Origin: Onthophagus taurus
Taxonomy: Eukaryota > Arthropoda > Insecta > Coleoptera > Scarabaeidae
DNA: 64,000 nucleotides
Direction: 5' to 3'
NCBI RefSeq assembly: GCF_036711975.1
Contig: NC_091975.1
Location: forward strand, 3,040,501 to 3,104,500
Position 1 is the stretch's first letter. Each line of letters begins with the position of its first letter. Made by a program: the position numbers and the translations under genes. Positions 1 to 64,000 of this stretch are shown one piece after another. The notes below the pieces were generated by a model. That model saw only the letters and a list, made by a program, of their open reading frames with translations, had not been told where the DNA came from and ran no database searches.

Positions 1-3000
1 GGGAAATTAAATTAAACGCTATCTGTTAGTTTAAAAACTTAAATTAAACTGAAGAGCGTCCGTTTTCGTTGGTGTAACTTAACTTTTTAAAGGTATCCTT
101 TTCTTATCTTTTCTTCTTTTTCATACCATTCTCGCGTTGTTGTTTAATTATCTCTTAAATGCCCTATTAATCATCCGCGTTACGTCTTTTTTTAAAGGTG
201 TTACGAAATACCAGCACCCCTGCGAAAAGTTTGTACTTGGAAGTTAGCTTATCTTAATTAATTTTCCGGAAAATTACTGTCGGGTTGAGATTGGGTTAGA
301 AACGACGTAAAGCATTTTTACATTACCGTCTTGAAAATCTTTTTGGCCAAACGTAATTTCACCCTTCATTCGTCCTTTGATTCATAGTCTATCGGCTGTT
401 CGCACGGGTTTCTAATCCGCTTTCCATTCTACTCGGGATGAGCTTTACATAAATTTCCACCCAACGAGAAATATGCTAAGGAAAATATTTACCGGAATTT
501 ATAGCGGTAATCGTAAAGTTTCCAGAAGGGGCTCTCGAGTGGCATAAAAGCCGCCCCCTCAGGTCCCGGTATTAATCTCCGGCATCGAATAATAGAGCAA
601 TTGGAGTTGGGGATGGGGGTGGCTTCCGTTATAAATGTCTGTCGTTTACTTAATTTCTCCAAGATGCTTCAATTGTCCCGGGAGCCCCTCACTGAACCAT
701 CATTCAACTGGGATAATAAGTTGAAAAAGGTGCGTTTTGTTCAGTCAGTTAAATTGACCAAATTTGTAAGTGTTCAGTTCAAAGAAATTATCAACCTTAA
801 ATAGCACTCAATAAAAAAAAAAGTTTAAACTTTTTTGTTCACGAAATTAAAAAGGATACAACGAGATTCTCGCACTCATTAAAACCCTTTTTTTCCTGTC
901 ACCCGATGGAACCTTAATTAAATCCTCCCCTGTATCGATTGCCGTTTCTAATTTAATCCTCTCACCATTACCAAAGTGATTCGGCAGAAACGGATAATTA
1001 CAGAGGAGTCGTAATTGCTTGAAAATTTCAGTTAGCCTCTGTTCAAGTGCCCAAACGCTGAATTATTAATTAACCGAAGAAGAGGACTCCGGCTTCTGTT
1101 CTCAGGAGAGCGAAATTGGAGAGGTTACCCATGTTCAACCGTGGGACTTCTGGGCAAGTTTTGCACCTGTAAGTGATGGTGCATCGAAAGATGCATTAAT
1201 AATGGAATGTGTCTGAAAGCGTTTCCATATCCCACTCACGAACTTTTGTCTCCCGCCTCCAGGTATGAATAACTAAAAGAAAGAAAATGTTAAGAAGTAA
1301 ACCGGTTGGATGTTAGAATGAAGTTGTTTCTTCGCAAAGTAACGAAACATTTAAAAAAATACATTTATATGTCACATTTCGGAATAAATCCAATTAAGAT
1401 ATTAACTCACTTAGATCATCAATTAAATCTTTCCGAGACTTTGCGATAAATCATTTAACCCAAAACTTTTTTTGTTTACCCGTTATTGATACGATCAATC
1501 AAGAGCAAAAAAAAATATCGGTGTGAGAGAGAAAAGTTCTAACAGTAGAAAATAAATCAACTTAGGTATCAAATTAGGTGAGATGGGTGGAAAAAAGCTC
1601 CGGGAAATTTTTTGAAATGATCCTGCGGCAAAGGAAGTTTCAACGCTTAATATCACCACTCGGAGCTCCACTTTAAACTCAACCTAATTAACCTAGTTTT
1701 TACGTGAGTATGCTATGATATAAATGAATCTACCTTATCATTACTAAAAAGGAGATTTTTTTAATTTTTAATTAGTACCCTAATTTATTTTAATCATTTT
1801 ATTATTAAAAAAACAAAATCTATACAATTTCTGTTAAACGTACCAAATCAAAAAACACGGTAACAAGAAATGGTTACAAGACATGGTTACAAGATACGGT
1901 TACAAATACACGAAAGGGTACAAAAGGGAATTCACGCCCTTAAGCGTAAACTCGATAAATTTAGAGGGAATATACGCAATAGAGAATGCCTGTGTAATCG
2001 ATCGCGAGCAGACTTCGAGAGCACCCTCTAGGCGCGTGAAAATTTATGGGTTTCCATTTGGATATTGCCGCGTCGAAGTCGCGTTTCTTCTTCTTTCGAT
2101 AAAGACATCCTTTGTGTCGTATAAAAAATACGGTTCGTAGTAAGCGTCTCGGGTCAAAGGTCACCACAACCATGTATTGTGCGTGTATATAATACATCAA
2201 ATGGATGCGGGAAAAAAGGGGGGATAGCGACTTGGAAGAAGACGTCAAGGTATTTGATGGGATAGCTTTGCTGGGAAGTTTGTTTAACTTCTAAAGTTGA
2301 ATTGTATGAGGATAAAAACAGACGTGTGTGGATTTTATCTGTTTTGATAATAAAAATGGAAAAAAAGTTTCGAAAGTTAGATGAATATTTGGATGATGTT
2401 GAAAGTTAACATTAGTTATATTATTATTGTAATTATTTTGATTAACAAAATTGATCAAGTAAATACAGTAGAATGTTGATAAAGTAATTGCGTGCCACCC
2501 ACGCACTTGTTGTTCCATACAAGTTACGTTAAAGTATAAACCGTATGGGACATGTTACGATTTATATCAGTATGAGTTCTGTTCCAAATGAAATGAAATA
2601 TGCTATGCGAGTGTTTTATAGCAACAGGATTTTTTTGTATAGAGGTCAATATAAGAAACCTCTATGAATTTTAATATATCCACCCCTCGTTTTTGTGTTT
2701 TCGGACAAACGTAATTCTGATAAGTGCGAGCTTGTATAATCCCCCCATTTGCCGCGTCGAAACCCCGAGGGTTTTCTCTTCACGTCTCTCGGTAACCGGG
2801 TATCATTTATTCGGTCTCCCCTTTCGCACCCGTTGGAGTCATTCCCGACTGTGCAACCAGAGAAACGCGGTGGTGAAATCCCGTTGTTTGTGCAACCGAA
2901 GCTTTCACGACCATTATATGCGTCGAGTCCGATAGGGTTGTAACCAAACCCTCCCCCAACTCAAAGCACCACCAACTCCCACAATGGTCGGGGAACAATT

Positions 3001-6000
3001 AAAGGATCCGCGGTGGTGTGAAGTGCAGTGTTGAGGGCTGTTATGCAAACTGTGGTGGGCCTGGTTTTAGTGAAAGCTTTCTACTTCGATATTAAAGTAG
3101 CAAGAATCGCGCTTGTAAAATTATCTCTTGAGATTGCTCGTTATTTTACGAAAATTTCTCGGGATGGTAGTAGGATTAGCCGGAAACTCGTACCTACATT
3201 ACCGGTTACACGCATGGATGATGCCAAGTCGAATTACCAGCAATAATCGGGATTGGTCACCAAGTAACCAGGAAATCCGAAATTGCAATTAGCGGTCCCG
3301 GATATAGGAACCCCAAACGGCGAAGAACGGAAACTAAATTGCCGTTATTTAATCCGAATTAGGGCACGTGCTTGCAAGTTACTCGCGACGCTCCGTCCGG
3401 TTTCAACTCGCTAACTAGAAAACGGAGCCCCCAGCCAGAGGTCGCAACCTGCGAATACGCAAACCGCTGCTTTCAACTTGTGCAGTTCGAATTTTATTTG
3501 TATACCCTTGTTATAACCGCAGTTTTAGCACAAGTTGTATCCTAGAACATTTGTGCTGCTTGATAACACTGTTTTGTCCACAAAACTTGGATCAAGTAAA
3601 CTCCATAGCAAAGAAATACAAATTTAATTGTGAGGTAGAAGAAATCTCATCCATTCACGCAAATGTGTTGCGAGGAGAGCTTTTAAAGCATATAAAGGAA
3701 CTTTGCGACAAAAGGTGCACCGAACAAAGAATAAAGACCGTTTATAGAAGGAATGTTTTTTGGGGCATTCAAAATAGATTTACTGGATACTTAAATCTGT
3801 ACATTTTAGGAGTCTTTTCCATTAACATACCTCTCCGCTCAATTTACGTGCCAATTTAGTAACTCGAAAACTCGCTCCAACTCCCACCTGACTAATGGGT
3901 GAACACGACGCGATCCGAAATGGCCCCAGGACACCTGAACTTCCTACTAAATTCCGACGACAATAACTACGTTGGGCGTCCGATTCCAAGTAGGAATTAA
4001 AGACGCGACTGGACCCACGATCCATAACACGGCGACGACAACGTCTAAACTAAACACATTACACCGAACTAGTCAACAATTAAAGAGCAATTTGCTCGAC
4101 GAGTTATTATAGTAAACGGTTTCATCGTTTCTCCTGCGTATGGGGAGGGACACGCGATGTAATTACGGACCTGTAATGTGCACACGGGCATTATGGAACC
4201 AAGTGCGGAAATTGAAGCGTTTATGTGATGACGACCTCCCTCGTAAGTGTTACAAATAAATTGAAGAGAGGCAAGAAAGGAATTCCGCAATGATAAGGGC
4301 TAAATGGAAAGGGGAATTAAAACTATCAAGTTTAATAGTATGGAGTTGTATTGGTTAAGCTATTTCGCTGATACGAGGGGCGTTTTAATTAAAAATTAAT
4401 CATCAGTGGAGAAGTATACAAATGGTGTAACATCAACACAAACGTATTTGTTGGTTAATATTTATCGATTGTATTATTCATGACAATGGGTATTTAATGT
4501 TTCAAAACTGTATAAATTTCATGAAATATTCAAAATGGATATGGTTTAATTTGGTTGGATATTTGAAATCATCCGGCAGCTTTTTTTTATTTTATGTAAC
4601 AACTCCATCATTATATACAATTTGTATTCATACAGCGCAAGTTGTAAAAAAAATAATGATTTTTCTAATAACTTTTCGTAATTAAAAGTTTTAGCAGACG
4701 TTGGTAGGTTTATAAAATATCCTGTGTAATATTAACAAAGAAAATACAAATCTGGTTCTTTACTAAAGCTCGGATGGAAACTCGTTGCATTTTAGGAACG
4801 AGGTCAACTTTGATGTTTAGAGTATGTGTAAGAATTCCTTATTGGCGTATACGTATTTTCAGATTAAATACCGTAAGTTTAATGAAAACTGCCCCTTTTG
4901 CATCGAAACTCGCCCATAGAAGAACATTCTTACGGTACTTGCGGTTTTAATATAACTATAAAAAAGCTAATTAAAACTTTATCGCAAAACATCGTAGAAA
5001 TTTATAAAATAAACTCAAAATTAGATTTTATATCATTAAAAATAAAACGACAATAACGAGGCGGGTAATGCAGAAAGTTTGTTATAAAAATAAGGTTATT
5101 TCATATATCACACGCTTCGTTTGGCAAAAATGCAATTTCCCGGTGTTTCCAGGTCCGAGTTGTATCCACATACACACCCAGACCTAATTTAATACCAAAT
5201 AATTTTCATTCGCGCTGGTTAGTTCGTTGCACAAGCTAATCTTAACAATTACCACTACTCTATGTGTTTACACGGTTTCTAACTAATTATTCGTTTTCAC
5301 ATGAACAGTTTAAAACCCGTTTTGTTTGTTAATAATTTTAACACTTTACCCAATTTGCCAACTTCGGTTATAATTTTTTATGAAACGAAAGTTGAAGAAA
5401 AGTTTAACACAGGAAAGGGGACCTTTTTCAATTTTGTTTAGAGCTCGTACAACACCGGAGAATAAGGGGGTTTCGTACCCTTATTTTATGTACCTCTAAC
5501 TGCGCAAAAGTGGCGAATTTCCCCATCCTGAGATGGGCCCCCCAACATTCATAAATAACCGTTAGTAGAAAACTAAGAAAACTCTAGAGTTATAAGCGCG
5601 AGTTCTCGCAGATAATGTTTACGATATCTAATTTTAACTTGGATATATCTTTTCTCTGTTCCTTTTGTTACCAAAAGAAACTTCTTCATGTATTCAAAGT
5701 TTTATTGACGTTCATTCATCTCTTGATCTCAAAGCAAGATATTCTTTATTTCACAGGGAGTTAAAAAAATCCTTTTTTCATTAATTCGGACCACAACACA
5801 GAAAGGAAAAAACCTAATTAAACCCCCTCCTTGCAATGCAGAGAAAGGGTATATTCTGGGACTTACTCAGGCGAAACGTAAAAACAACGAAATCACGTGA
5901 ATTCTGTATCATTTGTTAACCCTCATAAAAAAAATCTACAAAAACCCAACCGAAAAAAGGGCGGGTATATTTCGTCGTTCTTTGTTATCCCATCCCGGGG

Positions 6001-9000
6001 CTAAGTTTATTTCTTCGCCCCTTTAAAAATATCACCGCCCCCCAGTTTTAACTTCTTACCGCCCTTTTTAAGCAGAGAAAGGGTGATAATGGGACGTTAT
6101 TTCCTTCGTAATTTAGATACTAACCGAAATTAGTGAGTTTACGAGGGTTGCTGAGATTTCGCGAATTTAAATTTTCGCGGGATTATACAAAATAATTTGT
6201 TATTTAAAAAACAAATAAGTATAAAATAAAATCTCAAAGATTTTTCAGTACAAAAAATAAATGGATTAAAGTTTGGGATTAAATTTAAAAAAAATATAAA
6301 TAATTTCCATTCCATAAAATAATAAAAAATAAATCCTAAAATCGTTTCTGTACTTAGCGGTTGCATCTTCTTAATCCAAATGGGGAATACTCTAAACTAC
6401 CTCCTTAACCGTTTCGAAATGATAACATTCGAAAATCCGCCTTCTAAGTTCTGACAAAGGTCCATTAGTGGTCGGACGAAGCTTTCATTGCAGGATTGTC
6501 TTTGCGGTTGGAACTTACCCCCCGCTTTACCTTCTCTTTCTTAACTCCTCCATTTTGCCCTTCCAGCTTTCTGCTTGGCGGGCAGCAGCGCACGACGTCT
6601 CAATTTCTTGGGAGTTTGCTAAAGTCCTGGAATGCCTGGGTTATCCCTAAGGGGTAAGCGCACGGCCTCGTTAAGAGATTCTATCGTCCCGACGCAATTA
6701 TTAGAAGAAATTTATAAGGCAGGGCGGCGTTCGAATTAATTTCTACGGGGTTGGAACACTTAAGCACAAGTCGGTATTTGGGGAGAACCCCTTTCGCGTG
6801 TAGGAGGGATCCTATTTGTGTGTTGTAATTGCGGATGCTTCGGATTGTTCTATGACTAAAGGAGGATTCGCTATTCCTCGGTATGTTTACGCATGTTAAA
6901 TTTCAAATATATCTTTTTTAACGATTTTTAAAAGTTGTAGTAGAAAAATGGTTACCGAGCAAAAACTATTTACAACGTATTCAATTTTCGGAGGGCGAAA
7001 CGAAGCTCGTTTCCGGGCGCGGAAGCATAGATAAATTATAACAATAAATTATTCGCTATCTGGAACAACTAATGCTTCTCTACGCGTGGGCAGACGTTTC
7101 CCGGTCGTTTTTGGTATCAAGTGATGTATACGAACGTTAAAATTACAATTAGAATAAAAAAGTTGCTTGAAATAAATATCAACGTAGATCCATTTTGTGA
7201 GGGACATTTGAAATGATTCGATTTGGTCTAACGACCTCGAAACAGAGTCCGATGTATCTGTTTCTTTTGGGGCATGGTCAGCATAAAAAGGCGGATTACA
7301 CTGGAGGCGAGTCATCTATCAATTTAACAATGCCCGAGTTGCTACAGCTCGCCGTGACCCCTCACCACATTTTGTACTTTTTTTGCTAAACCCCCTTCAG
7401 GCTTCACCTACACTACACGAGATACGCCATAAATAATTCATCTCGCTCTAGATAGAACTAACAATTCCATTTTTTTTTTAATCTCTACGAATTAGTTTAA
7501 TTTAACTAAAACTAAATTTGTGGTTACGAACTGTCGGAGGCAACAGCCCAAGAGCAATGAATAATTAATGACGGGTCAAGGGTCGTTGACTAGGCCTAAA
7601 CCCGTCCCCAGAAGGGATTCCTAACAACTCATTACGAACGTTGGAGTGTTTCCCTTGGGTGAAGGCGAATTTCGAATGCACGAGATAATTCCTTGGGACA
7701 CCATCTGCGGCCTTCGAGTCATGTTTATTCGGCTTTCCCTTTAAGAATAATTGTCCTGGGCCCGGATCGCTATCTAGGTTAATTGACCACTTCAGTATTT
7801 CAAGATGTCCGGCCCTCAGACCACAAGGGATTTTAACGGAATATATGCTCGCTACGACGAAAGAAAAGTTAAAATTCCATTTTATACAGTTTGTTTTTAA
7901 ATTTAGTTAGTTTAGGTTGTGTTGTTTGAGTCTCAAGAGGAAAATTAAAACTAAACTTTGAACATTGTATGGTAAAATCTAGCGTTTACGAGTTTTAGTT
8001 TTAATGTTTGTCACTTTCCGTTTAAAGGTTTGTATCATTTAACTTTAAGAGCAGAATAAATTTTTTCTAAGAGTTATTTTGAAATCAACATCATGATTTT
8101 AATACAACCCTTAAAAAAGTACAATTGTGAAGATATCGTTAGAAAAGTTTCTACAATCTTCGTGGAATGAGGCAAAGGAGATAACGGGTATAATCTAGTT
8201 AGCACATTGTCAGGAGTGGACCGTTTCAGTAGATTGCTTTAATTCCTGTTTCAGCTTTTTCCACGAACGGGGCACACTCCACTCGCAGATAGAGGAGGAA
8301 CTTTCCATTTAGATGCAAAGTGGCTAATAATGGAAAACCAGAACTGAACACTTAAAGCTCGCGCCTCGGCGAAGTTTGACTTTACGTACCGCGATAATAA
8401 AAAGGAGTATTTTCAAATGAAGTGTACCTTTGTCGTAAATTGAAATTAACGTGGTCGGGTAGCGTAATGTGGTAGTTAGGGAGTTTGTCAACACGCCCTA
8501 CAACATCCTAACTCGACGCTTCTAATTCGAATATATGACCCAGAAACAATTAAGAAGTGCCGCCGCCTCTGGGGCGTCTTCAACGGAAATTAATAGGGCC
8601 TTAATTTTCTGCGACAAACACTCCGCTTCCGACCGATAAGGACGGATCATGGAATCCACTACCGCCTTCAACCTTCTGTGTGGTATAACTGTGCAACTGT
8701 GGGTGAAAGGATAATTTATTAAGCCGTTGTTCTTTTTCCACCAAGCGGAAAAGCAATTTTTCCCTAGTGTCCTTTTCATCTCGACTCGGATATATAACGA
8801 GATTAAATTATTTCAAGTAGAGAAGCTGACCCCGCGAGTGGAAACTGGAGATATATAATTAGAACTAATCCTCCAAAATACCCAACCCTATTCCCCTGTC
8901 TCTAAACCCGACCTCACCGCACGATTAGTCGATTAGCTTACAAAACGGCAATCTAATTTAACCAAAATCAAATTTATAATTGTATAATTAGATTTACTTT

Positions 9001-9984
9001 TTATTTCAAGGATTAAAACGATTGTCGCCGAAATTTATCGACCGTAAACGGCAGAAAAAGCAAACCCCAGATTATAACTCTTCAGAGCATTTGGGAGTTT
9101 GCCAAGTTAAGGCTTGAAAATCTTGTCAAGTCAATTCCGATCGTGATTGCAAGGTTGTTCAACTGGAGCGTGGTAAAGCTGTACATTGATTGAAGCCCCA
9201 CCCGAGGAAAGAACTTCGATTTTCTTTGAATGTACACTACGATTGAAATTTTTAACGTCTCAGCATCATCAAAGATATACAAGATACAAACACATAAAAA
9301 GTGAAACACAAAAAAGAATTAATTTAATAAAGGAATGGTTTTAAATCGAAAAATAATCCTCCCTTATAGTGACCGAACGATCCTCCACTGAGGGTGTAAT
9401 CGAGTTTTTCCAGTTTAATCCCCGCTTCTTAGAGCGCAGTTTTACGGGGCCGCGAAATTAACTTTTAAAAATTTAAAACTCGTTAAAAGTCGGTTAGCGC
9501 GCTCCTCCAAAACATAAAATTCTCAAAACTGCAAGCGCAGGTTAGCTTTATGGGGTTGTAGTTCTCGCCGGGCAGTGCATAAATGGCCCAACTCTCATCC
9601 TCCCCCCGATAGTCGTTAAGATCAGGCGTCTCTTAATGCTGGAAGTTACACCCCTAATACATCAAAAAATCCATAATATTTAATGATTTATTTACTCAAG
9701 AAATTGTTAAAGATTTTCTTTTAGATTATCCCTTTAAAGACGACATTAATTCAATTCATACCCTTTTGATCACAAGCCCGATTTAGATTTATCCCGATTG
9801 AACGCCTCGTTCTATCCTCAATGAGCCCTACACGTTCCATCTTCTGTGGGAAATGTTATAAGAAAAAGGGGGGGATTCAGAAACCTACCTTCGCGGCTTC
9901 ATCCGGCCACGTGCACTTTGAAAAGACGACGTGGTTTTGAAAAGACGGATTGCTAATGCAATTTCACGGGCGTCGCAACGAAGG
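1..9984. other. Gene-free stretch, nothing recognised
   Basis: No reading frame here resembles a known protein, and none is longer than about 100 codons. No tRNA or rRNA was recognised. By eye it is richer in G+C than the 13-30 kb region, with blocks of C or G runs. The only repeat noted is a short run of about four 14-bp units with the core GGTTACAAGA at roughly 1859-1910. It could be intergenic DNA, a long intron of a gene whose exons lie outside the window, or regulatory DNA. The sequence alone does not decide. Confidence 0.5.
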
Positions 9985-10150
9985 CGATGTCTGTTGAAAG
10001 TTGATGTTCATGGATAGACGAATTCCATGGAAAGTCGACACCCTAAGAAAGTCAACACTCTAAGAATGTCGACATCCTAAGAAAGTCGACATCCATGGAA
10101 AATCGATGTCCATTTAAGCTTGACCTCCACTGAAAATCAACGTAGATTTT
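9985..10150. repeat. Degenerate minisatellite, unit about 17-20 bp
   Basis: About seven imperfect units of the type GAAAGTCGACATCCTAA follow one another. They vary at the CGA/CAA and CATGGA/CCTAAG positions. No coding content is seen. It is a local tandem repeat. Confidence 0.6.
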
Positions 10151-10517
10151 TTGTAGGTGACATCCCACCGGAAATAAAAGTCTTTAATAAAGCTCCTAAA
10201 ACAAAAAGCACTCTAACAGATTGGAAACATCTATAGTGAAGTTTTTAATCTTGAGTTATGTGTAGTTTCAAAAGACGGTTGTCAATTCGAAGTATATGGT
10301 AAATTGAACGGTTTTTCAATCGATTCGATTTTAATATAACGTCCGGACCACCTGGGTCTATCTCCCTTCTCCTTCTCCCTCTTTGAAGATGTTTCCACGA
10401 CAGTTTACGATTAATCTTAACTTATCGAAAATTCAAACAAAGCGTGTATCGGACGTTAAAAATTGAACCATCTATTTGATACATTTTCTATTAAATATTT
10501 TTATCGCACTTTTTAAA

Positions 10518-10762
10518 TACAGTAGAAGCTCGATATTACGAAACAGGAAAAGAATAAATTAAGCATTTGCTAATTCAAAGTGTAAATAGTAGTTATGTGT
10601 GACGTCACGAACGGGCCTTCGAGCTACGTACCTGTTCCCGGGATGTAGTGTCCTCTTAGATTCTACCGTCCTTGGTAGAAATATAAAGCCATAAAACCGA
10701 GTTTTGGCTATAACGGACACTACCTTTCCCGTATTAGTCCGTTATATCGAGGTTTTACTGTA
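10518..10762. mobile_element. Tigger/pogo-like MITE, 245 bp
   Basis: The left end reads TACAGTAGAAGCTCGATATT. The right end, read in reverse complement, is TACAGTAAAACCTCGATATA. These are imperfect terminal inverted repeats of about 25 bp, starting with CAGTA and bordered by TA, as in pogo/Tigger members of the Tc1/mariner superfamily. The interior has no transposase reading frame, so this is a non-autonomous copy. Confidence 0.75.
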
Positions 10763-13150
10763 CTTTTTATCTTGGATTTTATATTGAGAATGTTGTATCG
10801 TTGTCGTCGTCTTCGTTCCGCCCCGAAGCTTTATTTTATTATCGTCGATTCCAAGCGGATCGGATCGCAACTTTTTTGCCTCGATTTCCATATCTCGGCT
10901 TCAACTCGGTTTACATCTGCACCATCCCTTCGGGAACCATCTAATCGTACTTTCAGTGACAATCTGTCCATTTCCGAACGGTTTCTAGGGCTGTTTCCGG
11001 TGCCACCTTCGGCCTCTTTGTTTCCTCAGGTTCGTTTTTGGAGTACATTTACGGAACGATAACCGGTTCAATTTTCTGTGAATCGAGTCGATTCGACTCG
11101 GAAAATAGGTATCTAAAAGTAGATGATATATTAAGTAACTAGTAATAACGGGTGGATTTAGTGGATTCAAAATGAATGCGTTTTAAATTAAAATTTGCGG
11201 GGAATAGAAGTTGCAAGTTTTTAATAACGTTCCCTTCACAAGAAGAGGTATGAACTCGAGATTTTTTCGACGTCGTCACTAGAGATCAGTTTCCGCTCCA
11301 CAGTTTGATTCATATCTCCCTGCAACAATTCTATGAAGAGAGGTAATAACGAAAGTATTACATTCGAAACGTTACATTCATAAATTGTTATTATGCCGTA
11401 GACACAGTTTGGCTTTATAAAAGTAAATTCAGAGTGCGGCTTTATTACGCGGGACCGTGATGGGTTTAAAACCGTCGGTGCGTGCTGTTCTGGTTCCATT
11501 TCGGGGTTTAAAACCATATCCCAAGGGATATTACGTGTTTATTGATCCCGTCCGACGCATGTTTCAACGTCATATGGAATATTAATGCGGCCTGGAAATT
11601 ATTGCACCAATTTTTCTTGTTTGAGTTTTGGGAATTAGACGTTTTCGGAAGATATGGGTAGCAAAGACGGAAATGAAGTTAAAGTCTACGTTAAGTGTAT
11701 CCACAGAGTTTGAGAAGCAACTTTCTCAACTACACCAAATTGACGTAACCGGTACACGAAAAGGAAATTTACCAGACGAGCACCGAGGTTTGAATCGGCC
11801 CGAATTCGAGACGTTTTAGGTAGCAAAAGTCGCCCTAATGCAGGTAATTTAAACTTCTCGTCTAATTCCAAAGTTTTGCACATTACAACCGCCGGAACTT
11901 AAGACGCGTACCTAATTACCTCGGATAACTCATTGTGCCCATTCTTCTTTAATGCACTACTACTGATTTTAATTGCATCTTATTCAATCTTGTCATCATT
12001 TCAATGTGATAGTTTGATCGGCGCTGCGGTGATAACATCGAGGACCTGAGCTGATGGGGTCTTGAACATCTTCTTAAATAACTGTCATTATTTCTGGCTT
12101 TATTAACTTCAAAGATTTTTGATGGTCTCTAAAAAATATTATAGGATAAGTTATGTCAAGAAAATTTTGCTTTCTTTTGCCTGTCTGATATAAATAAGAC
12201 AAAACATAAAAGAAACTTAATATATTGAGTTGATTACCTTTAACATTTACCATGTCTAAATAAATTTATGCTTGCACATACTGAAAAAAATTTTTCATAA
12301 AGCATTTAACGGTTCGTTATTAAATTTTTTTCAGCATTAATGAACAGTCAAAAAATATGAGACCAACCGGCATAGAATTTTTTTGTTTGAAAGCACGTAG
12401 TCGACGAAATCCCCAATTCGCTCCGGAACATGACATAAAAAATTCAATATTGAAATGGGACGGGCGAAAAAAAAATAATTTATTGGGTATTAATAATTCG
12501 GCGGTGGTGGCGGCGGCGTCGCGGCGCCGAGCGTCATAGATTTCAACCCGGATATTGCGCCGAACAATAAATCAGTCAAAACGTAGCTGCCCGTTTGCAA
12601 GACTAAATCTAATGAATGACGTGGAGCCCGTTGAAACCGACGCTTCCAATTTTGAAATTTTTCAACACCAAACCACCGACCGAAATTGAACGATCCCGCT
12701 CTGCGTGTACGCAATTTCCGTTTTATTACAAAAATCTTTTCATTTAATCGATTTAAGCAAGAATAACACATCACAATCCTCGTATTTACCAAACAACTAA
12801 TTACGAGCAGTCGAAACAACGCGGGGTGTTTATTATTATACGTCAGCGTTCCGGGGGGATCTGGGGAGCGCTAAATTCAAAATGAAACGTGCGCCTCGAC
12901 GCAACGTTCGCATTAATGCAAATGTAACCGGTTGCGCGAATTTTGCGGCCAAAACGTGCTGTTCGCCGGGGAGAGATCCGTAATTTATCGCCCGACCGAA
13001 TTAGCATTGCGAATTCAATACGCGACTGCCCCTAAAAATTACACTTTAATCGATCTCGCACCGTTTATTGACGTATAAATGATGATATTGATAACTCAAT
13101 AGAACAAGTCATGCAAATTCACTATTTACGCGTACACATATTTAGCAATC
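10763..13150. other. Gene-free stretch
   Basis: No supported gene. A 96-codon frame at 10772-11062 begins at TTG and resembles nothing known. A short GGC/GCC-rich triplet run lies near 12500-12530. The segment 12830-13030 is locally GC-rich. Confidence 0.45.
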
Positions 13151-13475
13151 ATGATCTAGTGAAAGACTTGAGGAACCAAATGATCTGTATGAGAATAGAC
13201 AGCAAAATACGGATATATGTACAAGCCGCGTATACGATCGATAATGACATACGGAATAAAAGTAAGGGTAGAAACAAGCAAAACCAAGAGCATGCTACGA
13301 GTGGTTGAGATGAAGACACTAAGATCAATTGCAGGAAAAACAAAATGGACAAAATGGAATCAATGCAACGTTCTAGACATAATGAGATGGGGAAGACAGC
13401 GAAAAAGACAATGGCATAGTCAGATAATTATAATTAACAGATCGGCGGATCTCCGATAAGAAGAAGAAGAAATGA
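13150..13475 (+). mobile_element. LINE (non-LTR retrotransposon) 3' fragment
   Basis: Conceptual translation gives the C-terminal part of a LINE reverse transcriptase ORF, shifted between two frames. It includes peptides such as IRSIMTYGIKVRVET, SKTKSMLRVVEMKTLRSIAG and DIMRWGRQRKRQWHS. These match the conserved tail found in many insect LINEs (…RPIMTYG.E…, …LR.VEMK.LR…, …GR.RKR.W…). The piece ends in a short GAAGAAGAA tract, like a LINE tail. It is 5'-truncated and cannot be active. It lies about 200 bp upstream of NAXE. Confidence 0.8.
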
Positions 13476-13685
13476 TACGTAACTATCGTATATTATCAGC
13501 GAAACATAAATGTTTTATTAATCATTTAGTACATGATTTTAGAAATTTATAAGAAAATAACTTTTTGTACGCACATTGTATGTAAATATACTTTTAAAGC
13601 ACGCCTTGTATAAACATAACAGAACGTATCCAAACTTGTCAAATAAAATTTTTGTGGTTATGTTGTAATAAAACGCAAAAACCAA

Positions 13686-14535
13686 ATGATAACAAAAACC
13701 TCAACATTATTTACTCAAATAACAAGAATAGCAAAGAATTCGAAATCAACGCTTATTAATTCAACTCAAATTCGTGCAAACACCAACATAAAAATGGTAA
13801 AATATTTAACACAAACTGAAGCGACGAATATAGATATTGAACTTTTTAATGAATACAAATTCAGCGTTGATCAATTAATGGAATTGGCTGGTTTAAGTTG
13901 TGCGACGGCAATAGCAAAGGTTTATTCAACAAATCAATTTCAAAACTCACAAATTTTGGTGTGTTGTGGTCCTGGAAATAATGGTGGAGATGGTTTAGTT
14001 TGTGCGAGACATTTAAAATTGTTTGGATACAACACGGTTGTTTATTATCCAAAGCGAACTGATAAAGATTTATATAAAAATTTAACTCATCAATGCATTT
14101 CAATGAACATCCCAGTATTGGATGAATTACCAGATAAAACACAAATTAATTCTTACGGTTTATTAATTGATGCTTTATTTGGTTTTAGTTTTAAACCTCC
14201 GGTTAGACAGGAATTCGTTGAGGTGATTGAGTTGATGAAAAATGGGAATATTCCAATCGCAAGGTAAAAAAAATTTGGGTGAATATTATAAATTTTTCTT
14301 TTTCCATTTTAGCATTGATATTCCAAGTGGTTGGCATGTTGAAAACGGTGAACCTGAACAAGGAGGAATTAAACCGGAACTTTTAATTTCTTTAACAGCA
14401 CCAAAATTATGTGCAAAAAGTTTTAAAGGGAAACATTATTTAGGTGGAAGATTTGTTCCTTTTAAATTACAAGAAAAATATGGTTTGAATTTACCTGAAT
14501 ATCCAGGAACAGAATCTTGTGTTCTTTTAGGATAA
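13686..14535 (+). CDS. Naxe: NAD(P)H-hydrate epimerase (NAXE / AIBP, YjeF_N family)
   Basis: Two coding exons, 13686-14263 and 14313-14535, encode 266 residues. The enzyme epimerises R-NAD(P)HX to S-NAD(P)HX so that the partner dehydratase can repair damaged NAD(P)H. The YjeF N-terminal domain is seen from about residue 37 to the end, with the signature GPGNNGGDG near residue 97, then LIDALFGF, and SIDIPSGW across the exon junction. Length fits the family (about 230-290). The first 36 residues are rich in T, N, K and R and lack acidic residues, like a mitochondrial presequence. An in-frame ATG at 13794 ([10 protein letters not shown]) would give a cytosolic form, so dual localisation is an inference. 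The gene faces TRMT5 tail to tail, about 210 bp apart. Family assignment is firm. The upstream start is chosen as the first in-frame ATG. Confidence 0.93.
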
Positions 14536-14568
14536 TCTAACAAATATTTCATAAAAACAATATTATTT

Positions 14569-14707
14569 AAATTACTCAATTTATGTAAAAGTGAGGTTAA
14601 CTTCATTTGACAATTAAAACATGATTTAAACCTGAAGTTAGTTGCAAATATCTTTTATGTCATTTTGACATTTACTGTCAAAAATCAATATCAATTTATA
14701 AATATTT
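14569..14707. repeat. Partial copy of the TRMT5 5' end and promoter
   Basis: This 139-bp segment matches 16001-16145 in the same orientation with few substitutions and one short indel. The parent segment holds the first 13 codons of TRMT5 plus the divergent promoter. Here the minus strand still reads MKLTSLLHKLSNLN, against MKLTSLLDKLSNLT in the gene. It lies between the NAXE and TRMT5 stop codons, so TRMT5 is flanked by direct repeats. The best reading is a relic of a tandem duplication of the TRMT5 locus. Confidence 0.85.
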
Positions 14708-14745
14708 ACGAAAATTTATTATTAAATTGTTATAAAATTATTTTC

Positions 14746-16038
14746 TTAGTCCTCTTCTAAACTTCTTTTTTCTCCTTTTTTATAATTAACCAACAACTCT
14801 TCGTCTAATTTAAAACTAACCCTCATCATCTCTTTGAAAGAACTCACCGTTCTCACTCTAAACAAACTCAGTTTATCCCCAAGATCCACCCCTAAGTTTT
14901 TCTTTATCATCTCTTTGGTGATTTCTTCAAAATTTTCACCTTTAGCGAAGCAATAAACAAAAATAACAGGTGGATTAACCATTTCCTTAATCTCCCCATC
15001 ATTGTACATTCCTTTAAAATGATGTAAAAACTCTACAGCTAAAGCAGGTAAATTCATAACAATATAAACTTGCTTTTTGTTATTAATATGCTGTAATAAT
15101 TCTTTTTTAATAACATTTTCAATAAAATCGTGTCCATCGAGATTATAACTTTTTAAATTAACCTTATTTTTCTTAACATTATGGTTTAACCAAAAATAAG
15201 ACTCTGGGTTTAAATCGTTTGCATAAACTTCACATTTTTTCTTTGCACATGGAATTGAAAATGGACCAACACCGGCAAAAACATCAAAAAGAACATTTTC
15301 TTGTTGAATAATCTTAACGATTCTTTCATGTTCAGTACTTAGCCTTGAATTCCAATAAACGGTAGCAAAATCAAATTCAAATATACAATTATTTTCTTTT
15401 AAACTCGTTTTTGTTTCATTTTTTCCACAAAGTACTTCCATTGAAAAGTTCCGGTAAGTATTATCAATGTTGTTTATTTTATTAACAACTGTTTCGCAAC
15501 CACTTATTTTATCCAATAACACCTCTCCGATTAATTTCTTAAAAGGCAATAAGTGTTCTCTTAAATTTACGTGAATTATATGGCCAATTTGAGTGAAACT
15601 AGCCATACCTTCTTTATCTGAAGGTAAAACCGCCCTTAAAATATCCTCAGCGGTGAAATAATCGTATTTTAATTCAAAATCTTCCATTTTGAGGTTAGAT
15701 TCGTTGATTGAAAATTTTTTTAAATCGTTTTGTACTCTAAGCTCTATATCATCCCATCTTTTAATTCTTAAGGGATCTAAGAACAATATAGTACTACTTT
15801 CTTTGCTTTGTACGGCTTTAAAGTGTTGTAACTTTAACAAATAAGGCTTAAAATATATTAACACATCGGAAATTTTAACTCCTTCAATATAAACTTTCGG
15901 TATTTGTATTTTTCTTGTGAATTTCTCTCTATTTAACTCAATCATACCATATACATCGTAAGGTTTCAACATTTTAGTTTCATTTAAAATTAAACTTGTT
16001 AAATTACTCAATTTATCTAAAAGTGAGGTTAACTTCAT
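14746..16038 (-). CDS. Trmt5: tRNA (guanine37-N1)-methyltransferase TRMT5
   Basis: A single exon of 430 codons. Trm5 enzymes methylate N1 of G37 next to the anticodon, which prevents +1 frameshifting. Homologues act in cytosol and mitochondria. Visible motifs are the N-terminal Trm5 region (KIQIPKVYIEG), the substrate-side block GMASFTQIGHIIHVNLREH, the SAM-binding loop FDVFAGVGPFSIPCAKK, the acidic motif ANDLNPES, the family motif MNLPALAVEFL, and the C-terminal block RVRTVSSFKEMMRVSF. ATG at 16036-16038 is preferred as start. The frame continues nine codons upstream, but only from a TTG. The gene diverges from the zinc-finger gene across 146 bp and converges on NAXE. Length fits insect orthologues. 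Assignment is firm. Confidence 0.93.
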   Translation of the reverse strand: MKLTSLLDKLSNLTSLILNETKMLKPYDVYGMIELNREKFTRKIQIPKVYIEGVKISDVLIYFKPYLLKLQHFKAVQSKESSTILFLDPLRIKRWDDIELRVQNDLKKFSINESNLKMEDFELKYDYFTAEDILRAVLPSDKEGMASFTQIGHIIHVNLREHLLPFKKLIGEVLLDKISGCETVVNKINNIDNTYRNFSMEVLCGKNETKTSLKENNCIFEFDFATVYWNSRLSTEHERIVKIIQQENVLFDVFAGVGPFSIPCAKKKCEVYANDLNPESYFWLNHNVKKNKVNLKSYNLDGHDFIENVIKKELLQHINNKKQVYIVMNLPALAVEFLHHFKGMYNDGEIKEMVNPPVIFVYCFAKGENFEEITKEMIKKNLGVDLGDKLSLFRVRTVSSFKEMMRVSFKLDEELLVNYKKGEKRSLEED

Positions 16039-16145
16039 TTGACAATGAAAACATGATTGAATCAAGGTTCTGAAGTTAGTTGCAAATATCTTTTATGTCA
16101 TTTTGACGTTTACTGTCAAAAATCAACATCAATTTTTAAATATTT
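16001..16145. promoter_or_regulatory. Divergent TRMT5 / zinc-finger promoter, duplicated at 14569
   Basis: The two start codons (16038 minus, 16185 plus) are 146 bp apart, so this short segment must serve both genes or nearly so. Its sequence, plus the first TRMT5 codons, recurs at 14569-14707. It contains AAAAGTGAGGTTA, a motif seen at four places in the window, and the palindrome-like pair TTTGACA…TGTCAAA. No TATA box was recognised. Confidence 0.6.
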
Positions 16146-16184
16146 AAAAAGAAATCTCTTCGATTTTTTAATGAAACAACCAAA

Positions 16185-17669
16185 ATGACTTCAAATTTCC
16201 GTAATTTTTTGGAATACGACGTTTATTCAACTGATATATCCCAATTAAGCGATGTCAGTGGTTTGTGTAGGTTATGTTTGGATAAATGCGATGATAATGT
16301 ATCAATTTATGAAAGCATAAACGTTTTCGAGCAAGAAACAACTATTATATTCGACGAATTACAACAATATTCCAATACTGAGGTATTTATGTGAAATTTA
16401 TTTGTTTAAAAGTGATTTTAATTATCTATATTCTAGCTTACAAAAGACCCTCGATATCCATCATGTATTTGTTCAAATTGCTTAAATTTAGTAAAGGTTT
16501 CTTTAAAAATAAGGTTACAAATGAAGTTAACACAAAAAGAGTTAAATAAGTTCTTTAATCGATTACAAGAAAATGTTGATGCTAAAGAGGAAATAACTCA
16601 AATTAAATGTGAAGGTGAAAGTGATGATGCTGTAGATGATATAGAAGGAAATGAAGATGAAATAAATACAGATAATTTGAATAGTTATGATGGGTTTTTA
16701 AACAATTTAGGAACCGTTATATCAGCTAAATACGATGATTCTGATTCTGACACACAAATTCAAATAGAAGAACCTTCCATTGAAATAATAAAATTTATCA
16801 ACAATGATACATCCGAAACTAAATCAAAACCTTTATATAAGTCAAATAAAAATAAAGAAAATCCCAAAACAATAAAACGCAACAAAGATAAATCTCCACA
16901 GTTACTATGTCAAATATGTGGCTTTCTAGCCACAAAAAATCAACAATTAAGATATCACATACACTCGAAACATACTATAAATGAGCGCCGTCATGTTTGT
17001 AATATTTGTAATAAAGCTTTTGTTTGGAAACACACTCTCGAACAACATAAAGCTGTTCATAACAACGAAAGACGATTTCTATGCACAGTTTGTGGCAATA
17101 ATTTTAATTACCTAAGCGCGTTAATTTATCATATGCGTATGCATACTGGCGAAAAACGTTATCGATGTACTTATTGCCCAAAAGTTTTCAGTATGTCCTG
17201 GGGATTAACACGTCATTTACGCGTTCATACCGGCGCAAAACCATACAATTGCGAATTTTGTAATAAAGCGTTTGCTTCAACAACCGAAGTTAAAAGCCAT
17301 GAACGTGTTCATACCGGGGAGAAACCGTTTGAATGTCACGTTTGTCACAAAAAGTTTACGAAAAAAGAAAACATGAATGTACATTTTTTAACGCATAGCG
17401 GACAGTCTAAATGCAATATTTGTACCAAAGGGTTTATGAACCCTAAAATATTGAAGTTGCATCACAAGTTTGCGCATAATCAAAGTGTTAAAAAAGTTAA
17501 AAAGGCCAATAATGCAAAGGTAATTGAAAATGAAGAAATTATTGATAAAGAGTGTGTGGGAAGAGAAGGTGAAGAACTGATAAATGTGGTGGTGTATGAT
17601 GAGGGAAGGGATGAACAACTTGACATTGAAGGAAATCGTGAAGACTTAATAGATGAAGATTTGGGTTAA
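16185..17669 (+). CDS. ZAD-type C2H2 zinc-finger protein
   Basis: Two coding exons, 16185-16382 and 16437-17669, encode 476 residues. The N-terminus has a zinc-finger-associated domain (ZAD): C28-x2-C31 in GLCRLCLDKC, and the second pair C78-x2-C81 in CICSNC just after the exon junction. An acidic, low-complexity linker follows at about residues 115-220. Seven C2H2 fingers span about residues 224-403, with TGEKRY, TGAKPY and TGEKPF linkers between several of them. The C-terminus is acidic. ZAD proteins form an arthropod-expanded family of DNA-binding factors that dimerise through ZAD. Which member this is cannot be told by eye, so no symbol is given. It is presumably nuclear. A polyadenylation signal AATAAA lies at 17699. 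Confidence 0.9.
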
Positions 17670-18153
17670 TTTGTATTGAGATGTATTTTAAAAATTTAAA
17701 TAAATGTATTTAAAAATTGAATGTTGAAATCTTTGTTTTGGTAATTCCCAGGTTCCATGTTTATAAGTTCGATGGGTTTATCCATCAGAAAACTAAATTA
17801 TAATTAAAAAAAGTTCTTGTTAGATTGTTACCTGAATTAAACCAAATTAAACTGTCATTTATTTTCTTTGACACTTGATGTGACGTTTTCATAGACTTTT
17901 AAAACATCGAAAAGTTACATAAAAAAATAATTAATTATCAACGTATTTCATTAAAATATTTATTAATTATCCATTATTTCATTATTATTGAGTTTTCTAA
18001 CATGAAATAAAGCAAAATGTGAAAGTGTAACAAATTATTTTAATGATGAAATCAAAAAAAATTTTGACGTTTTGTACATGTACGAAAAATCATTGAACAA
18101 ACTAACCTATTTGTTGCGGATACAATTTTTTTATATTATTAAATAATAATAAT
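17670..18153. other. Intergenic: zinc-finger 3' end and SF3A3 upstream region
   Basis: Contains the AATAAA signal of the zinc-finger gene and the presumed SF3A3 promoter. Nothing else is recognised. The stretch is strongly AT-rich. Confidence 0.5.
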
Positions 18154-21100
18154 ATGGAAACTATCTTAGAACAACAACGCCGATATCATGAAGAACGAGA
18201 GCGACTCGTCGATACAATGGTGAAAGAAATGCTTCATAAAAAAACCAGCGTAAGTAAATAATTTATAGGTTATGTTTAAAAAATTTGGTTTTTATTAAAA
18301 GCAATCGATAAATATGGTCATTTCTAGTATAGAGAAGCGATTAATTCTGATCACCGCTTAAAATATCTCTTGGATAAGTATTTAACCAGCACGGAACGCC
18401 TCGTTGAGCTTTACGAGGATAAAGATGGACAACGGAAAGCCGAAGTTGCAGCTTTAACCGGACCGAATGAGTTTCAAGAATTTTATAATCGATTAAAACA
18501 GATTAAGGACTTTTATAGGAAACATCCGAATGAGGTGATTATAATAAATTCGTAAATTATAAAATTTTTGTTAACATTGATTTAAATTGATGCAGATTAG
18601 CGTCCCGATGTCTGTGGAGTTCGATGAATTAGCTAAAGCTAGGGAAAATCCTACTGAGGAAATGGCTAGTAAGTAAATACAGTGTACTCCGGATATAAAG
18701 AAACCCTTAAGGGACCTGAAAATCGGTTCGTTATAGGCAATAATTTAAAAAAATCATGAATTAAATTTATTTAAATTACAATTGACAATAATCCTTATTA
18801 AATTGAATGAAATTAAACAATTTGGGAAAAAATTCAGTAAAAACATACATTTATTTCAACAATAAGCACAAAGTAATGGTAACAAGTTATTTAAAAAACT
18901 CAGGAATTTTGGTTTGAATTTGAGGATTTGTTGCAATTATTTGAAATATTTTCCGGTAATGCTAGCGATTGTAAACACCGCCAAATTTCATACAATTTTT
19001 GTAATGCAGAACAATTCGACAACGTTTCAATTTCCTCTTCATCATCTCGTTCGCAAATCTCTCTATACAAAACTGTAGCGGCAGTTTTCATCACAATTTA
19101 CGTAGTTTTGCGTAAGATTCATTTCGGCGTTACCAATATAACTTTTAAAAATAAACTGTGTAAATGGCATGTCGTCTTCTTCATCAAACATTTCTGTTTC
19201 TTTATTGACATAGAATCCGGCTTTTTCGAATGAGAGAATGAATTATCCCATGGTCCATTGGCTGAAGTTATTTGGTGGCATAAAGATCAACTAGATGGAA
19301 TTTAAATTAAAGATGTTTGGGTGAGCAGGGCATTTATCAATCAACAAGGCTATTTAACGTATTGCTTGGTTAATTCCATATCACGATTTTTCAATTTGCC
19401 TATGACCACTATTTACGTTTCTCAGTGTTAGACATATTGGCGCAAATCAACACCGTGATTCTGTCGTTTGACAACTTTCCCCCCTTTGTACTTTTCTCTT
19501 TTAAAGTTTAAATTTTTATTAGGAGTAAGTTTATAAAATATATCTATCTCATCACCATAAAAAATGTCATTATCTTTAAACTTACTCCTAATTGTTGTTA
19601 CTGCTGCTGATTCCTCGACTATTGTGCCGCTATAAACGTTATTACGTGCTTTCCATCGTCATCTTTTTATGATTCCCTGGTAGGTAAGACAAATATCATG
19701 TTGATCGTAGGTATCTTGCTCAGTTCGTTATAACCGGAACCAATTCAATAATAATTAGTTTATTATAACCGAAAGTTCGTTACAACCTCATTTGTTATAA
19801 GCAAATTTATTAAAATGATGTTAAATAGAGTCATTTTCGGGACTATTACGTTCGTTCGTTATAACCGGGTGCGTTATAACCGACTTACACTGTATTTTGA
19901 ATTAATTTATTAATTTTTATATATAGATTTGGTTGAATTTTCCGATGAGGAAGGTTACGGAAAATACCTTGATTTACACGAATGTTACGAAAAGTACATT
20001 AATTTAAAAGGAATTGAGAAAGTTGATTACATAACTTATTTAGGAATGTTCGACCAACTTTACGATATCCCCAAAGAACGTAAAACTGGGGAATACAGAA
20101 AATATCTCATTATGTTAATTGAGTATTTATCATGGTTCGTTCAAAGAATCAAACCTTTACTTGACGTAGAAACAGTTACATTATCCGGAATTGATTCTGT
20201 TGAGCTAAATTGGGATTCGGGAACCGTTCCGGGTTGGCCTGTAAGTTACTTTTAACCCACATTTTAAGAAATGAATTTATTTTAAAATTTTTAGAAAGAA
20301 GCTGGTTCGGCGTTAACGAACGTCGGAGCTCATTTAGAACTTTCAGCCTTTTCAAGTTGGGAAGAATTAGCTTCTTTAGGTTTGGATCGTTTAAAATCGG
20401 CTTTAATGGCGTTGGGATTAAAATGCGGGGGGACTTTGGAAGAGCGCGCCCAAAGATTGTTTTCAACGAAAGGTTTGACCTCTTTAGATCCATCGCTTTT
20501 AGCGAAAAAAGCCGGGAAAGCGAGCAAAGATAAAGAAACGGCGAGACAACGTGAATTGGCATGTTTGGAATCGCAAATTTTTAAATTAGCGGAATTGGTT
20601 TCGTTACAAAGGGCGGCGACGAAAGAAAATGTTCAACGGAAACAGGCTCGCACTGATGGTGAACGCGATGATAGTGAGAATGAGGAAAGCGAAGAGGAGG
20701 AGATTGAAGATGATGCTGATGATGTTCCTTATAACCCCAAAAATTTACCACTTGGTTGGGATGGAAAGGTAAAATTTAATTGAAATAACCTAACTTTTAA
20801 AAAATTAAACTAATTTTTAGCCAATTCCTTATTGGTTGTATAAATTACACGGATTAAACATAAGTTATAACTGCGAAATTTGTGGGAATTACATTTATAA
20901 GGGTCCGAAAGCGTTTCAACGACATTTCGCCGAATGGAGACACGCGCATGGCATGAGATGTCTTGGAATACCAAATACCGCTCATTTCGCTAATGTTACT
21001 CAAATAGAGGACGCTTTAGCACGTAATTAGCTTTATTTTTTATTAATTAATTAATTTTTATTGAAATACTTGTTTTTGTGTAGTTTGGGAAAAATTGAAG

Positions 21101-21217
21101 GTGCAAAAACAAGGTGAGCGATGGCAACCAGAAACGGAGGAGGAATACGAAGATTCACAAGGAAATGTGGTGAATCGAAAAACGTATGAGGATCTTAAAC
21201 GACAAGGATTGCTCTAA
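18154..21217 (+). CDS. Sf3a3: Splicing factor 3A subunit 3 (SF3A3 / SF3a60, Prp9)
   Basis: Seven coding exons: 18154-18249, 18328-18534, 18596-18668, 19927-20240, 20295-20768, 20821-21022 and 21084-21217. They encode 499 residues, against about 500 in the family. SF3a60 is a core U2 snRNP subunit needed for pre-spliceosome assembly. Seen in order: the N-terminal helical start [18 protein letters not shown], the conserved block [19 protein letters not shown] and [27 protein letters not shown], a SAP-like helical domain ([20 protein letters not shown]), an acidic stretch, and the matrin-type zinc finger [19 protein letters not shown]…H. The C-terminus ends in [10 protein letters not shown]. Intron 3 is almost entirely a transposon (18680-19892), while the other introns are about 50-80 bp. 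Frames join exactly at every junction. Confidence 0.95.
18678..19894 (-). mobile_element. pogo/Tigger-like DNA transposon, decayed, in SF3A3 intron 3
   Basis: Terminal inverted repeats are CAGTGTACTCCGGATATAAA on the left and, in reverse complement, CAGTGTAAGTCGGTTATAAC on the right. Both are bordered by the target dinucleotide TA. The minus strand between about 18900 and 19240 keeps broken transposase C-terminal sequence ([13 protein letters not shown], resembling the NCFRKAGF motif of pogo/jerky transposases), with internal stops. The right third is rich in CGTTATAACC-type subterminal repeats. The element starts about 10 bp after the 5' splice site and accounts for all but about 43 bp of the intron. 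Confidence 0.8.
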
Positions 21218-21438
21218 ATTAAGGAATTTTGTGTGTTTAAATAATTACATTATTGATATCGAAAATTTAATTTTTTTCTTAACCTAAAAATAATGACAAT
21301 TTTTTAAACTTTATGTCGATACCAACCTAAGCCCTTTATAACTTCATTGGAGTTATACGTCATTGAGATGGGCGGAACTTATAGCGAATCCAAACATCTT
21401 CGTTGCTAACGATAAATCCCCATATGCAATTTTTCAAT

Positions 21439-21825
21439 TATACTCAGTTTTTAAACCAGGAGGAGTATTTTAAATTTGTCACCAGATTGACCTTGCACGT
21501 GATTGGTTGAATGCGAGGAAGGTTCACACACAGGCAATTTTGAATTTGAAGGTTAGGTAATTGATAATTCAACAGTTTCGTGTCATTATTGTATATTTTG
21601 TGTTCTTAAACCCTTTTTTATTATATTTTGAAATAAATACACTCATAACTTCAATGGTAATTTGTATGTATAGTGTTGACGATAACAAACGAAAATAAAT
21701 ACAATAATAAGTAAATAAATAAATAATAATTATTAATTTAAATTTACCGCCAAAATATCTAGTGATTTTTTCCAGTGTAAATCTGACTTTCGCGTTTACT
21801 CCTCCTGGTTTAAAAACAGAGTATA
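21439..21825. mobile_element. MITE with 29-bp terminal inverted repeats
   Basis: Both ends carry the same 29-bp inverted repeat (outer part TATACTCTGTTTTTAAACCA, inner part GGAGGAGTA), with one mismatch in the left copy. The 387-bp element has an AT-rich interior without a transposase. The flanking TA suggests Tc1/mariner-type targeting, as an inference. Confidence 0.75.
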
Positions 21826-22451
21826 ACATTGTATTTATTATTAATTTTGAATTAAAAAAATCAACAACAGCGAAAGAGCCACTTCGATGTAAGCTAGAAG
21901 TGAACTAGAACATAATAGAGCACTTGAGAGTTGAACTATCAAGTAACGGTAATATTGAAGAGGAAGCACCTATGCCAACAAGTCAGGAAAATCGCAGGCT
22001 GCTTACACGACACTTATTAAAGCTTATTAAAAAACAACTTTATACATTTTTTCGAATTACTCTGTTTTTCTTAAATAAATCGCCCCAATTCTTCAATATC
22101 CATAAAAGTTAAAAAAAAGTTAAAAAGTGAGGTTATATTACCTGTCAAAACTTTCCTAATTAATTTGGCCATTAAAAACACTTCATTGAATTTTAAATCA
22201 CTACAAATAACTACTTCGAGTATTTAAACAAACACTTTGATTGTTTTTCGATTCAATTAAACTTTTATCTTCGAAAAATTTTGAAAGAATCTTAAGATAT
22301 GAAGAAAATTGCAAAATGTCAAAAATACGATTAATGTGGTTAATGACCACTAGATGGCGTAAATATTTAAAAAAGAATTTAATTTTAAATTTAATTTCGA
22401 AATAAAAATCTGTAAATTATATCTTAATATTATTACTATTATACTAATTAC

Positions 22452-22524
22452 TATACTCTGTTTTTAAACCAGGAGGAGTATTTTAAATTTGTGTTTACTC
22501 CTCCTGGTTTAAAAACAGAGTATA
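22452..22524. repeat. Perfect palindrome made of two MITE termini
   Basis: Two perfect 29-bp arms of the same terminal repeat as the MITE at 21439 face each other across a 15-bp spacer (22481-22495). This is an element reduced to its two ends, or a copy without interior. As single-stranded DNA or RNA it would form a long stem-loop. Confidence 0.85.
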
Positions 22525-22615
22525 GTTCTAGTGCAAGTGTTAGTTCTAGTTTTAATTGTTAGTCAGCGCTAAGTTGTATATTTTTAAGTTTCGGGTTTAG
22601 CCCTGTGTCTTCAGA
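22525..22615. repeat. Dispersed CTAGTTCTAG-type repeat, copy A
   Basis: Contains TTAGTTCTAGTTTTAATTG and ends with GTCTTCAGACGC. The same elements recur at 31056-31165 and 49218-49366. The family is unknown to me. Confidence 0.5.
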
Positions 22616-22620
22616 CGCTG

Positions 22621-23055
22621 AATGTTAGGTAAGGTTAGTTTTGTTTACAAACATTAATTATACCATGAAGTTTTCTTTGGCAATTAGTAATGGCAATTAT
22701 AGCGTGAAGTTTTCTTTTGTAATGTCAATTATAGCGTGAAGGAATGTTCGGTAAGGTTAGTTTTGTTTACAAACATTAATTATACCATGAAGTTTTCTTT
22801 GGCCATTAGTAATGGCAATTATAGCGTGAAGTTTTCTTTTGTAATGTCAATTATAGCGTGAAGGAATGTTAGGTAAGGTTAGTTTTGTTTACAAACATTA
22901 ATTATACCATGAAGTTTTCTTTGGCAATTAGTAATGGCAATTATAGCGTGAAGTTTTCTTTTGTAATGTCAATTATAGCGTGAAGGAATGTTAGGTAAGG
23001 TTAGTTTTGTTTACAAACATTAATTATACCTTGAAGTTTTCTTTGGCAATTATTA
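22621..23055. repeat. 122-bp tandem repeat, about 3.5 copies
   Basis: Units start with AATGTT(A/C)GGTAAGGTTAG at 22621, 22743, 22865 and 22987, an exact spacing of 122 bp, and differ at only a few positions. Each unit holds two shorter internal repeats around ATTATAGCGTGAAG. The low divergence implies recent expansion. Confidence 0.9.
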
Positions 23056-23160
23056 TAGTGTTAAAATAAACTAATTGTAAGTGATGACATTTCAAATGAC
23101 ATTTTTTGGCGATTTATCGTATAGCAACTGTGGTTAGCAACGAAATTGTTTGGAGTATAA

Positions 23161-23187
23161 GCTCCGTCCATCTTCGATGGACGGAGC
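23161..23187. repeat. Perfect 12-bp stem hairpin
   Basis: GCTCCGTCCATC is followed by TTC and then by its exact reverse complement GATGGACGGAGC. It lies in the right arm of the composite element. In the left arm the corresponding place has a non-palindromic GTTCCGCCCATCTC. Confidence 0.8.
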
Positions 23188-23205
23188 AAATGAAGTTATG
23201 AAAGG

Positions 23206-24237
23206 CAAGGATTAAATAAATGGTATAATTCAAGAATCATCATGTCGCTACAAGAACATATACAGTATAAAATTATAGTGAAATTTCATAAGGGTACAAC
23301 TTTTAATATGTTTACAATCGTTTCTCAATATTAATCAAATGTTTTTGGAAATTGATATACAAAATAAGTGTTAACTTTACATGTCATTTTTATCCAGAGT
23401 TGAAGTTAATATAAAGTGGTTATTGCGGAGTAGCAAGTATTACGATATAATCTAACGATGGACGAAAAGTATTCTATTAAATTACCTAATTAAATAATAA
23501 AAAAAGAAAAATACATAACTTTCATAATCAGAGTGTTTAATTAGAAAAAGCAGTATATTTGAGAGAAATTACTTCGTTTCAATAGCTGCCACTGCTTCGT
23601 AACTCGTGACGTCTTTTCCTTCAAAACGCGTTCTGCTATCTCTGGCCACCCTGGTACAATACGCTTTACGGCCTTTGATTACCAGAAACCTCTCTTTTTA
23701 AGCTTGGAAGGTTTCAAACTTGAATATGAGATGGCGCTAAATATAAAAGATTTCTTCTCTTCCTATTTATTTTATCATTCGAGTTGATTTAAAATCAATA
23801 TGTAGTTCGGTATTGTTGGGAGTTAGCTTTATTAAAGAGTAGATACTTTATTTATTTTATATTAAGGTTTAATTTAACAGTTTTTAAGAATCGTTTTTTT
23901 CTTTTTATAATTTAAATAAATAAAAAGCTTTAAATTTTTTTATAAATATAGTTCATTGTCTTTTAACAAGACAAAATCCGTTTAAATTAAATTATTCATT
24001 CCGAACAGTATCAAGGAAAGGATTACAAGCTATTTATCCGTAATATAGGTAAAGAACGTCGATTTAATTCCATTACGGAAGCCCTTAAAGTCTTTCAGAT
24101 TACTAAGGTCTCTTGAAATTCTATCAGTAACAGTCAAAACTTTGCTAGTTAAAGTATGTTCATCAACTCTTTAAACGTTTCTCATCGACAAAAATGGTAA
24201 CGTAAATTTAATTTTCATTTAAACCATTTGTTTATTT
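23206..24237. other. Intergenic, upstream of chaoptin
   Basis: No gene or clear repeat recognised. It should hold the chaoptin promoter. No TATA box, Pax6/RCSI-like or other photoreceptor site could be called with confidence by eye. Confidence 0.4.
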
Positions 24238-27200
24238 ATGTTTTTGAAGGAATTATTATTTTTAATTAAATTTGGTTACATCGTAGTAGTTTCATCTTTT
24301 ATTTTAATGATATGGATATCTTATATCGAAGGAATGGAAATCGACGGTGCCACTTATCCACCTTGTTATTTTAATCCGTTGTGTAGTTGTTCAAAATCGA
24401 TTCCAGATTTGGGAATTGTTCATTGCAAAAATGTTCATATGCCTCGAATCCCGCAAGCTGTTAATAAATCTAAAGTTTTTATGTTAAATTTAGAAAATAA
24501 CGGATTAAGACATATCGAGCCTTATTTTTTACAAGCAACAGGTTTTAATTAATTAATATAAATTAATTTGGTCATATTAAAGTAAATTTTTTAGGTTTAT
24601 ACAAATTATCGATTCGCGAAAATCCTCTTTATATAATAACGGATGAGGCGTTCTTAGGTTTAGAAAGATCGTTGTGGGAATTGGATTTAAGTTACGACGA
24701 ATTAACAACAGTACCGAATAAAGCGATTCGTTACCTACAAAAACTGCGTCATCTCGATTTAACAGGAAACGAAATTATTGAAATCGTTGCAGATGATTGG
24801 AGAGGACTTGAACACTCCTTGGAAGTTTTAATATTAGCAGATAATGATATTAATTATCTTCCAGCGGATGCCTTTTCTGGATTGCCACTTTTAGACACAA
24901 TCGATTTAACCGGAAATAATTTAAGAGAAATTGACGCGAACGTATTTCGAGATGGGATGGGGAAGTTATCGAAAGTTTTATTGGGCGATAATCAATTAAC
25001 ATCGATTCCTTATCAAGCGGTGCAAACGTTAAAACATTTAAAGTATTTAGATTTAAGTTTTAATCGAATAAATAAGATGCAACCGCCAATCGATCCGCTT
25101 TCATCTTTAACAACACAAACGTTTAATTATAATTTAAATTTAGACGTTTTGGATTTAGATTATAACCAAATCCCGGTTATTGAAAGTAACGGGTTTCAAT
25201 ATTTTGAAGTGGTCAATAAAACTTACTTAGATGGAAATCCGATTGATAATTTAGAAGAAAACGCGTTTTTAAAAGCAAAAATTCGTGAATTATACATAAG
25301 AAGATGCGGATTAGATGTAATTTCGCCTTTAGCATTTTCCGGCTTAGAAAATTCTTTGCAAATTTTAGATTTATCCGGGAATAACATCACCGAATTTGAT
25401 GGTAATCAATTTCAAAAGTTCGTTTCGATTAAATCATTAATTTTGAGAGATAATCTAATCAATGAGATTAAAATAGAAGAATTTGACGGGCAAGAAGATT
25501 CATTATTAGAATTCGATTTTAGCGGTTCATCAAACGGAAAAATTTCAATCTCAAATTTAAGCAATTTCAAAAGACTTCGTAGCGCATCGTTAACGAACAC
25601 GAAAGAAAAAGATTTAACAAGCGAATTATTTAAAAATTTCGGCAGAGATGTTTTCGAATTAAACATCAATTTAGCCGATTTAAAATCGATCAAAAATAAC
25701 GCTTTCCAACATTTACGCGGATTGAGGAAATTAGATTTATCCGAAAATTCGATTACAACAATCGAGCAGAATGGTTTTGAAGATGTTTCTTATTCATTAA
25801 TTTACGTAAATTTCGCTCACGCTTTTTCGAAATCATTAAGTGAAATTCCGAAAGCTTTTAAAATATTAATTAACATCGAAGATTTAAATTTGAGTAATAA
25901 TAAATTAAAAATAATCCCAGAAACGGCTTTTTATTCAATGAAGAAACTAAAAAGGCTTGAATTGCAAGATAATGTTATTGAAAACGTTTTAAAGGGAACG
26001 TTTCAAGGCGATATTCACACTAATTTAGAAATCATTTATTTATCGTTTAATTCGATTAAAACGATTCAACAACATAGTTTTGTTGAATTAGGCGAATTAA
26101 AAGAATTACATTTGGATGATAATAAAATTGATAATATTGAAAGAAGAGCTTTTATGAATTTGAAAAATTTAGCTTTATTAAGTTTAAAAGGAAATAAGAT
26201 TTCAACAATTAGTTACGAAGCTTTCCAAAATTTACCAGAATTAGAAGATTTAGATTTATCTTATAACTCAATTAAACGCTTTGAATTTTCAATGTTTGAT
26301 CAAGTCGGAACTTTATCGATGTTTAAAGTCAACGCAAGCCATAATTTCATCGAGGAATTAAATTTTAATATGAGCTTTTCGTTTAGTTACGAAAGTGGTA
26401 AGTACAATTTTTTTTTGTTACATTTTGAGTCAATCGCACAAAAAATTATATTACGATAAGTTATAAAGAAAATTAATTTTGTGGTTTCAAAAAAGCTTGT
26501 GCTTATTGTTCAGGTTCTTTGGGGTTCCACTCCAACATCAAAATTTTGGATTTATCTTTTAATAACATCACGACCATCTCTAAACAATATTTTCAACCGG
26601 TTGTGTTGTCTTTAACGCATTTATACTTGGGACATAATTATATTAATGTGGCTAAAAAGGAAATTTTTGGTAATATGCCACATTTGGAATTGTTAAATTT
26701 GAGTCATAATAATTTATCGGAGATTGATTTTGATACTTTTCAAAACACTAAGAAAATTCAGGTAAGGAAATATATTTTTAATAAATAATTATTTAGTAAT
26801 ATTAGATAGTGTAAAACACTTTGGAAAGCTACACGTATACATGTATTCAAATAAATGTGCTGATAATTATCGCAAATTTCTGAAAAAGAATATACCAAAC
26901 AGCAATAAATTCATCAAAGTTTCTTATTTTCGTATTTTTCTTGAGACTGACACATCTAAGAGCAAAAGTGCAAGAGAGAAATATTGTTAAGAATAAAATT
27001 TGCTACAACTTTCGTTCAAAATGTTTTTTTGTGATATGCTTAGATTCTCCGATGTTGATGGTAACAACAAATTCATTAAATTTTTGTGTTTTTCTCGATA
27101 TTGATGAATATAAAAGCAACACAATAATCAAATAACTTGGGAAAGAACCACAGTCAGAAGAAAAAGTCAATTCATCAAATCGCTGAAAAAGCACTGGATT

Positions 27201-29164
27201 ACAATAAGCCAGCATATCTTTGTTTCATAGACCTCGAAAAGGCATTGAAACTCCTCATTGCAAAAAACATAGCCCGAAAGAAATATGGTGGCTGCGTCCT
27301 GGTACTCCAAAAATAGTGATCTACATCGAGAATCGGAAGTGGAATAATGAAATTATTACAAGTTCTGCTAGAAGACATGTTGAACATTGAAGACATGAAA
27401 TCTTTTTGAATTGGTTTAATAAAGTGTTGATTATAGTTATGTGATGACTGATTAGAAATTATCTTGTAGTAGTAATTTAAGATAAAAATATAACAATTGT
27501 TGTTTACAGGTGTTATCAGTTTCTTATAACAACTTAATCGAAATATCAAACGATTTATTTAAATCAATGGAGAATTTGCGCCTGGTCGATTTCTCACATA
27601 ATAAATTAAAAGGCGTTCCGGATAATTTATTCAAAGAATCCGGTTTAGAACGACTGGATTTTTCACATAATTTGTTAAACAGGCTCCATTTATCGAGTAT
27701 GAACGTTTTGGCAGCTTCGACACTTTGCGAACTTGATTTATCATACAACAACATCGCTTCCGTTTCACACGCAGAAATTTTTACGAAATTTAAGGTCTAA
27801 ATCTTCATAATAATAATTTTTATTTATATAGTAGTAACTTTTTTTTAAATTTCAGACTCTAAACTTTTTAGATTTATCTCATAATCGTCTCGTTCAAATC
27901 GACGATGCCGTTTTTAGTACACTCCCAAAATTATCAACACTCGATTTAAGTCATAACACACAAATTGTCTTGGAAACTGGAAGAACTTTTGAAGGAATCG
28001 AGGATACGTTGCTCCATTTAAATTTAAACAATGTTTCGTTAACTTCAGTTCCTGATTTGTCTTTGCCCAATTTGCTTTCGTTGTCTTTAGGTAAAAATAT
28101 GTTACCTGTAATTCCCCCGGAAATGGCTTCAAATTTATCGTCGCTGCTTAATTTGGATTTAAACGGGAATGATCTAACTTCAATTCCAGTTGTGACACAT
28201 TCTTTACCGGAGTTACGAGAATTGTCTTTAGCCTCAAATCCGATTACAACTTTAACTAATAATAGTTTATTGGGCGTGGCGGATCAATTGCAGCATTTGG
28301 ATATAACGGGATTTGAATTGAATTCGTTAGAAACGGGGGTTTTAAATAAATTGTTTGCGTTAAGGACGTTAAAGATTGGAGTTTATGATTCGATTAAAAA
28401 TTATAACATTCCTAGATTATTACAATCGAGTAATGGATTAAAGAAGTTGGAGATTTTCGTTGAAAAAGAAGTCAACAATTTTGTGGGGATGATCAAAGGG
28501 ATTTATCCGGAAAAATTAAAGAGTATCACATTGATTGGATTAGGTGTTACCAGCATTGATGATGATATATTAGACGTAAAAAAATTAATTTTATGAAAAT
28601 TATTGTTTAAACTAATATGTTTTAGGGAGTCAAAAATCCTCAAGTTCATTTTGGGCTCAAAAACACCAGCGTCGATCATATTCCCGAAGACACGTTCAAT
28701 TTCATCCCCATAATTCGCAACATATCTTTAACTTTAAAAGACAATTTAAAATTAAAAAGCGTTCCTTCGCCATTTTCAACGGACCGACCTGGGGATTCAA
28801 ATAAACCATTTTTAATCGATTTGGACCTTTCAGGATCATCGTATATTTGCGACTGCTCTTTGGGGTTTGATGAATGTAATAAGAAAAATTGGTTGAAAAC
28901 GAATGAATAATTTGTTTTAGTTGGATCGAAACGTGGGATCGAAAACGTCGTCAATATCTCTGCGAAAGTAACAATAACGAAAAAGATCCATCTTGTATGC
29001 ACGTTCATGACAATATAAGGAGTTCTTTGTGTACGAATAAGAAGAATTCCAGTTTGATAGAAGTGTTGAAAACGGAACTTGAATGTGGTTGGAGTAAATC
29101 GAACACTGCTCAAGCTGTATTTATATATCTTGCTGTATCGATTGTTATTACACAAATTATTTAA
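24238..29164 (+). CDS. chp: Chaoptin, GPI-anchored leucine-rich-repeat adhesion protein of photoreceptors
   Basis: Seven coding exons: 24238-24541, 24595-26397, 26514-26761, 27510-27794, 27856-28575, 28626-28864 and 28921-29164. They encode 1280 residues (about 1300 in Drosophila). Chaoptin is a surface protein that mediates homophilic adhesion and rhabdomere microvillus alignment. Seen: a hydrophobic N-terminal signal (about residues 5-30), a cysteine cap (PPCYFNPLCSCSKS), dozens of LRR units of the type LxxLDLSxNxI over about residues 75-1190, a C-terminal cysteine cap (CDCSLGWIETWDRKRRQYLC), and a final hydrophobic tail (AVFIYLAVSIVITQII) that fits a GPI-attachment signal. Exon phases close throughout. 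Intron 3 is 748 bp and holds a LINE fragment. A candidate poly(A) signal is at 29374. The gene is tail to tail with labial, 0.87 kb apart. Confidence 0.93.
27160..27310 (+). mobile_element. LINE reverse transcriptase fragment in chaoptin intron 3
   Basis: Translation gives IHQIAEKALDYNKPAYLCF followed by IDLEKA. This is the conserved palm segment of insect LINE reverse transcriptases (…DYNKP.Y.CF.DL.KAFD…). Only about 40 codons are recognisable. Confidence 0.75.
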
Positions 29165-30033
29165 TATGAAAAAATAAGAAGTTGTTAGGTACAATACAAT
29201 AATTTATTAATTTTTTTAAGGTCATTTCTTGTTATATTTGGTTAACACATATCGCTTACATACCTCCCTGAGCAAGCTAACAGACACACTTATGTACATA
29301 TTTTACAAAATTAAAGCTTATTTAATCTAATCATTACATTCGGAACTAGAAATAAGTAAGAAAAACGGAGTCAAATAAAAATAAGTCGAAAAAAATTGTA
29401 ATTTAACATTAAAATGTTATTATATATGTAACAACAGCTTTATATAACATAATTCCTTCTATTTAAGTGGTTTTATTTAAAAAAAATTAAATTACAATTA
29501 TTAAAAAAATACTTTTTAATGGAAGAAGATTTTGAAAATGAGTATATAAGAAATAAATATATTTAAAAGACCCGATTTTTAAATAATGCAAATGTATTTG
29601 ATTTTGAACCAAAAACTTCGTCATAAAATCAGATTTTGATATAATTTGCGCTAATATAGTATTGTGGAAGCAATTCCTGATCTGATAATAGAAAACGAAT
29701 GATAAATTTCAGTTAAATAATATGTAATATAATCAAAAAAATTTGTTATTATCTGGTAAAATTTGAAACGCAGAAAATCGGACCTAAATCTAACTACATT
29801 TCTAAATAATTAAAAAAAAATCTCCTATAATTTTTTGCTTTCCTCCTAATCAATAATTAACTCTTTAACGTCGAAATTTATCTTCATATGTCCAGATTTT
29901 TTATGCTGAACGCTGTGATAAATCACATTTTCAAAAAGAAAAAACATTAAAGAGTTAATTTATATAAAACAACTATTATAAATAGTCTTTGGCGTTTAAC
30001 TTTTTATTTAATTTTCTCAAAAAAAGTAAAGTC
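29165..30033. other. Intergenic between chaoptin and labial 3' ends
   Basis: Very AT-rich. It holds the 3' UTRs of both convergent genes. AATAAA at 29374 (+) may serve chaoptin, and TTTATT at 30003 (AATAAA on minus) is one candidate for labial. Nothing else recognised. Confidence 0.5.
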
Positions 30034-33000
30034 TCAATTACTTTCCCGACTATTTTCACTACTCCCCGGTAAATTTTCACCACCACCCCCGGAATTTCCC
30101 CCGCCGTTAGAACTTCCACTTCCGGTCGATGTTTCAACAGGAATCAATCCCTCCTTCATCCGTTTCTTCTGTTTCATCCTACGATTTTGAAACCAAATCT
30201 TCACTTGGGTCTCGTTCAATTGTAAAGCAGACGCGATTTCAATTCTACGAGCTCTCGTTAAATACTTATTAAAATGGAACTCTTTCTCCAATTCGGTGAG
30301 TTGCTTGTTGGTAAAATTCGTTCTACCCGTGTTCAAACAACTCAATCCTAACATTCCCGCGTTCAAATTCGGATTTGGGCCAATACAAGAACCCCGATTT
30401 GCCGGATTTGTTGTGTCTAAACCGACGACCGATGCTGGATAATCGGGAATTTGTTGTGGCATTTTCGGAGCTGAAAAAAGAAAAGATATAAATAGATACA
30501 ATTTTACGAAAATCAAGTTAAGTAAAATGAATGAAAGGGAAGCGGGAAGATAGATCGTTTCCTCTTATTAGCAAGCGTTGAGTTTAATTTAACAAACTCA
30601 TTCGTCTTATTCTTGAAGAAAATGTTATTTTAATTTCTTTTTCACAACTTGTATAAATTAGTTAATAATATAACTTAATTTTTCACTTAAAATTTAAGTT
30701 TAAAAATTATGGTCGTTAGAATTAATAAAATTATAAGATTAGGTAATTGTTTTCATTTCATGTCTTGTCAGAGACTTGATTTAGTACCTGGCGTGTTAAA
30801 ATCCCTCAAAGAAAGGGATTACCTCCAATTATTTCATTGTGTCATACCGCCGGCGCTCATCAATCCTCAAAATAATCCCTTAGATTACTCGAAACGAAAA
30901 CCGAAAACGATATTCGTGTAATATTTACTTAATGTGACGTAAAAAAAGTATAAAACTAGTTATCTCAATCGATTTAATCTATAATTTAAACTATTTGGAA
31001 CAATTTAATATTATTTAGTTTATGAATATTCTACTTTTCTTTTAATTAAAATATACACGTCTTTCAACCCGGATGATTCTAGTTCTAGGTCTAGTGTTAG
31101 TTCTAGTTTTACATTAGCACTATCACTAGAACTAATACGTGCGTCTGAAGACGTATACGATATATTTTTGTATATTGAGTCTTAAGTAAAAAGTAAAAAA
31201 AAAAGTATTATTTCTATGTAGTGTCTATGTGATTAAGCTTGCGAAATAAATTATTCATTAGTATTCCAAAGGGTTGATTGCCATCTACGCACGCCGGAAA
31301 CACTCGGAATGTCAGTTAATACGTCACTCTGTAGATAAAAATCGATTTAATAGAAAAAAGGTGCAAAAAATTACACACAGCGGTGGATTTCTTCGAATAA
31401 AGATAAATTTTGCCTTCTCTAATAATTAAAGCATCCTAATAAAACCGTGGTAATCAATCTAACCCGTCAACTTAACGTGACTATGACCCGGTTCGTTTTA
31501 TTCTTTCTCGTCTCCTCGCAATTTAATATAATAAGGGTGAGAATAGTTTCACTTTGGGAAAATCCCCGTTGATGTCAAGTTATATAAAGCAATATCGAGT
31601 AATGTCCAGTTTGTGCTTGACCAGCTGTTCAATCTAAACGAAATCAACCCCCTTTTGATCCTTTTTGTACTAATATAGTAAAGGGGTTAAAATTGTATCA
31701 TCACAAATCTTTGTAATTTTTAAATTTATAAAACTGATTTTTATGCAGAAAAATTCTATTATTATCTATATTGAATATCAGATTATCTCAACCTAAATAA
31801 AAATAGAATTAGATCTAATTCTTACATACCCCAACGACAATTAAGTTGTCCAACATTATATATGTGTGATTTCTTTCAAATTCAGATCTTATACAAATTT
31901 AGTATCTAGATTTATTTTTCCCCTAGAACTAGATCGAACAGAAGCAGACGTTTCAGTGATCGGTTTTTTTTTGACACGCTCATTAAGTTGTTTAACGAAA
32001 AAATTAAGGTGCATAAACACTCTACTCATACTGTAAGCTGAATTGATGTACCACAATGTCGACGACGGCTCCTATAATTTTGTTTTGAAAGCTAGCTGAA
32101 AGATAGCAATATTTTATAGAGATAGTTGACGTTTGCTGATGGTGACATAAGGGTAATTTTCTCTACTGCTGGAATGTCTCTTCTGGATCTCCTCCGCTAT
32201 CTTGTATTCCATCCATCCGCATATTTCGGCTGCATATATTACTACACTCCCCATCAGTCCATCAAACATTATTTTCCGTCTCCCGCCCTGGGAGAATTTT
32301 ATAATCTTTGTCTTTTCAACATACACCTCCAAATCCTTCCCCTTAAAGTATGTCTCCATCGATCTTTCAACTCTTTAGCCTCCATTGCCACCACCACCAG
32401 ATCATCTGCATATGTCCCCGTTCTAACACCTCTTTAATGTCTTATCCAAATCTTCTATATACATCGCAAATAAACTCGGGCTTAATGAACATCCCTGTCT
32501 CAAATATCTTTGCATAATAAATAGTGTTCTTGTATATGCAAGCAGTTTTTAAAGCATTTCTCTTCTTGCATTTTTCTTCTAATATGATTTGAGAGAGCTG
32601 ATTTTATTTTGATGAATTTCCGTTTCGTTATGGAGTTGTTGTCTTGTTACCCAACTCTTTGATTGTCTATGTTTCGAATTATTTGTAATTTTATTAAAAA
32701 TTTTCATTAATTTATTTAATTATTTTCATTAAATTCCCTATTATGGATAAAAAGAAGAGGTGCTCTGGTTTTCCAAAGTCCGTCATCCATAATTACCGGT
32801 GTAGCGTGTAGTTAACACCGAGCTGTCACAACAGATTAATGAATGCGTCCCATGGAGCCTACGAAATTTTCTCATCATCTCTCTCTCTTCCTCTTCGTTA
32901 GCTCTCGATCCCCCTTATTAGTTATATCACTCGTTTTCTCTTCGTTTCGAGTCTCGAATCGGACACATCGCGTTGCCTTTCCGAGCCCCCATTAATATTT

Positions 33001-36000
33001 TATTTCGCCCCGTTTCGAAGTTTTTAATTAATGAAAGCAAATACACCTGGAGGACAGGTTGACAGAATTTTTTTTCTCCACTACCCACTCATTTTCTATC
33101 TCTATCTCACTCAATACCAAGTTATCGAGCTTAATTAGGTTTCGGTTTTTCTCGATAACTCTTCTTGGTTTTAATGAATAAAAAAAAACGAAAATAAGAA
33201 AATTAGAAAAAAGAATTGGTTTTCGTGTTAAAATAAAGTGCGTGATCTTAACTTGGTGTATTTTAGTTCTTGCGTGCTTGACCACTTTCCTACTTGATAG
33301 GATGCCCTCGAAAAGTTTTCATTTAATGGCGTGTCACATAACACAGGATTTAAATAAAAATATTTCTTATAATTAGTTGATCAAATTACATTGAATAAAT
33401 AATTGTTAACGTTACTTTATCGTTTTATCAATCTATGTGACACGATGCAAGTCATAAAGGCTTGAAATGTCACGGTCTTTTGTCGTGCTAGAAACACGTA
33501 TGCAATAAATGTTAATGAGTTTGAGAGCTTTTTAAGTACGGAATAGATAAAGATCTAACTTTTAATTCTTTTCATAAAATAATTTATTAATTTTTTTTAA
33601 GATAAATTCTATTTTTGTTTATTTTATGTTAGTAGTATCTAAAATAGTTTTACTCGCAATGTTATATCTAAATAAAAATAACGAGATAGTAATAATAAAA
33701 AAAATAACAGGGAGTTAGTCAGGTATATGACTATCTAATCTTCACGTACTGGCTGTACTCAGGGATGTCACAGATATCCAACGTAATTGACTTGTAATTG
33801 TTGTGTAATGAGCTTTCGATATTGATGCTAACACTTTTTGTAGTGCTCCCAAAACAAGGATACTTCATAAATAACCTAATTATTTAAGCAATTATTTTTT
33901 TATGTAATTTATTTAAAATTTTCGATTCTTATTTATTGACAATGAAAACATGTTTCCGTTTCGTGTAACACAACAGAAACGTTATCGTTTGGCGTCGGTT
34001 TTACATTATTTGTACAGGGGCGGTCGCGGTTATCAAGTCACACATCATACATAATCAACAACGAGAAACGTGTGTATATACACGATAAGTCCCCAAACAA
34101 ATTTGACGGATCTCAAAGAAGAAGAAGAGGAAGCAACCCCGGAAAAGGTGTCTTCGACGCAACCATAAACTTCCCGGGCAGTTGATGTTTATTTAGAAAA
34201 AGAACGATTGAAGAGAAAAAACGACAACAACCAGTAGCCAAAGACGTGATCGTATTTTTAATGCCCAACTAATCCCCTTTTTTTCGGTAGTACATCTATC
34301 TTATCGGTGACGATCCGTTTTCGGGACATTAATCCGACCACTAACTGATACAACCTAAACGATAAGTTCTATATTTTGTCAATGTTTGATATCGTAAAAT
34401 CAAAAAATTGCTAATCCCTTCTTAAAGTGTATCGCTGATGAGATAGACGTTTATTTAAAAAAGAAAAAAATTAAATAAAGCAATAATAAAGTGTGAATGT
34501 ATAATTATCTCTTGGTTTTAAAGATCTGATTGGATTAAAAAAATCCACTCGAAATATTTAATATCGTCTAAGATCTAAATTCTCTTATTTATTAACGGTA
34601 AACAAGATCGTATTTCTGGAAATTTTGATACCAATCGAATCGAATCGAACCACTCCAGGTATATCAAGAGAGTTGATGATGAGAGTTTTGCCTGTCATTG
34701 GCGTCAATTTTTACACCGATCCAAATCGGTGTTAATCTCTGTTAATCCGTTATCGCAATTTTTTGTGTTATTTATTTATTTATTTTTTTTTATTAATCCA
34801 CATTTCATTATAAACCCGGACGTGCAAAGATATTGTATCCTACTCAAGATTAAATAGTTAATTAATTGTGAGATTTTTATGAAAAATCATTATTTTTGGG
34901 GAAAAGGTAAAAATGAGGTTGAAAAAAACACACAGTAATGCCAAGTAATCGTTGAGAAAAACTTTGTCACGTAAAATGACGACGACGAACTCGTATAGCG
35001 TGCATTAATAAGCCGCCCTCGCGAGTTCGCGAAGCTTTTAGGGGGAACTTTTTTCGGTATCGCTTCGCGTGGATCTTTTTTATAAAACTCAAAGCGAAGT
35101 CGACTTTCGGATCGAGACTCTTCCAAAGTGCCCCTATGGTTTTTTTTTAAATCTTCAGTCATTCCATTAAATAAATTATATTTTAGTTATATTTTTGAGT
35201 CAAATTGACCCAACTAAGTTTTTTCAGCTTAAACGTTATTCATATACATATATGTCATCGCTGAAACGTATAATCCGTTATCACATATAACTTTGCGGGT
35301 GAAATTTGAAACTAGATGTACAATTACCACGTACAATGATTCCTAAACTGTTTATCAAGAACATAGGTGTAGCTAATTTGGGAGTATTTACCAATAAACT
35401 CTGGCAATTCATGCAACGCAAGTCAGTTTAGTTCAGTTATAATAAAATGTTCTTTCTAAGTTCATTTTGGAAGAATGTAATGGGCGAAAGTAACCTTAAA
35501 CAGCAACAATACAATCAAATATTAATAAGAATCTACCTATTCGGATTTAATGAACGAAACTTTTGATGAAATTAGAAACATCTTGGATATGTTTTATGGA
35601 TCAACAAGGAATATTTTATATACCAAACATTTTATTCCATCTCCTATCATTTTTGAATCACATTGTTTTTAACTTTTGAAAATGACAAATTTAGAGACAC
35701 TTTTTGATTTTAGAGTGGCTAAGTTTTCAAAATAAATCGTTCAAATAAAACAGGTTATTAGAATAGTTTCATGGATCAATAAGGAATATTTTATGTACCA
35801 GACATTTTATTCCATCTCTTTTCAGAGTACAAGTTCAAGTACCAGAGGAGTTTCCAAGAACAAACAAGCCAGGAATTTCTAAGTATTGGTCCAGGGCAAT
35901 TTTTTACCGGCTGCAATTGAACACTGCAGATATTAGACGATATTTGTAGTAAAAATATTTTGCAAGGTTACATGATTGAAACTCACCGTATGACGATATC

Positions 36001-39000
36001 GTTACAGTGCAAAATGTAAAATGAAAGAGTACGAAGAAATAAGAAAAAAAAAATAAATAACACGTACTAACCCCTTTACGTTACGCATGAAATGATTCGT
36101 GTCGTGCAATCCACATTATTATAACCGCAGGCGTTGTGACGTTGACGCTTTTAATCTCATTTCGCGATAAATATTAATATAAAAGAGAAAAAAAATTTTT
36201 TTTGTTTTAAATTTAAAAGAAGCGAACTTCTTTTTGCAGTTATAACCAGAACTTTCGTTTCTCTTTGCGGTTTAAATTAAATTTTTATTTTTTTTAGTAC
36301 AGAAATGAAATCGGATATCCTTAAAATTGACTCATATTGCGTAAAATAAATACTAAAAGCGAAAATTATGTCAACACAATATCCCCTAACGTTTTTAACC
36401 CCTCGAAAATACTTTTAAAGGAGCTGCATCAGCTGTATTTATTATTTATTATTTACACATCTCTTTAAATTCTTATTGTAATACCTCAATTTCTAAAATA
36501 CTTTTTTGACTTGACTTAATTTATTGTTGGATACATACGTATTATGTTTTTTTTTTTGAAAGGTGCTGAGATAACAAGACGGGAAAAAGTTAAAAGATTC
36601 GAAAGGGAAAAGAAAGAGACGTTTCTTTGGTTCACTTTGCAAGTTGTCATCTGATATACCACGAATACGACCACAAATTTTATACCTGGCCCGTTTCGTC
36701 GGTGAACCGTCAATAATTTCTTCGAGATGAACACGACTTTCCCATTAAAAACAATAATATTTGTAGATATCTTAAAAAAAAGAAATTAATTGACGAAGAT
36801 GACTCGATAAAAATAAATTGGGTTTTAAAAAATTTCTAATATTATCCTAGAAAAGAGAGCTTTCATTTTAAAATTTCTATTCCATTCGAATTCGAATTCG
36901 AATAATAATAACTAAAAATGTAAATGTTCCATATAAACAATCTCCGTTAAGCTCAATTTATTTTTAATTAATTGCAGTTTTTAATTTTATTTATTTATTT
37001 TTACTGTTAACCAAAGATTAAAATGCGAAACGGTAACTCTTTTTCTTCACGGTTTTTTTCGTTGTTTATGAGAGCATAACTGCATCATTTAGAATTTTTA
37101 AAGTCCCGTCGCTTTGATGTTAAATAAATTTATTATATTTTTAAATTAAGCCATTTAAAATAGTTGATTCTTTATAACCCGTTTAGTAAAATCGATTACC
37201 TGCCTCACCACCACCGTATGGCGGTCAGTGGTTGATCGAAAAGATTGATACCACACATCACGAACGTTATTTTACTGCTGACCCTTCCAACAAAACTGAA
37301 CCATATCAAACTCACGTTAAATAACTTTTTTCACATTACACCAGAAATTTGATATCAGCCAATTTCTAAGAAATCGAACAAAAAAGGATATAAAACAAAG
37401 AATGTGATTCAGTAATTTCGATTAACTTCTTAGTATTTTTGGTAAAGTTGAAAATACCGAGATGAAATAATTTAGTTATTTTATCTAAATCCTAATACGA
37501 GTCATCAATATTATCGAAAAAAAAATGTGTGATCAAAAATGGATGAGACTTCTCCGGTTTCCAAGAATTTTCGATTAAGGTCTTATAACAAATCATCATT
37601 AAAGTTAAATTGTGTTTTTTTAGGTTTAATTTTAAATCATAATCTAAAAAAATTAAATCCGGAAAATATTTAGACAGACAAATCAATAAAAACTAAAAAT
37701 TGATGATATATTGGCCAGTAAAAGTAAAATTAAATAAAAAAAAAAGTTTTGAAAGAAATTTAAAAGAAATTCATTTGATGATATATACCATCTTAAAGAA
37801 GATCCTTCCAGCTTTCATTTGGTATAAAAGTGAATTTTTTATCTTAATATTTACGCTCAGTACGATTATTTTAAAATTGATACATTTTTCAATTAACCAA
37901 AATTACAACGTTCTTTAAAAAAATTATTTTGAACGAAATTTAAAAGAAATAGATATGGTGTTATATACCATTTTAAAGAAGATCCTCTCAGCTTTCATTT
38001 GATATAAAACTCAAGCTTCTATCTTCAAATCTAAGATCAACAGAATTTTTTAAAATTAACAGATTTTTTTCAGTTAATTTAGTTTATAACCAAAACTACA
38101 ACGCTCTCAACAAAATATATCTTGAAAGAGATTTTAAAAAACTAGTTATGGTGTTATATACCATTTTAAAGAAGATCCTTCCAGCTTTCTTTTGGTATAG
38201 AAGTGAAGTTTTTATCTTCAAATCTAAGAACAGAGCGATTTTTTAAAATTAACAGACTTTTTCACTTAATTTAGGTTATTATCAAAATTACAACATTATC
38301 AAAAAAGATTGTTTTGAAGGAAATTTTAAAGAATTTCATGTGGTGTTATATACCATTTTAAAGAAGATCCTTTCAGCTTTCATTTGGTATAAAAGTCTTT
38401 TTATCATCATATCTAAGCCCAGCACGATTCTTTAAAGTTATCAGGTTTTTCATCTAATATGGATTTAATTAACACTAAAACATTCACAAAAAAATTGTTT
38501 TTGAGAAACCTTAAAAGAAATTCATATGGTATTATGTACAATTTTAAAGAAGATTCTTTTAGCTTTAATTTGATATAAAAGTTGTTTTTTTATCTCCATA
38601 TTTAAGCTCATCGCGATTCTATAAAATTGACAGATTTTGACAATTTAGATTTTTAATTTATGTAACTTCATAATTTTGATACTGATTAAAGGCAACCAAC
38701 GACTGAAAGATTCAGCACCAGAAGTGTCAAAAAATAACAAAAGCAAAATTGAGTGGTCTTAAAAGTAAAAGATATTGAGAGCAACACGAAATCAGTAAAA
38801 GCAAAAGGCATTGGAAGTAATTGTGAGTCATTGCTAGCTATTGGCAGAAATGCTGGAAGCTATTTTGAGTCAATGAGAGATATTGGAATGTTTTGAGAGC
38901 TATATTTGAGTTGGAAAAAGTTCAGATTTAAGCTTGTTTCTGAAGAACGTTGTAGCTATTCAATCAAAAAGTTGCCATAAAAAAGTTCTTAAAGTATTAT

Positions 39001-39936
39001 TGTTAGATAAAAAAAAAAATTTAATAAGACGCAAAAATCGTTAAAATCATGTTAAAACTGATCCGGCACAAAAGATTAAAAAGTAGGGGAAAATTTTATC
39101 CTATCCTCTTTAAACAAAAACTCTACATAATCATTTTTGTAGGGGAGAAAAATAAATATTTGACTTTAGGGATCAAAATAATTAAAAAGGTTAAATTTAC
39201 CTTTTAAATAAATTGAATGAAATTTGAAAAACTTACTGCTTGGTTTTGGTACATTTCTTTTAACTTGCATCCATTTATAAGTTGGGATAACGGGTTGAGT
39301 CTGTTGTATGTTATTCATATTATGCGCAATATGTTGCTGATGTTGTCGAATCCTGTCATGATCTTGAACTACACCTCCCTCCTCTTTATACCGATGATGA
39401 TGTTGGTATTCCATGCACGAAGAAGAAGCAGTCAATAAATGAAAATCATCACCATCAATCTGATGATGCTGATGATGACTTGGAACGTATTTATTTTCCA
39501 AATAACCACCACCTTGATGGTGATGAACATTTTGCACTTCCTGATGAAGGTGCTGGGATGTCTTCATCGGTTGATGATAACCATCGTTATAAACATTATT
39601 TTGATGGTGTTGAATTTGTTGGTAAGTGTTATAATCTAAATTGGTGTAACTCAATCCGGTTTCGGTGTTATTAATGATCGGATTCGTTTCTGGAACTTGA
39701 TGAGAAGTTGTTGTTTGTTGGTAATTATAAATATCTTGGGGCGAAGGTGGAGTCTCAACATTTTCCGTTGTTGTTGACGAAAATACATATGGAGTTTCTT
39801 CGTAATGATAACCAGAGTACTGATTTAATTGGTTATGAACTGAGGTTGGCGATGTTTCATTCGTATAATAAAACGTGTTATCACTCGATGGATAATTAGT
39901 ATGACCACCGTGTCCGTACATGTCCATCATCATCAT
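30034..39936 (-). CDS. lab: Homeotic protein Labial (Hox1)
   Basis: Two coding exons, 39237-39936 and 30034-30470 (minus), separated by an 8766-bp intron, encode 378 residues. Labial is the anterior-most Hox transcription factor, acting in the nucleus with Extradenticle and Homothorax to pattern the intercalary head segment and other tissues. Seen: an N-terminus [12 protein letters not shown] rich in H, Y, Q and N, and the Exd-binding hexapeptide-type motif [10 protein letters not shown] at residues 219-228. The homeodomain is at about 279-338, with [17 protein letters not shown], the recognition-helix core [14 protein letters not shown] and the Labial-typical tail MKEGLIP. The C-terminus is rich in G, S and N. 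The splice junction lies just after the hexapeptide, as in other labial genes. Start is the first ATG of a run of four. The intron holds a dispersed repeat, a LINE remnant and a tandem array. Confidence 0.97.
31056..31165. repeat. Dispersed CTAGTTCTAG-type repeat, copy B (labial intron)
   Basis: Reads ATTCTAGTTCTAGGTCTAGT, then GTTAGTTCTAGTTTTACATT, then GCGTCTGAAGACG. It shares its two cores with copies at 22525 and 49218. It looks like a mobile or foldback repeat of unknown class. Confidence 0.5.
32110..32525 (-). mobile_element. Decayed LINE reverse transcriptase fragment in the labial intron
   Basis: Minus-strand translation gives [19 protein letters not shown], a broken version of the YADD catalytic region ([13 protein letters not shown] across a frame change), then [20 protein letters not shown] and later [17 protein letters not shown]. 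This is the order found in insect LINE ORF2 proteins (L.QGCPLSP.LF…YADD…L.LN.EKTK…S.LYGAE.W). Several stops and shifts are present, so it is a relic. Confidence 0.8.
33000..37700 (-). other. Labial intron, remaining non-coding part
   Basis: No exon or RNA gene could be supported here. The stretch is AT-rich with occasional GC-richer islands (about 33960-34200). In other insects labial introns can carry regulatory DNA, but no site is called here. Confidence 0.4.
37735..38680. repeat. 188-bp degenerate tandem array, five units, in the labial intron
   Basis: The core TTAAAGAAGATCCTTTCAGC recurs at five places about 180-193 bp apart (cores near 37793, 37973, 38164, 38357 and 38544). In most units the core is bracketed by TATACCA on one side and TGGTATA on the other, so each could fold into a short stem-loop. 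Units differ by perhaps 15-25%, so the array is not recent. It starts about 0.55 kb inside the intron from exon 1. Confidence 0.85.
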
Positions 39937-40445
39937 TTTACTTTTAAGATAAATAATAATTAAAAAAAAATGATTTTAGAATTTTTTCAAGAAACTCACA
40001 AAAAAATCACTCACATTGCAAATTGTTTTGTTACACTAAAAGTGAGGACGCGTTCACATCAGAGAAACTTTCAGATCGCGACTACCGCGATGTTTTTTTG
40101 AACAGAACGTAGTCGTAGAGGTGCTGCGCAAGGACGTGGGGCGAAATATAGGCGTGGCCGTAGTCGCACGTGCCCGCGCGAACAGTTTCACCATCCAATC
40201 ACTTTCCTCGACAACCAGATGCTGCGAAAAGGGATTGGTTTGGGACCCAGCCATCATTGTTCTCCCAACGTTTACTACCAAGTTACTTTTTACCTGCTGT
40301 TTTCTTTGTCACGTGGACATTTTAATTTTAAAGATCACGTTTAGGATTAAATTTAAAAGAATTTCCAACATTTTGAATTATTCTTGGAAAGAAGCTTTGA
40401 AAAAGGAAGTATGTGTTATATGTATATACAAAAAAATAAATTCAT
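39937..40445 (-). promoter_or_regulatory. Labial 5' UTR and promoter region
   Basis: Immediate upstream region of labial. The segment 40060-40220 is GC-richer than its surroundings. No TATA box is evident and the transcription start cannot be placed by eye. Confidence 0.4.
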
Positions 40446-40485
40446 TGATGGATTGGAGGCAATAAATTTTATGGTTTCATTGTCA
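40446..40485. promoter_or_regulatory. Candidate Labial/Extradenticle site with nearby Homothorax half-site
   Basis: TGATGGATTG at 40446-40455 matches exactly the composite Exd/Lab site known from the Drosophila lab autoregulatory element (lab48/95). TGTCA at 40481-40485 is the core of a Hth/Meis half-site, which that element also needs. The pair lies about 510 bp upstream of the labial start codon. Function is inferred from position and motif only. Confidence 0.5.
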
Positions 40486-40702
40486 AATTAAAAGGTGATT
40501 ATGAGATTTGTTTATAAAAGTAATATATATGGCACCTTTTATGTTCTTTCTTTAATATATGATGTGATAACATTAATTGTAATTTATTACCTTTTTATTT
40601 GTTGTTTTTATACAATAAAAATACAACAATTTTGCACGGATAACATCGTGTGGCTTTAGACGAGCAGATAGTTGCAATTTTAGCATTGCTTAAAGGCTGT
40701 AA

Positions 40703-40850
40703 TGTTTTGGTTCAAGATTTATGTAGTTCTGAAAATTTCTGCATATACATATAATAAGGTGCAGAAAGGTTCAGAACTATTCGGAACTACATATCTCTTG
40801 AACCAGAACATATTGCATATTAGCAGAAATGTTCAGAACATTCTCTTGAA
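40703..40850. repeat. Foldback repeat upstream of labial
   Basis: GTTTTGGTTCAAGATTTATG and TAGTTCTGAAAATTTCTGCA on the left are mirrored by TGCAGAAAGGTTCAGAACTA and GAACTACATATCTCTTGAAC on the right, with a further partial copy up to about 40860. It may be a small MITE. Confidence 0.6.
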
Positions 40851-41064
40851 CTGTTTTGGTTATCGCTTATTGTTTCTAGTTCAGTCACAGTGAGTTGTGT
40901 TTGTTGTAAGTAAACGAATAATGTTATAAATAATTATTTAGGTGTTATGAATCGAAATTGAGGTTTAAACTGCAAGGGGAAACAACGCTGCTGCGTATGT
41001 CAGATAGATAACCATTCTAAAAAACAATGTACTCAAAGCAGAAGTAGGGGAAATTGAGGCAGAA

Positions 41065-42194
41065 AGATGTAACCTAAAGGATGTTGGAAAAGTCTTCATC
41101 TGGAAGAAAATTTGTGAGACATTTATGTATGTCTCACATCAGCTTTCATTTGTTTTCTACTATCAAATATAAATATTGTCAGTATGTTTGCTTATTGTTT
41201 TGATTTATGCTGGCCGAAAGTACACCAAAGCACTGTGAGTGTTAGAAGTGGCAGTTACACTACATCAGGAGTGATGATCGAACAAACATGTATTGTTTGA
41301 TTAGAAATGGCTTTCCTCATCAACGTGAAAAATATAACAAAATGAAATCTAATTACTGATTGACAATGCAAAACGATCTTTTATTGCTAATCGATTTTCT
41401 AAAGCTTCCAATACAACTCGATGTTTATGGCGGCTTAAATATACATTTAGGAAGATTTAATGCTGCAAGAGTAATAATCTTGAATGTTAAAGGAGATGAA
41501 ATATCTGATCTAAACCGAATATTGTGACTATTTTTCGACAGGCTAACATCTGTTTTTGGTCTTTTTGGTTCTTTTTTGGCCGATATCTTCTATGGAAATG
41601 ATTAAGTCAAAGGATGTTTTGAAGTACCTTTTTGGGACCATTTTAACTCATCTGTTGGTAGAACGGTTTGTAACAATTTTTTTAAGCGTCGAGCATTGCC
41701 TACTGAATTTGAATAAATTTTGGTATGGTCTTAAATTACAGGCTATCATTTGGAAATAACAAAGACTCGGGGTACAAGAAAATGAACTCAGCTTATTATG
41801 CCATCTTGAATCTAAAACAAATTTAGATGTAAATTCACTACTAAATATGTATTACGTTACTTCGCTTTTATTTCTTATAACATATTGGTATGAGGTGCTC
41901 CAACTGAATTGAATCGGATGTTTGTGGCACAGAAGTTCAAGATACCAAAAAGATTATGTGCAAGTTTCAATCAAATCCAAAGGAAAGGGCATCATATCTT
42001 ATTTTGGAGTATTTCAGAGATTTTCAAATACGATACCCCGCCACCTTGGTGATCCCGCTCGCTTGACAGAAAACCGGAGACACCCGCAGCCAGCTTTTAT
42101 CTCATTCGTATCAATAGAGCAGCCTAACAGTGCATCCCTAATTCTCTAAACTTTTGCTAAAGGGTTGCTTGCGACCGAGACTCTACAATTAATA
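41065..42194. repeat. 1.13-kb tandem duplication, copy 1
   Basis: Direct repeat with 42227-43350. It begins AGATGTAACCTAAAGGATGT and ends CGAGACTCTACAATTAAT. Translation shows scattered protein-like stretches, for example FLKLPIQLDVYGGLNIHLG, that are broken and that I cannot assign. Both copies keep a 75-codon frame (41922-42149 here), but nothing supports it as a gene. It is probably a piece of an unclassified old repeat that was duplicated in tandem. Confidence 0.8.
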
Positions 42195-42226
42195 GAGTGG
42201 AAGATTAGACTTAGAAGATTAGACTT

Positions 42227-43350
42227 AGATGTAACCTAAAGGATGTTGGAAAAGTCTTCATCTGGAAGAAAATTTGTAAGACATTTATTTATGTCTCACA
42301 TCAGCTTTCATTTGTTTTCTACTATCAAATATAAATATTGTCAGTATGTTTGCTTATTGTTTTGATTTATGCTGTCCGAAAGTACACCAAAGCACTGTGA
42401 GTGTTAGAAGTGACAGTTACACTACATCAGGAGTGATGATCGAACAAACATGTATTGCTTGATTAGAAATGGCTTTCCACATCAACGTGAAAAATATAAC
42501 AAAATGAAATCTAATTACTGATTGACAATGCAAAATGATTTTTTATTGCTAATCGATTTTCTAAAGCTTCCAATACAACTCGATGTTTATGGCGGCTTAA
42601 ATATACATTTAGGAAGATTTAATGCTGCAAGAGTAATAATGTTGAATGTTAATGGAGATGAAATTTCTGATCTAAACCGAATATTGTGACTATTTTTCGA
42701 CAGGGTAACATCTCTTTTTGGTCTTTTTGCTTTTTTTTGGTCGATATCTTCTATGGAAATGATTAAGTCAAAGGATGTTTTGAGGTACCTTTTTGGGACC
42801 ACTTTAACTCATCTGTTGGTAAAACAGTTTGTAACAATTTTTATAAGCGTCGAGCATTGCCTACTGAAATGAATTTTGGTATGGTCTTAAATTACAGGCT
42901 ATCATTTGGAAATAACAAAGACTCGGGGTACAAGAAAATGAACTCAGCTTATTATGCCATCCTGAATCTAAAACAAATTTAGATGTAAATTCACTACTAA
43001 ATATGTATTACGTTACTTCGCTTTTATTTCTTATAACATATTGGTATGAGGTGCTCCAACTGAATTGAATCGGATGTTTGTGGCACAGAAGTTCAAGATA
43101 CCAAAAAGATTATGTGCAAGTTTCAATCGAATCCAAAGGAAAGGGCATCATATCTTATTTTGGAGTATTTCAGAGATTTTCAAATACGATACCCCGCCAC
43201 CTTGGTGATCCCGCTCGCTTGACAGAAAACCGGAGACACCCGCAGCCAGCTTTTATCTCATTCGTATCAATAGAGCAGCCTAACAGTGCATCCCTAATTC
43301 TCTAAACTTTTGCTAAAGGGTTGCTTGCGACCGAGACTCTACAATTAATA
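42227..43350. repeat. 1.13-kb tandem duplication, copy 2
   Basis: Matches copy 1 at about 97% by eye, with a few substitutions and short indels. Copies are separated by 32 bp that include a doubled AAGATTAGACTT. The high identity implies a duplication much younger than the other repeats in the labial neighbourhood. Confidence 0.8.
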
Positions 43351-46300
43351 TATCAACCCTAAACTAATCATCATATTGCTGCAAAATTTTCATAAAATGT
43401 AAGAGCCAAATCATCTATTCTAGGCATTCTAAGGTTCATCTAGATCTAGAGAAAAAGACGTTACTGTTGGAAACAAGTCTTCATCTTAAAAATTCTTTTT
43501 AGGTTAATGAAAATATTGTTTAAAAATTCTATTTGTTTGCTAAATAATGATGTGGTAAACAATTTTTTTAAGGATTGTTTACTACGTTTTTTATGATATT
43601 AACAAATTGAAGGAGATTATAGAAAATTCAATTAAAATGACTCGAAAATGAATTGAGATTTTTGGTTATAGTTTTTGTGATGGAATTCGTGGATTTTTAT
43701 GTTACAAGTCGCTTCGGGGTTACTCTAACTTTTTCTGAAACCCCATGGGAGATTCCTTTTTCGAGGTCTTGACAGATATACCTTGGACGAACAGAAACAC
43801 GCGGGTAACACAAGTTTTTCCTTGTCATATGTCACCCCTTTATCACCAAGAAAAAGAATTTCTTCGAACTCTTAGATATGATTTTTGTGAAATTAACGCG
43901 TTTAATATTATTTTTTTTCGTGGCAAGATAAAAAATAAACTTTGTAACCTAATCTAAAATGTGAAAAGATGATGGTATCAAGTTTTAACTCTGTATAACG
44001 TTATCGTTTTTACCAAACACCCTCTCGAAACTCTGTTTTTATTATCAAATGTGTATGCGGCCGGACTGACGCGTTAATCCCAAAGACAAATATTGAACGT
44101 TCTGCCAAACTTCATTACTCGCCGCAGACAATAAAGGTATCAGAAAATGAAAAATTATCCAGGGGCCGATTTCAGTGATAAATATCAAAAAACGTATTAC
44201 ATAATCTTATGATTTTCAGTTACCTATATATTTTTATGGTTTATTAGGAATTTTTATGGGGCCTTTTATGATTTTTTTATCACACAATTATGATACTTTT
44301 AATAAACGTTTTTTATTACATATATCTTTTTTATTAAATTCAGTTTCGGAATTTCTTAAAACATTTTTGGTTACCTTCAAAAAAGAGTAGTTTTAACTTT
44401 TTCTTTTTTATTGTTGTTTGCTGCTGTTGTTGTATTTGATATTTCTTGACGAGAAGATACTGAAGAGCTGTCCGAGGATCGTGATACGTTCTTGTATTTT
44501 AAAAAGCTCGGTGTTTACAGTCGTCTCGGTCTCCCGTAGAGAAGAAATCTTTGAATACAACTGTCTGTTTACGGTCCGTTTAGAAAGAAGTTAAAAATTT
44601 CAAAAGAACTTTTATTTTTGTTTGTTTGAGAACTAGTTGTGGTATTTATCTTTGTTTATTATATGGTTATTATATTTTAAGATACGGTTCTTAGAAGATT
44701 ATGAAAGGATTATTTTAAGTTATAACAAATTTTTAAATGTGTTTGATATAAAGTATCATTAATTATATCGTTTTAAAGAAGATGTTTTAAGTATTACTAT
44801 TTGACATGTTTTATCTTGATTTTTGTAAGTTTTGCAATGACGGTTTTTAGTTTTCACCTAAATCATCAATCAAACTTTTTTATTTCACATCTTCAAAGGA
44901 ACCGCTGCTTTTAACCTATTTGAGATTAATTTAATCCCCAATATTGTTCAAAATCGAAAATAAATTTATTGTTTCAAATTGAATAGATATTTTTGCTCTC
45001 CTATATTTTTTTCTTGCTTTTAGAGTGTGACGAAAGGCTTATAAATAATATATGAACGACGCGTTACACTTTCCAGTTCTTTCATTCGATTTCTTTTGGA
45101 AAACTGTTTAATTTTTTTTAATAAGGATAAATCTATAAAGACTTTTGTAAGTGTCAATGCGCTGGCTTTATCTCTTTTTCTACATTAACACGTCCGTTAT
45201 TAATGAAGTAAGAATTCTTATACGGCCGATTAACATATCACCAAAGAAAAGTTCTTGACGTTAACAAGCTCTCGAAATCTTGAACGTTTTCTTTATCTTC
45301 CAATTGGAACTCATTAAAGAAATTTAAATTTAACCAGCAAGATTTTATTGAAACATTTCAAAATGAATCAAAATTAAGCTGTCGTCATCATCAAATTTGT
45401 TCTCCTTGTTTGTTTGTAAATCAAAGTCTTAATGTAAAGTAAACGACATGGGGTTCTATCACTTTCAACTGTTGCCGCCGTCGGGTGGTTGTAACCCGTT
45501 GACTGATTAGGTGTAATTAAATCCGCCTTTAACACAGTTGACTGATTAACCCATCAAAATCTCGATGCGAGAAGAGCGAAAAGTGAAACGCTGGTTAAAC
45601 CTTTGTATATACAAGCGATTAACGATTTACGAACACGCCCCCGTACTTTAAACTCTACCGTATATAAATCAGAACATAAATCTCCACTTAACATACTCAT
45701 CATCCCCTTTTATATTAAAATATACAATAAAACGCAAAAATTACGCTACAATGTAATTAAAGATATTAAAAAAATATTTTTTTAATGCTGATAACAAGAA
45801 ATAGCCAACCAAAATTAGTTTTGATAAGATTTCTTTTTAATTTTATTTTTCATTTTGAGTTATCTTAAAATAAAGATAAGAAGATAAGGAAATTATTGAA
45901 TGTTTTTTTTGGTTAATTTTTTCGATTCTTTCACATGGTTGCTTTTGGAGAATTATTATTTGCTGGATTTATTAGGAAAAGGTAATACTTACTAATAATA
46001 ACTATCTTTCATATCTGCATTGAGTAACATCTGTCATATTAATGTGTATAAATGAATTTGTACATACAGCGGCGAATAACGCACAAACACATGAAGGGGG
46101 GAACAAATACGAGTGTTAATTAACACAATTATTATCGTCCTTTTTAAGTTATTTACTTAAAAAAGTGGTTGTAAATTAATGTTTGAAAATTGCAAAAAAT
46201 TCAAAAAAATTCTTAAAATTTACAACTTGTACGACTGCTTCTACTTATTACCAATATACTTTTTCCTTAAATGTCTGGTGTGGTCTTCTTGGTGACAATC

Positions 46301-49217
46301 TCTTTCTTTTTGCCACCCAGGCTTTCAATCATTCAAAGCAACGAAGCAACGTAAGGAGTCTTTCTAGTGAAGCTTGGAAAGCACTCTAAGAAAAGTTAGA
46401 GATGGAAAGTTCATTATATGCTTTATTGTATCATCCTAGAATTGTAGATTAGTCCATAACTCATTGGAAATACAAAATAATCAGTTTTTGTTATTAAGAA
46501 GTTTAAACGCGATTTTCACAATTATTTTTAGTCATTTTCAAAAAATCATAATAAATCAGCATTTCAATAAATTTCTCAACATTTGTTATACAAATTATAA
46601 GCTTTCCAATGAACAAAACGAATTTTTAAAATACCTTTTAGTTTTCAAGATATTAATTTTTAAACGTAACACAACGTTTTCTCATTTTTCGGTATAAACA
46701 ACAATTTTTCACGCATTTACAAAAGATCATAATAAATCGGGATTTCTATAAATCATCATGAAATTATCAGCACTTATAATGCAAATTAAATTTCAATGAA
46801 ATAAACGGATTTTCAAAATATGTTTTAGTTTTTGAGATATTAATTATTAAACATAAGATATGTATATTATTTTTCGGGTTTAGCAACTATTTTCACTCAT
46901 TTTCAGAAAATCCTAATATTTGCCCATCTTTCCCATAGCATCCATAAATTTATTCCCATTTTTACATTTAGAAGGTTGGTTTAAAATTTGGATATAATTT
47001 AGAATGATCTTAACCATTAAAGTTAACAATTTAAACCAAATATTTTAAAATGCGACTTTACTCTAAAAACATAATTACTTTATCCTTAAAGAAAAACAAA
47101 AAAATAGATTTTTCCTTAAGAAAATTTACAGAAGAAGAACCGTTGACGTTGATACATCGCGTACACAACCCAGCGTGGTAATTTTTTAAATAGGTCCCCC
47201 TTTCAGCGATGACGACGACAAATTGGAGACGCAAGGAGGGTTTGCGAAAGAACCCGTCGAGGTGGTGCCGTTGCGTTAATTCGATTTAATTGATTAGCCA
47301 CGCTCTTCGTGTTACCACCAAGAAACACCAACACCAACCTCACTCTCATTTTATTTTTAATATTATTCCGAGCACCTCGAAGGTGTGAATATTGATTACC
47401 TTCGTCTCAACTAATTGGATCTCTTTTGTTCGTACTATCCTTTTCCTTTCTTCTCAACTCAATACATGCTCTTTTGCACTTTTGTTATTTGATACTATAA
47501 TAATCTGGAAAGGTCTACAATCGACTTTCTTAAATAATATTTTGTATAAAAAATAATATAATATAATAATTTTTGATTTTAATAACGTGAATAAATCTAA
47601 TTTCTTGGTTAGGTTGAGATAGAAGAGTATCTGGTGGATGGTGAAGGGATCTATAGGGGGTTATGGGGGTGAAAGGGGAGGTGACGGTCGACCAGAAGGA
47701 GAGAACGGGAGCAAGCTAATGGGTAGTGACATCCCGGTTGATGGATCGGTGGGAACCCCAGAGCAAACACATTGTATATACGTCCGTAGGACACCATCCA
47801 GATAGAATATTATTGTGTGTGTGTATGTTGGTTTGCTTCTGCTGGTATTGTTACTGTTACTTCTTAATCCCCCATTATATATTATTATTAAAAATAATAA
47901 ATTTAGATCTAACACATTATTTAGGTAAAAGTAAAAAATTCTTTTTTTTTGTTTGTCTGGTACTTTTTTTAGGGGTAGTGTAGAAAAGGGAGGATTTCCG
48001 AGCTTTTGATGATCGAATCCGGATCAACTTAACAATGCACCCCTTGGCAAGGTCCATTCCCGGCTTCTGAAAAAGGCGAGCCACTCCGTCATTGGCCTGT
48101 CGAATTCTCAATGAGCGTAATCAGTAAAATGGAAATGTCCGACGCGCCCCCTAAAAACTCCCTTTTTTCGATCCGAAACGTCTCTCTTTTGAAAGCGAAA
48201 TTTTTTCAAAAGGTTGCAAATTCTTATACGAATCTTTTACAAATCGAAAAACGTGACTTACTCATCTTTCCTTTTCTGTTTGCGTTTCAACACCCCCCAA
48301 AAAAATAACTTTAAAAATATCTTTACTCAATTATGTACACAATTTTAGATATGTTAAGAACTTTTTTTGTATGAACGCTATTGGAATTAAAAATAAAATT
48401 AGGATGGGAGAAAAGAAATGACTGGATTGGTATGAACTAAAAGAAACGGTGATCAAGCGGATTGTTTGCCCGACCGAGAAGTGTCAATCTGTCCTTAGTC
48501 TTTACTCTTTGCCCTTTGCTTTCCGACGGCGACGCCGTCCAGAAACCTGCAGGTCACGTCCGCCTGTCCACTACTAAACTTGATTAATTGTTCACTTAAT
48601 AACTTTCGATTTGAAATCTCATTCCAATTCCGACTCTTTCTTTTCTAACAATTCAAACAGTTTCAATAACAAAAATCAATTGAAAAATCCTTTGTTCTCT
48701 TTTAATTTAAACGGTACAAGATTTTCTTAATAACAATAAATATTTTTCTGTTTTTCTATGTTTTTGGGAGTTCGATTCGATGGTGGAGGTTTGGAGGGTT
48801 GTTGGAAAAGCACGAGTAGCCGTACCCTGACAACACATGATGGATCGGAGAACGGGGCCCGCAGCTTGCCAACTAAAAACCGTGCCACTCAGACTGTGAC
48901 AAACACCGAAGGAAAGCGACGTAGACGTCGACGACGATGGCAGCTAAGCGCGGAAACGACGCCCTGAATCGCTCCCTTTTTTTCCTTTTCTTATTATTTT
49001 CTTTTCTTTTCTGACTCTTTCCTACACTCTTTTCGCCCTGTCTCGGTCTTTACATCCCCCGTGTGACGACTTATTTATTGTAAAACCCGACATGTTTGTT
49101 TGAAAGGATAAGAAAGACCTCAAATGTATAGTTGATGTGAAAACGTGGGTTTATTAACCTATTTGCGTTATAACCTCAAACATGAGCGGATCATATATAT
49201 TAATAAAATTGTATTTA
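43351..49217. other. Gene-free stretch upstream of labial
   Basis: No coding exon or RNA gene recognised. About 44740-44830 resembles one unit of the labial-intron array (ATTATATCGTTTTAAAGAAG, then ATGTTTTAAG). A two-to-three-unit diverged tandem repeat lies at 46528-46930. About 47150-48950 is GC-richer and contains low-complexity tracts. Confidence 0.45.
46528..46930. repeat. Diverged tandem repeat, unit about 185 bp
   Basis: TCATTTTCAAAAAATCATAA near 46531, GCATTTACAAAAGATCATAA near 46718 and TCATTTTCAGAAAATCCTAA near 46895 start successive units. Both full units then carry TTAGTTTT(C/T)(A/G)AGATATTAAT. Identity is low and the array looks old. Confidence 0.6.
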
Positions 49218-49366
49218 ACTAAAACTACAACTAACACTAATACTATTACTAGAATTAATGCTAGACCTAGAAAAACTCTCAAGAGGGCTAGACCCGAATG
49301 TTTCTAGTTCTAGGTCTTGTTGTAGTTTTAGTGCAATATTAGACATATCTGTCTTCAAACATATTA
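49218..49366. repeat. Dispersed CTAGTTCTAG-type repeat, copy C, imperfect palindrome
   Basis: The left arm, ACTAAAACTACAACTAACAC through AGACCTAGAAA, is mirrored by the right arm TTTCTAGTTCTAGGTC through GTAGTTTTAGT. It ends with GTCTTCAAAC, like copies A and B (GTCTTCAGAC). The foldback shape suggests a MITE-like or foldback element. Confidence 0.55.
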
Positions 49367-49910
49367 TGTGGGACAAAGTTCCAATAAAGATGTACAACAA
49401 TCTAACGTTAAATAACAATTAATTTATCTAGTAAAATGACAACAACTGCTTCTGCTGACTGAGAAATATAAAATCATCGATTATGATCGATTGGTCTAAT
49501 AATTGAAGGAAGCTTAAAGCAGAGATTGCTTTCTTATCTTCTATTACAAAACTATTAATTATTTAAATAATGTTATGGTTCTTTCATTAATTTTTTTAAA
49601 TATATTAAAGAAAATCCGTTATGATAGGCAACCCAAAATACACACTAGCAATTTGACATTAAAAAGATAACTTCTATTTATATATTTATTATTATTAAAC
49701 AAAGTTGATACAACATCTTAACACAGATTATTTAAACAATTAAAAAAGATAAAAATAATTAATGTGAGGAAAAAGAAGTGTAAATTGACACAGAGATGGC
49801 GTTTGTGTCACTATGGCCACGTAAGTTTTGTTATGACATGAGTTACAATTTCGGGTGACGTTTAAAAAAAAGGGGATTCGTGGTTTTAACGTTAGTTTAG
49901 TTGGTTTTAA

Positions 49911-50681
49911 ATGAATGTAGGTGTGATAATGAGTGAAAAACTGTGCCTATGGCTTGTTCTGTTGGTGATTGTGAACGTGTGCAGAACGTTAGCGACCGAA
50001 CTAACCTTCGAGTTGCCGGATAGCGCGAAAGAGTGCTTTTTTGAAGATATTGAGAAAAATACAACAGCTACGTTAGAATTCCAGGTAAATAAGAGTAAAT
50101 TAAATAAAGTCCTATTAAGATTAGAGTTAGATAATTAATTTAATCAATTTTTAGGTAGTAACTGGTGGTCAGTACGATGTAGATGTTTCACTTCAAGATC
50201 CAAAGAAAAAAATTATTTATAATCAAGTAAAAACCCAATTTGATTCACACACGTTCACAGCGGAGTCCACAGGAATTTACACGGTGTGTTTCAGCAATGA
50301 ATTTTCAACGTTTTCGCATAAGTTAGTTTATATGGATTTTCAAGTTGGAGAAGAAGCCCCTTTACCTGGTATTGGAGAGCATGTCACTGTTATGACTCAA
50401 GTAATGAAACAAACATAAAAAGAATTTTTATTAAATTTGGTTATTTTTAGATGGAGTCTTCAGCTCAGGAAGTTCACAAATCGCTAAATACAATTGTTGA
50501 TTTTCAAACACATCATAGGTTAAGGGAGGCTCAAGGAAGGAAACGAGCAGAAGATCTTAATGAACGAGTTTTGTTGTGGTCTATTGTTGAAACTTTGGCC
50601 ATTTTGCTTATTGGACTTGGGCAGGTGTTTATTTTAAAGAATTTCTTTACAGATAAAAGGCCATTTCAACCTTTGAAATAG
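49911..50681 (+). CDS. TMED7: p24-gamma family cargo receptor (TMED3/TMED7 type)
   Basis: Three coding exons, 49911-50084, 50155-50400 and 50451-50681, encode 216 residues. p24 proteins cycle between ER and Golgi in COPI/COPII vesicles and sort cargo such as GPI-anchored proteins. Seen: a signal peptide ([14 protein letters not shown]), mature start [18 protein letters not shown], the GOLD domain with its second cysteine in [15 protein letters not shown], the linker [15 protein letters not shown] with coiled coil [20 protein letters not shown], a transmembrane helix ([16 protein letters not shown]), and a short tail starting with the FF export motif (NFFTDKRPF). The match is closest to gamma-class TMED3/7, and the exact insect name is uncertain. 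A second ATG at 49929 would shorten the signal by six residues. AATAAA is at 50714. Confidence 0.93.
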
Positions 50682-51443
50682 TTTCTGATTGCAAAAGAAC
50701 AATACAGTAAAGAAATAAAAGGTGTTAATATATTAGTACAATTTTTCTTTCTTTTTTTTTTGTTGAGTGTACAATAAAACTGAAAATACAAGTGATTTTA
50801 AACCATTTATTCCCATTATAAGGTGCCACATTCATACAAAAATCTTAAATGGAACACACTATATTCCGCTAAGCGGCGTACAAAAAAAATTCTCAAATTT
50901 GGCAATGCGGATCGACTTCTCCCTATTTATTTCGTTATTAATTTTAATGAGTTGATTCAATGAATAGTCTTTAACTTAAACACACTTCCTAATGAATTAG
51001 AAAAGAAATCTATTGTGTTAAAACAAAAGCACTTACGCGTATAATACAACAACAAATCTTATACAGAAAAGAACAAAACAATTCTTTCTTCAAAAATATT
51101 AAAATACGAAGAAAATGCGATATTCACTTGGAAAAGTCAGTCCGATTAGCAAATATTCTACCTACAAATTGTTATTCTTCTTTTCAATAATAATAATATA
51201 TGTATATATATATAGTTTATATCCTCAAAAAATATTTTTTCCCGTTAATGCGAAGAATATATTAATAATTTTCTCGCATTGGCACTGTGTACAGCGATAT
51301 TATCAATAAAAGTTCAAATTGGGCTTTTTTTATTGTTATTAAACGCAACGTAATAGAAACTAGTCGAGCTTAAAGCTAGACTAGATGCAAAATCGAACGC
51401 AACTAAATAAAAAGTTCAATCAACCCCACACACTTTCTTCTTC
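50682..51443. other. 3' UTRs of TMED and eIF4B (convergent genes)
   Basis: Holds the TMED poly(A) signal at 50714 (+) and a TTTATT near 51329 that reads AATAAA on the minus strand for eIF4B. Nothing else recognised. Confidence 0.5.
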
Positions 51444-54400
51444 CTAATCCTCTTCTTCATCCGTCGGCAAAAAAGCGTACTTATTTGATCCTACGAAATT
51501 TGGTGGCTCTGGTTCTTTCATTTTCGGCATTTCTTTCTCTCTACATAAAACATATTAAAAAAAAAAATGTTTAGCTATAAATTAGGAATTAAAAACACAA
51601 ATTTTACCTTCTTGTTTTTTCTTTAACAGGCTGTTGTGGTTTATCCCCTTTTTCTCCTACTCTATCCTCTAAAACAAAATAAAACACAAAGATCACCCCC
51701 ATTCCAAGATAACAACAAATTAGTCTGAATTGAGTTCTAACTCTTTTTTCTTATAAAATAAAAAAAAGAATTAGCTCGCGCATTGTACTAAAACAGCGAA
51801 CCACGGAAGCTTTCAACGCAATCAACATCAACACCTCTTATTTCTTAACAAGAAATTATTAAGAAATCCTCCTCGGCTCGAAGTAACTGCGCACATTTTC
51901 TGGTACTTCCGCCCCGTGTAATACGAGCGCCCTCCTAGAGCGTTATAATTGGTTTAATCTCAGACCTTCCCGGGGCTAGATAAATAGTAACCGAGTACTC
52001 TGTATGTAAGCCCCAAGCGCAAGATTGCCGTTATTTGGTGAGAGGTGAGTAAGAAAAAACTTACCACGACGAATTGGTGCCGAACGTTCGGGAGATTTCC
52101 GGCGGTTAGGAGACCGTCGTTTTCGCTCGGGTGTTGGTGAACGTCGTTTCCGCTCTGGTGTTGGTGAACGGCGTTTCCGCTCCGGTGTTGGGGAACGTCT
52201 ACGACGCAATACTGGTGATGATGATCTTCTGCGACGTTCTGGAGAGGTTGATTCTGGCTCTGGTGGCGAACGCCCTCTTTCGGGGGAGTACGATCGACGA
52301 TATTCTGGTGATGATCCTCCATCAGGGGAACGCCTTTGCAAAAATAGTAATAATGATATACAGGATGTGTCAAATGTCTGGAACATAGCCAATAACTTCG
52401 CGATTTGTGGTTTTAAAGAAAAATGTTTCAAATAAAAGATTCTTTATTAATTGTGTCGCATTTTTTGGCGATATTTGTTTGTTTACATTATTTCTTGTTT
52501 CAATGCGATCTCAACCAACATTGTTATTTTAAATGGGATGCATAATATGTTTTTTTTTTGCATATTTTGTAAGTAATTGACAGTTTAAACAAATATGGCG
52601 CGATTAAGCGAACGACAAAGAATCCAAATATTAATGTTGTATGAGTACGGAGATAGAAAACGCACTTAAAGTGTTCAATAATATTTATCTATGTATTCAG
52701 ATACAACTTTGATAACGAAAGTTGCACAGTTTTTGATGTTCTATCACTTACACCTAATAAAAGTTTATGTTGAAGGGAAAGTTTCTTTTGACTGCAGCGC
52801 CATCTTTATATTTGTACAATGAAAGATAATAATACTTAAGAACTGAAGTCATTTAAAAACTCTAGCAACAACTTCTTACAAGATCTCAACCCATTCCTGA
52901 AATACTTGAATCTCTTGGCCTAAGAACTTTTAAGTGAAACATCCTTAAACATCATTAATGTATACATGCAGGATATGTATACATTAAAAATACAGGTATA
53001 AGCCATACTATTAATATTATCTATTTAACACATCAGTATATTGTTAAATATAAATGTTAACACTCATAGATGGAATCCAACTCGGGTTATTCCCCAAGTT
53101 GCTCTATTCCATGTTGATAGATAAAGTTGGGGCATTCCCAGAGTTGTATATAGGATATATAAATCAAGGTGGTTCTAGTTTTAATATATTTTTACCTATC
53201 AGGTGATCTTTTATGATCAGGTGATAATCTTTTCCTATCTGGTGACCTCCTTTTATCTGGAGATCTTTTCCTTTCAGGTGTCCTCCTTTTTTCAACACTT
53301 CGCCTTCTATCGGGACTTCTCCTCCTATCAGGACTTCTTCGCCTTTCAGGTGTTCGCCTTCTTTCCGGAGTTCTCCTTCTATCGGGCGACCTCCTCCTCT
53401 CTGGAGACCTTTTCTTATCTGGAGATCTTCTTCTATCCGGGGATCTCCTCCTTTCTGGCGTTCTACGTCTATCGGGTGTTCTCCGTCTTTCTGGCGTTCT
53501 TCTCCTTTCTGGGGTTCTCCTCCTTTCAGGCGATCTCCTTCTATCTGGAGATCTTCTAGAGAATTTTTCTTCTCGCCTCCTTTCCGTACGATCTTCAGCA
53601 ACAACGTTTGTGCTTTCCTTGGCTAATCTTTCTTCAATTTGTCGCTCCCTAGCGCTCGTATCAACTGGTTTTGCGTTGCCGAAAATTGAAGCAGCTGGAA
53701 CTTGACTAACGGGAGGTTTTTGCTGTGGTGGTTCCTCTTGAGGTTGTTGGGTTGGTTCTTCTTGAAGCGGTATAGAACGCGGTAAGATTCTTAGTTTAGG
53801 ACGTGTTCTCATCTCTTCTTTAGGATCGTCTTTACTACCAGCCCCTCGATAGAAACCACCACCAGCAGCTCCAGCACCACCGCCACCGCTACCTCCATTT
53901 CTAGATTCATAACCTCTACGTTCAAATCGGCGTTCACCCCCTTCTCGATCTCTCTCAAATCTTCCTTTATCTCTATCTTCTCTGAAACCTCCACCTCCCC
54001 CTCCTCTTTCGCCGCCATCTCGCCAAGAGGAAGACGAAACATCTCTGTCTCTGTCTCTCTCTCCTCTATCTCTCATGGGTCTTTCCCCTCGTCTTTCGCC
54101 CTCAACTGGATCGCTTCGTGGACCAGACCTCCAATCGCCAGTAGGAATATCAGGTCTATCACTGTTTCTGTCCCTTCCCATGTCCATTCGACCGCCTCGT
54201 CTTCTTTCATTATCAGAACCGCTTGAAACATCTATTCTTATCCGTCGATTTTTTAATGTACAATCTGATATCGAGAGGGCTTTTATTAAACTTTCTCTAT
54301 CTGAGAATTCAACGTAACCATAACCTTTTAGGCGTGGTGTCTCAACGCCCGCCCTATCATCTTTTGGGATTCTCATATTAGAAATTTTTAAATTACCGAA

Positions 54401-55052
54401 AAAATTCGCTATTTCTAATTCATCAACATCATAAGGGAGGTTCATTAAATACGCTACATAGGGAGGATTTTGAGGTACTTTATCGCTGAAGTCTTCAAGA
54501 CCTCTCGCTGCTTTCGGGGCCGTTGGTAAGACAACATTAGGTTTTGCTCTACTAAGATCGTTGTTATCTTAAATTAAAAAAGACTTTTTTAATTTTAAAG
54601 ACTTAAATACATTTCGTATTAATTAATTAATAATTGTAAAATTCACTTACCGTAAGCATCTTCAACTTCATCAGCCCAATTCAATGTAGATTTTCTTATA
54701 GGTAAAGCAGGAGCACTGCCGGGTGTTTCTTGTAAGAAATCGTTAAGCGCAAGGGTAATTCCCTTCTTCTTGCCTTTTTTCCCTATAAAGGATGAGAATA
54801 AACAATTAAAATCTTAGGAAAGATAAAAGTATGTCGGCCACCACGCGGTTTTCTGAAGACCATATGCGAGGTCGATATTTTAACGGAAAATACGAGGTAT
54901 TGAAAACCGATTTGAAATAGCAAATGAAATGGGATTGAAGTTTAGCATATAGTGAATGGTTTTTAGGGTGGATCGATGGAAACTGAGTCTTGAAAATGGT
55001 TAAAAAAGGTTCACGTGACAAATTTGTGGTAGTACTAACCTGAAGAAGCCAT
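51444..55052 (-). CDS. eIF4B: Eukaryotic translation initiation factor 4B
   Basis: Six coding exons on the minus strand: 55040-55052, 54651-54782, 53196-54567, 52065-52333, 51608-51668 and 51444-51540. They encode 647 residues. eIF4B stimulates the eIF4A helicase during 43S recruitment in the cytoplasm. Seen: MASSGKKGKKKGITLALNDF, the WADE-type motif LNWADEVEDAYD, an RRM at about residues 82-160 (YVAYLMNLPYDVD and GYGYVEFSDRESLIKAL), and a long D/R/G-rich region. Then comes a run of about 18-20 hexapeptides of the type RRSPDR/RRTPER, continued after an intron by RRSPTPERK units. The conserved C-terminus is PNFVGSNKYAFLPTDEEED. The RS-like run is unusually long for eIF4B. Intron 3 (862 bp) carries a Tc1/mariner fragment. 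It is divergent from RpL15. Confidence 0.93.
52359..52800 (+). mobile_element. Tc1/mariner-like transposon fragment in eIF4B intron 3
   Basis: Begins TACAGGATGTGTCAAATGTC, a terminus typical of one group of insect Tc1/mariner elements, about 26 bp from the splice acceptor of the minus-strand gene. At 52594 a transposase start is seen, MARLSERQRIQILMLYEYGD followed by RKRT and a stop. The following frames keep weak similarity (LITKVAQF) to the helix-turn-helix region. No clear right terminus was found, so it is truncated. Confidence 0.65.
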
Positions 55053-55356
55053 GATGAAGGGTCTTTCGAGGCGCAGTACGACCAACTAAAGAGACACATA
55101 TGCCACTTGGAGTTGCCAAATTTGATTAGTACCAACATAAAAATAATAACATATTTTCTCAGATTATTACTTATTAATGTAATAAATTCATTTTAAGGGC
55201 AATATATTAATGCGTACATTAAAGAGAGGTGATACCAACAATTATTTGATGGAAATATTAAGGTAACTAGTTGGTTTAGATTTTTAATAGGGAATTTAAT
55301 TTTGTTAAGTGACCAACCTGTTTGACAATCTTGACATATCGTTCAGTTTGTTTACG
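55053..55356. promoter_or_regulatory. Divergent eIF4B / RpL15 promoter region
   Basis: The eIF4B start codon is at 55052 (minus) and the likely RpL15 cap site is near 55357 (plus). Two translation-machinery genes therefore share about 300 bp of upstream DNA. No TATA box is evident on either side. Confidence 0.5.
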
Positions 55357-55388
55357 CTTCCTCTTCCGTTCTACACTGGTGTCAGTAG
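55357..55388 (+). other. RpL15 non-coding exon 1 with a TOP-like start
   Basis: CTTCCTCTTCCG resembles the 5' terminal oligopyrimidine tract of ribosomal protein mRNAs. It is followed by a 5' splice site AG|GTACGT at 55389. The acceptor TATAG at 55587 precedes the exon with the start codon. The cap site itself is inferred. Confidence 0.55.
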
Positions 55389-55595
55389 GTACGTATCTCT
55401 GAGAATACCATTAATTTATTTCTAAAATATCTTAACCATCTTAATAACAAATCTTCTACAAACATTTTTAAAAGATAAATCAACCATTTCTCTAAGCATC
55501 TTTGTTAGTATCTCGTTCCGGTTTTCTCATAAAACTTCGAAAACACAAATTATAACCTTACTTTTTTTGCACGACCATGTTATAGGTCCATCAAC

Positions 55596-56636
55596 ATGGG
55601 GGCCTACAAGTACATTCAAGAACTTTATCGAAAAAAACAAAGCGATGTCCTTAAGTTTTTACTCCGGATAAGAGTTTGGCAATACCGTCAATTAACAAAG
55701 TTGCACCGAGCTCCCAGACCATCTAGACCAGATAAAGCTAGGAGGTTAGGTTATAGAGCCAAACAAGGTAATTATTTAATGTTTATTTACTTGTTAAAGT
55801 TAATTAAGTCTTTTTTAGGTTACGTTATCTTCCGTATTCGCGTTCGTCGTGGTGGTCGTAAACGTCCAGTACCAAAAGGTGCTACTTACGGTAAACCTAA
55901 AAGTCATGGAGTTAACCAACTTAAACCTGTTAGGAATTTACAAGCAATTGCTGAAGTAAGTAATTATTTTTTAATACAAAATCAATAATATGAAAAAGTG
56001 AGGTTATGTTGATTTAAATTATGATGATTTATTTATAACACATTGAAACTAATGATTGTTTATCTTCCTTGGATGTCTGAACAACAGTTTAATAATACAT
56101 CTAGATTTTAATTTTTATTTATAATTATTTAAAATGATTTTTTTTTTAAGGAACGTGTTGGAAGACGATGTGGTGGTTTAAGAGTCTTAAACTCTTATTG
56201 GGTTGGTCAAGATGCATCTTATAAATATTATGAAGTTATCTTAGTTGATCCATCTCATAATGTAAGTAAAAGCAATTATTTTAAACGTTATAAGATATTA
56301 ATGATGATTGGGCATGCACCACTCTTAAGAGTTTTTGCTGAAATCTATCCCGTAATTTAATTCTGATCTTTATTAATTCAACTTAATTATGATTCGTGAT
56401 TTAAAAGATGTTTATTGTTATTTTCTATTTTTTTTTTGTAGGCCATTCGTCGGGACCCTAAAATCAATTGGATCGTAAATTCTGTACATAAACACAGAGA
56501 GCTCCGTGGCAAGACATCCGCTGGTAAATCTTCAAGAGGACTCGGAAAGGGTCATAGGTACTCTCAGACAAAGGGTGGTTCTCAAAGGGCCGCTTGGCTA
56601 AGAAGAAATTCGCTCCAATTACGTAGAAAACGATAA
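55596..56636 (+). CDS. RpL15: Ribosomal protein L15 (eL15)
   Basis: Four coding exons, 55596-55767, 55819-55955, 56151-56261 and 56442-56636, encode 204 residues, exactly the usual length. eL15 is a 60S subunit protein. Seen: [87 protein letters not shown], and the basic C-terminus ending in [17 protein letters not shown] is at 56662. Introns 2 and 3 each contain a candidate box C/D snoRNA, a common arrangement for ribosomal protein genes. The TOP-like first exon suggests growth-dependent translational control. Divergent from eIF4B. Certain. Confidence 0.98.
56007..56086 (+). ncRNA. SNORD14: U14-like box C/D snoRNA in RpL15 intron 2
   Basis: Box C ATGATGA at 56021-56027 and box D CTGA at 56077-56080, 49 nt apart. 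The 13 bases before box D, CTTCCTTGGATGT, are the U14 domain-B guide, complementary to the 18S rRNA segment ACATCCAAGGAAG. The fifth base upstream of box D pairs with the C that U14 directs for 2'-O-methylation (Cm462 in human 18S). TGTTG (56007) and CAACA (56082) can form an outer stem. U14 domain A, needed for 18S processing elsewhere, is not recognisable. It ends 64 bp before the next exon, typical of intronic snoRNAs. Confidence 0.85.
56292..56370 (+). ncRNA. Candidate box C/D snoRNA in RpL15 intron 3
   Basis: Box C ATGATGA at 56301-56307, possible D' CTGA at 56338-56341, and box D CTGA at 56363-56366. AAGA (56292) and TCTT (56367) form a short terminal stem. It ends about 71 bp before the exon, as expected. 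The stretches before D' and D (CTTAAGAGTTTTTG and CCCGTAATTTAATT) are possible guides. I could not match them to a known snoRNA, so the target is unknown. Confidence 0.6.
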
Positions 56637-57440
56637 GATGTTTGTACAATTTATTGTACACAATAAAAAATGTTTGGTATTTAAGAAAATGTTGTTTTAA
56701 TTGTGATTAGTTTTTTTTTGTTAGAAACCCTTAATGTAGATAATGGTACTTTTTTCAAAACACCAATTCAAATGATATTTTTGGCGTTAATTATTAACCT
56801 TAAATGTTATTAACTGTTCGAGTCCCAAGGAGTTGAACAAAATCACTGTTGAAGAGGTATTTAAACAGCGCTTCTTTAAAAATTACATAATAGTGTTGTA
56901 AATAACAATCTTTTATTAGAAACATTTTTGAGAAATTTGGATTTTAGATACATATTTTAAAGATAATTATATCTTAGTTATGCAATGCTGCTTGTATTAA
57001 CAGCTAATTTCTTTCTTTCTTATTTGCAAGTTGATGAAATAGTAAAATACATCTTGTATGACTATTCTGCTCTAAACTGACGTTTTTGCAAGGATATCAA
57101 AATTAGTTTTATCATTTTAATAATATAATAATCAAAAGTGAATCTATCAACACAATTTTTAAATTTTGCACGTTTACCAAATGCAATTACCAAAAGATGT
57201 CGCTAAATAATTTCGTTAAAATGATTAAAAGTTTTTAAATTTGAATGCGATTAATAAATTAATATACGATTCGTATCGATTTACATTTTCTAATCGATAT
57301 AATTGATAATTTATTTATAAATATATTTAAGTTCATTACATAATACAAAATTTGACTTAGTTTAGTTTCAAACCACGTTCCAATTGATTTTGGTGATCTC
57401 GATGGCTCGAAGGTGTGGACGGCGCAGCACGAAACGCCAG
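56637..57440. other. Intergenic between RpL15 and ATP synthase subunit c
   Basis: AT-rich. Contains the RpL15 poly(A) signal at 56662. Nothing else recognised. Confidence 0.5.
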
Positions 57441-58042
57441 TAGCGCCATATAACGGTGCGCATAGACAAAAGTGGAGTTTCGTGGCAGTCGTTTGCAGTA
57501 AGTCGCACATTCCGCAGGTTTCGGTCGCCTATTCCCGACACTGTTCACTTGGTAAGTCGGTCGTTTTGTTCCCGGTATAAGAAAATCAGTTGATATCGCG
57601 AAAATTACGACTCATCGGGGGTAGAAGTGCGCGTAAAAATCGTCCGGGCGTCCCATTTGATTATTTTAAAGGTGGATTTTTCGAAACTCCATCGTACTTT
57701 TATCAGAAAACCTTCGAATCTTCATTCGATGATCCCAGTAGGTTTCGGCCATTACAAGGTTGACTTGAGTCCGTTGAAAACGTCAAAGTTTTAACTGGAA
57801 CTGGTTGTAAAAACGTCGTTTTCTTGAAAGAAAATTGAAGATTCGAAGGTTTTTGATAGATTTAACGACGGGATTATAACGTTTTTGGGCGATTCTCAGT
57901 GGAGTTTGGATAGATTTTTAGGGTTACGTAACTGATTCGCGATCTATTTCTCCCCCGTTGTCGTTCGCGTCAAATTGTATTGTCAAGATTCGTGCGATTT
58001 ATAGTGTTACGTCGGTTTTAAATAAATCAATTTTTCTTTTAG
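57441..58042 (+). promoter_or_regulatory. ATP synthase c promoter, 5' UTR exon and first intron
   Basis: A 5' splice site CTTG|GTAAGT at 57551 and an acceptor TTTTAG at 58042 define a 491-bp intron in the 5' UTR. The cap site should lie somewhere between about 57430 and 57500, in a GC-richer patch. The exact start cannot be placed. Confidence 0.5.
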
Positions 58043-58085
58043 GTTTATTTGAGGCCTCCAGCTAAATACTAAAAACTTTACGAAA

Positions 58086-59328
58086 ATGTTTGCTGCCAGA
58101 TTGATCGCCCCTGCTGCCGTCAGAAGCGCCGTAAGTTTCTTTTTAAAACCTTTCCATAAACAAAAATTAATTTTCACCGTTCTTATTATCTAACCAAGTC
58201 AAGTCCATTTCATAGTTTTAAAGGTTACTTCATTTTTTTTTGCACTCCTAGGCGATTACATAACATCGAAATGTAATCCTAATCTTGGAATTCTTTTTAA
58301 TTTTTGAAGTATTTTTTAATTCTTTTTTGTAATTGACGATTAATTTGATTTTGATTTAATTTTTTTCTAGCTGATCTCGAACACTAAACAATATTTGAGG
58401 CCGTTGAGCAGTGTGGTTGCCCAAAGTCAATCTTTAGTTCAGAGCCCAATTGTACAACAACACCAGACAAAACCAGCTTTGTTACCTGCGATACGCGGAT
58501 TCCAAACTTCACAAGTTAGCAGGGACATTGATTCTGCTGCTAAATTTATTGGTGCGGGTGCTGCTACCGTAGGAGTTGCCGGATCTGGTATGCTTTATTT
58601 CAAAGTAATATTTTCCTTCCTAATCCTTTTTCGCGTCATTTCTTTAGTGCGTAATGATGACATTTTTAATAAATCAATGAAATTTTTATGATTTCTTTAT
58701 CTTCCTTGGATGTCTGAGCACGCACAATTAATTTTAAAGTATTTTTTTATGAAAATATTAGGTATTGGTATTGGTCTTGTTTTTGGATGTTTAATAATTG
58801 GATATGCTAGAAACCCTTCCTTAAAACAACAATTATTCTCCTATGCTATCCTTGGTTTCGCCCTTTCCGAAGCGATGGGACTATTTTGTTTGATGATTGC
58901 CTTCCTTATGCTGTTTGCCCTTTAATCCTGAAGCTATTAAAAGTGAACTGATTTTTCCTTAAGGTTATTTAAAGACTGTATTGATACCTGTATATAAGAA
59001 CTAAGTAAATAAGGTACTGTAGTGATTTTTTATTAATTTCTAATTTATGTATTTTATTATAAATTATATTTTAAAATGGCGCATCTAATTCCTATGTTTC
59101 CCAACATCCTTTTAATATATTTAATTATTAACTCGGCTTGAGTTATTTATTATATATATTTTAGGTGCTGGTATTGGAACAGTGTTCGGCTCCTTAATCA
59201 TTGGTTATGCCAGGAATCCATCGTTAAAACAACAACTTTTCTCGTATGCCATCTTAGGTTTCGCCTTGTCTGAAGCCATGGGTCTGTTCTGTCTTATGAT
59301 GGCGTTCTTGCTGTTATTCGCTTTCTAA
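58086..59328 (+). CDS. ATPsynC: Mitochondrial ATP synthase F0 subunit c (ATP5MC)
   Basis: Coding exons 58086-58130, 58371-58587 and terminal exon 59165-59328 encode 141 residues. Subunit c forms the proton-translocating ring of F1F0 ATP synthase in the inner mitochondrial membrane. Seen: a mitochondrial presequence ([15 protein letters not shown]…), the cleavage region around [20 protein letters not shown], and the mature hairpin. Helix 1 has the glycine repeat GAGIGTVFG, the loop is ARNPSLKQQ, and helix 2 carries the proton-binding glutamate in FALSEAMG and ends LLLFAF. A second, intact, same-length version of the last exon lies at 58762-58925 and would give an alternative C-terminal 54 residues. 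A U14-like snoRNA sits in the intron after exon 2. AATAAA is at 59520. Confidence 0.96.
58646..58726 (+). ncRNA. SNORD14: U14-like box C/D snoRNA in ATP synthase c intron
   Basis: Box C ATGATGA at 58654-58660 and box D CTGA at 58714-58717. GTGCGT (58647) pairs with ACGCAC (58720) as a perfect terminal stem. The guide before box D is CTTCCTTGGATGT, identical to that of the RpL15 copy, with the shared longer stretch TTATCTTCCTTGGATGTCTG. It pairs with 18S ACATCCAAGGAAG. The rest of the RNA differs from the RpL15 copy, and domain A is not evident. It sits 35 bp before exon 3a, so splicing choice could affect its release. Confidence 0.88.
58762..58925 (+). CDS. ATPsynC: Alternative last exon 3a of ATP synthase subunit c
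   Basis: This 164-bp exon has the same length, splice phase and acceptor type (ATTAG|GT) as exon 3b at 59165, its own stop, and no disruption. It encodes the full helical hairpin with the proton-binding motif ALSEAMG and loop [10 protein letters not shown]. Compared with 3b, the glycine helix reads [14 protein letters not shown] instead of [14 protein letters not shown], and the end reads [10 protein letters not shown] instead of [10 protein letters not shown]. Six residues differ in 54, yet many codons differ at third positions, so the two exons are old and protein-constrained. Using 3a excludes 3b. No perfect AATAAA was seen between 58926 and 59150, though AATAAG occurs near 59008. Confidence 0.85.
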
Positions 59329-60110
59329 ATACGCTCACTGCCGGGGGCTTCGTCAATAACATTTATTATAATATACATAAAAATACCATAAGATCGAACA
59401 TCCGAGAATTACAAAAAAACCAACATCAGCATCGGTGATCACCATCTAGTAAATTCTTAATTTTAATAATGATAATTTTCTTTTTGTTTCTATCCTAACG
59501 TCTGCAGCAACAGAACGGAAATAAATCCTTTATTAATTGTTCTAAATTGGGCGTCGTCTTTATTATTTCTTTTTTTTTTTGTTGATTGGGTTCACAAAAC
59601 AGGGGGCGCGTGTCGAGGGGGCTTCGCGATTCCTTTTGTTTCCCCAATTTCTCAAAAAATCTGGTATCCAGTGACTTTTGGGTATTTTTTTCTTAGAAAG
59701 AGGTGCCGCATGTACTGTTTTACTTTAACTATGGAAGTCAACAATAAAAGAATGTTTCTGTTAAAATGAGATTTTTTTTTTAAACTACGTATCAATAAAG
59801 TTTTAGAAAATATTGTTTTTGATTTTTAAAATTTAATTCCACGTGAATTCTTTTTATTGTAAAGGTAAGTTAAATGAAATAGATGGTCTTATTATTCATA
59901 TACTTCATAAATATGTTATTTTGTAATAACTTCGGCCGATTTTTATACACATATCCAAGTTAAAAAGTTATTACTTCTTATAGTGCTAAGAGAGTCATTC
60001 AAAAATATAGACTATGAAGTATTTGATGTGCTTTAGTGAAGTCCAATATTCCATTCTTAACCCTTTGAAGGAATTTATGAAATAGAGGCTCAAAAAGTAA
60101 TTCTCAAGGA
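59329..60110. other. 3' UTR of ATP synthase c and intergenic DNA
   Basis: Poly(A) signal AATAAA at 59520 followed by a T-rich downstream tract. The rest is unremarkable. Confidence 0.5.
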
Positions 60111-60960
60111 AAGACTATCGCAATATTTGTGATTAATGAAAAAATTATAGCCAATGCAATTACAACTATGGAGAGATGGGGACTGAGCAAAATAAAGACG
60201 CCATTCAAGGACTGTATTCTAGGGGAAGTTTGGGTTTTAATCTATCTTTAAAGAAATCTATCTTCAAGTACGCTAGAAAGAAAGCAAATGAAGAACATTT
60301 TAATATCTTGGGAGAAACACTTAACCATGCACAATCTCAACAAATTTATAACATTGATGACGCCAGCTTCATACTACATCCAAGTAAGACTAAAGTTCAG
60401 AAATAAACTCCTAATGAGGAAGGTGTTGTTGTGACACAGCCACCCCTTTAGTAGAATTTTGATGATGTCATGAACTACAAAATTCCTAAACACCAATTCA
60501 TTAATTTTGGAGAAATTTTTTCTGGGAATCGTTTTTTTATTGTGGCATCTTTCAATGATTGGAAGGATATTGCAGAAGGATAAGCAACTGCAATACAATT
60601 GTCATAAAAGGTTTAAATGTTTTAATTTCAAAATACTGATGTTGGTGACCAAATGAAATTATTGCCAAAACTATTGTTATTAATGGCCCTCCTCTTTCTC
60701 CTGACATAGTAATTTTTGATGCTTCATGGACGATCTTGAATTCAGTTCAATTTGGTGGAAAATTTTTACTTATCAGAAAAAAGCTCCATCGTCGTGGATT
60801 TCATCTGAACGAAAACGGGATAGTACTACGGATCTTATGGACGGAAACGTTAATGATGATAAATGAAAAACTAATAAATTTTAATAAAAGAAAAGTTGTA
60901 ACTTACAAAAAGCATTTTTACTTGCATTTGTTTGACAATTAAACAAGCACCGTTCTTGTG
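60110..60960 (+). mobile_element. Decayed pogo/jerky-like transposase
   Basis: Translations in shifting frames give AITTMERWGLSKIKTPFKD, KYARKKANEEHFNILGETL and IYNIDDASFILHPSKTKV. The last corresponds to the first catalytic aspartate region of pogo-type DDE transposases (usually IYN.DETG…). Later LFLMALLFL and GKFFTYQKK-like pieces are too weak to assign. Multiple stops and shifts are present. Terminal repeats were not found. Confidence 0.65.
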
Positions 60961-61565
60961 AAAAGGTTAAAATTTGTTCTCTACTTATTACACTTCATCT
61001 TAGAGGTAATTTATTAGTCAACCTATTCAGACGATTGTTATATATAAGTGACGTCCCCTATTATTGTTATTGATAAAGGTCTTGTATAAGAGTCTATTTT
61101 TAAAGTGTAAATTAGAAATTTACTTCTATAATATATACACATCTTAATTTATTATTACAGTTATAAATAATTTGGTTTATATGTGTAACATAAATGAATT
61201 ATATTTGGATATTTGAATAGTATAGGTGTTAAATCCAGAAATTTCACTTTATTTTTGAAACAAAATAATTTTGGGTATACATTTATTTACATAAAACATT
61301 TAATCTTTACATAAATATACAATTTAGACATATACGTAAATACTTTGGACGTTACTCTGTACGTCATTTAATTTAACTTAATAAGTAGAATCACATTGAT
61401 TTTTTTTAATTTATAAGTACATCTTACATTATATCAGTTTTTTTTCTTTCAAGAATCAGTGCACCTTGTCTTTTTCTTTTTTTTTATGAAATTTGAAATT
61501 TAAATCTCATAAATCGTTTCCAATTCATTTCCAGTCGTAATATTCCCCATGGAAATCCACTGTGG
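60961..61565. other. AT-rich intergenic DNA, 3' UTR of the minus-strand gene
   Basis: No coding features. TTTATT near 61281 reads AATAAA on the minus strand and could end the transcript of the exon at 61566. Confidence 0.4.
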
Positions 61566-62120
61566 CTATGTGATATCCTCATTAACTTCCTCCATGTATT
61601 TCACCAAATCGGAACTGCTGAATTCCATTTCGTCCATATCTTGCAAACTTGAATTACTTATAGTGTTTCCCATATCCGGGCTATTATTATCAATCTTAAA
61701 AGTATCACTTTTTCTTGTACCTTTAAATAGAGCGGTACACCTTCTCCAGAAATTCATCTTTTCGATTTTCCTTTGTCTCATTTTCTTTTGACAATTTTGT
61801 CGAAGCTTCGGTACCGGTAACAAAGCGTTTTCAACGGTAGTTTTCGTATCGGATTTGATCAAATTGGTGAATACGGTCGTTTGATTCGTTGGAGTAAGAA
61901 GCCGGGGACGAAAATTTGTTGTTGAATGTTGTCTTGAATTCGGTGCGCTTTTCGATTTTGATCCGATTTTATCTATTCGTATTTCTGTTGTGGCTGTGCT
62001 TGCAGCACCATCAGATACCGAACGTTGATAATTCCTCGAAGGATGATATTTGGATAAAACCGAATAACTTCTATTTAATTCACGTTCACGTCTTGTTTTG
62101 CAAAGTTGGGCTAAGGTTGT
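61566..62120 (-). CDS. Last exon of an unidentified gene (184 codons)
   Basis: An open frame of 184 codons starts right after a good acceptor (a pyrimidine-rich tract then CCAG at 62121) in phase 0 and ends at TAG 61566. There is no start codon in this exon, so upstream exons must exist, probably beyond 64000. The peptide begins TTLAQLCKTRRERELNRSYS. It is basic, with clusters such as KMRQRKIEKMNFWRRC, and ends acidic, MEFSSSDLVKYMEEVNEDIT. It has no membrane segment or domain that I recognise. It could be the cytoplasmic tail of a receptor or channel, but that is a guess. Codon use and the clean acceptor make a real exon likely. Confidence 0.65.
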   Translation of the reverse strand, partial: TTLAQLCKTRRERELNRSYSVLSKYHPSRNYQRSVSDGAASTATTEIRIDKIGSKSKSAPNSRQHSTTNFRPRLLTPTNQTTVFTNLIKSDTKTTVENALLPVPKLRQNCQKKMRQRKIEKMNFWRRCTALFKGTRKSDTFKIDNNSPDMGNTISNSSLQDMDEMEFSSSDLVKYMEEVNEDIT

Positions 62121-64000
62121 CTGGAAAAAGAATAAGAAAAAGATATTTTAAATTTATTAATAAATCCATAAATCTTTTATTTTAGGTTATAGGAAAATCC
62201 CAACAAAAACTTTTTATTGCTTCGAACGTTTTCTGGCTTGCCTTACAGAGTTATTCTAGTATTTAAAAGAGCTTGGAAATGTAAATTTTTAACGAAAAGT
62301 CGACGTTACCATAAAAGAAGGAAGCTAAAAGACTCGAGACGACACTTCGTGGGTTAAAAACTTGGCCTCTTTACACTTTTTTAGTTCGTCTAGGACTTTA
62401 TAAATTATAACTCGATTATAATGCGAGCCGTCTTCGTTTTAAAATAGATAATTCGGAACGGTTTCTTTTTTAACCTTTATAAATTATTCATCTACTTGGT
62501 TTTATAATTATTTTATTTATTCTTACAAAAATGCAAATCGTTTTTTACCTAATCTTGTTCTAATAGTTTTAACAATTTTATAATTTTATTTATATGTTCT
62601 ATTATAATGAGTACGAAATTGTTCCATGTGTTAAAACAAAGGGTCTTTTGATTATCCTCATCGTTTATACATTCAACTCTCTAGTCCCGATTTCTGTTAG
62701 TAACGTATGCGACCCGAAAATTCACTATTACTCTCGCAGTTTGAATCTAGATTGAATACACAACATCTCCTTTATCTTTAGGGGAGGATATACGTGAGGT
62801 TTTGATTTAATTAGTTTGACTACTAAAGTGTACTTATACTAGGAATCGTCTCTGTGATATGATATAACGAGGTACTCATTAATAACACCTATAGGTACTA
62901 TAAATTATTAAAAACTCTCCTTTTGGTTAATTTCGATTACTACTAAACTATATTAGATGAAACAATTCAATATGAGTTTGTTAACAATCTACCCGACTTA
63001 ATTGCGGTTAGATTCAAATTGCATTCGCGGTGGAGATTTGAATTGGTCATTTTGTCATTGCAACAGGTTCCAATAACCGCCACTGATATTAAGTGGATAT
63101 GAAAATATGCTTTACAATCGAGTTTATGTGACCTTAGTGAGAATTCAATGCAATTTCGATTCCACTTCGTCATTGTTTTCTAAGTTCCTATTTTTCAAAT
63201 ACTCATATTGATTTTCAATCAAAACATATTTTCTTTATTTTAGTCTTGAATTGGCTTTTAAAGGAAAAATCCTTTCTTTGTTGTTTTGTTGAAATGTGAA
63301 TTGATTTCTTTTTTAAATATGTTACGATTAACAATACGTTTTAATTAATTGGTAAAAGATTGATAGTTAATATAATATAAATCGTTTTTTAATTGATTAT
63401 GATTCTAATCACGCGAGTAGCGAATTGCAAGAACATTGTGATGAACAAGAGGGTCCAATTATGGTACTAAACGACGATTCGAGATCGGTCCGTGACGAAG
63501 TTATATTATAGTGGGAAGAGGAGCGGTCGTGTAATACAATTTCCGGTTTGAAATGTCCCGATGGGCGCGTTTATAACATTACTCTCACTTACACTTTACT
63601 TGTATTAAAAATGTACTTATCTTATTTTAATATAATTACATATTTGTCATTACTTTACTCGTTACGTTGTGATGGGGACTAGGTTGGTTGTCGGATTTTA
63701 TGAGCAAAATCCCTGTAGAGCAACGTTAAAAACGGGGCTTAAATATTCCCTCTCTAAATAAATCTGGGGAACGTTTTTAAAATAATCCGATTTTCTGTTT
63801 CATTTTGTTTGTGTGTCACTTAATTTTCTGCAAAATGCATTTGTATTCATTTAAAAGTTATTTATTGTCGAGATAATTTACAAAAGGAAATGGAAATATA
63901 ATATTTCGTTGAACGTTGGTAGGTATTTCAGAAAATTCATATGTTTGGAATGCGAACAGATGTTATTTCTCTCTCAATTTCGCTGATATTACTTTGCTTG
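62121..64000. other. No gene recognised; probably intron of the minus-strand gene
   Basis: No convincing exon on either strand. If the 61566-62120 exon is real, this stretch is its preceding intron at least in part. Confidence 0.4.

Follow-up and report, generated by a model that had tools for sequence, protein, structure and literature searches.

The window, a 64,000-nucleotide stretch of Onthophagus taurus contig NC_091975.1, contains on its plus strand a gene for the precursor of mitochondrial ATP synthase subunit c, whose coding exons span 58086-59328. Behind exons 1 and 2 lie two homologous, in-phase terminal exons, here called 3a and 3b, each with its own acceptor and stop codon and both placed behind the one donor at 58588, directly after exon 2, which is common to the two isoforms. 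Residues are numbered from the start of mature subunit c, taken from aligned PDB chains.

58086..58130, plus strand: coding portion of exon 1, for precursor residues 1-15; followed by donor GTAAGT at 58131
58371..58587, plus strand: exon 2; remaining presequence and mature c residues 1-21; donor GTATGC at 58588
58649..58721, plus strand: C/D-box snoRNA-like element, U14/SNORD14-like, in the intron upstream of 3a (by Rfam and boxes)
58762..58925, plus strand: exon 3a, the alternative last coding exon; encodes mature residues 22-75 (I23, L27, C31, I67, M71 and L75); ends in TAA
59165..59328, plus strand: exon 3b, the canonical last coding exon; encodes mature residues 22-75; ends in TAA
59520..59525, plus strand: AATAAA, the first such poly(A) signal after 3b (hexamer scan); another at 59743

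Joined to either 3a or 3b, exons 1 and 2 encode a precursor of 141 amino acids free of internal stops; the intron before 3b is 577 nt, and that before 3a would be 174 nt if used. The initial annotation had described the two exons as equal in length and phase and as ending in their own stops, and both are indeed 164 nt including the stop and in frame with exon 2. Its statement that they replace the whole hairpin except its first residues holds for the exchange but not for its extent, since exon 2 already encodes the first 21 mature residues, about half of helix 1.

When the 290.8-Mb assembly was searched, the 3b hairpin matched two places among the best candidates scored, which are 3a and 3b themselves, and exon 2 matched one. 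Because the assembly shows a single exon 2 and two hairpin exons, no other upstream partner was found for 3a. The same searches yielded no retrocopy recording a spliced subunit c message among the best candidates scored.

Splice sites, polyadenylation signals and neighbouring RNAs

The acceptor tract of 3a contains 11 pyrimidines in 19 positions, that of 3b 13 of 19 and that of exon 2 15 of 19. Three hand-placed acceptors in a neighbouring gene, which by eye we take to be RpL15-like, have 11, 13 and 16 pyrimidines; as the lowest of these equals the count for 3a, the 3a acceptor is not taken to be unusually weak. Third-position G+C is 0.31 in 3a, 0.50 in 3b, 0.35 in exon 2 and 0.60 in exon 1, values that we did not adopt as evidence of expression level.

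A scan for 11 poly(A) hexamers placed AATAAA, at 59520 and 59743, only after 3b, and found only variant hexamers between the two exons (ATTAAA 58936, AGTAAA 59004, TATAAA 59058, AATATA 59114). Because only variants lie there, a message using 3a may run through 3b to the distal site. Instead of being two last exons with poly(A) sites of their own, 3a and 3b may represent a single terminal exon with alternative 3' splice sites. Messages with 3a would then carry 3b as 3' untranslated sequence, either by sharing the distal poly(A) site or by splicing from a donor after the 3a stop, making 3a an alternative acceptor or cassette and not one of two last exons. The position of AATAAA argues for this arrangement, as do donor-like sites at 58964 and 59005, each of which a crude count rates at 6 of 8, level with the donor of exon 1 (6) and better than that of exon 2 (5); the four variant signals between 3a and 3b argue against it. 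We put its chances just short of even. It would alter the message and not the protein, and is compatible with the production of two precursors that we favour below.

The snoRNA-like element in the intron upstream of 3a has a C box (ATGATGA at 58654), a D box (CTGA at 58714) and an element complementary to 18S rRNA. Its Rfam scores, 27.9 bits for SNORD53/92 and 27.3 bits for SNORD14, are both below the gathering scores, and a DNA search of the assembly with 58649-58721 returned only the element itself. Between the end of the D box and the 3a acceptor lie 44 nt, and it is tempting to speculate that snoRNP assembly hinders use of that acceptor. A second C/D-box snoRNA-like element occupies an intron of the RpL15-like gene (about 56021-56080, plus strand); both elements share TTCCTTGGATGT ahead of the CTGA D box, and the complement ACATCCAAGGAA is present in an 18S rRNA gene of the same genome. 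The RpL15-like gene also contains a weak snoZ221/snoR21b match (56292-56370, plus strand, 32.3 bits with a gathering score of 44).

About 6 kb from the subunit c gene, the window carries a nuclear RNase P RNA (51709-52034, minus strand; 135.8 bits in Rfam); no second match was found in the assembly among the best 16 of 5446 candidates, those that were scored. It adjoins minus-strand exons, from about 51976 to 54568, of a gene that by eye we presume to be eIF4B-like. RNase P RNA situated among protein-gene exons is described as a trait of insects and crustaceans, with ATPsynC apparently its oldest insect host gene, eIF-4B another common host, and convergence discussed (PMC4287351). Because both host genes adjoin here, a local move of the RNA is worth considering, and it may have passed between the neighbouring subunit c and eIF4B-like hosts.

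Divergence and constraint of the two exons

Of the 165 nt compared (55 codons, counting the first base of the split codon, which is common to both), 44 differ between exons 3a and 3b, with 10, 3 and 31 differences at the first, second and third codon positions (chi-square p=5e-7). Differences fall in 33 of the 55 codons, 27 of them synonymous and 6 nonsynonymous, and 15 of 19 comparable fourfold sites have changed, which is close to saturation. The dN/dS check proposed by the initial annotation gave a dN of 0.10 and a dS of 1.5 by YN00 and a dN of 0.07 and a dS of 7.8 by maximum likelihood, dS being high but poorly measured (NG86 returned no value). The main BLASTN match between the exons spans 162 nt at 75% identity (E 2e-29; 58743-58904 versus 59146-59307), so that it takes in the greater part of the exon plus 19 nt of AT-rich acceptor tract; the further matches are one weak (30 nt, E 0.09), one of 10 nt and one self-overlap of the compared stretches. 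Just upstream of the exons 14 of 20 nt agree, and over 60 nt the ungapped identity is 42% upstream and 23% downstream, compared to 73% in the exons.

The substitutions that change the protein from the 3b to the 3a form are A23I, T27L, S31C, M67I, L71M and F75L, so that 48 of the 54 residues in the exchanged part are identical. A codon comparison thus agrees with the six differences, unchanged glutamate and unchanged loop previously noted. Both forms match Pfam ATP-synt_C (PF00137) well above the cut-off of 24 bits (3a 50.2 bits, E 3e-13; 3b 49.3 bits, E 5.7e-13), both keep the helix-1 glycine motif (G20, G22, G24, G26, G30), and the proton-carrying Glu58 of helix 2 and the ARNP loop do not vary among 3a, 3b and the aligned animal chains. 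Joined to the shared part, 3b matches brine-shrimp c (9b0x) at 74 of 75 residues, the sole exception being T27, which is S in the brine-shrimp chain and T in the mammalian chain, itself close to 3b overall. The species of 9b0x is Artemia franciscana (PMC12325954). Because 3b fits the brine-shrimp protein at all but residue 27, where the mammal has T, each of the six changes is assigned to the 3a branch. By these alignments 3b encodes the usual c-subunit of animals. Residues A23 and S31 are invariant across the five animal chains whose alignments are shown; residues 67, 71 and 75 vary also between the mammalian and brine-shrimp chains.

That every one of the six changes polarises to 3a, along with the lack of AATAAA between 3a and 3b, could be expected if 3a were a decaying duplicate, open by chance and unused. 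Neutral drift was simulated from 3b with no constraint and the window's base composition, with 3000 replicates for each distance. At 0.05 substitutions per site the frame stayed open with six or fewer changes in 45.7% of replicates; the share fell to 4.2% at 0.1 and 0.17% at 0.15, and was 0 of 3000 at each of 0.2, 0.3, 0.5, 0.75, 1.0 and 1.5. Silent sites saturated against six protein changes, a combination that drift failed to produce at 0.2 substitutions per site or more, make decay a very unlikely account of 3a. Because long neutral decay cannot yield such a pattern, 3a is apparently an old exon under purifying selection; by this simulation, prolonged decay is ruled out, leaving room only for constraint lost recently, over about the last 0.1-0.15 substitutions per site. 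The accumulation of all six residue changes in 3a and none in 3b would also fit a weaker constraint on 3a. The earlier claim that the pattern is one left by selection is upheld in that both exons have been kept coding (27 versus 6 codon differences, and the simulation). At the level of sequence, these comparisons establish two intact coding exons, their long coexistence and purifying selection.

A degenerate loop-region pattern was also run against other collections. In the genome contig collection it found two stretches, L003 and L004, both with uninterrupted c genes of mitochondrial type. Judged by their open frames, these resemble mitochondrial DNA of protists that was binned with bacteria, and they were set aside as uninformative on 3a. 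Their other frames we take, by eye, to be mitochondrial; both stretches are filed under bacterial metagenome assemblies, and the c gene of L004 has L at position 27. In the viral collection the loop pattern was found in no stretch, and a subunit c protein was confirmed in 0 of 161 pattern stretches.

Predicted consequences for the c-ring

Our preferred explanation, which we consider probable from the sequence, is that one gene with a shared donor and two competing acceptors gives rise to two precursors with the same presequence and different hairpins, 3a being an old, constrained variant. Splicing from 58588 would pick the acceptor before either 58762 or 59165, producing two rotor subunits with an identical presequence and different mature hairpins. 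Splicing presumably uses both exons, with 3a likely a minor or tissue- or stage-restricted form.

Helix 1 forms the inner circle of the c-ring (PMC4956034). We placed its residues on an ideal helix relative to the mean direction in which its small residues (17, 19, 20, 22, 23, 24, 26, 30 and 35) point, a direction that is itself weak (R 0.27); residues 23 and 27 deviate from it by no more than 22 degrees, residue 31 by 62 degrees. Because of these angles and the known inner position of helix 1, 23 and 27 are expected to face the lumen and 31 the neighbouring helix. The initial annotation's placement of A, T and S toward the ring interior is therefore retained for 23 and 27 by this geometry and abandoned for 31, which lies nearer the helix-helix interface. 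A23I and T27L probably add bulk on the lumen face of the inner helix, so that a ring of 3a subunits would have a bulkier, more hydrophobic inner-helix lumen face (A23I, T27L) and a changed helix-helix contact (S31C). With Glu58 and the loop kept, 3a would tune ring stability, the lumen lipid plug or coupling, and not proton binding. Altered ring packing in 3a, which the initial annotation predicted, is plausible on these grounds, but the motif glycines are intact and V16 and I34 of the canonical form also point to the lumen by this geometry.

The two isoforms might instead both be made and be interchangeable, with 3a a dose or regulatory route (through its 3' UTR, stability or stage-specific expression) and the residue changes nearly neutral. 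Glu58, the loop and the motif glycines are unaltered, and 67, 71 and 75 are positions at which mammalian and brine-shrimp chains themselves vary. Fungal chains likewise have I/I at the positions matching 23/27 (three distinct sequences; five PDB chain sequences are shown, three of the same yeast protein). Yet A23 and S31 do not vary in the five animal chains, and three helix-1 changes along one stripe would be unexpected if neutral. We therefore regard interchangeability as a possibility of some weight, without favouring it.

A further alternative is that 3a rings contain more than 8 subunits, so that splice choice would set the proton cost of ATP. The Polytomella c chain (6f36; 490 chains in 49 entries) has A, V and S at 23, 27 and 31. 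Rings are c10 in yeasts and Polytomella and c8 in mammals (PMC5747523), and the brine-shrimp ring is c8 (PMC12325954). The change of A23 to I matches the I/I of the fungal c10 chains, and T27 to L resembles it; helix-1 changes can shift ring size, as in Bacillus pseudofirmus, where A16G/A20G converts a c13 ring to c12 (PMC4453477), and the c isoforms of Podospora are reported as unequal in ATP yield (PMC4956034). Against this, the Bacillus small-residue motif positions correspond by hand alignment to G20-G26, which are unchanged in 3a; Polytomella forms c10 with A, V and S at the three positions; and canonical V16 and I34 already point to the lumen by the same ideal-helix geometry. A simple rule equating bulky residues at 23/27 with a c10 ring fails on Polytomella, whose c10 ring has A and V there. 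The Podospora authors state that ring size is not predictable from sequence, yet raise the idea for their own two c-subunits (PMC4956034). An altered ring size in 3a is thus only possible as judged from its residues, and rings of more than 8 subunits we hold to be very improbable. The broader proposal that splice choice switches between mature c-ring packings, possibly ring sizes, with tissue- or stage-specific splicing thereby setting the proton cost of ATP, is unlikely.

Relation to known ATP synthase isoforms

Ring size and packing set the proton cost per ATP and the leakiness of the ring, and mammals have one mature c-subunit (PMC4956034). A second, splice-made animal c form would, if true, be a natural experiment on rotor tuning in animals, as proposed for Podospora. 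Podospora anserina resembles the present case in having two distinct mature c-subunits in one organism, Atp9-5 and Atp9-7, that differ at presumed packing positions, and in that fungus ATP yield and expression sites differ between them (PMC4956034). However, these are encoded by separate nuclear genes, with mature parts 66% identical (PMC4956034), whereas here one gene and a splice choice would suffice. By analogy, Podospora is the nearest precedent for two mature c-subunits.

The mammalian ATP5G1-3 (ATP5MC1-3) genes likewise provide several routes to subunit c, but they are separate genes whose products are identical past the leader cleavage site (PMC4956034). The initial annotation had stated that vertebrate c genes differ only in presequence, and for mammals this is so (PMC4956034; a single PDB chain sequence is named C1 and C2). 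Trypanosoma brucei also has several c-subunits per cell, but from separate genes, whose processed products vary in their first 20% (PMC4956034). Splicing as a means of varying the rotor is seen in the heart and liver isoforms of the mammalian gamma subunit, another rotor subunit under regulated splicing; there, one extra C-terminal Asp is placed on the shaft (PMC4415626), whereas here the membrane ring hairpin would be exchanged. No account of splice exchange of the c hairpin, or of two c last exons, was found in searches of open-licence papers. What would be new here is the exchange of the c hairpin by splicing, two mature c-subunits being already known from Podospora and splicing of gamma from mammals.
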